From the NCBI RefSeq assembly GCF_017161445.1, contig NZ_CP071060.1, positions 992,001-1,056,000 on the forward strand: a stretch of 64,000 nucleotides of DNA, given 5' to 3'. Positions 1 through 64,000 of the stretch are shown here, in pieces. Numbering within the stretch: position 1 is the first letter of the stretch; every line of letters starts with the position of its first letter. Origin of the DNA: Niveibacterium microcysteis (GTDB taxonomy: Bacteria; Pseudomonadota; Gammaproteobacteria; Burkholderiales; Rhodocyclaceae). The translations under genes were made by a program, and so were the position numbers. The notes beneath the pieces were generated by a model. The model saw only the letters and a program-made list of their open reading frames with translations, did no database searches and was not told where the DNA came from.

Positions 1-1637
1 AAGGTCTTGTTCAACTGGCCGGCGAGTGCGTCGAATTCGACCCGCATCGATGCCGCCTTATAGACCTCAAGCAACTTGATCCACGGGCGTACAGCCTGCT
101 TCGGATTGGCGCGGATGAAGTCGGCCAGCGTTTCAGCGGCACCTTGGACGCGCCCGAAAGACATCATGATCTCGGCGAGTTCAACCGCAGAATCGTGCTC
201 TTCGACTTCGTCGTCGATGTGCAGCAGGCTGCTCGGTCCGAGCGCGCCCGGCGACAGGGTCGGCGGCGTCCAGTCGATGCTCTCGTGCGTGGCGCCCCCC
301 ATCGGAGGCGCGCCTTCGCGCTCCGGCCAGATATCGGCCGGGGTCAGCGGCTCCTCGCCTTCGAACTCGGCATCCTCTTCTTCCGGCGTTGGCTCCGGGC
401 TGCCAGCGGCGGGTAGGGGCTCAACCGGAAGGATGCGGATCCGCCGGCGCCGCCATGCGAGACTGGCGGCAATCGCAGCCAGCACGAGCACCGTGCCGCC
501 GGCAATCAGGCGCCAGTCGATTGGGGTTGCTGACGAGCTCAGGCGCGAGGGCGCGCCGCCGGCCCCGCTCTGCTGGGCGATCAGTCCTGCGAGGCGCTGG
601 TTTTCCGCCTGCAGGCGCTGCTGGGCTGCTTCCAGTTGCCTGATGCGCTCATTGAGTTCGAGCGTGGTTGCAATCCGGTCGTCGATCGCGAGGATCAATT
701 GCTGCTCGCGGCGCAGGCGCGACCGGGCCGATTCGTCCGGCACGGATTGCCGACGCGACTCGTCGAGCTCAAGCGACTGGCGCAGCGCGCCGTCTCCATC
801 CTCGGTTGTGACGGTCAAGCGATCAGCCGACTTCGCCGCATCCCGCCGCGGGCGCGGCACGGGAGACGGTTCTGCCGGGCGCTCGGGGGTGACGCGGCGT
901 TCAGGGGCTGACTTCGGGGCTTCAGCCTCGGTCGGTGCTGCACGCGGAGTGGGCTTGGCGCCCGGCATCGGCACCTGAAGTTGCGTACCGGCCGGCAGCG
1001 CCGTCTGGGCGGCATTTGGATTGCCGGCAAACAATTCGGGATTCGCACGAACTATTTCGCGCGCGGTCCGGCGCTGCGCTGCGCGATCGCCGGGTACCAA
1101 GGCGGCGGCGATCGATGCGGCGCTCTCGCCTTCCGCGGCGGTCCAGGTCTCAACGCGCCCGCGGGAAGCGGCCGGGCGGGCGGCTGGCAGTGCCGAAACG
1201 CCCTCCGCCGGCACAGTCCGTGGTGCGTCAACCGATGTGGGGCCCAGCAGCAATGCGTACTCGCGGCGCACCTGCACGCCGCAGTCCATCTGGACGCCCA
1301 GCATCAAGGCGGGGTCTTGGATCGCCTGACGGGTTGTCACGACCAGCGTGTGTCGGTTGCCGCTCTGCTCCAGCCGCATCTGAGCGCTGCGAACCCAGGG
1401 CAGATCGTCGCTCGCGCCGCTTGGCGTGAGCACACGGAAACACTCGTTTCCAAGTGCACCGACATCATCACCGACCAGCGCAATCTCAACACGAAGGGGC
1501 TGCGAGAGGCCGCTGCGCAGCGATGCTTCGCCAAGCCCGGCGGCTTGCGCGGCGACGCTCGCGCAAACAAGGGATGTGGCAAAGAGAGTGTGCCGTCCGG
1601 GCTTCAGGTACATGCGTTCGGTCACATGCGGCTGCAT
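1..1637 (-). CDS. fimV: FimV-like type IV pilus assembly/polar protein, 3' end outside the window
   Basis: I translated the minus strand by hand: one open frame runs from an ATG at 1637 to the window edge without a stop. After a signal-peptide-like start (FATSLVCASVAAQA) comes the FimV N-terminal domain (GLGEASLRSGLSQPLRVEI), a linker with a LysM-like segment (REIVRANPELF..N), a coiled coil (LEAAQQRLQAENQRL), one membrane helix followed by WRRRRR, and an acidic region leading into a C-terminal TPR-like stretch (AAETLADFIRANP). FimV proteins bind peptidoglycan and organise type IV pili and polar complexes. The start is uncertain: GTG at 1658 and ATG at 1613 are in frame, and no good ribosome binding site marks any of them. 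The gene is divergent from pflB. Confidence 0.85.
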   Translation of the reverse strand, partial: MQPHVTERMYLKPGRHTLFATSLVCASVAAQAAGLGEASLRSGLSQPLRVEIALVGDDVGALGNECFRVLTPSGASDDLPWVRSAQMRLEQSGNRHTLVVTTRQAIQDPALMLGVQMDCGVQVRREYALLLGPTSVDAPRTVPAEGVSALPAARPAASRGRVETWTAAEGESAASIAAALVPGDRAAQRRTAREIVRANPELFAGNPNAAQTALPAGTQLQVPMPGAKPTPRAAPTEAEAPKSAPERRVTPERPAEPSPVPRPRRDAAKSADRLTVTTEDGDGALRQSLELDESRRQSVPDESARSRLRREQQLILAIDDRIATTLELNERIRQLEAAQQRLQAENQRLAGLIAQQSGAGGAPSRLSSSATPIDWRLIAGGTVLVLAAIAASLAWRRRRIRILPVEPLPAAGSPEPTPEEEDAEFEGEEPLTPADIWPEREGAPPMGGATHESIDWTPPTLSPGALGPSSLLHIDDEVEEHDSAVELAEIMMSFGRVQGAAETLADFIRANPKQAVRPWIKLLEVYKAASMRVEFDALAGQLNKT

Positions 1638-2089
1638 TGTTGTTGTGCGGGAGTGCACCTTCACCTTTGTTTCGGCCGAATTCAGGTGAACTTTAAGGCG
1701 ATACCGTCTTCAAAGCGAGCAAATGGGCGCTTTGGCCAGCTATTGAGTAACAACAAAGGCGCCTGCAGGCTCGATTGTGCGGCGCGGAAAAGCCGCTAGA
1801 TCGACTAATGGCGTCATGTACGAAATTTATAGATTTCGCCATGCGCAATGATGTTTCGCATTATAGCAAACGCAAAGCGCAAAATCGTTGACCTGACTTT
1901 CTTGTTGTTGCCACTTAGGAGGCATACGCTGCACAGGTGAATTGACGGTTCCAGCGTGTGATCGCGTCAGCCGTGCGTGCGATGTCCGGTGCATCAATCG
2001 CCGCCGCGAACGTGTTTCGTCTGGCAACCCGGCTGACAGCGTGTCCCTTGGACACGGCGACAAATCAGAAATGCCACAGGAGGGCAATC
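1638..2089. other. divergent intergenic region fimV/pflB
   Basis: This 452-bp region separates the divergent fimV and pflB starts, so it should hold both promoters. It is AT-richer than the flanking genes around 1830-1900. Next to pflB there is a strong ribosome binding site (ACAGGAGGG, 2076-2084) and, upstream of it, a perfect short inverted repeat GTGTCC-ctt-GGACAC (2041-2055). I found no convincing FNR box (TTGAT-N4-ATCAA) and no clean sigma70 promoter by eye. An upstream in-frame extension of pflB to 1958 exists but does not look like protein-coding sequence. Confidence 0.6.
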
Positions 2090-4345
<2,256 letters not shown>

Positions 4346-4357
4346 GGAGATCCCCTC

Positions 4358-5215
4358 GTGGCGACACGCCTTTCCGGCAGTCGCTACGAGCTGAAGGTCC
4401 AATCCGGGGCCACCCAGTCGGGTGGCCCGGATCATTTTGCGATCCACGAGGCCGACCTCGAGGACATCGCGGAAAACGAGGACCAGCAGCTCGTCGGCTA
4501 CATCCACTCGTACGAAATGGGCAGCGCGGTAGATGGCCCCGGCATTCGCGCCGTGGTCTTTCTGTCGGGCTGCCTCATGCGTTGTCAGTACTGCCACAAC
4601 CCCGATACCTGGCACAAGATGCACGGGACGCCCACGACCGCGGGCGACCTGATGGCGGAGCTGAAGAAGTACGTGCGCCCGCTCACCTTGTCCAAGGGCG
4701 GCGTGACGATCAGTGGCGGTGAGCCCCTGGTGCAGCACCGCTTTGCCAAGCGCATCCTGCGCCGCTGCAAGGAGCTCGGTCTGCACACTGCGCTCGACAC
4801 CTGTGGCCGCTTGGGCGAGAAGCTATCGGACGAAGAGCTGATGGATGTCGACCTGAACCTGCTCGACATCAAGTCCGGCGATCCGGACACCTACTACCGC
4901 GTTACGCATCAGCCGCTGCAACCGACGCTCGACTACGCCAAGCGGCTGTCCGACTTGAACCGGCCGACCTGGGTGCGCTTCGTGCTCGTGCCGGGCTTGA
5001 CCGACGATTACGACAACGTCGAACGCGTTGCCGACATCACTGCGAGCATTCGCAGCGTCGAGCGCGTTGATGTGCTGCGCTTCCACCAGATGGGCCGTTC
5101 GAAGTGGGATGCGCTGAATCTGAAGTACCCGCTGGCGGATGCCGTGCCGCCAACCAATGAGCTGACCGAGCGGGTCAAGGAGCAGTTCCGCGCCCGCGGG
5201 CTGAAGGTGTACTAA
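4358..5215 (+). CDS. pflA: pyruvate formate-lyase-activating enzyme (radical SAM)
   Basis: Radical-SAM activase that installs the glycyl radical on PflB using S-adenosylmethionine and a [4Fe-4S] cluster. The signature CLMRCQYC (CxxxCxxC, C72, C76, C79) and the SAM-binding GGEP motif (ISGGEPL) are present. At 285 residues it is longer than E. coli PflA (about 246) because of an N-terminal extension of about 40 residues before the conserved VGYIHSYE start. Translation starts at GTG 4358 after AAGGAGA, right behind the pflB stop, so the two genes are probably co-transcribed and translationally coupled. Confidence 0.95.
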   Translation: MATRLSGSRYELKVQSGATQSGGPDHFAIHEADLEDIAENEDQQLVGYIHSYEMGSAVDGPGIRAVVFLSGCLMRCQYCHNPDTWHKMHGTPTTAGDLMAELKKYVRPLTLSKGGVTISGGEPLVQHRFAKRILRRCKELGLHTALDTCGRLGEKLSDEELMDVDLNLLDIKSGDPDTYYRVTHQPLQPTLDYAKRLSDLNRPTWVRFVLVPGLTDDYDNVERVADITASIRSVERVDVLRFHQMGRSKWDALNLKYPLADAVPPTNELTERVKEQFRARGLKVY

Positions 5216-5314
5216 GCAAAATGAACGAGGACGGGGACGCGGCTGATCGCTGTCAATATTGCACTGCAGTATGGCGGGCAGAATCAGCAGCACCCCTTCC
5301 GCGGACACGACGCT

Positions 5315-6712
5315 ATGGATGAGTTGAAGAACCTCACCTACGACGATCTGCACGTCGGCGCGTCGATGGAAATCACCCACACCGTGACAGCGTCCAACGT
5401 GGCGATGTTGTCGCAGTTGTCCGGTGACGCCGAAATCTTCCACCCCGAGACCGACAAGACCGACGAGAAGCTGTCCGTGCAGGGCGTGTGCGCCGTTGCG
5501 CTGATGTCCAACGTGGTGACGCGGCGACTGCCCGGCCCTGGCTCGCGCATCGTCGGTCAGGAACTGCACGCGGACGGGTTCATCACCGATGGCGATGAGC
5601 TCACCGCATCCGTCCGGGTGCGTCACAAGCATGCGTCCGACCGTTCGGTGCAGCTCGATATTCGCGTCGTCAATCAGCACGGCGATGACTTGCTTTGGGG
5701 GTCGCTGACGGTGTTGCCGCCGGGCACCAAGGGCAGTTTTGCAGACACGCGCAAGGCCGCGTTCTACATGCCGCGCAATGACGCGTTCGAGAAGATGTAC
5801 GTCGCGTGCGAGGGCATTCCGCCGGTGCTGACGGCGGTGGTACACCCTTGCGACCGCGATTCCTTGCTCGGGCCGATCGAGGCGGCGCGCAAGGGCCTGA
5901 TCATCCCGGTGTTGATCGGGCCGGCGGCGAAGATCCATGCCGTTGCGCAGGCCGAGAACATTGACCTGAGCGGCTACCAGCTGATCGACTGTGAGCACAG
6001 CCACGCTGCCGCGGACCACGCCGCCGGCATGGCACGCCACGGCAAAGTGCAGGCGCTGATGAAAGGCAGCCTGCATACCGACGAGTTGATGGGCGCCGTG
6101 GTGAAGGCCAGCAACGGCCTGCGTACCTCGCGCCGCGTGACGCATGTATTCGTGATGGATGTGCCGGCCTATCCGCGCATGCTTCTGGTGACGGATGCGG
6201 CGATCAACATCTTCCCGACGGTGGAGGAGAAGGTCGACATCGTGCAGAACGCGGTGGAGCTGGCGCACATCCTCGGTATTGCCGTGCCCAAGGTGGCGGT
6301 GTTGTCGGCGGTGGAAACGGTGAATCCGAAGATCCAGTCGACGATCGATGCCGCGATGCTGTGCAAGATGGCCGATCGCAAGCAGATCACCGGCTGCGTG
6401 ATCGACGGCCCGCTGGCGTTCGACAACGCGGTGAGCGAAGCGGCCGCCAAGACCAAGAAGATCGTCTCGCCGGTGGCGGGGCGGGCCGACATCCTGATCG
6501 TGCCCGACCTCGAGGCCGGCAACATGGTTGCCAAGCAACTCCAGTATCTGGCCGGCGCCGACAGCGCCGGCATTGTGCTCGGTGCGAAAGTGCCGATCGT
6601 ACTTACCAGCCGCGCCGATTCAGTCGAAACCCGGATGGCTTCGACTGCCGTTATGGCGCTTATTGCCCACTATCGCCAGACCGGCGAAACCCCCATGAAA
6701 CAAAATGATTGA
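5315..6712 (+). CDS. pta: MaoC-domain/phosphate acetyltransferase fusion
   Basis: Residues about 1-145 form a MaoC-like hot-dog domain with the hydratase dyad spacing D38-x4-H43 (SGDAEIFH). Residues about 155-460 form a phosphate acetyl/butyryl transferase domain (LIGPAAKIHA, MKGSLHTDELM, FPTVEEKVDI, DGPLAFDNAVS). This is the bifunctional enoyl-CoA hydratase/phosphate acetyltransferase family. The Pta half converts acyl-CoA and phosphate to acyl phosphate for the kinase encoded next; the role of the MaoC half here is unknown. The gene follows pflA after 99 bp and overlaps ackA by 8 bp. No strong ribosome binding site is visible at the ATG. Confidence 0.9.
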   Translation: MDELKNLTYDDLHVGASMEITHTVTASNVAMLSQLSGDAEIFHPETDKTDEKLSVQGVCAVALMSNVVTRRLPGPGSRIVGQELHADGFITDGDELTASVRVRHKHASDRSVQLDIRVVNQHGDDLLWGSLTVLPPGTKGSFADTRKAAFYMPRNDAFEKMYVACEGIPPVLTAVVHPCDRDSLLGPIEAARKGLIIPVLIGPAAKIHAVAQAENIDLSGYQLIDCEHSHAAADHAAGMARHGKVQALMKGSLHTDELMGAVVKASNGLRTSRRVTHVFVMDVPAYPRMLLVTDAAINIFPTVEEKVDIVQNAVELAHILGIAVPKVAVLSAVETVNPKIQSTIDAAMLCKMADRKQITGCVIDGPLAFDNAVSEAAAKTKKIVSPVAGRADILIVPDLEAGNMVAKQLQYLAGADSAGIVLGAKVPIVLTSRADSVETRMASTAVMALIAHYRQTGETPMKQND

Positions 6713-7883
6713 ACCTATCCTCGTTATCAATGCGGGCTCATCGAGCCTGAAGTTCTCCGTCTTCGAATCGATTGGCGACGATTTCGCCCTGCGTCTGCGT
6801 GGTCAGGTCGAAGGCCTGTTCACGGCCCCCAAGTTCGTCGCCAAAGATGCGGGCGACACCGTGCTCGCCAGCCAGGATTGGGCTGAGGGTACGCAACTGG
6901 GCCATGAAGGCGCGATGAAGTGCATCAGCGGCTTCCTTGCAGACCACGGCGTCCCGCGGCCTGCAGCCGTCGGCCACCGCGTTCTGCACGGCGGTCTGGA
7001 GTTCTCGGCACCGGCCAAGCTCAACGCGAGCGTGATGACGCGTCTTGAGAAGTACGTGCCGTTCGGCCCGCTACATCAGCCGCACAACCTCACGCCGATC
7101 CGCCTGCTGATGGAGCAGTTCCCGGATCTGCCGCAGGTGGCGTGCTTTGACACGGCCTTCCACCGTACGCAGCCGCAGGTTTCCGAACTGTTTGCGCTGC
7201 CGCTCGAATACGCGGAAGAGGGCATCCGCCGCTATGGCTTCCATGGCCTCTCGTACGAGTACATCTCCAGCGTGCTGGGGGACTATGACAAGCGTGCCGC
7301 CTCCGGCCGCACGATCGTGCTGCACCTGGGCAACGGCGCCAGCATGGCGGCGCTGTCGGCAGGGCTGGGTGTTGCGACAACGATGGGCTTCACGGCGCTG
7401 GACGGTTTGCCGATGGGCACGCGTTGCGGCGCGATCGACCCGGGCGTGCTGCTGTATCTGATGGACCAGAAGGGCATGAACGCGCGCGATATCGAGAAGC
7501 TGCTGTATCGCGAATCCGGCCTGCTGGGTTTGTCGGGTGTGTCGAGCGACATGCGTGCCTTGCTTGCGAGCGATTCGTCGCGCGCCCGCCTGGCCGTCGA
7601 TTACTACGTCTATCGCGTTGCGCGCGAAATCGGTTCGTTCGCTGCTGCGCTGGGTGGTGTCGATGCGCTGGTGTTCACCGGCGGCGTCGGCGAGAACGCC
7701 GCGCTGATCCGTGCGCGCATCTGCGAAGCGTCGCACTGGCTGGGTGTTCGCCTGAACTCGGCGGCCAACCAGACGCGTGGTCCGCGCATCTCGATGGACG
7801 ACAGCGCCGTTGCAGTGTGGGTGATCCCGACCAACGAAGAGCTGATGATCGCGCGCCACGTGCGCCGCACCCTGCGCGGCTGA
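6705..7883 (+). CDS. ackA: acetate kinase, first copy
   Basis: Transfers phosphate from acetyl phosphate to ADP, making acetate and ATP in the last step of the Pta-Ack pathway. The 392-residue protein shows the acetokinase signature NAGSSSLKF at the N-terminus, FDTAFH, RYGFHGLSYEY, and the C-terminal FTGGVGEN and PTNEELMIA motifs. Its ATG lies inside the last codons of the MaoC-Pta gene (8-bp overlap), so the two are likely coupled. A close paralogue lies immediately downstream, behind a hairpin. Confidence 0.95.
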   Translation: MIEPILVINAGSSSLKFSVFESIGDDFALRLRGQVEGLFTAPKFVAKDAGDTVLASQDWAEGTQLGHEGAMKCISGFLADHGVPRPAAVGHRVLHGGLEFSAPAKLNASVMTRLEKYVPFGPLHQPHNLTPIRLLMEQFPDLPQVACFDTAFHRTQPQVSELFALPLEYAEEGIRRYGFHGLSYEYISSVLGDYDKRAASGRTIVLHLGNGASMAALSAGLGVATTMGFTALDGLPMGTRCGAIDPGVLLYLMDQKGMNARDIEKLLYRESGLLGLSGVSSDMRALLASDSSRARLAVDYYVYRVAREIGSFAAALGGVDALVFTGGVGENAALIRARICEASHWLGVRLNSAANQTRGPRISMDDSAVAVWVIPTNEELMIARHVRRTLRG

Positions 7884-7903
7884 TCTTCCCTTAGCCCGCT
7901 CCC

Positions 7904-7934
7904 GATGGCCGGTTGCCGCAAGGCGCCGGCCATC
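7904..7934 (+). terminator. hairpin between the two acetate kinases
   Basis: Perfect 9-bp stem GATGGCCGG / CCGGCCATC. The loop itself can pair GCC-gcaa-GGC, giving a GNRA-type tip. Only a short T-poor tail (GTCGTTTCC) follows, so this may be a weak terminator or an mRNA-stabilising hairpin rather than a strong rho-independent terminator. It separates ackA copy 1 from copy 2. Confidence 0.5.
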
Positions 7935-8056
7935 GTCGTTTCCTGCCCCAGCGCAAGAGTGCTGCAACCGGCCTTGCCTACGATGGCGGACGGGGCAGGC
8001 GTGCTTGGCTGGCCTGCTGTCGTGCCGAATTCACGGCACCCTTCGGGGGAGGGGTT

Positions 8057-9241
8057 ATGACAGAAGCGATTGCCGTACTGAATGCGGGCTCATCGAGCCT
8101 GAAGTTCTCCGTCTTCGCCGCAGTCGATGGCGATCTGCAACTGCGTTTGCGCGGGCAACTTGAGGGGCTGTTCACTGCGCCAAGGTTTGTCGGCAAGGAT
8201 GCCGATGGTGTGGTGCTTGGCGAACAAAGCTGGCCAAGTGGCTTTCAGCTCGGCCACGAAGGCGCAATGGCGCACCTGACGGCCTTTCTCGATGCACATA
8301 CGAACGGCCTCCGGATCAAGGCCTTCGGGCACCGCGTGGTGCATGGCGGCGTCGAGTTTGCCGAGCCGGTGCGTGTGGATCCGGCCACGCTCCGGCGGCT
8401 TGAGGCGTTCGTACCGCTTGCGCCGCTGCATCAGCCAAACAACCTGTTGCCGATTCGCCTGCTGCTCGAAAGCGGCACCAAGGCGGCCCAGGTGGCCTGC
8501 TTCGATACCGCGTTCCACCGCGATCAGCCCCTGATCGCCCAGATGTATGCGCTTCCGCATGAAATGACCGCGGCCGGCATTCGGCGCTACGGCTTTCATG
8601 GGCTCTCGTACGAATACATTGCGTCGGTGCTGGCGCAGCATGACGAGCGCGCTGCAGCGGGCCGCACTGTGGTGTTTCACTTGGGCAATGGCGCGAGCAT
8701 GTGTGCGATCCTCAACGGCCGCAGTGTGGCGACCACGATGGGCTTTACCGCGGTTGAGGGGCTGCCGATGGGCACCCGCTGTGGCTCCGTGGATCCGGGC
8801 GTGTTGCTCTATTTGATGGATCAGCGCGGCATGGATGCACGCGCGATCGAGAAGCTGATCTACCACCGCTCCGGCTTGCTGGGTATGTCGGGTGTTTCGA
8901 GTGACTGCCGGGTGCTGGAAGAGTCCGACGATCGCAACGCCAAGCTGGCGCTGGATCACTTCTGTTACCGAGCCTCGCGCGAATTGGCGTCGCTGGCCGG
9001 GGCCATGGGCGGGCTCGATGCGGTGGTGTTCACCGCCGGGATCGGCGAGAACTCGCCGACTGTGCGCGCGAAAATTCTGGAACAGGCCAGCTGGCTCGGC
9101 GTCGACCTGGACCGCGAAGCCAACGCGGTTCGTGGTTTCGCGAGAATCAGCGCGCGTGCGAGCCGGGTCAATGCCTGGGTGATCCCGACCAATGAAGAGT
9201 TGATGATCGCGCGCCATGCCTGGCGTGTGATCCATGCTTGA
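8057..9241 (+). CDS. ackA: acetate kinase, second copy (paralogue)
   Basis: A 394-residue acetokinase-family protein with NAGSSSLKF, FDTAFH, RYGFHGLSYEY and PTNEELMIA motifs, colinear with the copy upstream. The ATG at 8057 follows GGGGGAGGGG; an in-frame extension to 7913 crosses the intergenic hairpin and is not credible. Nucleotides 8081-8117 are identical to 6729-6765 in copy 1, while the rest of the gene has diverged. It could be a second acetate kinase, or could prefer propionate or butyrate; substrate cannot be told from sequence alone. Confidence 0.92.
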   Translation: MTEAIAVLNAGSSSLKFSVFAAVDGDLQLRLRGQLEGLFTAPRFVGKDADGVVLGEQSWPSGFQLGHEGAMAHLTAFLDAHTNGLRIKAFGHRVVHGGVEFAEPVRVDPATLRRLEAFVPLAPLHQPNNLLPIRLLLESGTKAAQVACFDTAFHRDQPLIAQMYALPHEMTAAGIRRYGFHGLSYEYIASVLAQHDERAAAGRTVVFHLGNGASMCAILNGRSVATTMGFTAVEGLPMGTRCGSVDPGVLLYLMDQRGMDARAIEKLIYHRSGLLGMSGVSSDCRVLEESDDRNAKLALDHFCYRASRELASLAGAMGGLDAVVFTAGIGENSPTVRAKILEQASWLGVDLDREANAVRGFARISARASRVNAWVIPTNEELMIARHAWRVIHA

Positions 9242-9404
9242 GCGGTGACGACGGTCGCGCGGGGCGAGTACGCCCAACGCTCCGTGCCTTGGCATTGTCG
9301 GCCATCACCCATTCAGGCCTGGCTGCCGATGCAGGCATTGCTATCATCTGGCGGTGTTACGCAGGCCGATCGCGCAGGGGGCGCGGGCTGAAGCAGGGGG
9401 AATC

Positions 9405-9971
9405 ATGGCTTTTCCGGAACCGGCCATTGCGCGCCGGCGACTCCACACGCGCCGCATCGAGGCAGAAGGCTTTGTGCGCGACGACGGCCTGTTCGACCTC
9501 GATGCCACGCTGGTGGATTTGAAGGACGCAGACTACGAAATACTCTCTGGCGTGCGGCCGGCCGGCACGCCGGTGCACGAGATGCGGGTGCGCCTGACCA
9601 TCGATCGCCACTTCAACATCGTTGATGCACTGGCCGATACCGCATGGGCGCCGTACACCGGCTACTGCGAAACGATCGCACCAGCCTATCGCCAGCTGAT
9701 CGGGTTGAATCTGTTCCAAGGCTTTCGCAAGGCAATGATGGAGCGGTTCGCCGAAGTGAAGGGCTGCACCCATGTCACCGAACTGCTGCTGACTTTGCCA
9801 ACCGTCGCGCTGCAAACCTTTGCGACCCTGGTGCGCGAAGATGACTCCGGCGACCGCAAGCCCTACCAGCTCGACCGCTGCCACGCGCTGGATTCATCAG
9901 GCGCCGCGGCGCGCAAGTACTACCCGCGGTGGTACCGGCCGCGTACCGTTGCCGACTCGGAAAACACGTAA
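9405..9971 (+). CDS. DUF2889 family protein
   Basis: Soluble protein of 188 residues. The pattern RRLHTRRIEAEGFVRDDGLFD at the N-terminus, the HEMRVRLT segment in the middle and the C-terminal KYYPRWY match what I recall of DUF2889, a family of unknown function common in beta- and gammaproteobacteria. The ATG at 9405 is chosen because the family start begins there and a GCAGGGGG sequence precedes it; an upstream in-frame ATG at 9354 has no such support. No membrane segment or known catalytic motif is visible. Confidence 0.7.
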   Translation: MAFPEPAIARRRLHTRRIEAEGFVRDDGLFDLDATLVDLKDADYEILSGVRPAGTPVHEMRVRLTIDRHFNIVDALADTAWAPYTGYCETIAPAYRQLIGLNLFQGFRKAMMERFAEVKGCTHVTELLLTLPTVALQTFATLVREDDSGDRKPYQLDRCHALDSSGAAARKYYPRWYRPRTVADSENT

Positions 9972-10200
9972 GTAACCCGCAAGGGCGATTCGGTTACAAT
10001 CCGCCGAATCCGGGTGTTGCACTGCGGCAACGGGGCTGCCGAGCGCCCGGTCTGGCTTTTGCCGAGGGAGGGGGAGAGTCGGCATCCGCTGCGTCAAAGG
10101 GGGCGCAGTCCGTCTCGTCTGCCCGTGTTCCGACCCGATACCAACATTGAGCCCGCTGAGCCCGGCGACCCCGGGCGGGGGCAGAGATCGAAGGGCAACC

Positions 10201-11361
<1,161 letters not shown>

Positions 11362-11379
11362 TGCCCGGAGAACTCTGAA

Positions 11380-12273
11380 ATGTCGATTCTGATCAACAAA
11401 GACACCAAGGTCATCACCCAGGGCATCACGGGCAAGACCGGCCAGTTCCACACCGAAAAGTGCCAGGAATACGCCAACGGCAAGAACTGCTTCGTCGCGG
11501 GTGTGAACCCGAAGAAGGCGGGCGAGTCCATCTTCAACATCCCGATCTTCGGTTCGGTGAAGGAGGCCGCTTCGGAAACCGGCGCCACCGTGTCGGTGAT
11601 CTACGTGCCGCCGGCGGGGGCTGCCGCTGCGATCTGGGAAGCCGTCGAGGCCGACCTGGATCTGGCGATCTGCATCACCGAGGGCATTCCGGTGCGCGAC
11701 ATGCTCGAAGTGCGCAACAAGATGAAGGCCAAGGAAGCGGCCGGCGGCAAGAAGACCCTGCTCCTGGGGCCGAACTGCCCGGGGCTGATCACGCCGGACG
11801 AAATCAAGATCGGCATCATGCCGGGTCACATCCACCGCAAGGGCCGTATCGGTGTGGTGTCGCGCTCTGGCACGCTGACGTACGAAGCCGTGGCGCAACT
11901 GACTGAAATCGGGCTGGGCCAGTCCTCGGCAGTCGGCATCGGTGGTGACCCGATCAACGGTCTGAAGCACATCGACGTGATGCGCATGTTCAATGACGAT
12001 CCGGACACCGACGCGGTGATCATGATCGGCGAGATCGGCGGTCCGGACGAAGCCGAAGCGGCAATGTGGTGCAAGGCCAACATGAAGAAGCCGATCGTTG
12101 GCTTCATCGCTGGCGTGACCGCCCCGGCCGGCAAACGCATGGGCCACGCCGGTGCGTTGATTTCCGGTGGTGCTGATACGGCCGACGCCAAGCTCGCCAT
12201 CATGGAAGAGTGCGGCTTCAAGGTGACGCGCAACCCGTCTGAGATGGCGCGCCTGCTCAAGGCGATGCTCTGA
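11380..12273 (+). CDS. sucD: succinyl-CoA synthetase alpha subunit
   Basis: CoA-binding subunit that carries the phosphohistidine intermediate. The 297-residue product has the CoA-binding [10 protein letters not shown] start, the GPNCPGLI segment and the active-site region [10 protein letters not shown], with the catalytic histidine near residue 256. GGAGAA precedes the ATG. It forms an operon with sucC and ends 24 bp before a strong rho-independent terminator. Confidence 0.97.
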
Positions 12274-12297
12274 TCCGTCGAGGTCCGCTGCATCAAG

Positions 12298-12325
12298 CGC
12301 CCGGCGTGAGCCGGGCGTTTTCGTT
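12298..12325 (+). terminator. rho-independent terminator after sucCD
   Basis: Perfect 8-bp GC-rich stem CGCCCGGC / GCCGGGCG with a GTGA loop, followed by TTTTCGTTTT. It lies directly behind the sucD stop and ahead of the TerC-like gene. Confidence 0.9.
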
Positions 12326-12390
12326 TTGAGGCGTCGAACGCCCGCGCGGCATGCTCCGCTAAACTCTCACTTTTAAACGCCCCCGCCCCG

Positions 12391-13092
12391 ATGCCCGATT
12401 TTTCCAATCCCGTTTTCTGGTACGCCGTTGCGCAGATCATCGTCATCGACCTGGTGCTGTCGGGCGACAACGCGGTCGTGATTGCGCTGGCGTGTCGCAA
12501 CCTGGCGCCCGCGCAACGCAGGGTCGGTATCCTGTGGGGCGTGCTCGGGGCGGTGGGGCTGCGTGTGGTGCTGACGGCCTTTGCGGCACTACTGATGGAC
12601 TGGCCGTGGCTCAAGATCGTCGGCGGGATCCTGTTGCTGTGGATCGGCGTGAAGCTGCTGGTGCCGGAGCAGGAAGGCGAGCACGAGATCCACGGTGCCG
12701 GCAACGTCTGGGGCGCGGTCAAGACGATCATCGTGGCGGATTTCGTGATGAGCCTCGACAACGTCGTCGCGGTGGCCGGCGCGTCGCACGGCAGCATTCC
12801 GCTGCTGGTGTTCGGGCTCCTTGTCAGCATTCCTATCATCGTGTTCGCGAGCCAGATCATCATGAAGGCGATGGAGCGCATGCCGATCATCGTCACCCTT
12901 GGTGCCGGGCTGCTCGGTTGGGTCGCGGGCGCGATGATCTTCAGCGATCCGGCAATGCGGCCGTTGGTGGCGGGGCAGCCGGCTTGGCTGCATTACGTCG
13001 CCTCGGCGGTCGGGGCCTTGGTGGTCGTGCTGATCGGCTGGCTGATAGCTCGTCGCCGGCAGGCGGGCTACAGGGTGTTGGAGGAGGGCTAA
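12391..13092 (+). CDS. TerC family integral membrane protein
   Basis: Seven or so hydrophobic helices over 233 residues, with the TerC-family motifs LVLSGDNAVVIALACR in the first helix pair and the mirrored DFVMSLDNVVAVAGAS in the second half. The acidic residues in both repeats are the usual metal-binding positions. TerC/YjbE-type proteins are linked to metal (often Mn2+) export or to tellurite and metallation phenotypes; the substrate here is unknown. No yybP-ykoY manganese riboswitch is recognisable in the short leader. It ends one base before the next gene. Confidence 0.88.
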   Translation: MPDFSNPVFWYAVAQIIVIDLVLSGDNAVVIALACRNLAPAQRRVGILWGVLGAVGLRVVLTAFAALLMDWPWLKIVGGILLLWIGVKLLVPEQEGEHEIHGAGNVWGAVKTIIVADFVMSLDNVVAVAGASHGSIPLLVFGLLVSIPIIVFASQIIMKAMERMPIIVTLGAGLLGWVAGAMIFSDPAMRPLVAGQPAWLHYVASAVGALVVVLIGWLIARRRQAGYRVLEEG

Positions 13093-13093
13093 C

Positions 13094-14053
13094 ATGGCTG
13101 CGCTGTATTTGTCCGAGACGGAGGTTGCACAGGTGGTCGATATGCCGCTGGCGCTTGCCGCGGTGGAATCTGCCCATCGCGCGCTTGCTGCCGGTGAGGC
13201 GGTCGACTACCCACGCCAGCGCGTGCGGGCCGGCGCCGTGATCCAGCACCTGCTGCAAGGCGGTCTGCTCGACGCGCGACGCGTCACCGGCTACAAGACC
13301 TATACCTCGTCGCGCGCCGGTGTGCGGTTCTGGCTTCACCTGTTCGATGCCGACAACGGCGATCCACTGGCGGTGATCGAAGCTGACCGGCTCGGCATGA
13401 TGCGGACGGGCGCAGCAGGCGGCGTCGCGGCGCGCTGGCTCGCACGGCCGAACGCCCGCCGCGCCGTAATTTTCGGTGCCGGTTGGCAGGCGCGCGGGCA
13501 GATCGAAGCGTTGGCGCTCAGCCTGCCGATTGAACAGTTCTCCGTGGTCGCGCGCGATGCTGCGAAGTGCGATGCCTTCTGCGCCGAGATGACGGCGCAA
13601 GTCGGGCGCTCGGTGACGCCCGCCAAGGATGTCGAAGCCGAAGTGCGCGCGGCCGATGTGGTGGTCACCATCACCACATCGCCCAAGCCGCTGTTCGACG
13701 GCGCGTGGTTACCGGCCGGCTGTCACATCAACGCCGCGGGCTCCAACGCGCTGATTCGGCGCGAGATCGACGAAACAACCGTCGGACGCGCTGGCCTCAT
13801 CGTCGTCGACACACGGGCGACGGCGTTGCGGGAAGCGGGCGATTTGTTGCCTGCGCTTGAGAAAGGGCGGCTGACCGAAGGGCGGTTGGTGGAACTTGGC
13901 GAGATCGTCGCAGGACATCGCGCGGGGCGCACCGATCCGGCCATGATCACGTTGTTCGAGTCGCAAGGCTTGGCGGTGCAGGACCTCGCGCTAGGCGTCG
14001 AGGTGCTGGCGCGCGCGCGCAGTGCCAAACTCGGCACAGCCTTGCCCTATTGA
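13094..14053 (+). CDS. ornithine cyclodeaminase/mu-crystallin family oxidoreductase
   Basis: A 319-residue NAD(P)-dependent protein of the OCD/mu-crystallin family. The substrate-binding GYKTYTSS region is followed by DRLGMMRTGAAGG, the dinucleotide-binding fold FGAGWQARGQIEAL, and the C-terminal QGLAVQDLALG motif. Relatives act as ornithine cyclodeaminase, alanine dehydrogenase or delta1-pyrroline-2-carboxylate reductase, and the substrate cannot be assigned here. It starts just behind the TerC-like gene stop after GAGGAGGGC, so the two genes are likely co-transcribed although no functional link is obvious. Confidence 0.85.
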   Translation: MAALYLSETEVAQVVDMPLALAAVESAHRALAAGEAVDYPRQRVRAGAVIQHLLQGGLLDARRVTGYKTYTSSRAGVRFWLHLFDADNGDPLAVIEADRLGMMRTGAAGGVAARWLARPNARRAVIFGAGWQARGQIEALALSLPIEQFSVVARDAAKCDAFCAEMTAQVGRSVTPAKDVEAEVRAADVVVTITTSPKPLFDGAWLPAGCHINAAGSNALIRREIDETTVGRAGLIVVDTRATALREAGDLLPALEKGRLTEGRLVELGEIVAGHRAGRTDPAMITLFESQGLAVQDLALGVEVLARARSAKLGTALPY

Positions 14054-14152
14054 TTTGACCGGAACCCGTTGCCCCCCGAGGCGGGGCGCGGCATGATTCC
14101 ACCCTTGGTGAGCTTGTCCGCAAGTGGCACTTACCCCAATTTGGAGTTCCGC

Positions 14153-14908
14153 ATGCCCAAAATCGTCCTGAGCATGGACGGCCTCGTGCTGAAGGAAATC
14201 GCGCTGGACAAACAGCGCATCACGATCGGCCGCAAGCCGCACAACGACATCCAGATCGACAACCTGGCGATCAGCGGCGAGCATGCATCGATTGCGACCA
14301 TCCTCCAGGATGCGTTCCTTGAGGACTTGAACAGCACCAACGGCACCTATGTGAATGGGCAGCCGGTGAAAAAGCATGCGTTGAAGGATGGCGATATCGT
14401 CGAGCTCGGCAAGTACCGGCTCAAGTTCCTCAAGGACACGCCACCACCGGCGTCGGCCAACACCTTCGAGAAGGCCTTCGAAGTGCCGCAGGACTTCACG
14501 AAGACCCAGAACACCACGATGCGCGCTGCCGCCGACACCATGGTGACGGGCTTCGCGGAAGCACAGAGCGCGACGCAAGGGGTGACGACTGGGGGGCTCT
14601 CCGGCACCAATTGGTCGCAGCCGGAGGCGGACCAGGCTAACCAGATCGGCGTGGTGCAGATTCTCTCTGGCCGCAATGCGGGCCGCGAGCTTGAGCTGAC
14701 CAAATCGCTGACCACGCTTGGCAAACCGGGCCTGCAGGTGGCTGTCATCACGCGCCGTGCGCATGGCTACTTCATTACGCATGTCGAGGGCACTGCTTTC
14801 CCGGTGGTCAACGGCCGTGAGATCGATGCGCAGGCGCATCCGCTGCAGGATCACGACGTGATCGAGCTTGCCGGCGTCAAGATGGAGTTCTACCTGCGCG
14901 CCGGCTGA
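14153..14908 (+). CDS. protein with two FHA domains
   Basis: A 251-residue cytoplasmic protein. Residues about 1-95 are a canonical phosphothreonine-binding FHA domain (TIGRKPHNDIQI, SGEHA, DLNSTNGTYVNG). A Thr/Gln/Ala-rich linker follows, and residues about 165-251 form a second, more degenerate FHA-like domain (TLGKPG, VVNGREI, LQDHDVIELAG). The start at 14153 after TTGGAG gives the FHA fold from its first strand; the in-frame extension to 14069 is not conserved-looking. It probably recruits phosphorylated partners. It overlaps no gene but is followed after 22 bp by a hydrolase and then a GAF-ATPase, a set suggesting signalling. Confidence 0.88.
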   Translation: MPKIVLSMDGLVLKEIALDKQRITIGRKPHNDIQIDNLAISGEHASIATILQDAFLEDLNSTNGTYVNGQPVKKHALKDGDIVELGKYRLKFLKDTPPPASANTFEKAFEVPQDFTKTQNTTMRAAADTMVTGFAEAQSATQGVTTGGLSGTNWSQPEADQANQIGVVQILSGRNAGRELELTKSLTTLGKPGLQVAVITRRAHGYFITHVEGTAFPVVNGREIDAQAHPLQDHDVIELAGVKMEFYLRAG

Positions 14909-14930
14909 GCGCTCGCAGGCGGATCGGGCC

Positions 14931-15701
14931 GTGGAGGTCAGGGTACTCGGCTGTAGCGGCGGCATTGGTGGGCTCGATGTCCGCACGACTTCGCTTCTGG
15001 TCGACGACGACATCCTGATCGATTGCGGCACTGGCGCCGGGGTACTGGATGTTCCGGCGCTGATGGCAATCGACCATGTGTTCCTGACGCATGCGCATCT
15101 CGATCACATTGCCTACCTGCCATTCATCATCGACACCGTCGGTGACTACCGCAGTCGCCCGCTGACCGTTCATGCGGCGCCGGAAACGCTGCGCATCATT
15201 CGCTCACATATCTTCAACTGGCTGATCTGGCCCGATTTTTCTGCGATACCGGATCGCGCGCATCCGCTGATGCGCTTCAACGAGTTGCGCATTGGCGAGT
15301 GGGCTGACATTGATGGCCGGCGGATTACAGCGCTGCCGGCGCTGCACGCGGTGCCCGCGGTCGGCTACCAGATCCGTTCCGAGACAGGGGCAAGCCTCGT
15401 TTTCTCGGGTGACACCACCGTGTGTGACGCGCAGATCGAGGCAATCAACGCAATCAACGACCTGCGCGCCCTGATCATCGAAACTGCGTTCCCGAACATG
15501 CAGCATGACCTGGCGCTCGCCGCGCGCCATCTGTGTCCGCAGATGCTGTTTTCGGTGCTTGATCGGCTGATCGTGTCGCCCGAGATCTATGTGACACACC
15601 TCAAGCCGGCGCAGGCTGCCGAGATCACCGCCGAGCTGGCGGCGTACAGCGGCCGTTTGAAGCCACAGATTCTTCGGAACGACCAGGTGTTCACGCTCTG
15701 A
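14931..15701 (+). CDS. metallo-beta-lactamase-fold hydrolase, class II cyclic-nucleotide phosphodiesterase-like
   Basis: A 256-residue protein with the metal-binding THAHLDHIAYLPF motif (HxHxDH), a GTGAGVLDV segment, a later histidine in PALHAVPAVGY, and SGDTTVCDA. The fold and the HxHLDH pattern resemble class II 3',5'-cAMP phosphodiesterases, but other MBL-fold hydrolases share them. The likely start is the GTG at 14931, which gives the family N-terminus VEVRVLGCSGG; longer in-frame starts lie inside the FHA gene. Co-location with an FHA protein and a GAF-domain ATPase makes a signalling role plausible. Confidence 0.8.
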   Translation: MEVRVLGCSGGIGGLDVRTTSLLVDDDILIDCGTGAGVLDVPALMAIDHVFLTHAHLDHIAYLPFIIDTVGDYRSRPLTVHAAPETLRIIRSHIFNWLIWPDFSAIPDRAHPLMRFNELRIGEWADIDGRRITALPALHAVPAVGYQIRSETGASLVFSGDTTVCDAQIEAINAINDLRALIIETAFPNMQHDLALAARHLCPQMLFSVLDRLIVSPEIYVTHLKPAQAAEITAELAAYSGRLKPQILRNDQVFTL

Positions 15702-15770
15702 TCCCGGCGCAAGCCAGGGTTGGTGGCAGTATCATCGGGCCTTGGCAGTAAGCCATCTGGGGGTTGATCG

Positions 15771-18122
15771 ATGAGTGCCATTCCGGGGCGCACCAGCGCC
15801 GGCGATCTGAGCCGGCGGCTCGCGTTTTTCAAGGGCCTGCAGGCGCTGACGGCGCGCATACACGCCACAAACAATATCGACGAGATCATCTTCGAGCTCT
15901 CGGCCGATATCTGCAGCCTGTTTGGCGCCGAACGCATCACTTTATATACGGTGGACGAGTCGGGGGCGGCGATCGTCTCCAAGGTCAAGACCGGTCTGCA
16001 TTCGATCAAGGCGATCCGGTTGCCGATCTCGGACCGCAGCGTCGCGGGCTACGTTGCCCTGCATAAGACGCTGCTCAACATCCACGATGTTTACGACGCG
16101 GCTGAGCTGAGCCAGATCTCGCCCAATCTTGAGTTTCGCCGCGAGGTGGATGAGCGCAGCGGCTACCACAGCAAGCAGATGCTGGTGGCGCCGATCATGG
16201 GGGCGGCGGAAAGCGAACTGCTTGGCGTTGTGCAACTGATCAACGCGCGGGATGGCTCGGCCTTTACCGCCATCGACGAAGAGGGGCTGCAGGGGCTTGC
16301 GCAGACTTTGGGCGTCGCGTTCGCGCAGCGTCTTTCCCAAGAGAAACCGCTACGCAACAAGTACGACTACCTGACGCGCACTGGCGCCGTGACTCCCGAG
16401 CAACTTGAGGAGATCGAAAAGCAGACCCGCGCGCGGAATACAACGATCGAAGCAATTCTGCTCGACGAAGTGCGGATAGCCGCAGCGCTGGTTGGTGAGT
16501 CGATGGCCCGGTTCTACGGCGTGCCCTACGAGCCGTTTCGGCAGGAGCGGGTCAAGTCAATGCATCTGCTGCGCAACATCAAGAAGGACTATGTGTTGCA
16601 GGCGGGTTGGCTGCCGCTGGAGGAGACGCAGGAAGGGATCATTGTCCTCACAACCGACCCCGAGCAGGTGCGCGGCGCGCGGGTGGCCGACAATGTCTTC
16701 CCGGGCGCAAAGCTATCGTTCCGCGTCACGACACGGCGCGAGTTCGAGAAGACGGCGCAGCAGTTGTTCGAGCAGGGCATGGATGAGGCTTCGGTGTCCG
16801 ACATGCTGTCTGGCCTGGGCGACGACGAGCGCGACGCGCCGTCGCAGGACGAAATCTCCGCGGCCGCCGACAACGAACTCGTCAAGCTGGTCAACAAGAT
16901 CATCATCGAGGCGCATCGGCAGGGCGCCTCGGATATCCACATCGAGCCGCGCCCGGGCAAGGAAAAGACGCTGATCCGTTTCCGCAAGGACGGCTCACTG
17001 GTGCCGTACATCGAGGTACCTGCGAGTTACCGCAACCCGCTGGTCACGCGCATCAAGATCATGTGCGACCTCGATATCTCCGAACGCCGCAAACCGCAGG
17101 ACGGCAAGATCCGCTTCCGCAAGTACGGGCCCTTGGATATCGAGCTGCGCGTCGCGACCATCCCGACCGCGGGCGGCATGGAAGACGTGGTGATGCGTCT
17201 GCTGGCCAACGGCGAGCCGCTGCCGCTGTCGGATCTGGGCATGTCGCCGCGCAATCTCGAGCGCCTGCGCAACACGATCAACAAGCCCTACGGCATCTTC
17301 TTCTGTTGCGGCCCAACCGGCTCCGGCAAGACCACCACGCTGCATTCGATCCTGAAAGAGCTCAACACGCCCGACACCAAGATCTGGACCGCCGAGGACC
17401 CGGTCGAGATCACGCAGCGCGGCCTGCGCCAGGTTCAGGTCAACCGCAAGGCCGGGCTGGATTTCGTTGCGGTAATGCGTGCCTTCCTGCGCGCCGACCC
17501 TGACGTAATCATGGTCGGCGAAATGCGCGACAAGGAAACCGTGACGATCGGCATCGAAGCCTCGCTGACGGGCCACCTCGTGCTCTCCACGCTGCATACA
17601 AACAGCGCGCCAGAATCGGTCGTGCGCCTGCTCGACATGGGGATGGACCCGTTCAACTTTGCCGACGCGCTGCTCGGCGTGCTTGCCCAGCGCCTCGCCA
17701 AGCGGCTTTGTAAGCATTGCAAGGAGGCCTACCACCCCGACGACGAAGAGGTGGCGGCCTTGATCGCCGAGTACTGCGAAGACATGCGCCAGACGCCCGA
17801 GTTTCAGGCAGATCCGGCGGCCGCCGAGGCGGCGCTACTCGCCGAATGGAAAGCGCAATTCGGCCACGAAGGGCAGCTGCTGCTCTACCGAGCGCAAGGC
17901 TGCGAACACTGCACCGACGGCTACAAAGGCCGCGTCGGCCTACACGAAATGATGGTCGGCTCTGCCGAGGTCAAGCATCTGGTGCAGACACGCGCCCCGG
18001 TCTCGGAGTTGGTCACCGCTGCGCTAGCTGATGGCATGCGTACACTGCGGCAGGACGGTATTGAGAAGGTGCTGCAGGGGGTGACGGACATGAAACAGGT
18101 GCGGAAGGTGTGTATTCGTTAA
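15771..18122 (+). CDS. GAF domain-containing GspE/PilB family secretion ATPase
   Basis: A 783-residue protein. Residues about 24-190 form a GAF sensor domain. A GspE N-terminal (MshEN-like) domain follows (about 200-340), then the hexameric secretion ATPase with an Asp box, Walker A GPTGSGKT at 514-521, Walker B-type DPDVIMVGEMRD near 576, and a C-terminal tetracysteine zinc site (CKHC near 647, CEHC near 711). PilB/GspE ATPases drive pilus or pseudopilus assembly; the added GAF domain suggests control by a small ligand. The start follows TGGGGGTTGATCG. It lies just upstream of pilA and behind the FHA and MBL genes. Confidence 0.88.
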   Translation: MSAIPGRTSAGDLSRRLAFFKGLQALTARIHATNNIDEIIFELSADICSLFGAERITLYTVDESGAAIVSKVKTGLHSIKAIRLPISDRSVAGYVALHKTLLNIHDVYDAAELSQISPNLEFRREVDERSGYHSKQMLVAPIMGAAESELLGVVQLINARDGSAFTAIDEEGLQGLAQTLGVAFAQRLSQEKPLRNKYDYLTRTGAVTPEQLEEIEKQTRARNTTIEAILLDEVRIAAALVGESMARFYGVPYEPFRQERVKSMHLLRNIKKDYVLQAGWLPLEETQEGIIVLTTDPEQVRGARVADNVFPGAKLSFRVTTRREFEKTAQQLFEQGMDEASVSDMLSGLGDDERDAPSQDEISAAADNELVKLVNKIIIEAHRQGASDIHIEPRPGKEKTLIRFRKDGSLVPYIEVPASYRNPLVTRIKIMCDLDISERRKPQDGKIRFRKYGPLDIELRVATIPTAGGMEDVVMRLLANGEPLPLSDLGMSPRNLERLRNTINKPYGIFFCCGPTGSGKTTTLHSILKELNTPDTKIWTAEDPVEITQRGLRQVQVNRKAGLDFVAVMRAFLRADPDVIMVGEMRDKETVTIGIEASLTGHLVLSTLHTNSAPESVVRLLDMGMDPFNFADALLGVLAQRLAKRLCKHCKEAYHPDDEEVAALIAEYCEDMRQTPEFQADPAAAEAALLAEWKAQFGHEGQLLLYRAQGCEHCTDGYKGRVGLHEMMVGSAEVKHLVQTRAPVSELVTAALADGMRTLRQDGIEKVLQGVTDMKQVRKVCIR

Positions 18123-18205
18123 ATGGTTTGTCGTGCCGCGTCAGTCGATGTGACAAAAAACGTCACTCGCCGGCGTCGTGTCCGAGGCGGATGAGCTCGA
18201 GGCGC

Positions 18206-18234
18206 CAGCGTTGCGGCGCTCTACGCTGATTTTT
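18206..18234 (+). terminator. putative terminator after the GAF-ATPase gene
   Basis: Inverted repeat CAGCGT / ACGCTG with an 11-base loop, followed by ATTTTT. It sits 84 bp after the ATPase stop and just upstream of the pilA promoter. The stem is only 6 bp, so this is a moderate call. Confidence 0.5.
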
Positions 18235-18251
18235 GGGTAGTGTCATGACGC

Positions 18252-18267
18252 TGGCACGTAATCTGCT
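18252..18267 (+). promoter_or_regulatory. sigma54-type promoter of pilA
   Basis: TGGCACGTAATCTGCT matches the sigma54 consensus TGGCAC-N5-TTGCW with the invariant GG and GC dinucleotides at the required spacing and a single mismatch at the -12 element. The predicted transcription start lies about 45 bp upstream of the pilA ATG. Major pilin genes are often sigma54-dependent through PilS/PilR; the regulator is not in this window. Confidence 0.8.
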
Positions 18268-18319
18268 CATATGAACCCGAGCGGTGTCCCCGCCCGAATT
18301 TCTCAACGAGGAGAACAGC

Positions 18320-18856
18320 ATGAAAAAGGTTCAACAAGGCTTCACCCTGATCGAACTGATGATTGTGGTTGCGATCATCGGCATCTTGGCTGCCGTGGCG
18401 CTGCCGGCCTATCAGGACTACACCGTTCGCGCAAAAGTTTCGGAAGGTCTCACTTTGGCGGAGTCGGCTAAGAGTGCGGTTTCTGAGGCTTGGCAGAACG
18501 ATGGTAGCCTTGCGAACTTGACGCAAGCGACGGCCGCTGGTGCTGCTGGTTGCGCTGCCAACATCGTTTACTGCTTCAATACCTCTAAGTATGTTTCGCT
18601 GATTCAGATCGCAAGCGGCGCTGCCGGTAATGGCGAAATCACTATTACTTACGATACGACCGCAACGGGCATCCCGCAGCTGGCTGGCGCAAACACCCTG
18701 GTGCTTGTTCCGACTATCGGCGGTGTCGCATTGGCTGCTGGTTCCCAAGGCAACATCGATTGGCATTGCAAGGGCGCCGCTTCGACGTTCGGCCCTGGTA
18801 CCGCCGGCACCGTTTCGGGCCGCTTCTCGCCGGCTAACTGCCGCGGCGCAGTCTAA
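18320..18856 (+). CDS. pilA: type IV major pilin
   Basis: A 178-residue prepilin with a short leader MKKVQQG, cleaved before F8, then the type IVa N-terminal helix ([24 protein letters not shown] is the family pattern; E12 is the conserved Glu5 of the mature protein). Four cysteines (C78, C85, C150, C174) can make two disulfides, the last closing a C-terminal D-loop. The globular domain is rich in Ala, Thr, Ser and Gly, which offers O-glycosylation sites. The ATG at 18320 follows CGAGGAGAACAGC. It has its own sigma54-type promoter and a terminator, and the pilin accessory and glycosyltransferase genes follow. Confidence 0.95.
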
Positions 18857-18905
18857 CTATCGAAGGGCCTGATGCTGCGGGTTCGCCCGCGCGGTTAGCA
18901 CTAAG

Positions 18906-18931
18906 AGCCAAGGCGTTAGCCTTGGCTTTTC
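18906..18931 (+). terminator. rho-independent terminator after pilA
   Basis: Perfect 9-bp stem AGCCAAGGC / GCCTTGGCT with a GTTA loop, followed by TTTTCCTATT. It stands between pilA and tfpZ, only 20 bp before the tfpZ start, so downstream expression needs readthrough or another promoter. Confidence 0.85.
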
Positions 18932-18950
18932 CTATTCTGAAGGCGAATCC

Positions 18951-19700
18951 ATGAAGAAGCTTCGGGCTGCAGGCGTCCATTTCGCACTCAGCGCGTTGAT
19001 TGTGGGCGGGTTTGTTGTTCTGACGCTTATGGTTTGGTACCCGACTCCTCTGGATCAGGCGTTAGGCGTCAATAAGGTGCTCCTTGTGCTACTCGGCGTG
19101 GACGTGGTGATCGGTCCGATGCTGACCTTCATCGTATACGAGCCCGGCAAACGCACCTTGTTATTGGATTTGACCGTCATCGCAATCGCCCAGTTCGCGG
19201 CCTTTGGCTACGGGGCCAACACGATCTTTGGCTCACGTCCTGCGTACGTGGTCTTCAACGTCGACCGTTTTGATGTGACGTCGGCATCCGAGATTGCTCC
19301 GGCAGAGCTTGCCGCAGTACGCGATCCAGCTTTCAAGTCGATTCCGCTTTGGGGTCCCGTCATCGTTGGCGCGCGGATTCCGACGGCGGTTGAAGAGAAA
19401 AATCGTATCCTGCTATCCGCAGCCAGCGGCGGGCCAGACCTGAACGCCTTTCCGCAGTACTTCCATTCGTACGAGTCGATGGCGGGTGATGTGCGGCAAG
19501 TCGCAAAACAGGTAGGTATGCTTCCAACCAAGGAGCAGTCGGCGGCTGTGGCTACCTGGCTGGCAGCACACGCCAAGCAGGCGGAGGACGTTCGGTGGCT
19601 TCCTGTTGCTGCGAGACGGCGCGATATGACGGCGATCATTGATGCCAAGACAGCAAAGGTGCTGGGCTTCGTCGACGCCAGTCCGTGGTGGGGGCGATGA
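18951..19700 (+). CDS. tfpZ: TfpX/TfpZ-type type IV pilin accessory protein
   Basis: A 249-residue inner-membrane protein. The first 85 or so residues form hydrophobic helices with the family-like patterns YPTPLDQALGVNKVLL and VLLGVDVVIGPMLTFIVY, and the rest is a periplasmic domain. TfpX/TfpZ proteins are encoded next to pilA in several Pseudomonas pilin groups and help pilin assembly or stability. The position right after pilA fits. The stop codon overlaps the start of the oligosaccharyltransferase gene (ATGA). The coding sequence has more T- and A-ending codons than the metabolic genes around it. Confidence 0.85.
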   Translation: MKKLRAAGVHFALSALIVGGFVVLTLMVWYPTPLDQALGVNKVLLVLLGVDVVIGPMLTFIVYEPGKRTLLLDLTVIAIAQFAAFGYGANTIFGSRPAYVVFNVDRFDVTSASEIAPAELAAVRDPAFKSIPLWGPVIVGARIPTAVEEKNRILLSAASGGPDLNAFPQYFHSYESMAGDVRQVAKQVGMLPTKEQSAAVATWLAAHAKQAEDVRWLPVAARRRDMTAIIDAKTAKVLGFVDASPWWGR

Positions 19701-21394
19701 TGGGGGGCGGTGATCGAGGCTCGGGAAAGAACTGCGCACTTGCGTTGCTGTTTGCGTTACCTACCGCTTTGAGTTTTCGTAGTAGCCCACAGGCGGTCTT
19801 TTGGCCAGAATTTTTGCTTGTTGTGGTCTTATTGGCTGTGTTTATTGGTCAGCAACTTCGCGAAACAGTACATCGCTTGCCAATAGCACCACTATTGCCG
19901 CTGGCGATGAGTTCGCTTTGGGTGCTGGTGACATGGGGCCATTCCGCTAATGCCTTGGTTGTGGGTTTTTTGGCATATCTGCTGGTGTTCTTGGTTGCGG
20001 CTGACTTTGGTGCTGGCCGCGAATCGGGGTTTGTCGCGAAGGCGGTGCTCGCAGTGGCGCTTTGTCAGTCGATGATTGGCGCGCTGCAGTTATTCGACGT
20101 TTCGCTAGGCGGCGCCGTACTTGCCAAGGCGTATCGCCAAACTTATGGCAACGTTGGGCAACCGAACCACTATGCCGCGCTGCTGGCCTTAGGGTTGGCC
20201 GCGGTCGTAGTTGGTGCAGAGAACTGGAAATGGCCACGTTGGCTAACCGGCGCGGTTGTTGTTTGGCTGAGCATCTCAATTGCGGCGTCGGCCTCACGCG
20301 CGCCTTGGTTCTACATGCTTGGCTTCGTACTGCTCGGGTTAGTCGCCGGTCGCGGAACTGACCCGGCGGGGCGAGTGGCTGGCCGGCGAGCCGTGGCGGT
20401 AGGTATTGCAGCATTGCTGATCCAGATCGCTTTTGCGTACAGCGGCGCGCTTGATCTTCTTGGGCTGACCTCCTCGATTGCCCGTGCAGCGGATGCAGGC
20501 AGCAATGGCCAGCGTTTGTACGATTGGTCCCTCGCTCTTTCTGCTATCCGAGCACACCCTTGGATGGGCGTCGGGGTTGGCGGGTTTCACGGTTGGGCGG
20601 TGGCGCAGATGGCTGTAACGCCGTCGCTGCCATTCTCAAAGTTTGCTGAGCATGCGCACAATCTTCCGCTGCATCTGGCTGCAACAATGGGGCTACCTTT
20701 TGCTGTAGGGCTGCTCGGCGCGGTCGGTTGGTGGGGCTTGCACCAGTTGCGGCAGCCGGTTACCTCCGAGCGCCTATTTGCGCTCTGCGGATTGGTGGTG
20801 GTCGGCCTTCACAGCTTTGTCGAGTATCCGCTTTGGTATACCTATTTTGTGATACCGGCGGGAATGCTGTGCGGCGTTTTGCTTCGATCTGATTCGCAAG
20901 CTCGGTTCCTCCTTGTCCCAAATTGGGTGACCCGCGCAGTACTTCTAGGCTTGGCCGCCTGCCTATTTTGGGTTGCCCGCGATTACGTGGCCGTGCAGCG
21001 TGCCTACGATGAGTGGGCGTCGATCCGCAGCGCCGCGACGGCTGCGGATCGCGACCGCGTAAGGCGCGCCGTAGAGAACGTGCCGGCCTGGTCGATCTTT
21101 GGCGACCATGCACGGGCTCTAGCGTTGCAAACTTGGGCTCCCGATACCTTGACCGCCGTAAAAGCTGCGAGTGAATGTGAGTACGCGTTAAAGCTGCGTC
21201 CCTCCTGGGGGCTAGGAACCCAATGTCTGCTTGCGATGGCCACGGCGGGCGACCGACCGGGTGTCGCACGCATGTCGCTCATACTGTGCGAGGGGTTTCC
21301 TCGGCACCACCAGATGTTACGTGATTGGGCTGAGTTTGCCGACCGCGCTCACCCTGTCACCTCTGTTCGGTCTGAGAACTGCCTGCGCGGATAG
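19697..21394 (+). CDS. PglL/O-antigen-ligase-type oligosaccharyltransferase, probably for pilin
   Basis: About a dozen transmembrane helices over 565 residues. The periplasmic-loop motif YGNVGQPNHYA is typical of PglL-type bacterial O-oligosaccharyltransferases, and a Wzy_C-like core (SASRAPWFYM, HPWMGVGVGGFHGW, AEHAHNLPLHLAATMG) follows. PglL enzymes move a lipid-linked glycan onto Ser/Thr of pilins in the periplasm. Location directly after pilA and tfpZ supports pilin as acceptor. The ATG at 19697 overlaps the tfpZ stop (ATGA); an ATG at 19685 is a possible longer start. The C-terminal 150 residues resemble the Wzy_C_2-type region. Confidence 0.82.
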   Translation: MMGGGDRGSGKNCALALLFALPTALSFRSSPQAVFWPEFLLVVVLLAVFIGQQLRETVHRLPIAPLLPLAMSSLWVLVTWGHSANALVVGFLAYLLVFLVAADFGAGRESGFVAKAVLAVALCQSMIGALQLFDVSLGGAVLAKAYRQTYGNVGQPNHYAALLALGLAAVVVGAENWKWPRWLTGAVVVWLSISIAASASRAPWFYMLGFVLLGLVAGRGTDPAGRVAGRRAVAVGIAALLIQIAFAYSGALDLLGLTSSIARAADAGSNGQRLYDWSLALSAIRAHPWMGVGVGGFHGWAVAQMAVTPSLPFSKFAEHAHNLPLHLAATMGLPFAVGLLGAVGWWGLHQLRQPVTSERLFALCGLVVVGLHSFVEYPLWYTYFVIPAGMLCGVLLRSDSQARFLLVPNWVTRAVLLGLAACLFWVARDYVAVQRAYDEWASIRSAATAADRDRVRRAVENVPAWSIFGDHARALALQTWAPDTLTAVKAASECEYALKLRPSWGLGTQCLLAMATAGDRPGVARMSLILCEGFPRHHQMLRDWAEFADRAHPVTSVRSENCLRG

Positions 21395-21453
21395 TGAGGC
21401 GTAGGTGAGACGGTATACTGCGCCGTTGCATTGAACCGAAGATTCCTACCTAC

Positions 21454-22059
21454 ATGGCTGTTCTTGACAAGCGCGGGGTGTTGCCCCGCTTCCGGGCCGG
21501 CGAGCGGCTAAGTATCGAACTCGGTTGCGGCCCGCGAAAACAAGATGCTGCGTCAGTTGGAATTGATGCGCTCGACTTTGAAGGCGTGGACCTCGTCGGC
21601 GATGTATTCGAGGTGCTTGCTGAGTTGCCTACTGCGGGCGTGTCGGCGTGTTATTCCGCTCACTTCTTTGAGCACGTCGACGACTTGGTACGTCTGGTCG
21701 ATGAGCTTGGGCGCACGCTTGCGCCAGGTGCCGTGGCGACCATAAAAGTACCCCACTTTTCGAACCCATACTTTTATTCGGACCCGACGCACAGGCGCGC
21801 TTTCGGTCTCTACACGATGTCGTACTTTGCGCGTGACGCCTTGTTGACGCGCAAGGTGCCGAACTACGGTCGCACACCGGTGTTCGAGCTCACCTCCGTG
21901 CATTTGGGTTTCGATTCGCCGTTTCCGTTCCGCGGGTTGATCCGGCGTCTTATCGGGCCGGTGTTTAACCTTACGACTTGGCTACAGGAATTCCACGAGG
22001 AAAATCTCTGCTATTTGCTGCCGTGCTACGAAGTCGAGTATCGACTGCGTCGCATTTGA
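21454..22059 (+). CDS. class I SAM-dependent methyltransferase
   Basis: A 201-residue protein with SAM-binding motif I (IELGCGPRKQ), the acidic motif II region (GIDALDF) and the post-motif SAHFFEHVDD typical of small-molecule methyltransferases in polysaccharide clusters. It probably methylates a sugar or the glycan. The TATACT at 21414-21419 could be the -10 of an internal promoter, though no good -35 lies at the right distance. It sits between the oligosaccharyltransferase and the flippase gene, which starts 7 bp after its stop. Confidence 0.75.
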   Translation: MAVLDKRGVLPRFRAGERLSIELGCGPRKQDAASVGIDALDFEGVDLVGDVFEVLAELPTAGVSACYSAHFFEHVDDLVRLVDELGRTLAPGAVATIKVPHFSNPYFYSDPTHRRAFGLYTMSYFARDALLTRKVPNYGRTPVFELTSVHLGFDSPFPFRGLIRRLIGPVFNLTTWLQEFHEENLCYLLPCYEVEYRLRRI

Positions 22060-22066
22060 GCTGGCG

Positions 22067-23488
22067 ATGTCGCTGCGTTCGAGTCTCGCGTACTTCGTCT
22101 TTCGGGGGGCATCGGGTGCGCTCGCGGTTCTGACCGTTTCCGTATTTGCACGCTTGCTCGGCCCGGAGGGTTACGCGCGCTGGACGCTGGCGGTCGTCGT
22201 CAGTGGATTCATTGCCGGCGTGTTGGTACAGCCGATTCATTCGGCGCTCGCCCGTTTCCTGCCGCGCCCCGGGGGGGCGGCGTTTGTAGGGACCTTGGGC
22301 CGTCTGCTCCTTATCGCGGCGGGCGTTGTCGTCCTGCTCGCGATTGCGCTCGGGATTGCTTCGCCACACTGGTTGCCGACTGGCGTGGTGGGGCTGGCGC
22401 TTGCACTGGGTTTGTCTCAGGCCGGCTTTGATTTCTCGGCGCAACACTGTTCCAGCACACTGCAGGCCCGTCGCTACGGGCGCCTTTATCTTTGCAAAGC
22501 GATCATCGCGCTGATCGCAGGGGGCGTTGCCTTGCTGCTGGGTTGGGGGGCTGCAGGCGCGGTTGCGGGCACATGCTTGGGTTTCTTGTGTGCCACTGCG
22601 CTCTTTGGCCGCTTGGCGTGGCTGGAGGTGGCGCGAGGGCGTTTCGATGCCGCAAAACTCCCTGAAGTGCACGCTTATGCCTTGCCAGTGATGTTCGCTC
22701 TGCTTACTGGCGCGCTGCTGCAATGGGGTGACCGACTCGTGCTCGCCGCGAATGTCGCGCCGGCGCAACTAGGCGCGTACAGCGCGGGGGGGGATCTTGC
22801 TCAACAAGGGTTCGGGCTGCTCTTCAGCGCATTTCATCTCGCGTGGTTTCCGCGGCTGATCGCCCAGTGGGAGGCGGGTAGCCACGAGTTGCAGGCGCAG
22901 GTGAACCGCTATGCGCAACTGTCATTGCTTGTGATGGTTCCTGCAGCGCTGGGATTCGCGCTGGTTGCGCACGATTTGGCTGACGTGCTGCTAGGGTCGG
23001 CGTTCCGTGCGGATGCATCAAACGTAATGCCTTGGCTTGCCCTGGCCGCGTTGCTAGGAGGCATGCGCTCCTATTTGTTCGACTTGCCGCTGCACCTTGC
23101 GCAGCGTATGGGTACGCAGAGTCTGATTGCGGGCGGTTGTGCGGTGTTGGGCGTTTCGCTGAACTTGCTGCTGGTCCCACGTTACGGAATTGGCGCGGCC
23201 GCGGTTGTGGCGGTGCTCGCGCAAGCTAGCGGCTGCATAGCAAGTTACTTGGTTGGTCGGCATACCCTGAGCCCGCGGTGGGCGGCCAGGGACTTGCTGG
23301 TGGTGGCGGGTGCGGCAGCCGCGATGGCGCTTGCGGTTTTCATGGTGCCGATCAGCGGTGCTTTGGGGTTGTGTATCAAGGTCTTGCTTGGTGCAGCCAC
23401 GTATTGCGTAGTCGTGCTTGCGACGGATCTTGCGGGCCTGCGCCGCTTGATTGCTGGCCGCCTGCGTCTTTTCAGGCGGCTACCATGA
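22067..23488 (+). CDS. Wzx-like oligosaccharide flippase
   Basis: A 473-residue membrane protein with about 12-14 helices and the MATE/PST-type polysaccharide flippase pattern (FRGASGALAVLTVSVFARLLGPEGYARW at the start; GDRLVLAANVAPAQLGAYSAG in the middle). Such proteins flip undecaprenyl-linked glycans across the inner membrane, which is the step required before PglL transfer. The stop overlaps the next start (ATGA), so the genes form a tight operon. Confidence 0.85.
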   Translation: MSLRSSLAYFVFRGASGALAVLTVSVFARLLGPEGYARWTLAVVVSGFIAGVLVQPIHSALARFLPRPGGAAFVGTLGRLLLIAAGVVVLLAIALGIASPHWLPTGVVGLALALGLSQAGFDFSAQHCSSTLQARRYGRLYLCKAIIALIAGGVALLLGWGAAGAVAGTCLGFLCATALFGRLAWLEVARGRFDAAKLPEVHAYALPVMFALLTGALLQWGDRLVLAANVAPAQLGAYSAGGDLAQQGFGLLFSAFHLAWFPRLIAQWEAGSHELQAQVNRYAQLSLLVMVPAALGFALVAHDLADVLLGSAFRADASNVMPWLALAALLGGMRSYLFDLPLHLAQRMGTQSLIAGGCAVLGVSLNLLLVPRYGIGAAAVVAVLAQASGCIASYLVGRHTLSPRWAARDLLVVAGAAAAMALAVFMVPISGALGLCIKVLLGAATYCVVVLATDLAGLRRLIAGRLRLFRRLP

Positions 23489-24498
23489 TTCAGCCGCTCC
23501 GCGCCGTGGCATTCACGCAGGGGGTCAATGTTCCCTCTGCGCGATTCCGCGTTCGTCAGTATCTGCCGCAACTTGCTGAAGCTGGCGTTTCGTTACAGGA
23601 GCGTCCAGCGCGCTTTGGTAGCTATCCACCAGAGTCTCGTATACAACGCCTGCCTTGGCTGGCCATGACGCTGGCCGAGCGGGCGTACGCCGCTGCGACC
23701 GCGAACGCTGCGGATGTGGTGATGTTCCAACGCGAGATGGTGTCGACACTCTCTTTGCCGGAATACTTGTGTCGCGCGCCAACCGTGCTTGATGTGGACG
23801 ATGCAATCTGGCTCACGCAGCGCGCGGGGCTGGTCGATTGCCTTGCGGCACGCGCTCGGCTGGTGCTGTGCGGCAACGAGTACATTGCCGACCATTTCGC
23901 GCGACAGACCCGCGTGGAGATATTGCCGACGGGCGTTGATACGGACGTCTGGCGGCCTGGTGATCGGGATGCGCGGCCGGTGATCGTGTGGTCCGGCAGT
24001 TCGGCTGGGTTGCCGTATCTCTATGAGATCGAGGAGGCTCTGGCTGGCGCATTGGCTGCCGTTCCGCAAGCGCGGTTGCGCGTGGTGTGTAACGCGCCCC
24101 CTGTGTTTGCATCGCTCGACCCCGATCGGATTGAGTTCATTCCTTGGTCCCCCCAGCGCGAGGTCGCCGCGGTGCAGTCGGCATGGGTCGGGTTGATGCC
24201 GATGCCGGATACGCCTTGGACCCGTGGCAAGTGCAGTTTCAAAATGCTCACCTACCTTGCGTGCGGCGTGCCAGCCGTGGCGTCGCCGTGGGGCATGAAT
24301 CGCAAGGTGATCGACGGCGGTGGCGCTTGGGGCGCAGTCACGAGCGATGACTGGACAGATGCGCTGGTGATGCTGATCCGTGAGCCTGAAGTGGGTACCG
24401 CTGCCGGTGTTGCGGGGCGAGAACAAGTGGTAAACGGATACGCTACGGCGAAGCTGGGTCACAAGTTGGCGGCCTTCTTGCGAGATGCCTCTGCTTGA
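23485..24498 (+). CDS. glycosyltransferase (GT-B fold)
   Basis: A 337-residue protein starting MIQPLRAVAFTQG at an ATG that overlaps the flippase stop (ATGA). The C-terminal half carries the GT-B nucleotide-sugar binding pattern (PTGVDTDVWRPGD, then FKMLTYLACGVPAVASPWGMN), with a conserved Glu-less variant of the usual EX7E motif. It probably adds one sugar to the lipid-linked glycan. Donor and acceptor cannot be predicted. Confidence 0.78.
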   Translation: MIQPLRAVAFTQGVNVPSARFRVRQYLPQLAEAGVSLQERPARFGSYPPESRIQRLPWLAMTLAERAYAAATANAADVVMFQREMVSTLSLPEYLCRAPTVLDVDDAIWLTQRAGLVDCLAARARLVLCGNEYIADHFARQTRVEILPTGVDTDVWRPGDRDARPVIVWSGSSAGLPYLYEIEEALAGALAAVPQARLRVVCNAPPVFASLDPDRIEFIPWSPQREVAAVQSAWVGLMPMPDTPWTRGKCSFKMLTYLACGVPAVASPWGMNRKVIDGGGAWGAVTSDDWTDALVMLIREPEVGTAAGVAGREQVVNGYATAKLGHKLAAFLRDASA

Positions 24499-24553
24499 TG
24501 ACACCGGGTGCTGCATTTAATCTCCAGAACTTTGCATTGCGGGATGGAACGGT

Positions 24554-26515
24554 ATGTGCGGCATAGCGGGCTTTTGGAGCGTCTCGGCGCCGTCTGAGGT
24601 GCTTGGCGCGATGGCCCGCTCGATGGGGGAGGCGATCGCCCACCGGGGCCCCGACGGGCGTGGCGAATGGGCTCAGTCGGACATCGGGCTGGCGCTCTCG
24701 CATCGCCGTCTCGCGATCATTGATCTGACCGAGGCCGGGTTTCAGCCGATGCACGCAGCATCTGGCCGCTGGACCATCGTGTTCAACGGCGAGATATACA
24801 ACTACCTTGTCGTACGAGCTGAGCTTGAGCGTGCTCGGGGCGGGGTGGCTTGGCGCGGACACTCGGATACGGAACTTCTGATCGAGGCGCTGGATTACTG
24901 GGGCGTTGAAGAAACGCTCTCTCGGTGCGACGGCATGTTCGCTTTCGCCGCTTGGGACCACGCGGTTGGCCGTTTGATTCTCGCCCGCGACCGCCTTGGC
25001 GAGAAGCCGCTCTACTACGGCAGCATGCCCGATGGGGCGTTTCTGTTCGGTTCCGAACTTCGCGCGCTGTATGCCCATCCGTCGTGGCGTGGGCAGATTG
25101 ACCGTGACTCGGTGGGGCTGCTGATGCATTACAACAGCATCCCAGCGCCCTGGTCGATCTGGCAGAACGTTCACAAGTTACCTCCCGCCCATTGGCTTGA
25201 AGTGCGTGATCGCCGAGCCAGCACGCCGCAACCATACTGGTCGCTTCGTGATGTGATGTTGGCCGGTGAATCGAGTCGCATGGCGCCTCCGGGGGCAGAC
25301 GAGCCCTGGGTTGATCGGCTGGAAGCGGTGCTGGGCGAGGTCGTTGAGCAGGAGATGCTTTCCGACGTGCCGCTCGGGGCGTTCCTGTCTGGCGGCATTG
25401 ACTCGTCGCTCGTGGTCGCGATGATGCAGAAGCGCACCGCGCGGCCGGTGAAGACCTTCACGATCGGTTTTCGCGAAGATGCTTTCGACGAGGCCCGCTA
25501 TGCACGCGAAGTGGCAGCACACCTTGGCACCGACCACCGCGAGTTCTACTTCAGCGGTAGCGACGCACTGGATGTCGTGCCACGCGTGGCCGATCTTTAC
25601 GACGAGCCGTTCTCGGACTCGTCGCAGTTGCCGACTTGGCTCGTGTCTCATTTTGCCAGGCAGCACGTCACCGTCGCCCTTTCCGGCGATGCGGGTGACG
25701 AATTGTTTGCGGGATACACGCGTTACTTTGTCGGCGATGGGTTCTGGCGTGCTGCTTCGCGCGTGCCGTATCCGCTGCGGCGGGCGACGGCGGCGGGGTT
25801 AGGCCTTGTGCCAAGCAAAGCGTGGGACGCGCTCGGGCATGGGCTCGGGCCCCTGTGCCCACGCTTGCTGCGCAACTCACCCGGGGACAAGTTCAGTCGT
25901 ATCGCGCGCATGTTGCGTGAACGGTCGCCCGCTGGTTTCTATGACGAGTTGATCTCGCACTGGAAGGACCCGGCGCTGCTTGTGCCGGGTGCGCGCTTGC
26001 CTGCTCTGGATGCGGCCGAATTGGCTGCGCGCGCTGGACGCAGCGACATCGAATTCATGCAGGCGCACGACACGCTTGCCTACTTGCCCAACGATATCCT
26101 GGTCAAGGTCGATCGTGCTGCGATGGCAGTGAGTTTGGAAACGCGCGCGCCCTTTCTTGACCGCCGCGTTGTCGAATTCGCTTGGACGGTGCCGGAGTCT
26201 CTCAAGGTAAGGCAGGGCAACGGCAAATGGCTGATGCGCGAACTCCTTGCACGGCACGTTCCGCGATCGCTCTTCGAGCGTCCGAAGCAAGGCTTCGGCA
26301 TTCCGCTTGGCCCATGGCTGAGGGGGCCGTTGCGTGAATGGGCGGAGTGCCTGCTGTCTCCCTCTGCGTTGGCGGAGAGCGGGCTGTTCGATCCGGCGCC
26401 GATTCGCCGCAAGTGGGAGGAGCATCTGCGGGGCCAGGCTGCATGGCACTACTATCTGTGGGACATCCTTATGTTCCAAGCGTGGTATCAGCGTTACCGC
26501 TCGCAGGTGTCTTGA
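24554..26515 (+). CDS. asnB: asparagine synthase (glutamine-hydrolysing), AsnB/WbpS type
   Basis: A 653-residue two-domain amidotransferase. C2 is the glutaminase nucleophile (MCGIAGFW), with AHRGPDGRGEW and the FNGEIYNY motif in the class II glutaminase domain. The synthetase domain has the PP-loop LSGGIDSSLV. It could make asparagine, but inside glycan clusters such proteins often amidate a uronic acid. The context here (flippase, glycosyltransferases, WecA-like enzyme) favours glycan amidation; this is an inference. Confidence 0.88.
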   Translation: MCGIAGFWSVSAPSEVLGAMARSMGEAIAHRGPDGRGEWAQSDIGLALSHRRLAIIDLTEAGFQPMHAASGRWTIVFNGEIYNYLVVRAELERARGGVAWRGHSDTELLIEALDYWGVEETLSRCDGMFAFAAWDHAVGRLILARDRLGEKPLYYGSMPDGAFLFGSELRALYAHPSWRGQIDRDSVGLLMHYNSIPAPWSIWQNVHKLPPAHWLEVRDRRASTPQPYWSLRDVMLAGESSRMAPPGADEPWVDRLEAVLGEVVEQEMLSDVPLGAFLSGGIDSSLVVAMMQKRTARPVKTFTIGFREDAFDEARYAREVAAHLGTDHREFYFSGSDALDVVPRVADLYDEPFSDSSQLPTWLVSHFARQHVTVALSGDAGDELFAGYTRYFVGDGFWRAASRVPYPLRRATAAGLGLVPSKAWDALGHGLGPLCPRLLRNSPGDKFSRIARMLRERSPAGFYDELISHWKDPALLVPGARLPALDAAELAARAGRSDIEFMQAHDTLAYLPNDILVKVDRAAMAVSLETRAPFLDRRVVEFAWTVPESLKVRQGNGKWLMRELLARHVPRSLFERPKQGFGIPLGPWLRGPLREWAECLLSPSALAESGLFDPAPIRRKWEEHLRGQAAWHYYLWDILMFQAWYQRYRSQVS

Positions 26516-26518
26516 ACG

Positions 26519-27640
26519 ATGCGGGTGCTCCTGTTCGCCAATACCGATTGGTTCCTCTGGAACTTCAAGTTGCCGCTCGCGCGTGCGCTGCGGGCAGCGG
26601 GCCACGAGGTCATTCTCCTGAGCCCGGCGGGCGAGTTCGGGGCGCGCTTGCGCAACGAGGGCTTTGATTGGCGCGCCTTCGCGTTATCGCGCTCAGGCAT
26701 TCATCCGCTGGAGGAGGCGCGTGCGATGCGTCGCCTGCTGGCGCTTTATCGCGCGGTACGGCCCGATCTCGTTCACCACTTTACGATCAAGTGTGTGCTG
26801 TACGGCTCCTGGGCGGCGCGCAGGGCGAATGTCGCCAGAGTGGTGAACTCGATAACCGGCCTCGGTTTTGCGCTGCTGGGTACGAGCTTGAAGGCGCGTC
26901 TGATCCGCCCGGTTGTCGTCGGTTTTTATCGGAGGTCGCTGATCGGCACCCAGGTGATCTTCCAGAACCATGACAACCGGGACACGCTGGCCGCGTTCGG
27001 GGCGCTGACTCATGCGTCGGTACATGTGATTCCCGGGGATGGTGTTGACGTTGAAGCGTTCTGCCCGCCGCAGCCGCGCGTGGCAGGCGCAAACGTCTTG
27101 ATGATGGGGCGTCTGCTCTGGTCGAAAGGCGTCGGTGTCTTCGTTGAGGCAGCGCGTATCGTGCGCGCCGCCCGACCCAATGCGCGATTCTTGTTGGCGG
27201 GAGCGCCCGATTCCGGCAATCCAGAGAGCGTGCCCGACGCCGTGCTTGAGCAATGGCGAGCCGAAGGGGTGGTCGAGTTTCTTGGCCATCGCAGCGACGT
27301 GCGGGAACTGCAGCAGCAGGCGGATATCGCAGTGCTGGCGAGCACGCAGGGTGAAGGAATGCCGCGAGCCTTGCTCGAAGCCGCTGCCTGTGGGCGCCCA
27401 ATGGTTGCGACGGACGTACCGGGATCACGCGAACTGGTGGAGGATGGCGTCAACGGACTGCTGGTGCCCGCGGGCGACGCCAAGGCGCTGGCGCAGGCGG
27501 TTCTCGCGCTGCTGGAAGCCCCCGAGCGGGCATGCGCTATGGGTGCCGCGGCGCGGCGCAAAGTGCTTGCGGAGTTGTCTGACGATCGAATAATCGCGCG
27601 CACGCTTGATGTGTACTTTCCCCTCGCAGGCGGCGCATGA
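26519..27640 (+). CDS. glycosyltransferase family 4
   Basis: A 373-residue GT-B protein with an N-terminal acceptor domain (LFANTDWFLWNFKLPLA, GHEVILLSPAGEFG) and the donor-binding EX7E region GEGMPRALLEAAACGRP. Resembles CapM/WbaZ/PglA-like transferases that act on undecaprenyl-linked sugars. It starts 4 bp after asnB and its stop overlaps the WecA-like gene start (ATGA), so it is firmly part of the operon. Confidence 0.82.
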   Translation: MRVLLFANTDWFLWNFKLPLARALRAAGHEVILLSPAGEFGARLRNEGFDWRAFALSRSGIHPLEEARAMRRLLALYRAVRPDLVHHFTIKCVLYGSWAARRANVARVVNSITGLGFALLGTSLKARLIRPVVVGFYRRSLIGTQVIFQNHDNRDTLAAFGALTHASVHVIPGDGVDVEAFCPPQPRVAGANVLMMGRLLWSKGVGVFVEAARIVRAARPNARFLLAGAPDSGNPESVPDAVLEQWRAEGVVEFLGHRSDVRELQQQADIAVLASTQGEGMPRALLEAAACGRPMVATDVPGSRELVEDGVNGLLVPAGDAKALAQAVLALLEAPERACAMGAAARRKVLAELSDDRIIARTLDVYFPLAGGA

Positions 27641-28692
27641 GCTTCAACTACGTCTTTTATCCCTTCGCGCTCTCGCTGATCTTCTGCCTCGTGTTGGCGC
27701 GACTCGCTCCTTGGCTTGCCCTGATGGACAAGCCGGACGAGCGAAAGCGCCACGGCCGTGCGGTGCCGGTCGTCGGCGGTCTGGCGATCATGTCGGCCTA
27801 CATCCTCGCGCTGAAGTTGCGAGGGATCGGTGGCAATCTGTATGAGGCCATGCTGCCGGTCGGCCTCGTGCTTGCCGTCGGCGTGGTCGATGATGCAAGG
27901 CCGGTGTCTGCGCGGGCGAAGCTCATCGCGCAATGCGTTGCCGCATGGCTATTGCTGCGTGCCACCGGCTTTTCTCTCGGCGAGCTTCCCGTTCCCGGCG
28001 TGGAGGGTGGGTTGCCGCTCGGCGCGCTCGATACCGCGGTAACGGTGTTTGTCATAGTGGGTGTCGTGAACGCGCTCAACCTCTCTGATGGCGCTGACGG
28101 GCTGGCTGGCGGCCACGTTTTGATTGCGCTTTCGGTCTTCCTGTTTGTTGCGCAGGCTGCCGGGCGCGAGACCGAAGTGCTGTTGATCGTGGGCCTGATG
28201 TCCTGTGTCGTGGGCTTTCTCGTGGTGAACGCGCGCCATCCGATGTTGGCGCGTGCTCATGTTTTCCTGGGCGACGCGGGTGCTTTGGCGCTGGGCGTCT
28301 TGCTGTGCTGGTTCGCGATTCATTTGTCGCGTGGCGCGAAGCCGGCGATGCCGCCGGTTCTGCTGTTGTACGCCGTGGCGCTTCCCCTCCTAGACATGGC
28401 CACCGTGTCTGTACGCCGCGTCTTGCAGGGGGCCTCACCCATGCGGCCGGACCGCACCCATCTGCATCACATTCTTTGCCTGAAGGGTTTGTCGGTAGAG
28501 CTGTCGGTTCCTTTGCTATGGGCCCTGAATGCGCTGATTGCCCTGTGTGGTCTGATGCTCTGGCGGATGGGGGCGTCCCAAGGCGTCTTGCTGCTCGGGT
28601 GGATCGGCATTCTCGTCGGCAAGATGCTGTGGATGCGCGTTTGGGAAGAGGTGGACGCGCCCGAAGCCGCTGAAGAACGGCGCGAGGCCTGA
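27637..28692 (+). CDS. WecA/MraY-family undecaprenyl-phosphate sugar-1-phosphate transferase
   Basis: A 351-residue polytopic membrane protein with about 10 helices. It has the family motifs KPDERKRHGRAVPVVGG, VDDARPVSAR (catalytic Asp pair), NALNLSDGADGLAGG, FLGDAGALALG and the substrate motif RPDRTHLHHIL. These enzymes start lipid-linked glycan synthesis by moving a HexNAc-1-phosphate onto undecaprenyl phosphate on the cytoplasmic side. It is the best candidate for the initiating enzyme of the glycan encoded by this locus. Confidence 0.88.
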   Translation: MSFNYVFYPFALSLIFCLVLARLAPWLALMDKPDERKRHGRAVPVVGGLAIMSAYILALKLRGIGGNLYEAMLPVGLVLAVGVVDDARPVSARAKLIAQCVAAWLLLRATGFSLGELPVPGVEGGLPLGALDTAVTVFVIVGVVNALNLSDGADGLAGGHVLIALSVFLFVAQAAGRETEVLLIVGLMSCVVGFLVVNARHPMLARAHVFLGDAGALALGVLLCWFAIHLSRGAKPAMPPVLLLYAVALPLLDMATVSVRRVLQGASPMRPDRTHLHHILCLKGLSVELSVPLLWALNALIALCGLMLWRMGASQGVLLLGWIGILVGKMLWMRVWEEVDAPEAAEERREA

Positions 28693-28695
28693 CTC

Positions 28696-29829
28696 ATGAC
28701 GACCGTTCGCGTGTGCATCGTCATCACCGGCTTGGGCATTGGCGGCGCAGAGCACGCGCTGCTCAAGCTTCTGACGGCGCTTGATCGGCGCCGTATCGAA
28801 GTGTCCCTGATCGTGCTCGGTCGCTTGGATACGTTGGCACCGCAGTATCGCGCAATCGGTATCGAGCCGATATTCATCGGTTTTCAAGCCGGGCGGTGGC
28901 CGTTCACCGAAATCGGCCGTTTCATCCGCACCGTACGTGATCTGAGGCCGCATCTGCTGCAGGGTTGGATGTACCACGGCAACCTCGCGGCAAGTTTCTT
29001 GGGTGCTCGCCTTGGGCTACCTGTTTGTTGGAGCGTGCGTGACACACCGGACCCGGCGCATGGCCACAGCCGCTTTACTCGCATGACCATTGCGCTGTCC
29101 CGGTGGTATGTCGGTCGAGTGGCGAAGATCTTCAACGTGTCGACGCGTAGCGCTGCATACTGCTGCGAGCGACTCGGCTGGCCGGCCGCCAGAACCGAGG
29201 TTCTGCCGAACGGGCTCGACGTGCGGCGTTTTCACCCTGACGACGATGCGCGTCGACGTCTTCGCCTTGAGCTCGATATGGGCGAAAACGCTCCGGTTGT
29301 CGGCATGGTTGCACGCTGGAGCCCGGTGAAGAACCACCGGTTGTTCATTGAAGCGGCTGCCGTGTGGCGACAAGTGCGCCCCGACGCGCGCTTTGTCCTG
29401 GTTGGCAAGGGGCTTGACGCCGAGAATGCCGAACTTGCGGCATGGCTGGATGAGTATGCGCTGCGCGATGCGGTGCATCTTCTGGGGGCTCGACACGACC
29501 TGGAGTGCATCTACCCCGCATTCGATCTGCTGGCCCTCACGTCGAAGAGTGAGGGCTTCCCGAACGTTCTCGCCGAGGCCATGGCCTGTGGGGTGCCGGT
29601 GGTAAGCACCGATGTCGGCGATGCTGTGGAGATCGTTGGCGAGGGCGGGCGTATCGTCGCGGCCACGGCGGGGGCCTTTGCCGAAGCCTTCTCCGCACTG
29701 ATGTCCGGCCCCGAGTATCCCGCGACGGCTGATGCCGCCCGCCGCCGTATTGTCGAGCGCTACGCGATCGAGAACGTGGCTGAGCGTTTGGCCGCGCAAT
29801 ACGAGGCCCTGCTCCGGGCCTCCACCTAG
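28696..29829 (+). CDS. glycosyltransferase family 4
   Basis: A 377-residue GT-B enzyme: N-terminal ITGLGIGGAEHALLKLL, then SVRDTPDP, LPNGLDVRRFHPD, VARWSPVKNH and the EX7E region SEGFPNVLAEAMACGVP. It starts 4 bp after the WecA-like gene and is the last gene of the locus. It probably adds a further sugar; specificity is unknown. No terminator was seen between it and purB. Confidence 0.85.
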   Translation: MTTVRVCIVITGLGIGGAEHALLKLLTALDRRRIEVSLIVLGRLDTLAPQYRAIGIEPIFIGFQAGRWPFTEIGRFIRTVRDLRPHLLQGWMYHGNLAASFLGARLGLPVCWSVRDTPDPAHGHSRFTRMTIALSRWYVGRVAKIFNVSTRSAAYCCERLGWPAARTEVLPNGLDVRRFHPDDDARRRLRLELDMGENAPVVGMVARWSPVKNHRLFIEAAAVWRQVRPDARFVLVGKGLDAENAELAAWLDEYALRDAVHLLGARHDLECIYPAFDLLALTSKSEGFPNVLAEAMACGVPVVSTDVGDAVEIVGEGGRIVAATAGAFAEAFSALMSGPEYPATADAARRRIVERYAIENVAERLAAQYEALLRAST

Positions 29830-29853
29830 GCGAGGCCTTGCACAATTATCAGC

Positions 29854-29882
29854 TTCGGGAATGGCAAGCGATTCGTTATAAT
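29854..29882 (+). promoter_or_regulatory. possible sigma70 promoter of purB
   Basis: A perfect TATAAT (29877-29882) with a weak -35 (TTCGGG, 29854-29859) at 17-bp spacing lies 33 bp upstream of the purB start. It would separate purB expression from the glycan locus. Called from the -10 element alone. Confidence 0.4.
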
Positions 29883-29908
29883 TCAAGGCTTTGCTCACTT
29901 CTGGCTGA

Positions 29909-31282
<1,374 letters not shown>

Positions 31283-31299
31283 GGTTTCTTTGATTCTGA

Positions 31300-31335
31300 C
31301 CACGCCCCGGCGCCGCGCGCTGCGGCGTGGTTTTT
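31300..31335 (+). terminator. rho-independent terminator after purB
   Basis: Stem CCACGCC / GGCGTGG around a very GC-rich inner arm, followed by TTTTT (31331-31335). It lies 17 bp behind the purB stop and before the DUF2322 gene. Confidence 0.8.
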
Positions 31336-31358
31336 CATTTCCGCACCAGGATTTCGAT

Positions 31359-31679
31359 ATGAGTTTTGCCGACACCCTCAAGCAACTTCCCAAGGTTTCC
31401 CACCTCGAAGCCATTCAGCTGATCGACGCGGAAGGCGCCGTCGTTGCGACGATCGAAAACAAGCCGGGCCAGGCCGGTTCGTTGGCGGTGTACAACCACC
31501 TTGCGCAATTGCACGGCTCGATCAACATCGAAGCAGCGAAGAAGGGCGTCGAGCTCTACGCTGAACATACGGAAGATGCGCGCGCGAATCCGGGCAAGCA
31601 TCCGAATATCGATCGGCTGATCTCGATCGCCGAAGGGCAGCTTGCAGTGCTGCGAGTCAAACACGTGTTTGCGGTTTAA
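31359..31679 (+). CDS. DUF2322 family small protein
   Basis: A 106-residue soluble protein, MSFADTLKQLPKVSHL at the start and a conserved-looking YAEHTEDARANPGKHPNIDRL block near the end, which I associate with DUF2322, a small betaproteobacterial/neisserial family of unknown function. The ATG at 31359 is used rather than the in-frame ATG at 31251, because the latter would start inside purB and read through the terminator. No catalytic motif is obvious. Confidence 0.7.
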   Translation: MSFADTLKQLPKVSHLEAIQLIDAEGAVVATIENKPGQAGSLAVYNHLAQLHGSINIEAAKKGVELYAEHTEDARANPGKHPNIDRLISIAEGQLAVLRVKHVFAV

Positions 31680-31727
31680 TCCGGGCGCCGCGCGGGGGCG
31701 CGGCGATCTGGAAGGACAGGGGGAGTC

Positions 31728-32096
31728 GTGACGATAGAGCGCAACGTGCTGGGTGGGCCACTGCAGGCATGCAGCTACGACCCGTTGACCGGATTTTTCC
31801 GCACTGGATGCTGTGAAACCGGGCCCGACGATCTCGGGCGCCATGTGGTGTGCGCACGCGTCACCGCTGAATTCCTGGCGTTTTCGGCCGAGCGCGGCAA
31901 TAACCTTTCGCAGCCACGCCCCGAGCTGCGCTTTCGGGGGCTCAAACCGGGTGATCGGTGGTGCCTTTGCGCGTTGCGGTGGAAGGAGGCGCTGGATGCG
32001 GGCGTCGCGCCGCCGGTCGTGCTCGAGGCAACCCACGAATCCGTGCTTCGTGTCGTTTCTCTGCTCGATCTGACGCGGCATGCAGAGTCGGCATAG
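31728..32096 (+). CDS. DUF2237 family protein
   Basis: A 122-residue protein with the strongly conserved DUF2237 pattern: NVLGGPLQACSYDP, TGFFRTGCCETGPDD, VCARVT, GLKPGDRWCLCALRWKEA and VLEATHES. Six cysteines are spread over the protein in conserved blocks, suggesting a metal site or redox role, but no function is known. The start is GTG 31728 after a GGGGGAG ribosome binding site. Confidence 0.85.
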   Translation: MTIERNVLGGPLQACSYDPLTGFFRTGCCETGPDDLGRHVVCARVTAEFLAFSAERGNNLSQPRPELRFRGLKPGDRWCLCALRWKEALDAGVAPPVVLEATHESVLRVVSLLDLTRHAESA

Positions 32097-32372
32097 CGTC
32101 ATGCACCTGCTTGGACAGCAATGCATTGCTGTGGTGCAGCAATGATTGGTGTGTGGGCCCGGTTTTTTCGGCAATACACAGTGTTTTGATTCGGATCTGT
32201 TTTTGGTTTGTTGCGAATTTTCGGCTGATACGGCAACAATCTCCTGCTGCAATTTCGATCGCAACTAGAATTTCAGCCTTAGTTGCGGTCGGCGGGCAAT
32301 CAATCCGTTCGATCGAGTTGTCTGGCGCCACCCCTGCCAGGCGTTTGGTCACCTCTACCCGAGGTTTTACGG

Positions 32373-33305
32373 ATGTTCGCCACCCCTGTTGCTGCGTCGG
32401 CGCGTGTTCTCGCGCCACTTCGCCCCCAGCTTTTGCTGATCTTTGCCGCGCTCTGCTGGGCCGGTAACTTCGTGCTTGCCCGCGGTGTCAGCGCACAAGT
32501 GCCGCCGATCTCACTCGCGATGGGCCGCTGGTTCGTTGCCGCCGTCTTGCTCGCACCTTTGGCCCTGCCTCGCTTGCAAGCCGGACTCGCGCCTCTGTTG
32601 AGGATGCGTGGGCGCCTGCTCGGTTTGGCCTTTCTCGGCATCGCTTGTTCGAACACGCTCGTCTATGTTGGGCTACAAACCACACCGGCAACGCACGGCG
32701 TGTTGCTCAACGCGCTGATGCCGATCATGGTGGCTCTGCTCGCCGCAGCCGTCTGGCGCAAGCCTTTGCGGCCCGGCGCCTGGCTCGGCATGGGCGTGTC
32801 GGTGATTGGTGTGTTGTTCATTGTCACGCGAGGCCAGCCGACTCAGGTGTTCTCGATGGATTCCGGCGCCGGCGATCTGTGGGTGGTCGCGGGGATGGCC
32901 TGCTGGGCCGGCTACACGCTGCTGTTGCGTAATGTGGCGCCGCAGATCGACAAACTGGTCCTGCTCTGGGTGTCTGTGGTGCTCGGACTACTGATGCTTC
33001 TGCCGGCCTGGGCCGGCGAGCTCTGGTTGCAGGGCTTGCCGCACCCGAGCGGGCGGGCCTTTGCCGGCATTCTCTACCTGGGGGTGTTCCCGTCGGTCCT
33101 TGCGCTGTTTGCGTACATGCGCGCAGTGGCCGAGATTGGCGCTTCGCGTGCGGCGGCTTTCCTTCACTTGATTCCCGCGTTCGGCACCTTGATGGCGGCG
33201 GCATTTCTTGGTGAAGCGCTGGCGCTCTACCACTACGTCGGGCTGGCGGCGATTCTGGGCGGACTGGTCTGGACGCAACAGGCTTCGGGGCGCAACAGTC
33301 TCTGA
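32373..33305 (+). CDS. EamA/DMT family transporter
   Basis: A 310-residue integral membrane protein with ten predicted helices in two EamA repeats (FAALCWAGNFVLARGVS...PPISLAMGRW and AGMACWAGYTLLLRN). These drug/metabolite transporters export small molecules; the substrate is unknown. The ATG at 32373 follows CGAGGTTTTACGG; the in-frame ATG-like start at 32283 would add 30 non-conserved residues. The 276 bp upstream are AT-rich and hold no gene that I can recognise. Confidence 0.85.
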   Translation: MFATPVAASARVLAPLRPQLLLIFAALCWAGNFVLARGVSAQVPPISLAMGRWFVAAVLLAPLALPRLQAGLAPLLRMRGRLLGLAFLGIACSNTLVYVGLQTTPATHGVLLNALMPIMVALLAAAVWRKPLRPGAWLGMGVSVIGVLFIVTRGQPTQVFSMDSGAGDLWVVAGMACWAGYTLLLRNVAPQIDKLVLLWVSVVLGLLMLLPAWAGELWLQGLPHPSGRAFAGILYLGVFPSVLALFAYMRAVAEIGASRAAAFLHLIPAFGTLMAAAFLGEALALYHYVGLAAILGGLVWTQQASGRNSL

Positions 33306-33350
33306 AACGCGACACCGGTCACGCCCAGTGCGGCTCGACGCTGCGCCGCC

Positions 33351-33372
33351 GGGATGATTTCGGTATCATCCC
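33351..33372. promoter_or_regulatory. perfect inverted repeat at the start of the HTH-receiver gene
   Basis: GGGATGAT-ttcggt-ATCATCCC: 8-bp perfect arms with a 6-base spacer, ending one base before a GTG and seven before the ATG of the downstream regulator gene. No ribosome binding site is visible between. It could be a protein operator (possibly autoregulatory) or an RNA hairpin with a UUCG-containing loop that controls translation. Confidence 0.55.
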
Positions 33373-33378
33373 GTGGTC

Positions 33379-34005
33379 ATGAGCGACCTTCACGCACTTC
33401 CTTCGAAGCCGGAGCGCGAGTACTGCAGCACAAGCGAAGCTGCACAGATGCTCGGCGTCTCCTTGGGTACCGTTCAGCAAATGGTCGAAAACGGCCTGCT
33501 GGAGGCGTGGAAGACGGCGGGCGGTCACCGTCGCATCCGCATCGGTTCGGTTGAAGACTATCTGCGGCGTCGATCTTCAGGCGTCGCGGCACCCCATCCG
33601 GTGGGCGTGTTGCGCATTCTTGTGGCGGAGGATGATCGTATCCTCCAGCGCTTGTATGCCCACACCTTTGAGACCTGGAACCTGCCGATCGAGGTACGCC
33701 TCGTCGAGTCTGGCTTCGATGGTCTCTTGGAAATCGGTCGTCAGCAGCCCGACTTGCTGATTTCCGACCTTGTGATGCCTGGCCTCGACGGGTTCGCGAT
33801 GATTTCTAAGCTGCGCTCGGACCCCAAGCTTGAAGACATGGACATCATCGTGGTGACCGGCCTGTCGCAGGAGGATATCGCCGAGCGTGGCGGATTGCCT
33901 GACGACGTGACGATCTATGGCAAGCCGGTGCCGTTCAAAGAGCTCAAGGGTTATATCCAGGCGCGGCTGGCTCAGTTCCAGCGGCGCGGGCGCGCGGCCA
34001 GCTGA
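33379..34005 (+). CDS. excisionase/MerR-like HTH plus response-regulator receiver protein
   Basis: A 208-residue protein with an unusual domain order: an N-terminal excisionase/MerR-type winged HTH (YCSTSEAAQMLGVSLGTVQ, then WKTAGGHRRI), followed by a CheY-like receiver domain (acidic pocket E84-D85, phosphoacceptor D130 in LLISDLVMPGLDG, conserved Lys in IYGKPVPF). DNA binding and phosphorylation are thus in reverse order compared with OmpR or NarL regulators. No partner histidine kinase is adjacent. GTG 33373 is an alternative start. A perfect inverted repeat ends at the start codon. Confidence 0.85.
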   Translation: MSDLHALPSKPEREYCSTSEAAQMLGVSLGTVQQMVENGLLEAWKTAGGHRRIRIGSVEDYLRRRSSGVAAPHPVGVLRILVAEDDRILQRLYAHTFETWNLPIEVRLVESGFDGLLEIGRQQPDLLISDLVMPGLDGFAMISKLRSDPKLEDMDIIVVTGLSQEDIAERGGLPDDVTIYGKPVPFKELKGYIQARLAQFQRRGRAAS

Positions 34006-34023
34006 GCCGGCGCCGTTTGAAAG

Positions 34024-34049
34024 AAAGGCCCGCTGTCGCGGGCCTTTTT
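34024..34049. terminator. bidirectional rho-independent terminator
   Basis: Stem AAAGGCCCGC / GCGGGCCTTT with a TGTC loop, an A-run on the left and TTTTT on the right. It lies between the convergent HTH-receiver gene and rfaE2 and can stop transcription from both sides. Confidence 0.92.
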
Positions 34050-34053
34050 CATG

Positions 34054-34551
34054 TCAGCTCGCGCCGCGAATCCGCCCGAGCAGGGCTGTGGTCGAGCGTT
34101 CGTGCTCAAACGGGATCGAGTGCACCGTGCCGCCCCAGCCGATCACTTCGGGCGCGCCAACGATGCGGTCCGGCGCCCAGTCGCCTCCCTTGACCAGGAT
34201 GTCGGGGCGGCAATCCAGAATCCGGGCAATCGGGGTGTCTTCGTCGAACCAGGTCACCAGGTCGACGCTGTCCAGCGCGGCCATCACGGCGAGCCGGTCT
34301 TCAAGGCAGTTGATCGGTCGGTCGTCGCCTTTGCCTTGGCGCTTGACCGACGCATCGGTATTCAGCGCGACCACCATCGCCGCGCCGAGCTCGCGGGCTT
34401 GGGCCAGGTAGGTAACGTGTCCGCGGTGCAGGATGTCGAAGCAGCCGTTCGTGAAAACCAGCGGCCGCGGCAGCATCGCGACGCGGGCGGCCAGTTGCTC
34501 TGGCGGGCAGATGCGCTGTTCGAAGCGCGGGCGGAGATAGCGATTGCTCAT
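34054..34551 (-). CDS. rfaE2: D-glycero-beta-D-manno-heptose 1-phosphate adenylyltransferase
   Basis: Stand-alone nucleotidyltransferase domain of HldE: activates heptose-1-phosphate with ATP to ADP-heptose for LPS inner core synthesis. The 165-residue product has the cytidylyltransferase motif TNGCFDILHRGHV (HxGH) and VKGGDW. The ATG at 34551 is preferred; a TTG at 34572 would add seven residues and neither has a clear ribosome binding site. The kinase half (rfaE1) is not nearby. It lies downstream of the diguanylate cyclase gene on the same strand. Confidence 0.9.
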   Translation of the reverse strand: MSNRYLRPRFEQRICPPEQLAARVAMLPRPLVFTNGCFDILHRGHVTYLAQARELGAAMVVALNTDASVKRQGKGDDRPINCLEDRLAVMAALDSVDLVTWFDEDTPIARILDCRPDILVKGGDWAPDRIVGAPEVIGWGGTVHSIPFEHERSTTALLGRIRGAS

Positions 34552-34617
34552 GTTGGTCGGATTCGATGACAAGCCGAGAGTCTAGCCTAGCTGGGGGCAG
34601 CCGCTCACGCGCGTGGC

Positions 34618-36987
34618 TCAGCGGCGGTGGGTGCTCTTGATTTGATACATCGCGGCGTCGGCGTGGCTGAGCAGGGCGTCGGCGTCTTCGCCATCGTCGG
34701 GATAGCGCGCGACGCCGATGCTGGCGCGCAGATTGAAGCTCTTGCGCCCCATGGCCGGAAGGGGCTCGCGAAGCGCGGTCTGGATCCGGTCGATCGCCTG
34801 TTCAATCGTGTTCTCGTGCTCAAGTCCGTCGAGGATCACGACGAATTCATCGCCGCCGAGCCGTGCAACCGTGTCGCCGAGGCGCAGGCTGCCGGCGATC
34901 CGACGCGCCGCCTCGCACAGCACGTCATCCCCCGTGGCGTGGCCGAACTGATCGTTGATTTCCTTGAACCGGTCGAGGTCGATGAAGAGCAGCGCGAACT
35001 CCCGCCGGTCGCGCCGTGCGCGGTTGAGTGCGCCCTGGAGGCGGTCCTGCAGCAGTACCCGGTTCGGCAGGCCCGTCAGGGGATCGTGGTGGGCCTGTAG
35101 TTCCAGTTGTTGCTGGCGATTCTTCAAGGGCGTGATGTCCGCCAGCACGGCGATGTATTCAGCGATCTGGTTATCCTCGGTTTGCACCGCAATGACAGTC
35201 GCCCAGACCGGAATCGGCTCGCCGCTCTTGCGGCGTAGCCACAACTCCCCGATCCAGCGGTGATCGCGCTGCAAGACTTCGCTCATCGCCTGACGTGCTT
35301 CACTTGCGGGGCGTTCCGCGTCGAGGATGCGCGGGTGCTGGCCGAGCAACTCGTCTTCTGGATAGCCGCTGATCTCGCTCAGCGCCGGGTTCACCGCACG
35401 GATCTTATGGTTGGCGTCGGTGACGAGAATCCCCTCGGCCGTGTTGCGAAATACCGCGTCGGCTTGTCTCAGGCGCAGCGCTGCCTCGTATGCCGCCGAG
35501 ATGTCGTGGCAGATGCCGACGATTCCGATCGCTTGCCCGTCGCCGCCAATGATCGGGCTCTTCAAGGTATCGACCCTGACACGGTGGCCGTCCGGGTAAA
35601 CGACCCATTCCTCGTTGCGTCGCGCCTCGCCGGTTGTCATGACGGCGCGGTCGTGGGCGCGGTAGAAGTCTGCCAGGCCGCGCTCCCAGAAGTCGTGATC
35701 GCAGCGGCCGATCAGTTGCGCCTCGGCGTTGCCGCTAAGCCGCTCGAAGGCGGGGTTGCAGGCGACGAAGCGGCCGTCCTGGTCCTTCGCGAAAACCGGG
35801 TCGGCGATCGAGTCGAGCAGGGTGCGCAGCAGCGCCCGCTCGCGCAGCGTCCGGTCGAGCACGCGGCGGCGCTGCGCAGTACGCAGCGCGAGGGCTGCCG
35901 CGAGCAGGGTGAGGCCAGCCACCAGCGTGGCGGCGGCGGCGCTGGCCGCGGGGTGCGCGCGCCAGACCGGGACCGGCTGGTTGAGGATCAGCGTGTCAGG
36001 CGGCAACTGGTCTTCCGGGAGCCGCCAGCGGACGAGCGCGCGGTGGTCGAAGATCGGGCGGTTCGGGCTTGTTTCGCGGATCGGGATGGTGTTCGGTGCA
36101 GCGCCGCGCAGGATGCGCAAGGCCATGTCAGCCGCCACCAGGCCATGCTCGCGGTGGCTCATGACGTAGCCGCCGAGCAGGCCACGACCGACGCCGTGCT
36201 CCCAGAGGTGGAGCACTGGCCCGCTCGCATGCTTGACGATCCAATCGACCCCGTCTTCAAAGCTGCGCGGTTGGCCGCTGGCGTCGTGATAGGCCGCCAG
36301 TAGCAGGGCCGCCTCGTCCGGGTTTAGGCGCTCGAGGCGGCTGGCGAGCTGATCCCAGCTGATCTGCGTGAGATCTGCGACCTCGATCGCGATGTCCGGG
36401 AAGCCGAACTTCTGTTTGGCACGCAGGGTTTGCAGGTCGGCGCGGCCGCCGGGGCTGTCGTCGGCAATCACGACAACCCGCTGCAATCCGGGCATCAGTC
36501 GGCGGGCGAGCGCGAACGTCTCCGGGATCGAGACATGCTCCACAACACCCGTCTCCCGCGGCGAACCACGCTGCGCGATGGCGCGTTCGACGTTGTTAAC
36601 GCCGAGAAAGACCACCGGAGCATTGCCGAACAGGCCGGCCCCGTAATCCGTTGCAAGGTTGAAGGCGGCGTCGTCCGCGGCGATGACCAGGTCGTAGCGC
36701 GGTTTGCGGGCAAGGCGGTAGGCGAGCCACTCGCGATAGCGCACGGCGCTTTCGGCGTCGGTGAGGTGGCGCGCATCCATGAACTCTTCGTCGATCTGGA
36801 TGCCTTGCGGCGCCAGCACCGCGAACACGCCGTCGTGGATCTTGCTGGTGGTGGGGAAGCCTGGGTGATACGAGTAGAGCAGCAGAACCCGGCGGCCGTG
36901 GAGGTCCTGCGCCGCCAGACATGGCCCGGGCGCGAGCAGTTGCAGGCAGCAGAGCAGTAATCCGATGCGAAGCAGGGCGCGCCGCAT
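34618..36987 (-). CDS. periplasmic-sensor (ABC_sub_bind)-PAS-PAS-GGDEF diguanylate cyclase
   Basis: A 789-residue membrane protein: signal peptide (about 1-25, cleaved near CLA-AQD), a periplasmic ABC-transporter-substrate-binding-like domain (about 30-330), one membrane helix (about 350-372), two PAS domains (about 385-505 and 510-625) and a C-terminal GGDEF domain. The active-site GGDEF is intact at 711-715, and the inhibitory I-site RLGD lies five residues upstream, so the protein should make c-di-GMP under product control. The ATG follows GGGAGGGTCTC. Possible inputs are a periplasmic small ligand and cytoplasmic redox or ligand signals through PAS. Confidence 0.9.
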   Translation of the reverse strand: MRRALLRIGLLLCCLQLLAPGPCLAAQDLHGRRVLLLYSYHPGFPTTSKIHDGVFAVLAPQGIQIDEEFMDARHLTDAESAVRYREWLAYRLARKPRYDLVIAADDAAFNLATDYGAGLFGNAPVVFLGVNNVERAIAQRGSPRETGVVEHVSIPETFALARRLMPGLQRVVVIADDSPGGRADLQTLRAKQKFGFPDIAIEVADLTQISWDQLASRLERLNPDEAALLLAAYHDASGQPRSFEDGVDWIVKHASGPVLHLWEHGVGRGLLGGYVMSHREHGLVAADMALRILRGAAPNTIPIRETSPNRPIFDHRALVRWRLPEDQLPPDTLILNQPVPVWRAHPAASAAAATLVAGLTLLAAALALRTAQRRRVLDRTLRERALLRTLLDSIADPVFAKDQDGRFVACNPAFERLSGNAEAQLIGRCDHDFWERGLADFYRAHDRAVMTTGEARRNEEWVVYPDGHRVRVDTLKSPIIGGDGQAIGIVGICHDISAAYEAALRLRQADAVFRNTAEGILVTDANHKIRAVNPALSEISGYPEDELLGQHPRILDAERPASEARQAMSEVLQRDHRWIGELWLRRKSGEPIPVWATVIAVQTEDNQIAEYIAVLADITPLKNRQQQLELQAHHDPLTGLPNRVLLQDRLQGALNRARRDRREFALLFIDLDRFKEINDQFGHATGDDVLCEAARRIAGSLRLGDTVARLGGDEFVVILDGLEHENTIEQAIDRIQTALREPLPAMGRKSFNLRASIGVARYPDDGEDADALLSHADAAMYQIKSTHRR

Positions 36988-37077
36988 TGAGACCCTCCCG
37001 CGGGCGCCCGAAAGCGCCCTTCATCCTGCTTTATCGGATGCGGCCGCGGGATTCTGAAGGCATATCGAGCCCTTGGC

Positions 37078-37911
37078 TCAGCCTGGCGCCGGGCTGAGTG
37101 ATTTGCGGAAGCGGTTGAGGTCCTGCGCGGTCTCGAAGGCCTGGCCAAACAGGCTCGAGAGGTTGCGCAGGATGCCGCCGATGACGCGTTGCTCGCAGTC
37201 CTTGTCGAAGCGGATCTGTTCGGACAGCCAGTGTTCGAGCCATTCCGGATCCGGTAGTCGGGACTGGATCGTGTCGCGCGGGAAGAGCGCTTCGTTCACA
37301 TGCAGATTGGTCGGATGCAGCGGTTTGCCGCTGCGCGCAGAACTGGCCATCAGCACGCCGATCTTCGCAAAGGCGGCGCGAGCGCTGTCGCCAACGCGAT
37401 CGATCGCCTGCTTCATGTACTTCAGGTAGGCGCCGCCGTGCCGCGCTTCATCGCGCGAGAGCAGGTCGTAGATCTTCTTGATCACCGGCTCGGTGTGCCA
37501 TGCCGATGCGCGGCGATACCACTGCGTCAGGCGCAGCTCACCGCAGAAATGCAGCATCAGCGTCTCCAGCGGCGGAGCGGGGTCGAACTCGAAGCGCACC
37601 GCGTGCAGTTCCGGCTCGCTGGGGGCAAGCTCGGGGCGGAAGCGCCGCAGGTATTCCATCAAGACCAGCGCGTGCTTCTGTTCCTCGTAGAACCAGATCG
37701 ACATGAAGGCCGAGAAGTCGGAATCGTCACGGTTGTCGCGCAGGAACATCTCGGTGGCGGGCAGCGCGGACCACTCGGTGATCGCATTCATCTTCACCGT
37801 GAGCGCTTGTTCGTCCGAGAGCAGGCTGCTGTCGAAGCGCTCCCACGGCACGTCTTTAGCCATGTTCCAGCGGGCCGCTTCAAGCGACTGGTAGAGGTCG
37901 GGGTAGAGCAT
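37078..37911 (-). CDS. diiron ferritin-like/acyl-ACP-desaturase-like protein
   Basis: A 277-residue soluble four-helix-bundle protein. All six expected diiron ligands are visible with desaturase/ferritin-like spacing: E46, E77-x2-H80 (FYEEQKH), E125, E155-x2-H158 (RDEARH). Length fits stearoyl-ACP desaturase relatives or ferritin-family oxidases. The ATG follows GGGAGGTATCC. It lies 72 bp behind the B12-photoreceptor-type regulator on the same strand, next to a divergent operon with a fatty-acid methyltransferase, so a role in lipid modification is plausible but not shown. Confidence 0.75.
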   Translation of the reverse strand: MLYPDLYQSLEAARWNMAKDVPWERFDSSLLSDEQALTVKMNAITEWSALPATEMFLRDNRDDSDFSAFMSIWFYEEQKHALVLMEYLRRFRPELAPSEPELHAVRFEFDPAPPLETLMLHFCGELRLTQWYRRASAWHTEPVIKKIYDLLSRDEARHGGAYLKYMKQAIDRVGDSARAAFAKIGVLMASSARSGKPLHPTNLHVNEALFPRDTIQSRLPDPEWLEHWLSEQIRFDKDCEQRVIGGILRNLSSLFGQAFETAQDLNRFRKSLSPAPG

Positions 37912-37983
37912 CGGATACCTCCCGCAACGTCAATCTGCGGGTCTCATTCTAGATCGTGTTCGTGACTTGCCGGTTGCGGGTGC

Positions 37984-38895
37984 CTACGCAGCGTTGGCGG
38001 TACGCCACGCTTCGAGCGCGCTGAGGGTTTCGCGAATGTCCGTGATGATGCTGACACCGGGAATTGCGTCGCGGCGTCCGGCGATCGCCCTGCCGCCGGC
38101 CCATAGCGCGACGCCGTCGGGCAGCGCCGCGCGCAGCTGCGTCAATCCCTCCACCGCCTGACGCGCCGGAAAGGCCGCGGAGAACGACAAGGCCACGATG
38201 TCGAAGTCGCCGGCGCGGGCGGCGCTGTCGATGTTCGCGATCGGCATCTGTGTCCCGAGCGATACGCAACTCGCGCCTTCGCTGACGAGCAGGGCCTCGG
38301 CCATCAGCAGGCCCAGCACATGGAGTTCGTCCGGGAAGGTGGTCAGCAACACACGTGGGCGCTGGCCGCCGCCTTGAGCATTGATTGCGCTGCGTAGCAG
38401 GTTCTGCACCTGCTCGGTGTACAGGTGCTCCTCCGGCACCTGGATCTCGCCGCGTAGCCAGGCATTGCCGATCAGCGTGTTGAGCGGTGCGACGGTTTCC
38501 ACCACAAAGGCCTGCAAGCCCTGCTTGAGCAGGGTCTGCTGCAGGGTGCGCCGCAGCTCCTCACTGCGATGCAGGCGCAGCAACTCGACGATGCTGTTGC
38601 AGCGGCTCGCTGCATTGGGGCAGTCAATCGTCTGCGCTTGCCTGGCTTGCAGCATCTCGCCGAGGGTTTCGATCGAAGCCTCGATCAGTTTGCCCGGCCG
38701 CATGCCTTGGTCCACAAGATGTTTGAGCAGGCGGAGTTTCTCTACCTGGTCGGCCGGGTACAGACGCTCGTCGTGCTCGTCGCGCTCGGGCTGCGGAAAG
38801 CCGTAACGCCGCTCCCACATGCGGAGCGTGTCTTTTGGCAGCCCGGTTTCGCGCTCGACGGCGGCGATCGCAAGTTTGGTTGGGTCCTTCGACAT
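37984..38895 (-). CDS. litR: MerR-family cobalamin-binding transcription regulator (LitR/CarH type)
   Basis: A 303-residue protein. Residues 1-75 form a MerR winged HTH (KLAIAAVERETGLPKDTLRMWERRYG). Residues about 95-175 are the helical B12-cap with W146-x9-E156-H157, the CarH light-sensing signature. The Rossmann B12-binding domain has ExHxxG at E190-G195, with H192 as the expected lower cobalt ligand. In CarH/LitR proteins, AdoB12-bound tetramers repress in the dark and dissociate in light. The ATG at 38895 is preferred because a longer frame to 38958 would read through an operator palindrome. It is divergent from the operon starting at 38991. Confidence 0.9.
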   Translation of the reverse strand: MSKDPTKLAIAAVERETGLPKDTLRMWERRYGFPQPERDEHDERLYPADQVEKLRLLKHLVDQGMRPGKLIEASIETLGEMLQARQAQTIDCPNAASRCNSIVELLRLHRSEELRRTLQQTLLKQGLQAFVVETVAPLNTLIGNAWLRGEIQVPEEHLYTEQVQNLLRSAINAQGGGQRPRVLLTTFPDELHVLGLLMAEALLVSEGASCVSLGTQMPIANIDSAARAGDFDIVALSFSAAFPARQAVEGLTQLRAALPDGVALWAGGRAIAGRRDAIPGVSIITDIRETLSALEAWRTANAA

Positions 38896-38900
38896 TGGTG

Positions 38901-38917
38901 TTTTGTCCTGGACAAAA
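38901..38917. promoter_or_regulatory. operator palindrome 1
   Basis: TTTTGTCC-T-GGACAAAA, a perfect 17-bp palindrome. It lies 5 bp upstream of the litR start codon and 2 bp upstream of the -35 of the divergent operon promoter. MerR proteins bind palindromes as dimers, so this is the likely binding site of the adjacent regulator and would also give autoregulation. Confidence 0.8.
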
Positions 38918-38919
38918 GC

Positions 38920-38948
38920 TTGACTGCGAGAATGCATGTGTCTATCGT
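38920..38948 (+). promoter_or_regulatory. sigma70-like promoter of the divergent operon
   Basis: TTGACT (-35, 38920-38925), 17-bp spacer, TATCGT (-10, 38943-38948). The predicted start near 38955 lies between the two operator palindromes. Confidence 0.6.
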
Positions 38949-38964
38949 ACGAACACAAACCTGA

Positions 38965-38979
38965 TTTGTCCAGGACAAA
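38965..38979. promoter_or_regulatory. operator palindrome 2
   Basis: TTTGTCC-A-GGACAAA, a 15-bp palindrome that repeats operator 1. Its centre is 63 bp from that of operator 1 (six helical turns). It would fall just downstream of the predicted transcription start and just upstream of the ribosome binding site AAAGGAG of the first operon gene. Confidence 0.8.
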
Positions 38980-38990
38980 AGGAGCTCACC

Positions 38991-39212
38991 ATGAAACCCG
39001 CAGCGATTGCTTCAACAAACCGCAAAGTCTTGCTGTTCATGGCGTCGGCCTTGGTGTTGCTCGGCGCTTTGGGGTGGACAATGGCCCACGCCGCCGACGA
39101 GGCATGTCCGGTTGCGGCCGAGATTGAGCATGACCGCTTGCTTATTGTCCTACACAACAATGGTGCTGAGCTGGCGGTTCCGCGTCTGCCGGCGATTGAC
39201 GGGGCGCGCTGA
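38991..39212 (+). CDS. small secreted or membrane-anchored protein, first gene of the light-type operon
   Basis: A 73-residue protein with an N-terminal membrane/signal segment (KVLLFMASALVLLGALGW, possible cleavage after AHA) and a short mature part with one cysteine (DEACPVAAEIEHDRL). It follows AAAAGGAGCTCACC, a good ribosome binding site. I do not recognise a family. Its gene is the first behind the divergent promoter and stops 3 bp before the glutathione peroxidase gene, so it is co-expressed with it. Confidence 0.6.
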   Translation: MKPAAIASTNRKVLLFMASALVLLGALGWTMAHAADEACPVAAEIEHDRLLIVLHNNGAELAVPRLPAIDGAR

Positions 39213-39215
39213 GCG

Positions 39216-39782
39216 ATGGGGCTGCTGATGAATCGCTTTCGCTTCCAAGTGCTTGCGCTGCTGTTGATGTTGCCGGGCATCGCGAGTGCGGCAGCGACGT
39301 GTTCCCCGCTGCTCGATCACCGCTTCAAGCGCTTGTCCGGTAGCGAGACGTTTTCGATGTGCGACTACGCCGGCAAGGTGCTGTTGGTGGTGAATACCGC
39401 CAGCTTCTGCGGCAACACGCCGCAGTACGAAGGCCTCGAGCGGCTCTACCAGAAGTACTCCGGCCGCGGACTGGTCGTAGTCGGCTTCCCGTCGAACGAC
39501 TTTGGCCAGCAGGAGCCGGGCAGCGAGAAGGAGATCGCCGAGTTTTGCAAGATGACCTACGGTGTGAAGTTCCCGATGGCGGCGAAGACCTCAGTGGTCG
39601 GTGCCGCGGCGCATCCGTTTTACCGCCAGCTCGCCAAGTCGACAGGCGCAGCGCCCTCTTGGAACTTTCACAAGTACCTGATTGATCGCAGCGGCAATCG
39701 CGTTGTGAGTTTTGACAGCGGCATGCAGCCGGAAAGCCCGGCGATCGTGGCGAAGATCGAATCGCTGCTCGCTGCGCCCTGA
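39216..39782 (+). CDS. periplasmic glutathione peroxidase family protein
   Basis: A 188-residue thioredoxin-fold peroxidase with a signal peptide (RFQVLALLLMLPGIASA). The peroxidatic residue is C65 in NTASFCG (codon TGC, so not selenocysteine); the conserved Gln lies in PSNDFGQQEPG and the Trp/Asn in SWNFHKY. It reduces hydroperoxides, including lipid peroxides, in the periplasm. Its place in an operon with a fatty-acid methyltransferase and a light-sensor regulator fits protection against photo-oxidative lipid damage. Confidence 0.88.
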   Translation: MGLLMNRFRFQVLALLLMLPGIASAAATCSPLLDHRFKRLSGSETFSMCDYAGKVLLVVNTASFCGNTPQYEGLERLYQKYSGRGLVVVGFPSNDFGQQEPGSEKEIAEFCKMTYGVKFPMAAKTSVVGAAAHPFYRQLAKSTGAAPSWNFHKYLIDRSGNRVVSFDSGMQPESPAIVAKIESLLAAP

Positions 39783-39816
39783 GTGGGCGCGACATTTCAG
39801 ACGAGAGGGACTCGCG

Positions 39817-41154
39817 ATGCACATGCATGAATTCAACGCGCGCTCATTGGCGCAAGGGCCACGCCAGCGCATTGCCGTTGTCGGCTCGGGGATCGCTGGC
39901 TTGGGTGCGGCGTGGCTGCTGCGCGAGCAGCACGATGTGGTGGTGTTTGAGGCGGCCCAGCGGCTGGGCGGGCACACCAACACGGTGGATGTCACGCTGG
40001 AAGGTGTTACGCATGGGGTGGATACCGGCTTCCTGGTATTCAACCGCCGCACCTACCCGAACCTCTGCGCGCTGTTCGCGGCGCTTGATGTACCGGTGGT
40101 CAACAGCGACATGAGCTTTGCGGTGAGCGTTGCCGAGCCCGATATCGAGTGGGCGGGCAGCAGCCTCGCCACGGTTTTCGCGCAGAAACGCAACCTAGCC
40201 CGGCCGGCCTTCTGGCGCATGCTGCAGGACATCGTGCGCTTCAATCGCGAAACGACCCGCGAGGCGCGCGAGCACGCACTGCCGCCGATATCGCTGGGCG
40301 ACTACCTCGATCGCAACGGCTATGGCGTCGAGTTCCGCGACTGGTATCTGGTACCGATGGCGGCGGCGATCTGGTCCTGCCCGCCGCGTACGATGCTTGA
40401 ATACCCGGTCGCAACCTTCCTGCAGTTCTGCCACAACCACGGGCTGCTGCAGGTGAGCGATCGGCCGCAATGGATGACGGTGAAGGGCGGCGCACGCGAG
40501 TACGTACGCCGCATCGCCGCGCAGTTGCCGGAGATCCGCCTGGGCTGCCCGGTGGGCGGTGTGCGGCGTGAGGCCGGCAAGGTGGAGCTGCTCACCGCGG
40601 GCGGCGCGGAAGTCTTCGATCAGGTGATCTTTGCCTGTCATTCCGATCAGACCCTGGCCATCCTTGGCAGTGCGGCCACGCCGCTGGAGCGCGCGGTGCT
40701 CGGGGCGGTGCGCTATCAGCCCAATCGCGCCCTACTGCACACCGACCCGGCGCTGCTGCCGCGCCGGCGTTCAACCTGGAGCGCGTGGAACTACGCCGCC
40801 AGCGCGGGCGCGTCCGCCGACCGTTCGGTCGCGGTGTCCTACCTGATCAACCAGCTCCAGCCCTTGCCATGGAAGACGCCGGTGGTGGTGTCGCTGAACC
40901 CCTTCCGCGAGCCGTCGCCGTCGCATCTGATTGCAGAAATCGACTATGCCCATCCGGTGTTCGACGCGGCCGCCGTTGCTGCGCAAGCGCATCTGCCGAT
41001 GCTGCAGGGGCGCAATCACACCTGGTTCTGCGGTGCCTGGACCGGTTATGGCTTCCATGAGGACGGCCTGAAGTCGGCGGTGGACGTGTGCAGCGTGCTG
41101 GGTGCGGTCGCGCCGTGGAAGGCCGAGCCAGTGCGCGTCGAGGCGCGTGCATGA
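39817..41154 (+). CDS. FAD-dependent oxidoreductase, COG2907/amine-oxidase-like
   Basis: A 445-residue flavoprotein with a Rossmann FAD-binding motif (IAVVGSGIAGLGAAWLL), the RLGGHTNTVDV segment after the second strand, and a C-terminal FAD-binding region (FCGAWTGYGFHEDG). The ATG at 39817 is preferred over upstream in-frame starts inside the peroxidase gene. Homologous families occur beside Cfa-like methyltransferases in singlet-oxygen or light-induced operons, for example in Rhodobacter sphaeroides, where such genes are linked to furan fatty acid formation. Substrate here is an inference. It overlaps the DUF1365 gene (ATGA). Confidence 0.85.
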   Translation: MHMHEFNARSLAQGPRQRIAVVGSGIAGLGAAWLLREQHDVVVFEAAQRLGGHTNTVDVTLEGVTHGVDTGFLVFNRRTYPNLCALFAALDVPVVNSDMSFAVSVAEPDIEWAGSSLATVFAQKRNLARPAFWRMLQDIVRFNRETTREAREHALPPISLGDYLDRNGYGVEFRDWYLVPMAAAIWSCPPRTMLEYPVATFLQFCHNHGLLQVSDRPQWMTVKGGAREYVRRIAAQLPEIRLGCPVGGVRREAGKVELLTAGGAEVFDQVIFACHSDQTLAILGSAATPLERAVLGAVRYQPNRALLHTDPALLPRRRSTWSAWNYAASAGASADRSVAVSYLINQLQPLPWKTPVVVSLNPFREPSPSHLIAEIDYAHPVFDAAAVAAQAHLPMLQGRNHTWFCGAWTGYGFHEDGLKSAVDVCSVLGAVAPWKAEPVRVEARA

Positions 41155-41924
41155 GAGCGGACACCGCTCCGCGGCTGTGCCTGGGGGGCGTGATGCACGC
41201 TCGCCATTGGCCGGTCATGCACCGCTTTGCCTATCCGCTGGCCTGGGTGCGCCTGCCGCTTTCGCGTCTGCACGAGGCGGGCAACGTGCTATTTGGCGTC
41301 GAGCGTGCTCGCCTGTTCTCGTTCCGTTATCGTGATCATGGTGCGCGCGACGGCAGCCCGCTGCTGCCCTGGATTCGCGCGCTGCTGGCTCAGCATGGGT
41401 TGGCCGAGGCCTGTAACGGCGAAGTCGTGCTGCAGACCTTTCCGCGCCTGATGGGCTTTGTCTTCAACCCGGTCAGCTTCTGGTTCTGCCATGACCGGGC
41501 GGGGGTGTTGCGCGCGGTGCTGTGCGAGGTGAACAACACCTTCGGCGAGCGTCACAACTACCTGGTCGCGCATCCGGACGCGCGCCCGATCGTGAGTGGC
41601 GACAGCTTCCGCTCGAGCAAGGTCTTTCATGTATCGCCGTTCTTCCCGGTGCGCGGGGAGTACCGATTCCGATTCGCCGAGCGCGGTAGCGTCGCGAGTG
41701 TGGCGATCGATCTTTTCGACGCTGGCCGCCATCAGCTGACGACCCGCATGTCAGGCCGCGCCGAGGCGTTGTCGGCGCCGGGACTGATGCGCGTGGCCCT
41801 GCGTTTTCCGTTCATGACGCTGGGCGTGGTCGCCCGTATCCATTGGCAGGCGCTGAAGCTGTTCCTCAAGCGCGTGCCCTTTCACCGCAAACCCGTTCCG
41901 CCTCTCAAGGAGACGACATCATGA
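41151..41924 (+). CDS. DUF1365 family protein
   Basis: A 257-residue protein with the DUF1365 pattern: GGVMHARHWPVMHRFAYPL at the start, RLMGFVFNPVSFWFCHD, EVNNTFGERHNY, KVFHVSPFFPV and a C-terminal hydrophobic IHWQALKLFLK. Function unknown, but the family is nearly always found between COG2907 oxidoreductases and Cfa-like methyltransferases, as here. Both ends overlap neighbours by the ATGA arrangement. Confidence 0.88.
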   Translation: MRADTAPRLCLGGVMHARHWPVMHRFAYPLAWVRLPLSRLHEAGNVLFGVERARLFSFRYRDHGARDGSPLLPWIRALLAQHGLAEACNGEVVLQTFPRLMGFVFNPVSFWFCHDRAGVLRAVLCEVNNTFGERHNYLVAHPDARPIVSGDSFRSSKVFHVSPFFPVRGEYRFRFAERGSVASVAIDLFDAGRHQLTTRMSGRAEALSAPGLMRVALRFPFMTLGVVARIHWQALKLFLKRVPFHRKPVPPLKETTS

Positions 41925-43135
41925 GCGCGATCGAAAATACGCTCGCTTCCCGCATCGACCTGTTGCCGGGCGCCGCGAACGCGGTGCTGAAGATGCTCGG
42001 CGCGATGCGTGGCGGCAGCCTGGACATCACCCTGCCGAACTCCGAGCGGGTGAACGTGGGCGAAGGCCACCGCGTTGCGAGCCTGGAGATTCGTGATTGG
42101 GGCGTGTTCGAGACGCTGATCAGCAAGGGCTCGATCGGCTTTGCGGAAGACTTCGTCAACGGGCTCTGGCGCACCGACAACCTCGCCGCGCTGCTCACGC
42201 TCTCGGCGCAGAACCGCGATGCGATGAGCCGTGCGATTCATGGCAACGCGCTGCGTTTGCTCGGCTACAAGATCTGGCATTCGCTGCGTGCAAACACCCG
42301 CAAGGGCGCGCGCCGCAACATCGAGGCGCACTACGATCTGGGTAACGATTTCTACCAGCTCTGGCTGGACGAAACGATGACCTACTCCAGCGCGCTATTC
42401 GCCGAGCCGCACCAGCCGTTGGCCGAAGCTCAGCGCGCCAAGTACCGCCGGATTCTCGAACAGCTCGGCGCCAAGCCCGGCCAGCGCATCCTCGAAGTGG
42501 GCTGTGGCTGGGGTGGCTTTGCCGAGATCGCGACGCTCGAATATGGCTGCGAGGTATTGGGGCTCACGCTGTCACCGGCCCAGCTCAAGTTCGCGCGCGA
42601 ACGGGCCGAACGCGGCGGCTTTGGCGAACTCGCCGCGTTTGAGTTGTGTGACTACCGCGACGTGCGCGGCCACTACGACCATATCGTATCGATCGAGATG
42701 TATGAGGCGGTGGGTGAACGCTTCTGGCCGTCTTACTTCCAGCAACTGCGCGACCGCGTAGCGCCCGGCGGGCGGGTCGTGATCCAGGCGATCACGATCG
42801 AGGATTCGTTGTTCGGCTTCTACCGCAAGAACCCGGACTTCATTCAGCGCTACATCTTCCCGGGCGGAATGCTCGCGTCGCCGGAGCGTATCCGCAAGCA
42901 GGCGGCCAAGGCGGGGCTCGAGGTGGTGGACGACCTCGCGTTCGGGCTTGACTACGCGCGCACGCTGGCAATCTGGCATGAGCGTTTCAACGCGGTGCGC
43001 GAACAGGTTGCGGCGCAGGGCTTCGACGAGCGCTTCATGCGCCTGTGGCAGTTCTACCTCGCCTACTGCGAGGCGGGCTTCCGCGCGGGCTCCACCGATG
43101 TGCACCACTACACCTTCGCCGCCGCACCGGCCTGA
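41921..43135 (+). CDS. cfa: cyclopropane-fatty-acyl-phospholipid synthase-like SAM methyltransferase
   Basis: A 404-residue SAM-dependent methyltransferase of the mycolic acid/cyclopropane synthase family: SAM motif LEVGCGWGGFAE near residue 190, YDLGNDFYQLWLDETMTYS, EMYEAVGERFW and IFPGGMLAS. Acts on double bonds of membrane phospholipid acyl chains, giving cyclopropane or methyl-branched chains. In its operon with a flavin oxidoreductase it could make methylated or furan fatty acids rather than plain cyclopropanes. AAGGAGACGACATC precedes the ATG, which overlaps the DUF1365 stop. Confidence 0.9.
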   Translation: MSAIENTLASRIDLLPGAANAVLKMLGAMRGGSLDITLPNSERVNVGEGHRVASLEIRDWGVFETLISKGSIGFAEDFVNGLWRTDNLAALLTLSAQNRDAMSRAIHGNALRLLGYKIWHSLRANTRKGARRNIEAHYDLGNDFYQLWLDETMTYSSALFAEPHQPLAEAQRAKYRRILEQLGAKPGQRILEVGCGWGGFAEIATLEYGCEVLGLTLSPAQLKFARERAERGGFGELAAFELCDYRDVRGHYDHIVSIEMYEAVGERFWPSYFQQLRDRVAPGGRVVIQAITIEDSLFGFYRKNPDFIQRYIFPGGMLASPERIRKQAAKAGLEVVDDLAFGLDYARTLAIWHERFNAVREQVAAQGFDERFMRLWQFYLAYCEAGFRAGSTDVHHYTFAAAPA

Positions 43136-43142
43136 GCGGATC

Positions 43143-43685
43143 ATGCGCGCCATCCGCTGCTTCCTGATCCTGCTGGCTGTGAGCCTGGGCTTGCCGCTCG
43201 CGGCCAACGAAGGCGCGCGCGCCTTGCCCGAGGCGCTGCGCAGCCAGACGAGCGAGTGGCGGCCGCTTGGCGCCGGAGAGATGACCTGGTTCGGCCTGCG
43301 CCTGTACGACGCGCAGTTATGGACGGCGGGGCCCAGCTTCCGAGGCGCCTCGCCTTACGCGCTGGCGCTGACCTACGCGCGCGATTTCTCGGCCGAACGC
43401 CTGGTTGATACCAGCGTGGAAGAAATGCGCCGACTGGGCATGCGTGACGAAGCGACGTTGGAGCGCTGGCGTGCCGAACTGGCGCGCGTGTTTCCCGATG
43501 TGCGCAAGGGCGATGTGATCGTGGGCGTGCACTGGCCCGATCGCGGCGCGGCCTTCTACCACCGCGGCCAGCTTACCGGCGAGGTGCGCGATCCGGCCTT
43601 TGCGCGGGCGTTCTTCGGCATCTGGCTTGACCCGCGCACCCGCGCGCCGGAGTTGCGCTCCCGCTTGCTTGGCAGCGCGTTATGA
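43143..43685 (+). CDS. chalcone-isomerase-like periplasmic protein
   Basis: A 180-residue protein with a signal peptide (FLILLAVSLGLPLAA) and the bacterial chalcone-isomerase-like fold pattern (MTWFGLRLYDAQLW, YARDFSAERL, VGVHWPDRGAAFYH, ARAFFGIWLDPRT). Members of this fold bind fatty acids or related ligands; catalytic function in bacteria is mostly unknown. It lies 7 bp after the Cfa-like gene and overlaps the carrier gene by 4 bp. Confidence 0.8.
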   Translation: MRAIRCFLILLAVSLGLPLAANEGARALPEALRSQTSEWRPLGAGEMTWFGLRLYDAQLWTAGPSFRGASPYALALTYARDFSAERLVDTSVEEMRRLGMRDEATLERWRAELARVFPDVRKGDVIVGVHWPDRGAAFYHRGQLTGEVRDPAFARAFFGIWLDPRTRAPELRSRLLGSAL

Positions 43686-44974
43686 CGCTTGGCATCGCGC
43701 GCGTTGCGGCAGGCGCGCCGGCGTCGCTCGCACGTCTGTTGGCGTACGGCGCGCTGGCGGTGCCACTCGCCTTCGCGGCATTGCCGATGTATGTGCATGT
43801 GCCGAAGCTCTACGCGGACACGCTTGGCCTGTCGCTCGGTGCGGTCGGGGCGGTGCTGCTGGCGGCGCGGCTGGGCGATGCGGTGGCAGATCCGCTGCTG
43901 GGGCTTTGGAGCGATCGCCTGCAGGCGCGGCGCAGGCTCACCTTGCTGGCGCTGCCGGTGCTGGCGCTGGGCATGGTCGGCTTGCTGCGACCGCCTTCAG
44001 GGGCAGGGCTGACCTGGCTCGCCGCGATGCTCGTGGTGGCGTATGCCGGCTACTCACTGGCCAGCGTGAACTACGCGGCCTGGGGGGCAGAGGCTGGCTG
44101 CGATGCCGGCGAGCGCACGCGCTTGACTGCTGCGCGCGAAGGCTGTGCGCTGCTGGGCGTGGTGCTGGCGTCGGCGCTGCCCGAACTGCTTGCGCCAGAT
44201 CAGGCGCAGGGGCTCGTGCGGCTGCTGTGGGTGTTCATTCCGCTGCTTGGCCTGGCCGCGTTGCTCAGCGCACGCTTCGCACCCTTGCCGCGCGCGCAGC
44301 TGCATGCGCCCGGCACCGTCGGCCGCTTTGAGCAGGCGATTGCGCCGTTGCGGGACCGACCGGTGCGCGCTCTGATGGCGATCTTCGCCCTCAACGGTAT
44401 CGCGGCGGCAATTCCGGCAACGCTGTTCCTGTTCTTTGTGGCGGACGTGCTGGCGCGCGAGCGCTTGTCGGGGCTGTTCCTCGCCACCTACTTTGTCAGC
44501 GGCGCGCTGATCCTGCCGTTCTGGGTCCGCCTCGCTACGCGCATCGGCAAGGTGCCAGCCTGGTTTGCGTCAATGTTGCTCGCGGTACTGGCGTTCGGCT
44601 GGGCGGTGACGCTGGGTGAGGGCGATGTGATCGCCTTCCTCGTGATCTGCGTGATGTCCGGCATCGCGCTGGGTGCGGACATCACGTTTCCGCCCGCGCT
44701 GCTGGCCGATCTGCTGGCACGCCCGGCGCGCGCCGCGGCGGGTGGCATCTACTTCGGCTGGTGGAACCTCGTCACCAAACTCAATCTCGCGCTCGCTGCG
44801 GGCGTCGCGCTGCCCTTGCTCGATTGGCTTGGTTACCGCCCGGGCGCACGCGACGCGGGTGCCTTGCTCGCGCTGGCCGCGGTGTATGCCGTGTTGCCGA
44901 TCGCGCTGAAATGCGCCGCCGCTGCGCTCTTGTGGCGGCTTCGAAAGCATGTGGAACCTGAAGGAGCTTCCTGA
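43682..44974 (+). CDS. MFS transporter, GPH (MFS_2) type
   Basis: A 430-residue membrane protein with 12 predicted helices and the sodium/sugar (GPH) symporter motif after the second helix (DAVADPLLGLWSDRLQARRR) and NYAAWGAEAG. Family members carry sugars or, as in MFSD2-type relatives, lysolipids. In this operon a lipid-related substrate is possible but unproven. The start overlaps the previous stop by 4 bp. Confidence 0.85.
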   Translation: MTLGIARVAAGAPASLARLLAYGALAVPLAFAALPMYVHVPKLYADTLGLSLGAVGAVLLAARLGDAVADPLLGLWSDRLQARRRLTLLALPVLALGMVGLLRPPSGAGLTWLAAMLVVAYAGYSLASVNYAAWGAEAGCDAGERTRLTAAREGCALLGVVLASALPELLAPDQAQGLVRLLWVFIPLLGLAALLSARFAPLPRAQLHAPGTVGRFEQAIAPLRDRPVRALMAIFALNGIAAAIPATLFLFFVADVLARERLSGLFLATYFVSGALILPFWVRLATRIGKVPAWFASMLLAVLAFGWAVTLGEGDVIAFLVICVMSGIALGADITFPPALLADLLARPARAAAGGIYFGWWNLVTKLNLALAAGVALPLLDWLGYRPGARDAGALLALAAVYAVLPIALKCAAAALLWRLRKHVEPEGAS

Positions 44975-45498
44975 TGAAGACTTGGCTGATCGCGGCCATG
45001 ACGGCGCTGGTGCTTGGCGGCTGTTCCAGCGTCGATATCGCGGACTACCGCAACGAGAAACCGCAGCTCGATCTGGCGCACTACTTCGACGGTACCGTCG
45101 ACGCGTGGGGTGTGTTTCAGGACCGTTCCGGCAAGGTGGCGAAGCGCTTTAAGGTGACGATAGCCGCGCAGTGGCGCGGCGAGGTCGGTACGCTCGACGA
45201 ACACTTCGAATACTCGGATGGCAGCACGCAACGCCGCGTGTGGACCGTGACAAAGCTGGCGGACGGCCGATACACTGGCCGTGCTGACGATGTGGTGGGT
45301 GAGGCGATCGGTGAGGCGCAGGGCAACGCCCTTCGCTGGCGCTATACGATGGCCTTGCCGGTGGATGGCAGCGTCTATCACGTCGCCTTCGACGACTGGA
45401 TGTTCCTGATGGATGACAAGACGATGCTGAACCGGTCCTTCATGACCAAGTTTGGTGTCGAGCTCGGGCAGGTGACGCTGAGCTTTCGCAAGCGTTAG
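44974..45498 (+). CDS. DUF3833 lipoprotein
   Basis: A 174-residue predicted lipoprotein: signal peptide with lipobox LGGC (C17), then the DUF3833 pattern (HYFDGTVDAWGVFQDRSG, FKVTIAAQW, HFEYSDG, DDWMFLMDDKTMLNRSFMTKFG). Lipocalin-like beta-barrel family of unknown function often found in this same operon type. The ATG overlaps the MFS gene stop by one base (TGATG). Confidence 0.88.
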   Translation: MKTWLIAAMTALVLGGCSSVDIADYRNEKPQLDLAHYFDGTVDAWGVFQDRSGKVAKRFKVTIAAQWRGEVGTLDEHFEYSDGSTQRRVWTVTKLADGRYTGRADDVVGEAIGEAQGNALRWRYTMALPVDGSVYHVAFDDWMFLMDDKTMLNRSFMTKFGVELGQVTLSFRKR

Positions 45499-45507
45499 CA
45501 GGTACAC

Positions 45508-46281
45508 ATGGCGATGAATCAGCCGATTCGTGACTGGCGCGGCAAGCGTGTGTGGATCGTCGGTGCTTCGACGGGAATCGGCGCAGCCCTAGCGGAATCG
45601 CTTGCGGAGCAGGGCGCTCATCTTGCGCTGTCGGCCCGGCGCGCGGAGCGTTTGCGCGTCTTCGCCGCTCGTTTCCCCGGCAGCATCGCGATACCACTCG
45701 ATGTGGCCGAACATGCCACCTTGCTGCCCGCGGTGTTGCAGCTGCTCGACCTGTGGGGTGGCATCGACGTGGTCGTCTTCAATGCCGGCACCTACACGCC
45801 GATGCATGCGTGGGACCTCACCGTCGAAGGCGCACGCACGACGATCGAGATCAACCTTATGGGCGTCATCAACGGCGTTGCGGCCATCGCGCCGCAACTG
45901 CTGCAACAGGGCGAAGGCGCCATCGTGATTGTTGGCAGTGTCGCCGGCTACCGCGGCTTGCCCAAGGCGCTGGCCTACGGGGCATCGAAGGCCGGCGTGA
46001 TCAACTTCGCCGAGTCGCTCTACATGGACCTCGCGCCGCGCGGCGTGAGCGTCTTTCTGGTGAACCCGGGATTCGTCGAAACACCGCTCACCGCGCAGAA
46101 CAAGTTCCGCATGCCGGCACTGATCACTGCGGCCGAGGCGGCCGATGCGATCCTTCGCGGCATCGCCCGCGGCCGCTTCGAGATTCACTTCCCGCGCAGG
46201 TTCACCCTGCTGCTCAAGTTCCTGCGCTTGCTCCCTGAATGGCTCTACCTGCGTGCGGTGCGGCGCGCGACTGGCGCATGA
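45508..46281 (+). CDS. short-chain dehydrogenase/reductase
   Basis: A 257-residue classical SDR: NAD(P)-binding VGASTGIGAALAE, NAG motif in VFNAGTYTP, catalytic S in VGSVAGYRG and YxxxK in YGASKAG, plus a C-terminal hydrophobic RFTLLLKFLRLLPEWLYL that may associate with membrane. Reduces or oxidises a carbonyl/hydroxyl of an unknown, possibly lipid, substrate. It follows the DUF3833 gene after 9 bp and overlaps the NTF2-like gene (ATGA). Confidence 0.9.
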   Translation: MAMNQPIRDWRGKRVWIVGASTGIGAALAESLAEQGAHLALSARRAERLRVFAARFPGSIAIPLDVAEHATLLPAVLQLLDLWGGIDVVVFNAGTYTPMHAWDLTVEGARTTIEINLMGVINGVAAIAPQLLQQGEGAIVIVGSVAGYRGLPKALAYGASKAGVINFAESLYMDLAPRGVSVFLVNPGFVETPLTAQNKFRMPALITAAEAADAILRGIARGRFEIHFPRRFTLLLKFLRLLPEWLYLRAVRRATGA

Positions 46282-46715
46282 GCACCCAGTCAGCGCTCGA
46301 CGCGCTGGTTGATGCCTACGAGAGGCTGACGCTGGACAGCGTGGACGCGCTCGCCGCGCGCTATGCCACGGAAGCGAGCTTCAAGGACCCGTTCAACGAG
46401 GTGGTCGGACGCGCGGCAATTGCCCGCGTGTTCCGGCACATGTTCGAGCAGGTGGATGTGCCGCGGTTCATCGTGACGGGAAGATTCCCGGCGGAGGGCG
46501 CGGCGATGCTGACTTGGGAGTTCCACCTGCGCTTCCGCGGCGAGTCCGCGGAGCGCGTGATTCGCGGTGCGAGCCACCTGTGCTTCGATGCGCAGGGGCT
46601 GGTCACGATGCACCGCGACTACTGGGATGCGGCTGAGGAGTTGTATGCCCAGCTGCCGGTGCTGGGCGCCTTGATGCGTTTTCTGCGGCGCCGGCTGGCG
46701 ACGCCGCAGGCCTGA
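46278..46715 (+). CDS. NTF2-like (SnoaL-type) protein
   Basis: A 145-residue protein with the NTF2/SnoaL cone fold pattern (ALDALVDAYERLTLDSVDALAARYATEASFKDPFNEVVGR, FRHMFEQVDVP, WEFHLRF, VTMHRDYWDAAEELY). Such proteins act as small isomerases, hydrolases or binding proteins. It is the last gene of the operon and converges on the formate channel gene with only 4 bp between stop codons and no terminator between. Confidence 0.8.
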   Translation: MSTQSALDALVDAYERLTLDSVDALAARYATEASFKDPFNEVVGRAAIARVFRHMFEQVDVPRFIVTGRFPAEGAAMLTWEFHLRFRGESAERVIRGASHLCFDAQGLVTMHRDYWDAAEELYAQLPVLGALMRFLRRRLATPQA

Positions 46716-46719
46716 TGCC

Positions 46720-47553
46720 TCAGTGCGCGGCGGCCTTCGGGGCCTTGCGCGGCGGGGGCAGTTCGCGCGCGGCTTCGGCGGCTTCCGCCTGATCCATCGC
46801 TTCGGGGCTGAGGTAGCGGTAAGCCAGGCCGACGAACACCGCGCCACCCACCACGTTGCCGAGTGTGCTGAAGATCAGGTTGTATACCGCTTGCCCGAAG
46901 GTCAGCCCGCCGTGGCTCAGCAGCGCCATCGAGAAAGTGCCCATGTTGGCGATCGAGTGCTCGAAGCCGAGGTAGAGGAAGATGAACACGACGAGGATCA
47001 TCGCCACGATCTTCGCGAGGTCTTCCTTCAACTGTAGTGCGACCCACACCGCGAGGCAGACCACCCAGTTCGCGAGGATGCCCTTGAAGAAGATCACTTG
47101 CGCAGCCTGCTCGGCCTTGTGTACCGCGCCCTGGTTCAGCGCATGTTCCGGTGGCAGCGAGTCGAGCACGCCTGCGAAATAGAGCAGCGCCGTGAGCACC
47201 ACGGCCCCGATCAGGTTGCCCAGGTAGCAGACCACCCACAGGGCGACCGTCTGCGGCCAGCTCGTCTTCCCTTCGGCTGACGACACCGCGAGGTACATGT
47301 TGTTGCTGGTGAACAGCTCGGAGTTGGTGAACACGATCACCGACAGGCCGACGCCGAAGAAGAGGCTCGCCAGCACCTTGCCGAACGGCGTGTCGTGCAG
47401 GTTGTTGAGCAGCGACCAATACACCAGTACGACGATGGACAGGTACATGCCTGCCAGCACCGCGCGCATCAGGTAGCGGCCCGGGTCTTCCTTCAGCAGC
47501 GAGAATTTGCGCAATCCGCTGGCTGCGGACTTCTCGACGATCGGACGTTCCAT
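46720..47553 (-). CDS. focA: formate/nitrite transporter family channel, probably formate channel
   Basis: A 277-residue inner-membrane protein with six helices and FNT-family motifs (GVGLSVIVFTNSELFTSNN in the Omega-loop region, FKGILANWVVCLAVW, LGFEHSIANMGTFSMAL). FNT pentamers pass formate, nitrite or hydrosulfide; the position behind a formate-hydrogenlyase-type hydrogenase cluster, as focB behind E. coli hyf, argues for formate. Transcribed separately from hycI, given the 324-bp gap. Confidence 0.9.
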   Translation of the reverse strand: MERPIVEKSAASGLRKFSLLKEDPGRYLMRAVLAGMYLSIVVLVYWSLLNNLHDTPFGKVLASLFFGVGLSVIVFTNSELFTSNNMYLAVSSAEGKTSWPQTVALWVVCYLGNLIGAVVLTALLYFAGVLDSLPPEHALNQGAVHKAEQAAQVIFFKGILANWVVCLAVWVALQLKEDLAKIVAMILVVFIFLYLGFEHSIANMGTFSMALLSHGGLTFGQAVYNLIFSTLGNVVGGAVFVGLAYRYLSPEAMDQAEAAEAARELPPPRKAPKAAAH

Positions 47554-47877
47554 TTCGCTTGATTCCTTGGTTTTGTCGTCAGGGGAATGACACCGCGTGC
47601 GTTGTCATCGCAAGCAGTTTCCTTGCACTTTATGTGTCCGACTTGCTCGCGTTTGCGCTGAGTTCAGCGTTTTTGACATCCATCAGGCGTAGGGCGCGGA
47701 TCTAAAAATCGCTCTATGGGTCGATAAGCGGCGCTGTGTTCCGCTTGGGCCCACGTTGAGGTTTAGCGCGCAAATCCGCAATCCGCCACGGTGATTGGCG
47801 GTAAGCGCGAGGGCAGGCGGCCGCTGGCGCGTCGCATGGCGCGCGCGCGGGCGGTCAGGCGACGGGCCGGAGGAGGC
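47554..47877 (-). promoter_or_regulatory. leader/promoter region of focA with FNR-like site
   Basis: This 324-bp gap lies between hycI and focA, both on the minus strand. It has an 8-of-10 match to an FNR box, TTGAC-ATCC-ATCAG at 47673-47686, about 120 bp upstream of the focA start, and a possible minus-strand -10 (CATAAA, 47629-47634). A small CGCTGA-gt-TCAGCG palindrome lies next to the FNR-like site. No other gene is visible. Confidence 0.4.
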
Positions 47878-48333
47878 TCAGAGCCAGGGCAGGGCGGTGA
47901 GGTCTGCGCCGGCGACAAGCTGCGCGTGCAGCGTGGTGACGGCGTTGCGCACCGGTTCGGTCATCGGGAAACCGAAGGCGACGATGTCGGGCTGGATGCC
48001 AACGAAGAGCACCTGCGGCACCGTTTCGCGCAGCCGCTCGATCAGGAAGCTGAGCGGCAGGTTGTGCGTGGTCATGATGAACATGTCGGCGATGTTCGCA
48101 TCGTCGACCAGGCGCACCTCGCCGGGGGCGAGCGCCATGTCCGCCGCGTCCACGATCACGACGGTCTGCGGCGCGAGCGCCTGCACCTGATGTGCGACGT
48201 TCTCCGGCGCGGAGCCGCCGTCGATCGCCGCCCAGCCGCTGGCGGGCGCGTTCGTGAGCAGTTCGGCCAGCAGCGGGCCGACGCCGTCGTCGCCCATCAT
48301 GCTGTTGCCGACGGTGAGGATCAGGTCAGGCAT
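47878..48333 (-). CDS. hycI: hydrogenase 3/4 maturation endopeptidase
   Basis: A 151-residue nickel-dependent protease that removes the C-terminal extension of the hydrogenase large subunit after nickel insertion. It reads like E. coli HycI along its length: VGNSMMGDDGVGPLLAEL, IDGGSAPEN, IVDAADMALAPGEVR, MTTHNLPLSFL, GIQPDIVAFGFPM. The metal-binding Asp residues of the family are present. It overlaps hyfJ by 8 bp, so it is part of the hyf operon; in E. coli hycI belongs to the hyc operon instead. Confidence 0.95.
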   Translation of the reverse strand: MPDLILTVGNSMMGDDGVGPLLAELLTNAPASGWAAIDGGSAPENVAHQVQALAPQTVVIVDAADMALAPGEVRLVDDANIADMFIMTTHNLPLSFLIERLRETVPQVLFVGIQPDIVAFGFPMTEPVRNAVTTLHAQLVAGADLTALPWL

Positions 48334-48733
48334 CGCGGTGCTTCGCGATCAGGTAGATCGCAGGTTCGGCTTCGATATCGGCAAGCGACTGGATCAGCCG
48401 CGTCGCCCACTGGTTCTCGGTTTCGCTGTAGCCCGGGCGGGCGCCGTCCAGCGCCCTGGCGAGCAAGTGCGTAGCCGTGCTGTCGATGTTGATCTCGCCC
48501 CATTTGAGCAAGCCTTCGAGTTTGCTGCGGGCGGCGCCCTCCGGCAGCTTCGCGAGCCAGGCGGCGTAGTCGTCGGCCGGGCATTCGAGGATCGGCTTGA
48601 GGCAGTCGATCACGCCGATATGGTGCCCGATCGCGAGCGAGTAGTAGACCACCTGCTTCGCCTCGGCCGGCATGTCCTCCTTGCGGTCGAGGAACTTCTG
48701 GCCGAGCTGGTAGAAGATGACCTTGCCGCTCAC
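48326..48733 (-). CDS. hyfJ: formate hydrogenlyase maturation protein HycH/HyfJ
   Basis: A 135-residue protein that aligns by eye with E. coli Hyc[17 protein letters not shown] block (here [20 protein letters not shown]), a central KYGEI-like KWGEINID, and the C-terminal PAIYLIAK. Required for conversion of the large-subunit precursor in the Hyc system. It overlaps hyfI by 4 bp and hycI by 8 bp. Confidence 0.93.
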
Positions 48734-49527
48734 GCGGTCGCTCCGCCGATTCCGAGGCAGGTGCTTTGCAGATGGGCAAAGATCTCCGACAGACGCGGGT
48801 CGTCTTTCTCCGCGAGGTGTTCACGCGCACGGGCGACGAACCCTTCCGGCGTCGGCGCAGCGACCATCAGGCCCATGAAGTCATCCGCGATGCGTCCGCC
48901 GTGCAGGTAGCCCGCCATGCGGCGCGCCTCGCGTTCGATCAGCACCCGCAGATCCAGCGGTACGTCCGGGTGCCGCACCTGCGCGACTTCGCCCTCGGCT
49001 TCCTGATGGTGGCTGCCCTTGAGCTTCTGGTTGAGCAGCCCGAGCGCGACCGCGAAGCCGTAGATCGTCGCAGCCGGGGTCGGCGGGCAGCCGGGGATGA
49101 ACACGTCGACCGGGACGATCTGGTCAGTGCCGCCCCAGACGCAGTACAGGTCGTGGAAGATGCCGCCGCTGCAGCCGCAGGCGCCGTAGGAGACGACGAT
49201 CTTCGGATCGGGCGCGGCGCGGTAGGCGCGGATCGCTGGCATCCGCATCGAGCGGGTGACTGCGCCGGTGAACAGCAGGATGTCGGCATGGCGCGGCGAG
49301 GCGACGACCTTGATGCCGAAGCGCTCAGCATCGAAGACCGGCGTGATCGCCGAGAAGATCTCGATCTCGCAGCCGTTGCAACCGCCGCAGTCGACGCGAT
49401 AGACGTAGGCGGAACGCTTGATGTCGCCGAGCAGCGTCTGCTTCAACTGCGCGATGTGCTCGCTCTCGCTGATCGGAGTCGGCATGCCCTGCGCGTTGCG
49501 GGGCGCGAATTCGATGGGCTTGTTCAT
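48730..49527 (-). CDS. hyfI: hydrogenase-4 small subunit (NuoB-like)
   Basis: A 265-residue subunit carrying the proximal [4Fe-4S] cluster: [13 protein letters not shown] (C47, C50, C53), [13 protein letters not shown] and FIPGCPPTP. It passes electrons between HyfH-type ferredoxin and the NiFe large subunit in the peripheral arm. It is one base downstream of hyfH. Confidence 0.94.
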
Positions 49528-49528
49528 C

Positions 49529-50065
49529 TCAGCCTCGCTTCACGAAGGTTTCCGGCTCGACGCTGCACAGCGCCTGTTTGCGCTTGCAGTCGGGGCAGGT
49601 CTCGAACTGCGGGCGCATCGCTTCGGCTTCGGCCTCGGAGAGCCCGCTGTGCACCATCAGCGCCATCGTGAACTCGATCTCCTTGCTCGGCGCGAAGGGC
49701 GTGTCGCAGGCGACGCAGCGGGTCAGCGAAAACGTTGCCCGTTGCATCAGGTCTTCCTTGCGGCCCACCGCCAGCTCGAAGTCGGGCGACAGCGCGATCG
49801 CGCGGGTCGGGCAGACTTCCTCGCAGCGGCCGCAGAAGATGCAGCGCCCCAGGTTGAGCTGCCAGGTGCGCTCGCCGCGCTCGGTGTTGGTGTGCATCGT
49901 CAGCGCATTGGGCGGGCAGGCCACCACGCAGGCCGCGCAGGCGATGCACTGCTCGGCGGTGAACTCGGGCTTTCCGCGAAAGCCCGGACTGACCGGCATC
50001 GGTGCGAACGGGTACTTTTCAGTCGCCTCGCCCGCCTTGCGGATGATTTTGAGCAGCTTGAACAT
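49529..50065 (-). CDS. hyfH: hydrogenase-4 ferredoxin-like subunit (NuoI-like)
   Basis: A 178-residue iron-sulfur protein with two [4Fe-4S] motifs (C40-C43-C46-C50 and C75-C78-C81-C85). Two further CxxC pairs (C117/C120 and C157/C160) may bind metal, as in the HycF C-terminus. It links the small subunits electrically in the FHL peripheral arm. Confidence 0.93.
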
Positions 50066-50076
50066 CCATCAGCCCC

Positions 50077-51789
50077 TTACTTGAGCGGCGAGTTCTTGCG
50101 TTCGCGACCGTAGCGCTCGATTTCCTTGTACGGCACGGTCGTGGATTTGCCCTTGTTCACATCGACCAGCGTGACGCGGTCGGTGCAGGAGTAACAGGGG
50201 TCGATGCTGGCGACGATCAGCGGCGCGTCGGACACGGTGTTCCCGCGCAGCATGTAGCGCAGCGGCGGCCAGTTCGCGTAGGTCGGCGCGCGGCAGCGCC
50301 AGCGGAACAACTTCTGGTTGTCGCCGATCATGCTCCAGTGGATGTCCTCGCCGCGCGGCGCCTCGGCGTAGCCGAGCGCGAAGCGGTGCGGCTGGTAGCT
50401 GAACCCTTCGTTGAGGATCGGCCCTTCCGGCATGTTGGCCAGCGCGTGTTCGATGATCACCAGCGAGTCGTAGAACTCCTTCACGCGGATCAGCACGCGC
50501 GAGAGCACGTCGCAGCCGTCGAGCACATGCAGGCCGAAGGGCAGGTCGGGGTAAGCGGCGTAGGGGTGATCGATGCGGATGTCGCGCGCGTAGCCGCTGG
50601 CGCGCACCACCGGGCCGACCGGGCTGAAGTCGCGCGCCACCTTCGGGTCGAGCCGGCCGACGCCCTGCGTACGCTGGGTCAGGTTGGGCGTGGCCATCAG
50701 CATGTCGACCAGCGGCGTGATCTCGCTGCGCAACTCGGCGATCAGCTTCAGCGTCTTGTTGCGCTCGTCCTTGTGGATGTCGCGCCGCACGCCGCCGATC
50801 AGGTTCATGCCGTAGGTCTTGCGCGCACCGGTGAGCAACTCGGCCATCGTCATGGCCTTCTCGCGTACACGGAAGAACTGCATGAAGCCGGTGTCGAAGC
50901 CGACGAAGTGGCTCGCGAGACCAACGTTCAGCAGGTGGCTGTGCAGGCGTTCGACTTCGAGGAAGATGCTGCGGATCGCCTTGGCGCGGGCCGGCACCTC
51001 GATGCCCAGCGCGTTCTCCACCGAGCTGGCGTAGGCCACGCTGTGCGTGAAACCGCAGATACCGCAGACGCGGTCGGCGAGGAAGGTCACCTCGTCGTAG
51101 CCCATGCGGGTTTCGGCGACCTTCTCCATGCCGCGATGCACGTAGAACATGCGGTAGTCGGCGTCGACGATGTCCTCACCGTCGACGAAGAGGCGGAAGT
51201 GGCCCGGCTCGTCCGAGGTGATGTGCAGCGGGCCCAGCGGCACCACGCGGCTCTCGCCGCCATCATTGACGAACTCGTAGGTCTCGGTGTCGGAGGTCGG
51301 CGCCGGACGCTGGTTGTAGCCCATCGTGTCCTTGCGCAGCGGGTGCAGGTCTTCGGGCCAGTCGTCCGGCAGCACCAGGCGGCGCTGGTCGGGCAGGCCG
51401 ACCGGGCGCAGGCCGTACATGTCGCGCACTTCGCGTTCGCCCCACACGGCGGCCGGCACTTTGGGCGTCACCGAGGGGAACTCCTGCTCCACCGGGTCCA
51501 CCAGTACGCGTACCACCACCCAGCACTTCACGCCCTGTTCCATCGACAGCACGTAATAGACCGCAAAGTTGCCGTTCAGCGTGCGCTCGTCGTTGCCGAA
51601 CAGCACCGACAGCCAACCGCCCTGGTCGTAGTACAGCCAGGCGACCACATCTGGCAGGGCGTCGGGCTTCACCGTGACGGTGACCTGGTCGGCGGTTTGC
51701 CATTCAACCTCCAGCATCGCGGCGGGGAACTTCTCCGCCAGCCCGGCGATGTAGTTGCGGCCCACGCGGGATTCTTCTGCTACGGACAT
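50077..51789 (-). CDS. hyfG: hydrogenase-4 large subunit (NiFe)
   Basis: A 570-residue fusion of a NuoC-like N-terminal domain (about 1-180) and the NuoD-like NiFe large subunit, matching HycE/HyfG in length. The nickel ligands are in RVCGICGFTHS (C242, C245) and DPCYSCTDR (C532, C535), and a C-terminal extension of about 32 residues follows, the expected substrate of HycI. The ATG at 51789 follows AAAGGAGACCCAGAGC; the open frame continues upstream to 53055 but that part is antisense-like noise over hyfF. Evolves or oxidises H2. Confidence 0.96.
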   Translation of the reverse strand: MSVAEESRVGRNYIAGLAEKFPAAMLEVEWQTADQVTVTVKPDALPDVVAWLYYDQGGWLSVLFGNDERTLNGNFAVYYVLSMEQGVKCWVVVRVLVDPVEQEFPSVTPKVPAAVWGEREVRDMYGLRPVGLPDQRRLVLPDDWPEDLHPLRKDTMGYNQRPAPTSDTETYEFVNDGGESRVVPLGPLHITSDEPGHFRLFVDGEDIVDADYRMFYVHRGMEKVAETRMGYDEVTFLADRVCGICGFTHSVAYASSVENALGIEVPARAKAIRSIFLEVERLHSHLLNVGLASHFVGFDTGFMQFFRVREKAMTMAELLTGARKTYGMNLIGGVRRDIHKDERNKTLKLIAELRSEITPLVDMLMATPNLTQRTQGVGRLDPKVARDFSPVGPVVRASGYARDIRIDHPYAAYPDLPFGLHVLDGCDVLSRVLIRVKEFYDSLVIIEHALANMPEGPILNEGFSYQPHRFALGYAEAPRGEDIHWSMIGDNQKLFRWRCRAPTYANWPPLRYMLRGNTVSDAPLIVASIDPCYSCTDRVTLVDVNKGKSTTVPYKEIERYGRERKNSPLK

Positions 51790-51818
51790 GCTCTGGGTCT
51801 CCTTTCCCGGGGCGCTTC

Positions 51819-53390
51819 TTATTGGGCCGCTGGCGCAGCGTCGGGCGACGGCGTGGCCGCCGCGTCGGGTGCCTGCACTTGTGCCATCTGCGGCTGGCTG
51901 CCTGTCTGAACCTGTGCGGCGGCACGGGCCAGCAACTGGCTGACCGGCGCCGGAGCACGAATCCCCATCACCAGCATCGCGACCAGCAGCACGCCCATCG
52001 GCAGCAGCGTCAGCGCGCCGGTGTCGCCACGCGGAATGCCTTCCGGCGCGGCCCCGAATACGGTGGCGGCGAGCATGCGCACCAGGCCCGCCAGCACGAT
52101 GGTCAGCAGCAGCAGACACAAACCGATCAGCCACGGGTGGCCGGCTGCGAGGCCGGCGGTGACGACCATGAACTCGCTGATGAAGATGTTGAAGGGCGGC
52201 ACGCCGCCCAGCGCGAGCGCGCCGGCGATGAACAGCGCGCCGGTGACCGGCGCTACCTTCAGCACACCCTTCACCGAATCCATCGACGGCGTGCCGTACT
52301 TGATCAGGATGTTGCCGGAGCCGCAGAACATCAGCGCCTTCACGAGGCTGTGGTTGATCGTGTGCAGCAGCCCGGCGAGGATGCCCAGCGGGCCGCCGAG
52401 GCCGAACGCGAAGGCGATCAGGCCCATGTTCTCGACGCTGGAATAAGCAAGCAGACGCTTGATGTCGCGCTGCACGACGATGAAGAACGCGGCGACGCCC
52501 ACTGACAGCAGGCCGAAGATCAGCAGCAGCGTCTGCGGGAATGCGGGGCCGACGGCTTTTGCGGCGACCATGCCGAAGCGCAGCACGATCAGCATTGCGC
52601 AGTTGAGCAGCACGGCGGAGAGCAGGGCGCTGATCGGGCTGGGCGCTTCGGAGTGCGCGTCGGGCAGCCAGGCGTGCATCGGGAACAGGCCGGCCTTGGT
52701 GCCGAAGCCGATCAGCACGAACACGAAGGCCAGCTTCACCAGCGTCGGGTCCAGCAGCTGCGCTTGCGCGAGCAGCGCCGTCCAGCTGGAGGCATCGCCC
52801 ACGACCGGCAGCACCGCGACGCCGTTGGAGTACACCAGCACCACGCCGTACAGGCCGAAGGCTACGCCGACGGTGCAGATGATCACGTACTTCCAGGCCG
52901 CCTCGAGCGAGGAGCGTTTGCCGTAGAAGCCGACCAGGAAGGCCGAACCCAGCGTCGTCGCCTCGACCGCCACCCACATCATGATCACGTTGTTGGCGGT
53001 CACCGCCAGCAGCATCGTGAACACGAACAGGTTGAAGATGCCGTAGAAGTTGCACAGGCGGCCGACGTCGATGGCGCCATGCGCCAGCTCGTAGTTCATG
53101 TAACCGATCGCGTAGAGGCCGATCAGGAACCCCACCACGCCGATCAGGCCGAGGAAGACAGCGCCGAGGCTATCCACCTGCATCCAGCCGTGCAGCGCGG
53201 TGATCTGGTCGACCAGCAGCAACTCGCCGGCGAGCCTGAGCGTGCCGAGCAGCAGCACCGTCATGCTCGCAGCGTGGATCAGCGTGACCAGCGGCTTCGC
53301 GGCGGCGCCGGCCCAGCGCGATGCGAACGCGAGGGCCGAGGCGACCAGCGGGACCAGCAGCAGGGCGGGGAGCAGTTCCATCGAAGTCAT
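51819..53390 (-). CDS. hyfF: hydrogenase-4 antiporter-like subunit F
   Basis: A 523-residue membrane subunit of the NuoL/M/N-MrpA/D family with about 14 helices and the conserved TM Lys/Glu region ([24 protein letters not shown]). Expected to translocate H+ or Na+ with H2 evolution. The C-terminus ends in an unusual tail of about 35 residues rich in Ala, Gln and Pro, which I do not expect from E. coli HyfF. Only 4 bp separate it from hyfE. Confidence 0.93.
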
Positions 53391-53394
53391 GTCG

Positions 53395-54045
53395 TCAGCC
53401 CTTCAAGGCCGTGAGTTGTCGCACGTCGAGCGTGTTCATCGAGCGCTGGATGCGGCGCACCAGCACCACCATGATCAGCACCGCGAAAACCGCGTCGGTC
53501 GCAATGCCGATCTCGACCAGTTCGGGCGCACGCCAGGCCAGCAGCGCAAGCGTCAGGTGCGAGCCGTTTTCCATCAGGCAGAAGCCGAACACCTGCTTGA
53601 GGAGATTGCGCTGGCTGACGATGCATACCAGGCCGAGCAGGAAGTGGCCGAGCGACACGCCCAGCGCCGGCTTGAGCGGGTCCACCACCGCGAGATGTAC
53701 CGATGAGACCGCGTAGCACGACAGCCCGACGATCAGGGCCGCCACGACGATCAGCACGGCCGGGCTCAGCACGCCGGGCAGGTCTTCCTTCTCCGGCAGC
53801 GTGGCGAGCGTTCGCAGCATGATCCATGGCACCAGCACGACCTTGGTCACGAAGGCGGAGAGGCCCCACCAGTACAGCTCGTGTGCGCCGTGGGTGTAGG
53901 CCAGGGTCAGGAAGATCAGCACCAGCACGAGCGATTGCGCGGCATAGAGGCGGGCTGCGCGGGTCGCGTTGCCGGCCATCGTCACCAGCAGTGAAGTGAC
54001 GATTAGCAGCCCGGCCAGCGCGTTGACGATCAATGGTCCGTTCAT
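53395..54045 (-). CDS. hyfE: hydrogenase-4 membrane subunit E
   Basis: A 216-residue membrane protein, the same length as E. coli HyfE, with NuoK-like helices and the conserved blocks [57 protein letters not shown] and a C-terminal [11 protein letters not shown]. It is specific to the hydrogenase-4 (FHL-2) type and absent from the simpler FHL-1. Confidence 0.95.
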
Positions 54046-54054
54046 GGGAACTCC

Positions 54055-55494
54055 TTAACCAAGCCAGCTCGCGGCGATGAAGCTCGACGCCACGCACATC
54101 ACGATCAGCGTCACCAGCACGAAGCGGATCGCCAGCGGTACCGGCTGCGCCGTGGCCACCGCTTCGGACGCTTCGCCCGGCGTCGTGTCGCCGAACCAGC
54201 GCAGGAACCATGCGAAGCTCGCGACCGATTCGATCAGCGCGATCACCACCAGCGGCAACAGCAGCAGGTGGGCGGCGGAGAGCTGGAAGCCCGCGGTGAA
54301 GATCGGGAACTTGCTGAAGAAGCCGTTGAAGGGCGGCACGCCGGTGATCGATAGCGCGGCGACGCAGAAGCTGATGCCCAGCAGCGGCATGTGCTTGAGC
54401 AGACCACGCAGCGACGGCAGCATGCGGGTGCCGCAGCTGTAGCTCAGCGCACCGGCAACGAGGAAGAACAGGCTCTTCGCGAAGGCGTGGTTGAAGATGT
54501 GCGCCACGGCGCCCTTGAAGGCGAGTTCGGAGCCGAACACCGACAGCGACAGCGCCATGAAGATCAGCGACAGCTGCGAGATCGTCGAATACGCGAGCAG
54601 GCGTTTCATGTCGCGCTGCGGCAGGTACATCGCGAAGCCGTAGACCATGGTCACGACCGCCATCGTTACGCCGACCCAGCCGATCACTTCCGGCACCGCG
54701 CCAGCCGAGTACAGCGCACGAGCGAACAGGTAGACGCCCACCTTCACCATCGAGGCCGCGTGCAGGTAGGCCGACACTGGTGTCGGCGCCTCCATCGCAT
54801 CCGGCAGCCAGGCGTGCAGCGGCAGTTGTGCCGACTTGCCCCAGGCCGCGACCAGGATGCCGAGGAACACCGCGATCTTGGCGCCGTCGTTCAGCTGCGC
54901 GAGGCCGGTGAGCGCGAAGGAGCCGGTGTCGACGAACAGCCATGCGGCCGCGAAGTAGAGGCCGATTGCGGCGATGTGCGTGATGATCAGCGCCTTGATT
55001 GCCGACTTCAGTGCCTTCGGCTTCTCGTAGTAGCCGATCAGCCCCCAGGAGCAGGCGCCGGTGATTTCGAAGAACACCAGCTGGCCGACCAGCGTGGAGG
55101 AGAGCACCAGGCCCGCCATCGCGCCGATGAACAGCAGCAGGAAGGCGTAGTAACGCGGGCGACCGTCATGCGGGTGCTCGCGATTGCCGTCGGTGAGGTA
55201 GGCGGTGGAGTAGGCGACCACCAGGAAGCCCAGCACGACGACCGCAACGCAGACCAACACGCTGAGGCGGTCGATCGTCAGGCCCATCAGGGAGGCCTGA
55301 CCGAAGGACAGCAGATCGACTTCGCGTGCGAGCTTGCCGGCCTGGTCGAAGCCGATCGCGAGTGCAACAACCGCCGTCGCAGCGAGTGCCGAGAAAGCAG
55401 TAGCCACCCATTTGGCGAAACGCTGCGGACTCAGCGCGGTGATGATCGCGCCGAGGAAGGGCAACAGAATGATCGTGAGCGCAAGGTTCTCCAT
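54055..55494 (-). CDS. hyfD: hydrogenase-4 antiporter-like subunit D
   Basis: A 479-residue polytopic membrane protein (same length as E. coli HyfD) of the NuoL/M/N family, with LPLHAWLPDAMEAPTPVSAYLHAASMVKVGVY and the KRLLAYSTISQLS segment. The ATG at 55494 starts the family N-terminus MENLALTIILLP; a longer frame from 55545 would overlap hyfC. Part of the membrane arm and probably ion-translocating. Confidence 0.95.
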   Translation of the reverse strand: MENLALTIILLPFLGAIITALSPQRFAKWVATAFSALAATAVVALAIGFDQAGKLAREVDLLSFGQASLMGLTIDRLSVLVCVAVVVLGFLVVAYSTAYLTDGNREHPHDGRPRYYAFLLLFIGAMAGLVLSSTLVGQLVFFEITGACSWGLIGYYEKPKALKSAIKALIITHIAAIGLYFAAAWLFVDTGSFALTGLAQLNDGAKIAVFLGILVAAWGKSAQLPLHAWLPDAMEAPTPVSAYLHAASMVKVGVYLFARALYSAGAVPEVIGWVGVTMAVVTMVYGFAMYLPQRDMKRLLAYSTISQLSLIFMALSLSVFGSELAFKGAVAHIFNHAFAKSLFFLVAGALSYSCGTRMLPSLRGLLKHMPLLGISFCVAALSITGVPPFNGFFSKFPIFTAGFQLSAAHLLLLPLVVIALIESVASFAWFLRWFGDTTPGEASEAVATAQPVPLAIRFVLVTLIVMCVASSFIAASWLG

Positions 55495-55502
55495 GATCCG
55501 TT

Positions 55503-56441
55503 TCAGAGCCCAGTGAGGTAGAAGACAAAGGCCAGCACCGCGCACCCGAAGCCGATCCAGGTCACGCGCGAGGTCATCAGGAAGCGGCCGCGCGCCATGC
55601 TGTTCTCGATCAGGCCGGCGAGCACGAAGATCGTCAGCAGCTTCAGCGGCAGTGCGACGACAGCGAGCGCGATGTCGCCGGCGGTGAAGCTGTCCAGGTT
55701 GCCGAAGGGTAGGAACACGCCGAGCAGGAACTGCGCGAGCACGATCTTCTTCAGACCCAGGCCCAGCTTCAGCACTGCGAGCGAGGCGCCGGAATATTCG
55801 GTCAGCGGGCCTTCCTGCAACTCCTGTTCCGCCTCGGCCATGTCGAAGGGCAGCTTGCCCATCTCGATGAACACGGTGAAGGCGAAAGCGACCATCGCCA
55901 GCAGGATCGCCATTGGCGCTTGCAGGTAGCCGCCGGAGATGGCCGCGCTCATGCTGCCGAGGTTGGTGCTGCCTTCGACCAGCGCGACGACGACCAGCGA
56001 GAGGATCATGGTCGGCTCGACCAGCACGCCCATCGTCACCTCACGGCTCGCACCGATGCCGGCAAACGAGCTGCCGGAGTCGAGGCCGGAGAGTGCGAAG
56101 AAGAAGCGGGCGAGCGCGAAGACGTAGGCGAAGGTGATCAGGTCTGCCGCGGCGCCGACTGGCGAGTGGCGGGTGAACACCGGCAGAGCCATCGCCAGCA
56201 GCAGCATCGCGCCGAGGATCACATACGGCGTCGCCTGGAATACGAAACCGGCGGAGGCTGGGGCGACATCCTGGCGCTTGAGCAGCTTCACGATGTCACG
56301 ATAGTCCTGCAGCACGCCGGGGCCGCGCCGGGAATGCATGCGGGCGCGGATCATCCGCGAAATGCCGGTCATCAGCGGTGCGATGGCCAGCAGCACCAGC
56401 GCTTGCAGGACGGCGAGGCAGAGCAACTCGAAACTGGGCAT
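55503..56441 (-). CDS. hyfC: hydrogenase-4 membrane anchor subunit C (NuoH-like)
   Basis: A 312-residue membrane subunit of the NuoH/HycD family (MHSRRGPGVLQDYRDIVKLLKRQDV, FIEMGKLPFDMAEAEQELQEGPLTEYSG). It anchors the hydrogenase arm to the membrane arm and forms the connection near the putative quinone-like/ion channel site. 8 bp lie between it and hyfD. Confidence 0.95.
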   Translation of the reverse strand: MPSFELLCLAVLQALVLLAIAPLMTGISRMIRARMHSRRGPGVLQDYRDIVKLLKRQDVAPASAGFVFQATPYVILGAMLLLAMALPVFTRHSPVGAAADLITFAYVFALARFFFALSGLDSGSSFAGIGASREVTMGVLVEPTMILSLVVVALVEGSTNLGSMSAAISGGYLQAPMAILLAMVAFAFTVFIEMGKLPFDMAEAEQELQEGPLTEYSGASLAVLKLGLGLKKIVLAQFLLGVFLPFGNLDSFTAGDIALAVVALPLKLLTIFVLAGLIENSMARGRFLMTSRVTWIGFGCAVLAFVFYLTGL

Positions 56442-56450
56442 GGCGGGCTC

Positions 56451-58472
56451 CTAGACCGCAACCAGAAGAAGGACGACCAGCGTGACGACCACATAGAGGC
56501 AGTACACCCGGAAGTCGCCATGCTGCAGATGCTGGATCTTGCGGCCCGACCACTGCACGCCATCGACCACCCGCTGCACGACCTTGGCGTCCCACAGCGG
56601 TTCGATCCGCGTCGTCGCGTCGATGCACCACTGCACTGCGCGCCGCGATGCGGCACCGGGGTCCAGCGTGTCGCGCACTCGGTACAGCGGCGCGAACATA
56701 TGACCCAGCGGTTGAGCGGCGAAGCCGGCAGCGGAGGGCACCATCACCTGTTCCTGCGCATAGCCGCAGGCCCAGGCGTCGCCGCCGTGGCGGCGGCCGA
56801 GGCGTGCGCCGCGCAGGCCGGCAACCAGCAGCATCGGCAGCATCGGCAGCGCGAGCAGCAACACGGTGACCAGCGGGATCGACAGATGCGCCTGCCCCGG
56901 GTCACCCGGGAACAAGGTCTGGCCGATCGCTACCGGCGCGGCGGCGGAGTGGGTCAGCGAGGCGGCAACCGTGGCCATCACCGGGCTCACCCAAGCGGCG
57001 CCGATGCCGCAGAGCACGATCAGCCCTGCCAGCAAGAGCATCGCGATCACCATCGGCAGGGGCGCTTCCTGCGCATGCTCCGCATGGGCGCTGCGCGGCA
57101 GGCCGGAGAAGCTCAGACCGTAGGCCTTGACGAAGCAGGCCGCGGCAAGCGCGCCGGTCAGCGCCAGCATGACCATGCCGACCGGTCCGGCGAGGCGGGC
57201 GAAGATGTCGCTGGAGCTGCCCATCGAGAACAACGCCTGATAGGTGAACCACTCGCTGACGAAGCCGTTGAGCGGCGGCAGCGCACAGATCGCCATCGCG
57301 CCGATCAGGAAGGCGCCGGCCGTCCAGGGCATGCGGGTCGCGAGCCCACCGAGCTGGTCCATGTCCTTGGTATGTGTGCGGTAAAGGATGGACCCGGCAC
57401 CGAGGAACAGCAGGCCCTTGAAGGCGGCGTGGTTGAGCAGGTGGTAGAACGCAGCGAGCAGGCCGATCGCGGCGAGCAGGGGCAGGTGGTTTGCGATACC
57501 AACCATGCCGGCGCCGACACCCATCAGGATGATGCCGACGTTCTCGACGGTCGAGTACGCGAGCAGGCGCTTGAGGTCTTTCTCGGCCAGCGCGTAGAGC
57601 ACGCCGAGGACTGCCGAGATCGCGCCCACGGCCAGCACGAGCAGGCCCCACCAGCTTGCGGTGGCGCCGAGCAGATCGATGCCGACCTTGATGATGCCGA
57701 ATACGCCGATCTTCACCATCACGCCGGACATCAGCGCGGACGCGTGCGACGGCGCCGCCGGGTGGGCGCGTGGCAGCCAGCTGTGCAGCGGCACCATGCC
57801 GGCCTTGGCGCCGAAGCCGACGAAGGCCAGCAGGAACACCAGCGAGGCCATCGGCCCGGTCAGGTGCAGCGTGCGGAAGCTGTCGAAGTCCAGATTGCCG
57901 CTGTAGCTGTAGAGAATGAAGAAGGCCGCCATGATCAGCACCGACCCGGCGTGCGCGATCAGGAAATACAGGAAGCCCGCACTGACTGCCTCTTCATGCT
58001 GGTCGAAGATGACCAGGAAGTAGGAGGCGAGCGACATCATCTCGAAGAAGATGAGGAAGTAGAACGCGTTGTCGCTGACCACCAGCGCGACCATCGACGC
58101 GACGAACAGGTTCATGAAGAAGCCCATCGCCCAGGCGCCGCGCCCGGCGTACTCGCGCACATAGGCGGTGGCATACAGCGAGCACACCGCAACCAGCGCC
58201 GAGATTACGAACACCATCAACGCGGCAAGCGGATCGAGGCGAATCGCAAAGTGCGCGAAGGCGAAGGGGCCGTCAGCAAGGTAACGAAGGGTCGTACCAC
58301 TCAGCAGCACGGGCAGGCTGGCGGCGACGCCGACCAGGCCGCCAAGCAGGCCTGTGATGCCCGAGCAGAGGATTGCGAGCGATTCGCGTCGTGCCAGTAA
58401 AAGCGAACCGAGCGCGCCAGCAAGATAGAGCAGGACAGACAGCAGCAGGAGACCGAGAGGCGTGTTCATCAT
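56451..58472 (-). CDS. hyfB: hydrogenase-4 antiporter-like subunit B
   Basis: A 673-residue NuoL-like membrane subunit, as in E. coli HyfB (672), with PLHSWLPRAHPAAPSHASALMSGVMVKIGVFG, the KRLLAYSTVENVG segment and a C-terminal extension. The ATG at 58472 overlaps the hyfA stop (ATGA), with a second ATG at 58469. With HyfD and HyfF this gives three antiporter-like subunits, the mark of the FHL-2-type complex. Confidence 0.94.
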   Translation of the reverse strand: MMNTPLGLLLLSVLLYLAGALGSLLLARRESLAILCSGITGLLGGLVGVAASLPVLLSGTTLRYLADGPFAFAHFAIRLDPLAALMVFVISALVAVCSLYATAYVREYAGRGAWAMGFFMNLFVASMVALVVSDNAFYFLIFFEMMSLASYFLVIFDQHEEAVSAGFLYFLIAHAGSVLIMAAFFILYSYSGNLDFDSFRTLHLTGPMASLVFLLAFVGFGAKAGMVPLHSWLPRAHPAAPSHASALMSGVMVKIGVFGIIKVGIDLLGATASWWGLLVLAVGAISAVLGVLYALAEKDLKRLLAYSTVENVGIILMGVGAGMVGIANHLPLLAAIGLLAAFYHLLNHAAFKGLLFLGAGSILYRTHTKDMDQLGGLATRMPWTAGAFLIGAMAICALPPLNGFVSEWFTYQALFSMGSSSDIFARLAGPVGMVMLALTGALAAACFVKAYGLSFSGLPRSAHAEHAQEAPLPMVIAMLLLAGLIVLCGIGAAWVSPVMATVAASLTHSAAAPVAIGQTLFPGDPGQAHLSIPLVTVLLLALPMLPMLLVAGLRGARLGRRHGGDAWACGYAQEQVMVPSAAGFAAQPLGHMFAPLYRVRDTLDPGAASRRAVQWCIDATTRIEPLWDAKVVQRVVDGVQWSGRKIQHLQHGDFRVYCLYVVVTLVVLLLVAV

Positions 58473-59098
58473 TGCTCCTGCTCCCCGCCGAACGGGGTGT
58501 GTGCGGCCAGCGCGGTGGCTGCCTGCTTGCGACGCAGGTCGCCGGCGTTGTCCAGCGCGCGGTTGTCCACCACATGCATCGCGCGCGTCGGGCAGACCCG
58601 CACGCACTCGGGGCCTTCAGCGCGGAAGTCGCACAGGTCGCATTTGACTGCGATGCTGCGCACACCCGTAACGGACACCAGGATCGGATGTAGTGTCGCT
58701 GCGCTGTCCGAGCCTTCAAGTGTGGGCTCGGTGGCGGTTAGCATGTCCGGCGACACATAGTCGCGGCCGCAGGGCACGACACCGGAGGCCGGCGTGCCGG
58801 ACGGGGTGATGGCGCCGAAGGGGCAGGCGATGGCGCAGAGCTTGCAGCCGATGCACAGCGTCTCGTTCAGCACGATCGCATCGTCGGCGTGCGTGATGGC
58901 GTTGACCGGACACACCCGCGCACACGGCGCATCCTCACATTGGCGGCACAGCACGGGTGCTGTCTTGCCGCCATGCAGCGTCACGGTCAGCCGTGGCTGG
59001 CTCTGCAGACCCGCGGCCCTATGCACCATCGAGCATGCGGCCATGCAGGTATTGCAGCCGATGCATCGTGCAGGTTCCGCGATCACGAAACGGTTCAT
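58469..59098 (-). CDS. hyfA: hydrogenase-4 electron-transfer subunit A
   Basis: A 209-residue four-cluster ferredoxin of the HycB/HyfA type: C12-C15-C18-C22 at the N-terminus, then CRQCEDAPCARVCP, CIGCKLCAIACP and CDLC...CVRVCP near the C-terminus. It should take electrons from the formate dehydrogenase subunit (FdhF), which is not in the window. It is the first gene of the hyfA-J-hycI operon; the likely ribosome binding site is GAGGAGGAAGGC just before the ATG. Confidence 0.93.
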   Translation of the reverse strand: MNRFVIAEPARCIGCNTCMAACSMVHRAAGLQSQPRLTVTLHGGKTAPVLCRQCEDAPCARVCPVNAITHADDAIVLNETLCIGCKLCAIACPFGAITPSGTPASGVVPCGRDYVSPDMLTATEPTLEGSDSAATLHPILVSVTGVRSIAVKCDLCDFRAEGPECVRVCPTRAMHVVDNRALDNAGDLRRKQAATALAAHTPFGGEQEQ

Positions 59099-59440
59099 CC
59101 AGCCTTCCTCCTCGGGGTGTAAGGCATCACCGGTGTCGGATCCACGGTTGGCTCACTGCGGCCATCAGCATCTGCGTGGCACGACACAAAAAACGCCGCC
59201 CATTACAACGTGCCTTCGAGGGCGAACATTTGGGGCGCATCAAACTTGGACGACAGTCTTGGTTGACGTGATCGGGTTTCGATGCGGTTGGGGGACGAGA
59301 TCGTTACGGGCGCCGAGAGGCCGGCGAAAAGGAGGCTCTCACGCGCATGTCACCGGCATGATTCGGCGGTGGTGACTTGCGCGAGCAGCGGTAGGCAGGA
59401 GGGGGCGGGCGACGTAGTTCGGGGGGCGTCGCCGTCGGCT
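59099..59440 (-). promoter_or_regulatory. intergenic region hypE/hyfA
   Basis: 342 bp between hypE and hyfA on the minus strand, so it holds the hyf operon promoter. Visible structure: a perfect inverted repeat GGCGACG / CGTCGCC (59408-59433) right behind hypE, without a T-run; an FNR-like 8-of-10 site TTGGG-GCGC-ATCAA at 59230-59243, about 130 bp before hyfA. No sigma54 -24/-12 element with correct spacing and no FhlA-type site was found. No credible small gene seen. Confidence 0.4.
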
Positions 59441-60481
59441 TCAGCAGATGCGGGGTAGTTGTTCTCCGGTGAGCCAATCCACCATGCGGCGTCCGCCAAA
59501 GGTGGTTTCCATCTGTACGAAGCCGTTCGGGTCCACGATGGCCTCGCCGATGATGGCGGCATCGCGGCCCTGGGGGTGGCTGCGCATGACATCGAGCAGA
59601 TGCTCGGCATCCTCGGCCGGGCAGACCGCGACGAGCTTGCCTTCGTTGGCGACGTAGAGCGGGTCGAGCCCGAGCAACTCGCAGGCCGCAGCGACTTCGT
59701 CGCGCACCGGCACCGCCTTTTCGCGGATCACGATGCCGCAGCCGGCGGCGCTGGCAAATTCGTTGAGCACGGCGGCGAGCCCGCCGCGCGTCGGGTCGCG
59801 CAGTGCGCGCAGCCCCGGCACAGCGGCCAGCATGTCGGCAGCAAGGCCGTGGATCGCAGCAGTGTCGGATTTGATCGCGGTGTCGAAGGACAGGTTTTCG
59901 CGCAGCGACATGATCGCCACGCCATGGTCGCCAAGGTAGCCGGACACCAGAATGCGGTCGCCGGGCTGGATGCGGCGCGGGTCGAGCAGGATGCCGTCCG
60001 GCACCACGCCGATGCCGGTGGTGGTGATGAACACGCCGTCACCCTTGCCTTGTTCAACCACCTTGGTGTCGCCGGTGACGATAGGCACGTCGGCTTCACG
60101 CGCCGCTTCTGCCATCGACACGACGATGCGCTGCAGGTCGGCGAGCGGGAAACCCTCTTCGAGGATGAAGCCGGCCGCGAGATAGAGTGGCTTGCCACCG
60201 GCCATCGCGACGTCGTTGATCGTGCCGTGCACCGACAGGCAGCCGATATCGCCGCCGGGGAAGAACAGCGGCGAGACGACGTGGCTGTCGGTCGCCATCA
60301 CCATGCGGCCGGTGCCGGCAGGCAGCGGAAAGCAGGCGCCGTCGTTCTGCGCGCGCAGGTAGTCGTTGTCGAAGTGGCGCACGAAGAGGTCGTGAATCAG
60401 CTGCGCCATCGCGCGTCCGCCGCTGCCGTGACTCAGGTCGACACGGCCGTGCTTGAGGTCCAGCGGGCGGGTGTAGCTCAT
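59441..60481 (-). CDS. hypE: hydrogenase expression/formation protein HypE
   Basis: A 346-residue dehydratase that converts the carbamoyl group on its C-terminal cysteine to thiocyanate for the NiFe cyanide ligands. The AIR-synthase-like fold signs (VDLSHGSGGRAM, GDIGCLSVHGTINDVAMAGG, DPTRGGLAAVLNE) and the C-terminal PRIC tail with the carrier cysteine are present. The ATG at 60481 overlaps the hypD stop (ATGA); a longer in-frame start inside hypD is not credible. Confidence 0.96.
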   Translation of the reverse strand: MSYTRPLDLKHGRVDLSHGSGGRAMAQLIHDLFVRHFDNDYLRAQNDGACFPLPAGTGRMVMATDSHVVSPLFFPGGDIGCLSVHGTINDVAMAGGKPLYLAAGFILEEGFPLADLQRIVVSMAEAAREADVPIVTGDTKVVEQGKGDGVFITTTGIGVVPDGILLDPRRIQPGDRILVSGYLGDHGVAIMSLRENLSFDTAIKSDTAAIHGLAADMLAAVPGLRALRDPTRGGLAAVLNEFASAAGCGIVIREKAVPVRDEVAAACELLGLDPLYVANEGKLVAVCPAEDAEHLLDVMRSHPQGRDAAIIGEAIVDPNGFVQMETTFGGRRMVDWLTGEQLPRIC

Positions 60482-61620
60482 GCGCTCACCTCCGCGCGCA
60501 ACGGGATTTCCTTGAAGCGGCCGTAGGTGTAATGCGCCGCGCAGGCGCCCTCGGACGAGACCATGCAGGCCCCGATCGGGTGATCCGGCGTGCACACCGT
60601 GCCGAACACCTTGCAGTCGCGCGGATGCTTGTGCCCGCGCAGGATCGCCGCGCATTCGCAGGCCTTCGGGTCCGGCACCTGGCGGTAGGCCATGCCGTAG
60701 CGGCGCTCGGCATCGTAGGTGGCGTACTCGGCGCGGATGCGCAGCGCGCTGTCCGGCACTTCGCCCAGGCCTCGCCAGTCGAAGCACTCGCGCAGCTCGA
60801 AGACTTCCGCGACGCGCGCCTGCGCTTTGCGGTTGCCTTCACGCGTCACGGCGCGGGTGAACTCGTTTTCCACGATGGCGCGCCCTTCGTTGATCTGGCG
60901 CACCAGCATCAGGATCGACTGCAGCACATCGAGCGGCTCGAAGCCCGCGATCACGACCGGCTTGCGGTAGTGCTGCGCGAAGCCCTCGTAGGGGCCGTAG
61001 CCGATCACGGTGCTGACATGGGCCGGGCCGACGAAGCCGTCGAGCGCGACGCGCGATGGATCGCCTTCGGATTCCATGATGTGCACCATCGCGGCCGGCG
61101 TCAGCACATGGTTGCAGAACACGCTGAAATTGGTGAGGCCGAGCGCGGCCGCCTGCTGGATTACCACCGCCGTCATCGGCGTGGTCGTCTCGAAGCCGAT
61201 GCCGAAGAACACCACCTCGCGATCCGGGTGCTCACGCGCGATGCGCAGCGCGTCGTCGCAGGAATACACCATGCGCACGTCCGCCCCCTGCGCCTTCGCC
61301 CGCATCAGAGAGAGCCCGCCGGACGCCGGCACGCGCAGCGTGTCGGCATAGGTGCAGAGGATCACGCCCTTGTCGCGCGCCAGTTCGATTGCGCTGTCGA
61401 TGCGCCCGATCGGCAGCACGCAGACCGGGCAGCCGGGGCCGTGGATCATCTGCACACCGGGCGGCAGAAGGTCGAGCAGGCCGTAGCGTGAGATCGCATG
61501 GGTGTGGCCGCCGCAGAACTCCATCAGCCGGTAGCTGCGACCGGGCTGCACTTCGGTTGCGAGCGTTGCGGCGAGCTTGCGGGCGATGTCGCCGTCGCGG
61601 AATTCGTCGATGTACTTCAT
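60478..61620 (-). CDS. hypD: hydrogenase expression/formation protein HypD
   Basis: A 380-residue [4Fe-4S] scaffold on which Fe(CN)2CO is assembled together with HypC. Conserved blocks FCGGHTHAI, HGPGCPVCVLPIGRID, GFETTTP, NHVLTPAAM and the C-terminal cysteine-rich region (DPKACECAAILRGHKHPRDCKVFG, then GACMVSSEGAC) are all visible. It overlaps hypE by 4 bp. Confidence 0.97.
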   Translation of the reverse strand: MKYIDEFRDGDIARKLAATLATEVQPGRSYRLMEFCGGHTHAISRYGLLDLLPPGVQMIHGPGCPVCVLPIGRIDSAIELARDKGVILCTYADTLRVPASGGLSLMRAKAQGADVRMVYSCDDALRIAREHPDREVVFFGIGFETTTPMTAVVIQQAAALGLTNFSVFCNHVLTPAAMVHIMESEGDPSRVALDGFVGPAHVSTVIGYGPYEGFAQHYRKPVVIAGFEPLDVLQSILMLVRQINEGRAIVENEFTRAVTREGNRKAQARVAEVFELRECFDWRGLGEVPDSALRIRAEYATYDAERRYGMAYRQVPDPKACECAAILRGHKHPRDCKVFGTVCTPDHPIGACMVSSEGACAAHYTYGRFKEIPLRAEVSA

Positions 61621-61622
61621 GC

Positions 61623-61877
61623 TCAGGCCAGCGGCGGCGTCAGCAGGCGTTCGCCCGCCATGGCGGCATCCAGTTCGGCGAAGGTGGCCAGCGTCAGCGC
61701 GGCTTCCTCCGGGTCGAGCCGCCCGATTGCAAAGCCGACGTGCACGATCACATAGTCGCCGACCGCCACGTCTTCCACCAACGCCAGCGACACCTCTTTT
61801 TGGACGCCGGAGAGTTCAATGCGCGCGCGGTCGTCAGCGAGCAGTTCGACGACGCGGGCAGGTATCGCAAGACACAT
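61623..61877 (-). CDS. hypC: hydrogenase maturation chaperone HypC/HybG family
   Basis: An 84-residue chaperone. The essential N-terminal M1-C2 motif (MCLAIPARVVE) and the VGDYVIVHVGFAIGRLDPEEA block are present. It shuttles the Fe(CN)2CO unit between HypD and the large-subunit precursor. The longer open frame up to 61994 starts in a repeat element and is rejected. hypD follows after 2 bp. Confidence 0.95.
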   Translation of the reverse strand: MCLAIPARVVELLADDRARIELSGVQKEVSLALVEDVAVGDYVIVHVGFAIGRLDPEEAALTLATFAELDAAMAGERLLTPPLA

Positions 61878-61925
61878 GGTCAGTCCTCTTGGGGCGCCGG
61901 CCTCGGGCCGGTCGTGTTGGGTACC

Positions 61926-62038
61926 TCGAAAAACACCTGCTTTCGTCGCGATACTGCGTTGCTCACGAAAAATTCCGTCTTGCATATCAGCCATATGCGG
62001 CGTCGCAATTTTCCGTTCGCGCCTTGTCTCGCTTAGAA
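61926..62038. repeat. imperfect palindromic intergenic repeat between hypF and hypC
   Basis: The core 61948-62032 is a long imperfect palindrome: GCATAT-cagcc-ATATGC in the centre (61982-61998), flanked by AAAAATT and AATTTT, and GCGATACTGCG against CGCCTTGTCTCGC at the ends. It ends exactly at the hypF stop codon. The sequence resembles repeats I recall from other betaproteobacterial intergenic regions. It could fold into a long RNA hairpin that processes or attenuates the hypF-hypCDE transcript. Confidence 0.6.
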
Positions 62039-64000
62039 ACCAGGGTTTTTCCAGGCGCCCGGTTGTTCAATCATGCGTCGGGCAACCCAGGCCTGACCCA
62101 GCGCGAGGCCGCCATCGCCGGGCGGTGCGGCCTGTGCTTCAAGCATCGTCAGCCCGCGGTGTTGCAGCGCGCTGCGCAGCCCCAGCGCGAGGATCGCGTT
62201 GAGGAAGCAGCCGCCGGCACACACCACGGTGCGGATTCCCTGCGACTCTGCCGCAGCGCCGACCCAGTCCGCCAGTGCATAGATCAAGGCTGCGTGGAAT
62301 AGCGCGGCGGCCTGCTTGACGTCCGCCATCTCGCTGAGTTCGGCCAGCGCGGGGGAAAGATCCAGCTGCATACGGCCCGCGACGGTGTCGATCCGATGTA
62401 GCGGCGCCGCGAGGCGCAGCGGGCCGACGGCCTGAGCCAAGCCTTCCAGTCGCATCGCAGCCTGCCCCTCGAAGCTCATGCGGGGCTGGATGCCCAGCAG
62501 GCCGGCGGCGGCATCGAACCAACGCCCCATGCTGGTGGTTGTCGGTGCGTGGCCGCGCAGCATCTGTGCGACCGCTGCGGCACCGGGTTCCTTGGCGAAG
62601 CGGGTTGTGATCTCGTCTTGGCGGCCAAGTAGCGCCAGCGCCGCGGCCCCCATGCGCCAGGGTTCGCGTGCGGCGCGGTCGCCGCCCAGCATGGGCAGCG
62701 GACGCAGGTGGCCGAGCCGTTCGAACTGCGCGCCGTCGACCCGCAGCAGTTCGCCACCCCAGGGCTGGCCGTCGGTGCCGAAGCCGACGCCGTCCAGCGC
62801 CAGGCCGAGCACCGGCGCGTCACGTTTGTGTTCCGCCAGCACCGCGGCGATGTGGGCATGGTGGTGCTGCACGCCCAGCGCCGGCACCTGCCAGCGCTCG
62901 GCCAGTTGCAGCGCGAGCCGGGTGCTGAAGAAGTCCGGATGCAGATCGTGCGCGAGCGCCTCGGGCTTCACCTGCAGCAGCCCGGTCAGGTGATCGACCG
63001 CAGCTTCCAGCGCGCGGCAGTTTGCGACGCGGTCGAGGTCACCGATGTGCTGGGACAGGAAGGCCTGATCGCCGCGGGTGAGGCACAACGTGTTCTTGAA
63101 GAATCCGCCCAGTGCGAGCACGTCGTGGCGTGAGGCCGCTGCGGCGAGCGGGATCGCGCGAGGCGTGTAGCCGCGGGCGCGGCGGAGGAACTGTGGTGTT
63201 GCCTGACCCGCAAGCGGCCGCACTACGCTGTCGTCGCAGCGGATCAGGATCTCCCGGTCATGTAACAGCCAGGCGTCGGCAATGCCGCGCAGGCGTTCTA
63301 GCGCTTCGTCGTCGTCGGTGATCAACGGCTCACCGTGCGGGTTGGCGCTCGTCATCACCAGCGTCAGCGGCTGCGGTTCTGCGAGCCAGTCGGTGCCGGA
63401 AGGCCGACCCGCGGCTTCGTGGAACAGCAGGTACTGCAGCGGTGTGTAGGGCAGCATCGCGCCCAGCCAGCCGAGGCCGGGCGCGACGCCGGGCAGGCGT
63501 GCATCGGTGTCCCCGCGCTTAGGCAGCAGCACGATCGGGCGGGCGACATCATTCAGCGCGGCAGCTTCCGTGGCGCCGAACGCCGCGAACTCGGAGAGCG
63601 AGGCGAGGTTGGCGACCATCACGGCGAGCGGCTTCTCTTCGCGGTTCTTGCGCGTGCGAAGCTTCTCCACCGCACTGGCGTTGCGCGCATCGCAGGCAAG
63701 GTGGAAGCCGCCCAGACCCTTGATTGCCACCACGTCACCGCGGCGCAGGTGCGCGAGCGCTTCCGCCACCGGATCGACGGTCGGGCTCACGGGCAGGGCC
63801 TTGCCGTCGTCCGCTGCGCGGAAGAAGCCCAGCCGCGGGCCGCAGCTGGGGCAGGCGTTCGGCTCGGCATGGAAGCGCCGGTCACCCGGCGCGCGGTACT
63901 CCGCCAGGCACGCCGGGCATTGCGCGAAGCGCGCCATGCTGGTGTTGGCGCGGTCGTATGGCAGGCGTGCGGCAATGGTGTAGCGCGGGCCGCAATCGGT
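62033..64000 (-). CDS. hypF: carbamoyltransferase HypF, 5' end outside the window
   Basis: 656 residues are visible without the start codon; the frame is open across the window edge. Seen in order: the second half of the zinc-finger region (CGPRYTI, then CPACLAEY..C..C), the YrdC-like domain (DVVAIKGLGGFHLACDA, LVMTSANPHGEP) and the Kae1-like domain with the metal site HHHAHIAAVLAEH and VCAGGCFLNA near the C-terminus. The acylphosphatase domain and first zinc finger lie beyond 64000. HypF transfers carbamoyl to HypE. It lies upstream of hypC on the same strand, with the repeat element between them. Confidence 0.95.
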   Translation of the reverse strand, partial: TDCGPRYTIAARLPYDRANTSMARFAQCPACLAEYRAPGDRRFHAEPNACPSCGPRLGFFRAADDGKALPVSPTVDPVAEALAHLRRGDVVAIKGLGGFHLACDARNASAVEKLRTRKNREEKPLAVMVANLASLSEFAAFGATEAAALNDVARPIVLLPKRGDTDARLPGVAPGLGWLGAMLPYTPLQYLLFHEAAGRPSGTDWLAEPQPLTLVMTSANPHGEPLITDDDEALERLRGIADAWLLHDREILIRCDDSVVRPLAGQATPQFLRRARGYTPRAIPLAAAASRHDVLALGGFFKNTLCLTRGDQAFLSQHIGDLDRVANCRALEAAVDHLTGLLQVKPEALAHDLHPDFFSTRLALQLAERWQVPALGVQHHHAHIAAVLAEHKRDAPVLGLALDGVGFGTDGQPWGGELLRVDGAQFERLGHLRPLPMLGGDRAAREPWRMGAAALALLGRQDEITTRFAKEPGAAAVAQMLRGHAPTTTSMGRWFDAAAGLLGIQPRMSFEGQAAMRLEGLAQAVGPLRLAAPLHRIDTVAGRMQLDLSPALAELSEMADVKQAAALFHAALIYALADWVGAAAESQGIRTVVCAGGCFLNAILALGLRSALQHRGLTMLEAQAAPPGDGGLALGQAWVARRMIEQPGAWKNPGF

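Follow-up and report, generated by a model that had tools for sequence, protein, structure and literature searches.

A B12-type LitR regulator encoded in the Niveibacterium microcysteis genome appears to act as a dark repressor both of its own gene and of a divergent operon that very probably makes furan fatty acids. We give this reading a probability of roughly 65%. It is based on gene content, on conservation of an operator between the two transcription units, on operators located before detached operons in other genomes and on signature residues of LitR and UfaM. B12 binding by LitR, its response to light, repression and the lipid product are all features that we infer. The best reading for the wider group is that an AdoCbl-dependent LitR repressor of furan-fatty-acid synthesis is common in betaproteobacteria. 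The window (the whole stretch of DNA that was analysed) covers 64,000 nucleotides, and the coordinates below refer to it.

The regulator and the divergent operon

The litR gene (37984-38895, minus strand) encodes a 303-aa MerR-family regulator of the LitR/CarH family with a B12-binding_2 domain and a probable B12-binding domain. In a Pfam search the N-terminal HTH matched MerR_1 (50.3 bits, cut-off 21.6) and PF02607 (B12-binding_2) scored 26.6 bits, exceeding its cut-off of 23, while PF02310 (B12-binding) reached 28.1 bits (E=2e-6), below the cut-off of 32.1. An alignment with CarH (E=1.5e-25) spans both B12-binding regions. The initial annotation had described a MerR regulator with the CarH/LitR signature, and the residues W146, E156, H157, E190, H192 and G195 were found as claimed; all six are invariant in a 12-sequence alignment. 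They supply Wx9EH (W146-x9-E156-H157) and ExHxxG (E190xHxxG), described as the defining motifs of CarH homologs (PMC8156234). All 78 close LitR relatives carry GxxWx9EH and ExHxxG, and all 40 more distant relatives carry Wx9EH and ExHxxG. The key AdoCbl residues of TtCarH (W131, E141, H142 and H177) are, by alignment, all four matched in LitR.

Other features of LitR differ. The SignatureFinder definition of a light-responsive cobalamin domain (PMC11796333) calls for GxxW, EH, GxxH and GxxxP all together. LitR has three of these four elements, GxxH being replaced by DELH; the Gly is Asp in LitR and is retained in only 10 of the 78 relatives. The position of TtCarH His132 is occupied by Leu, and none of the 78 relatives has His there. 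With the NCBIfam CarH equivalog NF052513, LitR scored 116.8 bits and fell below the cut-off of 400. The same genome includes an adenosyltransferase gene and two cobalamin riboswitches.

Ten genes run divergently from litR on the plus strand, in the order originally proposed, as judged from Pfam assignments. They encode a small 73-aa protein with a signal-peptide-like start and no Pfam family (38991..39212; a similar protein occurs in three of the 78 close loci, L034, L035 and L036), a glutathione peroxidase, also with a signal-peptide-like start (39216..39782; GSHPx), a ufaD-like FAD-dependent oxidoreductase (39817..41154; Amino_oxidase and operon position), a ufaO-like DUF1365 protein (41151..41924; DUF1365, 266.7 bits, the sole DUF1365 in the genome), a ufaM-like CMAS-family methyltransferase with Gln at the Cfa His266 position (41921..43135; CMAS and residue alignment), a chalcone-isomerase-like protein (43143..43685; Chalcone_3), a GPH/MFS_2-type carrier (43682..44974; MFS_2), a DUF3833 protein with a lipobox-like cysteine (44974..45498; DUF3833), a short-chain dehydrogenase (45508..46281; adh_short) and an NTF2/SnoaL-like protein (46278..46715; SnoaL_2). 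It had been stated that ATGA overlaps run through most junctions. This is only half right, because with the likeliest starts they occur at four of the nine (FAD/DUF1365, DUF1365/CMAS, chalcone/MFS and SDR/NTF2); a fifth junction is a 1-nt overlap and the other four are gaps of 3, 34, 7 and 9 nt.

The FAD oxidoreductase, DUF1365 and Cfa-like proteins probably correspond to UfaD, UfaO and UfaM, the equivalence of the first to R. sphaeroides RSP1091 being suggested by operon position and family. The view of the operon as a furan-fatty-acid gene set is supported: the full UfaD-UfaO-UfaM set is present and the UfaM-specific residues, Gln at the Cfa active-site His266 position and Ala in place of the adjoining His, occur in 67 of 67 UfaM-type proteins, a set that left out the R. 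sphaeroides and Halomonas UfaM proteins. An ordinary cyclopropane synthase is disfavoured for the Cfa-like gene by this Gln. The earlier proposal that the operon both 'makes and places' a modified fatty acid goes beyond the evidence, since single deletions of RSP1087, RSP1088 or RSP1089 left the fatty-acid profile of R. sphaeroides unchanged (PMC7380195).

UfaD, UfaO and UfaM genes lie beside litR more often than chance would give. In 56 of the 61 related loci that extend 8 kb or more in that direction, all three are divergent from litR. The full core was absent from the stretch covered in 14 of the 40 distant LitR loci, and three of four betaproteobacterial plasmid loci examined have LitR without ufa genes.

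On the other side of litR, 72 nt downstream, lies a gene for a ferritin-like protein (37078..37911, minus strand), which possibly shares the litR transcript. It is outside the conserved core and was rejected as a core lipid enzyme: it is a common betaproteobacterial ferritin-like protein, present in 10 of the 78 close and 11 of the 40 distant LitR loci.

Operators and promoters between litR and the operon

The palindrome TTTGTCCwGGACAAAAG occurs twice, at a distance of 63 nt, around the divergent litR and operon promoters, which are placed between and in the copies. Copy 1 (TGTTTTGTCCTGGACAAAAG, 38899..38918) adjoins the litR start and abuts the -35 element of the operon promoter; copy 2 (TGATTTGTCCAGGACAAAAG, 38962..38981) adjoins the first operon gene and includes the -35 element of the litR promoter. 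Neither copy is assigned a strand. Both promoters are sigma70-type consensus matches: TTGACT-N17-TATCGT for the operon (38920..38948, plus strand; shuffle mean 0.0) and TGGACA-N17-TACGAT for litR (38944..38972, minus strand). The CarH direct repeat has a TnnACA core (PMC8156234), which the half-site TGGACA matches. The palindromic copies did not figure in the initial annotation.

The exact sequence TTTGTCCNGGACAAA has no occurrence in the 4.85-Mb genome besides these two copies. A chance repeat was rejected on this ground and on that of the conservation of TGTCnnnGACA upstream of litR, which was found in 77 of the 78 close loci, where the remaining sequence of the loci predicts 0.70 sites, and in 22 of the 40 more distant loci (0.26 expected). 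The spacing of the operator pair is 63 nt in 32 pairs and 62 or 64 nt in 9 further pairs. With up to two mismatches, the operator has three places in this genome against seven for a reversed-pattern control. Two photolyases elsewhere in the genome were set aside as LitR targets, since neither has a TTTGTCCNGGACAAA place nearby, even with two mismatches allowed.

In three Thauera loci (L041, L053 and L070) litR and the lipid operon stand apart, and a second operator pair precedes the operon. On the other side of this pair a Na/Pi-cotransporter gene runs divergently from the operon, so the pair could serve both.

Proposed mechanism and alternatives

In the dark, AdoCbl-bound LitR oligomers would occupy the two operators 63 nt apart, straddling the back-to-back sigma70 promoters and excluding RNA polymerase. 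Light would cleave the Co-C bond and the oligomer would disassemble, allowing litR and operon transcripts to begin. UfaM would then methylate cis-vaccenoyl phospholipid, UfaD would desaturate the methylated lipid and UfaO would insert oxygen to give the furan fatty acid. This product would scavenge membrane oxidants, while the glutathione peroxidase of the operon would remove peroxides.

The most serious competing explanation, although an unlikely one, is that LitR controls the operon without being the photosensor, either as a B12-free protein like M. xanthus CarA and the Pseudomonas class II regulators or as a reporter of cobalamin status, the signal coming from a partner protein or an oxidant. 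There are precedents in the Pseudomonas class II LitR, which is switched by a LOV protein with no need of B12 (PMC9758184), and in a V. cholerae MerR-like regulator thought to be ROS-responsive (PMC5241685), and the loss of the GxxH Gly and of His132, together with the missed CarH equivalog cut-off, would fit it. Against it stand the complete match to the TtCarH AdoCbl residues and the motifs shared by all close and distant relatives; moreover, CtMerR responds to light although it has Arg where TtCarH has His132 (PMC11796333). We think it improbable, and more so than the preceding explanation, that the operon makes another lipid, such as a cyclopropane or methyl-branched acid without a furan ring. 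The Cfa-like protein does remain a member of the CMAS family, a Halomonas ufaM strain also gave cyclic fatty acids (PMC12089945), and UfaD and UfaO were assigned by family and operon position; yet the complete gene set within one operon, the two invariant UfaM replacements and the fact that in alphaproteobacteria, the group in which the pathway was elucidated, the core operon adjoins ChrR/sigma genes all argue for furan fatty acids.

The same ChrR/sigma association could be taken to mean that the palindromes serve litR autoregulation only and that a sigma factor for oxidative stress governs the lipid operon, as happens in alphaproteobacteria. Such control of the core operon does exist in other taxa: Azospirillum, Rhizobium and Pseudoalteromonas have it next to ChrR/sigma genes. 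We nevertheless regard this as very improbable here: the detached Thauera operons carry their own operator pair, a sigma70-type promoter precedes the operon, the best ChrR score in this genome, 34.9 bits, fell below the family cut-off of 124.5, and no ChrR was matched in the 78 LitR loci, where a positive control worked. The operator footprint, the detached operons and the LitR loci without a ChrR match support the original idea that a B12-type LitR, and not ChrR/sigmaE, controls the operon.

Relation to known systems

The locus shares the UfaD, UfaO and UfaM pathway with the ChrR/sigmaE furan-fatty-acid regulon of R. sphaeroides (PMC7380195) and the periplasmic glutathione peroxidase with the Shewanella RpoE2-ChrR regulon, which also includes a photolyase and a cfa gene (PMC4336711); the core operon is common to ChrR-linked and LitR-linked loci. 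ChrR/sigmaE systems receive an oxidative signal via an anti-sigma factor, whereas the present locus has a regulator that would sense light directly, and no ChrR gene of this genome exceeds the cut-off.

There is also a likeness to the class II LitR proteins of Pseudomonas putida and P. mendocina (PplR/PmlR). These are LitR-family repressors whose regulon includes light-induced ufaM, FAD oxidoreductase and SDR genes, as well as photolyase and folE (PMC9758184). Relatives of the present locus also include the latter two; folE2 and photolyase are missing at the locus itself. Since light control of ufaM by a B12-less class II LitR is already published, the present system is a variant and the advance is smaller than the initial annotation supposed. 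The differences concern the sensor and the operator: class II proteins have an incomplete B12-binding region, LOV protein input and TGTACA-N12-TGTACA operators, whereas the present LitR has a B12-binding_2 domain, a probable B12-binding domain, the AdoCbl residues and TTTGTCCwGGACAAA paired at 63 nt. Assignment to class II (4-helix region only, no B12-binding domain, TGTACA operators) does not fit, the second B12 region aligning to CarH and the operator being TTTGTCCwGGACAAA.

With CarH/LitR of Thermus, Bacillus megaterium and Myxococcus the protein shares the MerR HTH, the B12-binding_2 and probably the B12-binding domain, Wx9EH and ExHxxG, and the site shares TnnACA-core half-sites overlapping the promoter (PMC8156234, PMC11796333). 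It differs from these in the absence of the bis-His residue and the GxxH Gly, in palindromic operator copies rather than tandem repeats alone, and in output, which is carotenoid synthesis there and furan fatty acid genes here. A literature search did not find a B12-binding LitR tied to furan fatty acids, which does not exclude an earlier report in print.

Membrane protection that is governed by singlet oxygen in other bacteria may here be triggered by light itself. The chances seem to us evenly balanced that, in many betaproteobacteria, an AdoCbl photosensor replaces ChrR/sigmaE as the furan-fatty-acid switch and arms the membrane on light before singlet oxygen, by a photochemistry without the TtCarH bis-His end state. 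If so, B12 photoreceptors would govern not just carotenoids but also the furan fatty acids of phospholipids, and a single lipid pathway would be seen under regulators of three kinds: ChrR/sigma, B12-type LitR, and the class II LitR that works with a LOV protein. Direct tests are open to this idea through the operator sequence, the marker residues of UfaM and culturable relatives (Niveibacterium, Zoogloea, Azoarcus).

Genome-wide, the exact operator is a weak marker of LitR. It was found in 12 of 300 genomes (eight with LitR and four without) at 14 places, six of them within 150 nt upstream of litR, and the reversed-pattern control was found in seven of the same 300. In five loci (L156, L160, L167, L170 and L171) litR follows the final operon gene in the same orientation, and the region upstream of ufaD there yielded no TGTCnnnGACA-type site. 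By plain count, TGTACA elements are present upstream of ufaD in all five.

Operators and regulator

The initial annotation described a MerR-family gene, litR (37984-38895, minus strand), divergent from ten lipid-operon genes (38991-46715, plus strand), and this description is borne out. Of the nine operon junctions, four are ATGA overlaps and one is a 1-nt overlap; the remaining ones have gaps of 3 to 34 nt. litR and the operon are separated by 95 nt (38896-38990), an intergenic interval that contains two copies of TTTGTCCwGGACAAAAG with a spacing of 63 nt. A whole-genome pattern search (4.85 Mb, two contigs) located no exact TTTGTCCNGGACAAA besides these two copies. Allowing two mismatches adds one place; a reversed control pattern then has seven places in all. 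Between or within the copies lie two back-to-back sigma70-type promoters, TTGACT-N17-TATCGT for the operon and TGGACA-N17-TACGAT for litR. The half-site TGGACA agrees with the TnnACA core given for the CarH direct repeat (PMC8156234).

The operator recurs in 78 close loci, the best of 573 encoding a relative. In 77 of the 78, the 350 nt preceding litR contain TGTCnnnGACA (141 sites), where 0.70 sites would be expected from the remainder of the same loci (33 sites in 1.295 Mb outside the litR upstream regions). The sole exception, L076, carries a one-base variant upstream of litR and an exact site at -427. Paired sites are most frequently 63 nt apart (32 pairs; otherwise 62 nt in 4, 64 nt in 5 and 58 to 85 nt in 10), and in 29 of 41 alignable loci the litR-side copy is preceded, at a distance of 11 nt, by an extra GTC half-site. 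In a first set of relatives, the motif lay within 300 nt upstream in 17 of 29 (shuffle mean 0.15, maximum 2). It is very probable that LitR binds both operators and controls both transcripts, that of litR and that of the lipid operon. Five loci (L085, L106, L107, L108 and L111) also have a TTGTCCAGGACAC site within the litR coding sequence, at about +386 to +389.

LitR has 303 amino acids and aligns with T. thermophilus CarH (TtCarH) over residues 9-252 (E=1.5e-25). In this pairwise alignment W146, E156, H157 and H192 correspond to TtCarH W131, E141, H142 and H177 (numbered after PMC11796333). TtCarH H132, the second axial ligand after illumination, is replaced by Leu; CtMerR, with Arg at this bis-His position, is reported to retain its light response (PMC11796333). 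Among the 78 relatives, GxxWx9EH and ExHxxG are kept in all and [LV]GxxxP in 77 (IGxxxP in the other), while a His following the Trp occurs in none. Since its score with the NCBIfam CarH model is 116.8 bits, far below the cut-off of 400, and the Gly of GxxH is replaced by Asp, the protein is filed as a family member and not as CarH itself; its two motifs suggest a B12-binding protein of the LitR/CarH family. The genome encodes a PduO-type cobalamin adenosyltransferase and has two cobalamin riboswitches, which makes a supply of AdoCbl plausible. AdoCbl and light are the likely signal.

Linkage of litR with the lipid genes

It had been proposed that co-occurrence of the operon with litR be checked in related genomes, and the two do occur together. 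The core genes ufaD (FAD oxidoreductase), ufaO and ufaM (CMAS-family methyltransferase) are divergent from litR in 56 of the 61 close loci whose operon side covers 8 kb or more; L041 and L070 carry them on the litR strand, and L057, L074 and L081 have no ufa genes. Among the matches listed, an uncultured Uliginosibacterium MAG and Niveibacterium come nearest at the locus of all genus-named relatives.

Three Thauera loci (L041, L053 and L070) have lipid genes on the litR strand instead of divergent, 3.0 to 3.9 kb from litR (start to start). Each has an operator pair, spaced 61 or 63 nt, just ahead of the lipid genes and a separate site at litR. In L070 the pair is followed by folE2 and then ufaD. 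A Na/Pi-cotransporter gene lies on the opposite strand between litR and the pair in L041 and L070, so the pair might also serve this gene. On the simplest reading, the operator travels with the lipid operon and not only with litR.

LitR has a match at E<=1e-20 in 102 of the 300 genomes of an order-wide draw, from which 40 LitR loci were picked as a distant set. All 40 proteins contain Wx9EH and ExHxxG. The complete core is present within the stretch in 26 and the strict motif upstream of litR in 22 (0.26 sites expected), with both in 17. In five of the 26 core-bearing loci (L156, L160, L167, L170 and L171) litR comes after the operon and shares its strand; all five lack TGTCnnnGACA ahead of ufaD and have there TGTACA elements resembling Pseudomonas operators. 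It seems that the operator drifted between these two forms. Some relatives have folE2 between the glutathione peroxidase gene and ufaD (12 of 40 distant loci) or a photolyase-related gene after litR (6 of 40). The window locus has neither beside litR or the operon, and two photolyases are encoded elsewhere in its genome. Of four betaproteobacterial plasmid LitR loci, only that of Azoarcus KH32C has the ufa operon; those of Eleftheria, Comamonas and Caballeronia lack it.

Lipid enzymes and alternative regulators

The UfaM-like enzyme can be aligned with three solved Cfa proteins. Gln replaces the His of LHT/IHG (His266 of E. coli Cfa, a residue with a bicarbonate role), EAVG stands for EHVG, and Ser for the Cys of YSC. 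The Gln and Ala markers occur in 67 of 67 UfaM-type proteins (from the window, from 61 loci and from five plasmid operons), with Ser (40), Ala (25) or Cys (2) at the YSC position. Two other CMAS proteins adjoining such operons retain both His. Plasmids of Burkholderia anthina (L120) and Rhizobium tropici (L123) carry a second methyltransferase with DUF1295 beside the ufa operon; these methyltransferases keep the Cfa His residues. The ufaM-like gene is the genome's only full-length CMAS match (a second is partial, 35.9 bits), and the only DUF1365 gene is that of the operon.

In R. sphaeroides, UfaM, UfaD and UfaO (the DUF1365 protein) are reported to convert cis-vaccenate jointly to the furan fatty acid 9M5-FuFA, with no effect of single deletions of RSP1087, RSP1088 and RSP1089 (PMC7380195). 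Halomonas UfaM, whose gene adjoins ufaD and ufaO, is described as giving 11-methyloctadec-12-enoate in E. coli (PMC12089945). By operon position and family, the window UfaD would be the counterpart of RSP1091. A furan fatty acid is, with good confidence, the operon product.

The same core adjoins the anti-sigma factor ChrR in Azospirillum thermophilum, Rhizobium tropici and Pseudoalteromonas, another sigma/anti-sigma pair in Paracoccus and Burkholderia anthina, and LitR in Azoarcus KH32C. ChrR has no match across the 78 LitR loci (3.2 to 20.9 kb long), and nothing in the window's genome exceeds the family cut-off. According to PMC4336711, the Shewanella RpoE2-ChrR regulon, mostly from promoter prediction, includes a periplasmic glutathione peroxidase, photolyase and a cfa gene; in V. 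cholerae the blue-light response is reportedly shared by a MerR-like protein and ChrR (PMC5241685). Pseudomonas class II LitR, which does not bind B12, is reported to repress phrB, ufaM and neighbours until relieved by a LOV protein (PMC9758184). Control of carotenoids by B12-type LitR is already known; in the literature surveyed, a LitR controlling ufaM is described for the B12-less class only. We put the full reading, LitR-operator control responding to AdoCbl and light with a furan fatty acid as product, at a probability of roughly 0.65.

Neighbouring genes

Immediately downstream of litR, a ferritin-like/FA_desaturase_2-like protein (37078-37911) has identity over 80% across many betaproteobacteria; its gene is possibly the second of the litR transcript. 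A formate-hydrogenlyase-like cluster (46720-50065) is convergent with the lipid operon and encodes a formate/nitrite transporter, hydrogenase maturation protease HycI, HycH, hydrogenase-type Oxidored_q6 and 4Fe-4S proteins. At 33373-34005 an HTH_17/MerR-like DNA-binding domain is fused, in an unusual order, to a response-regulator receiver domain.
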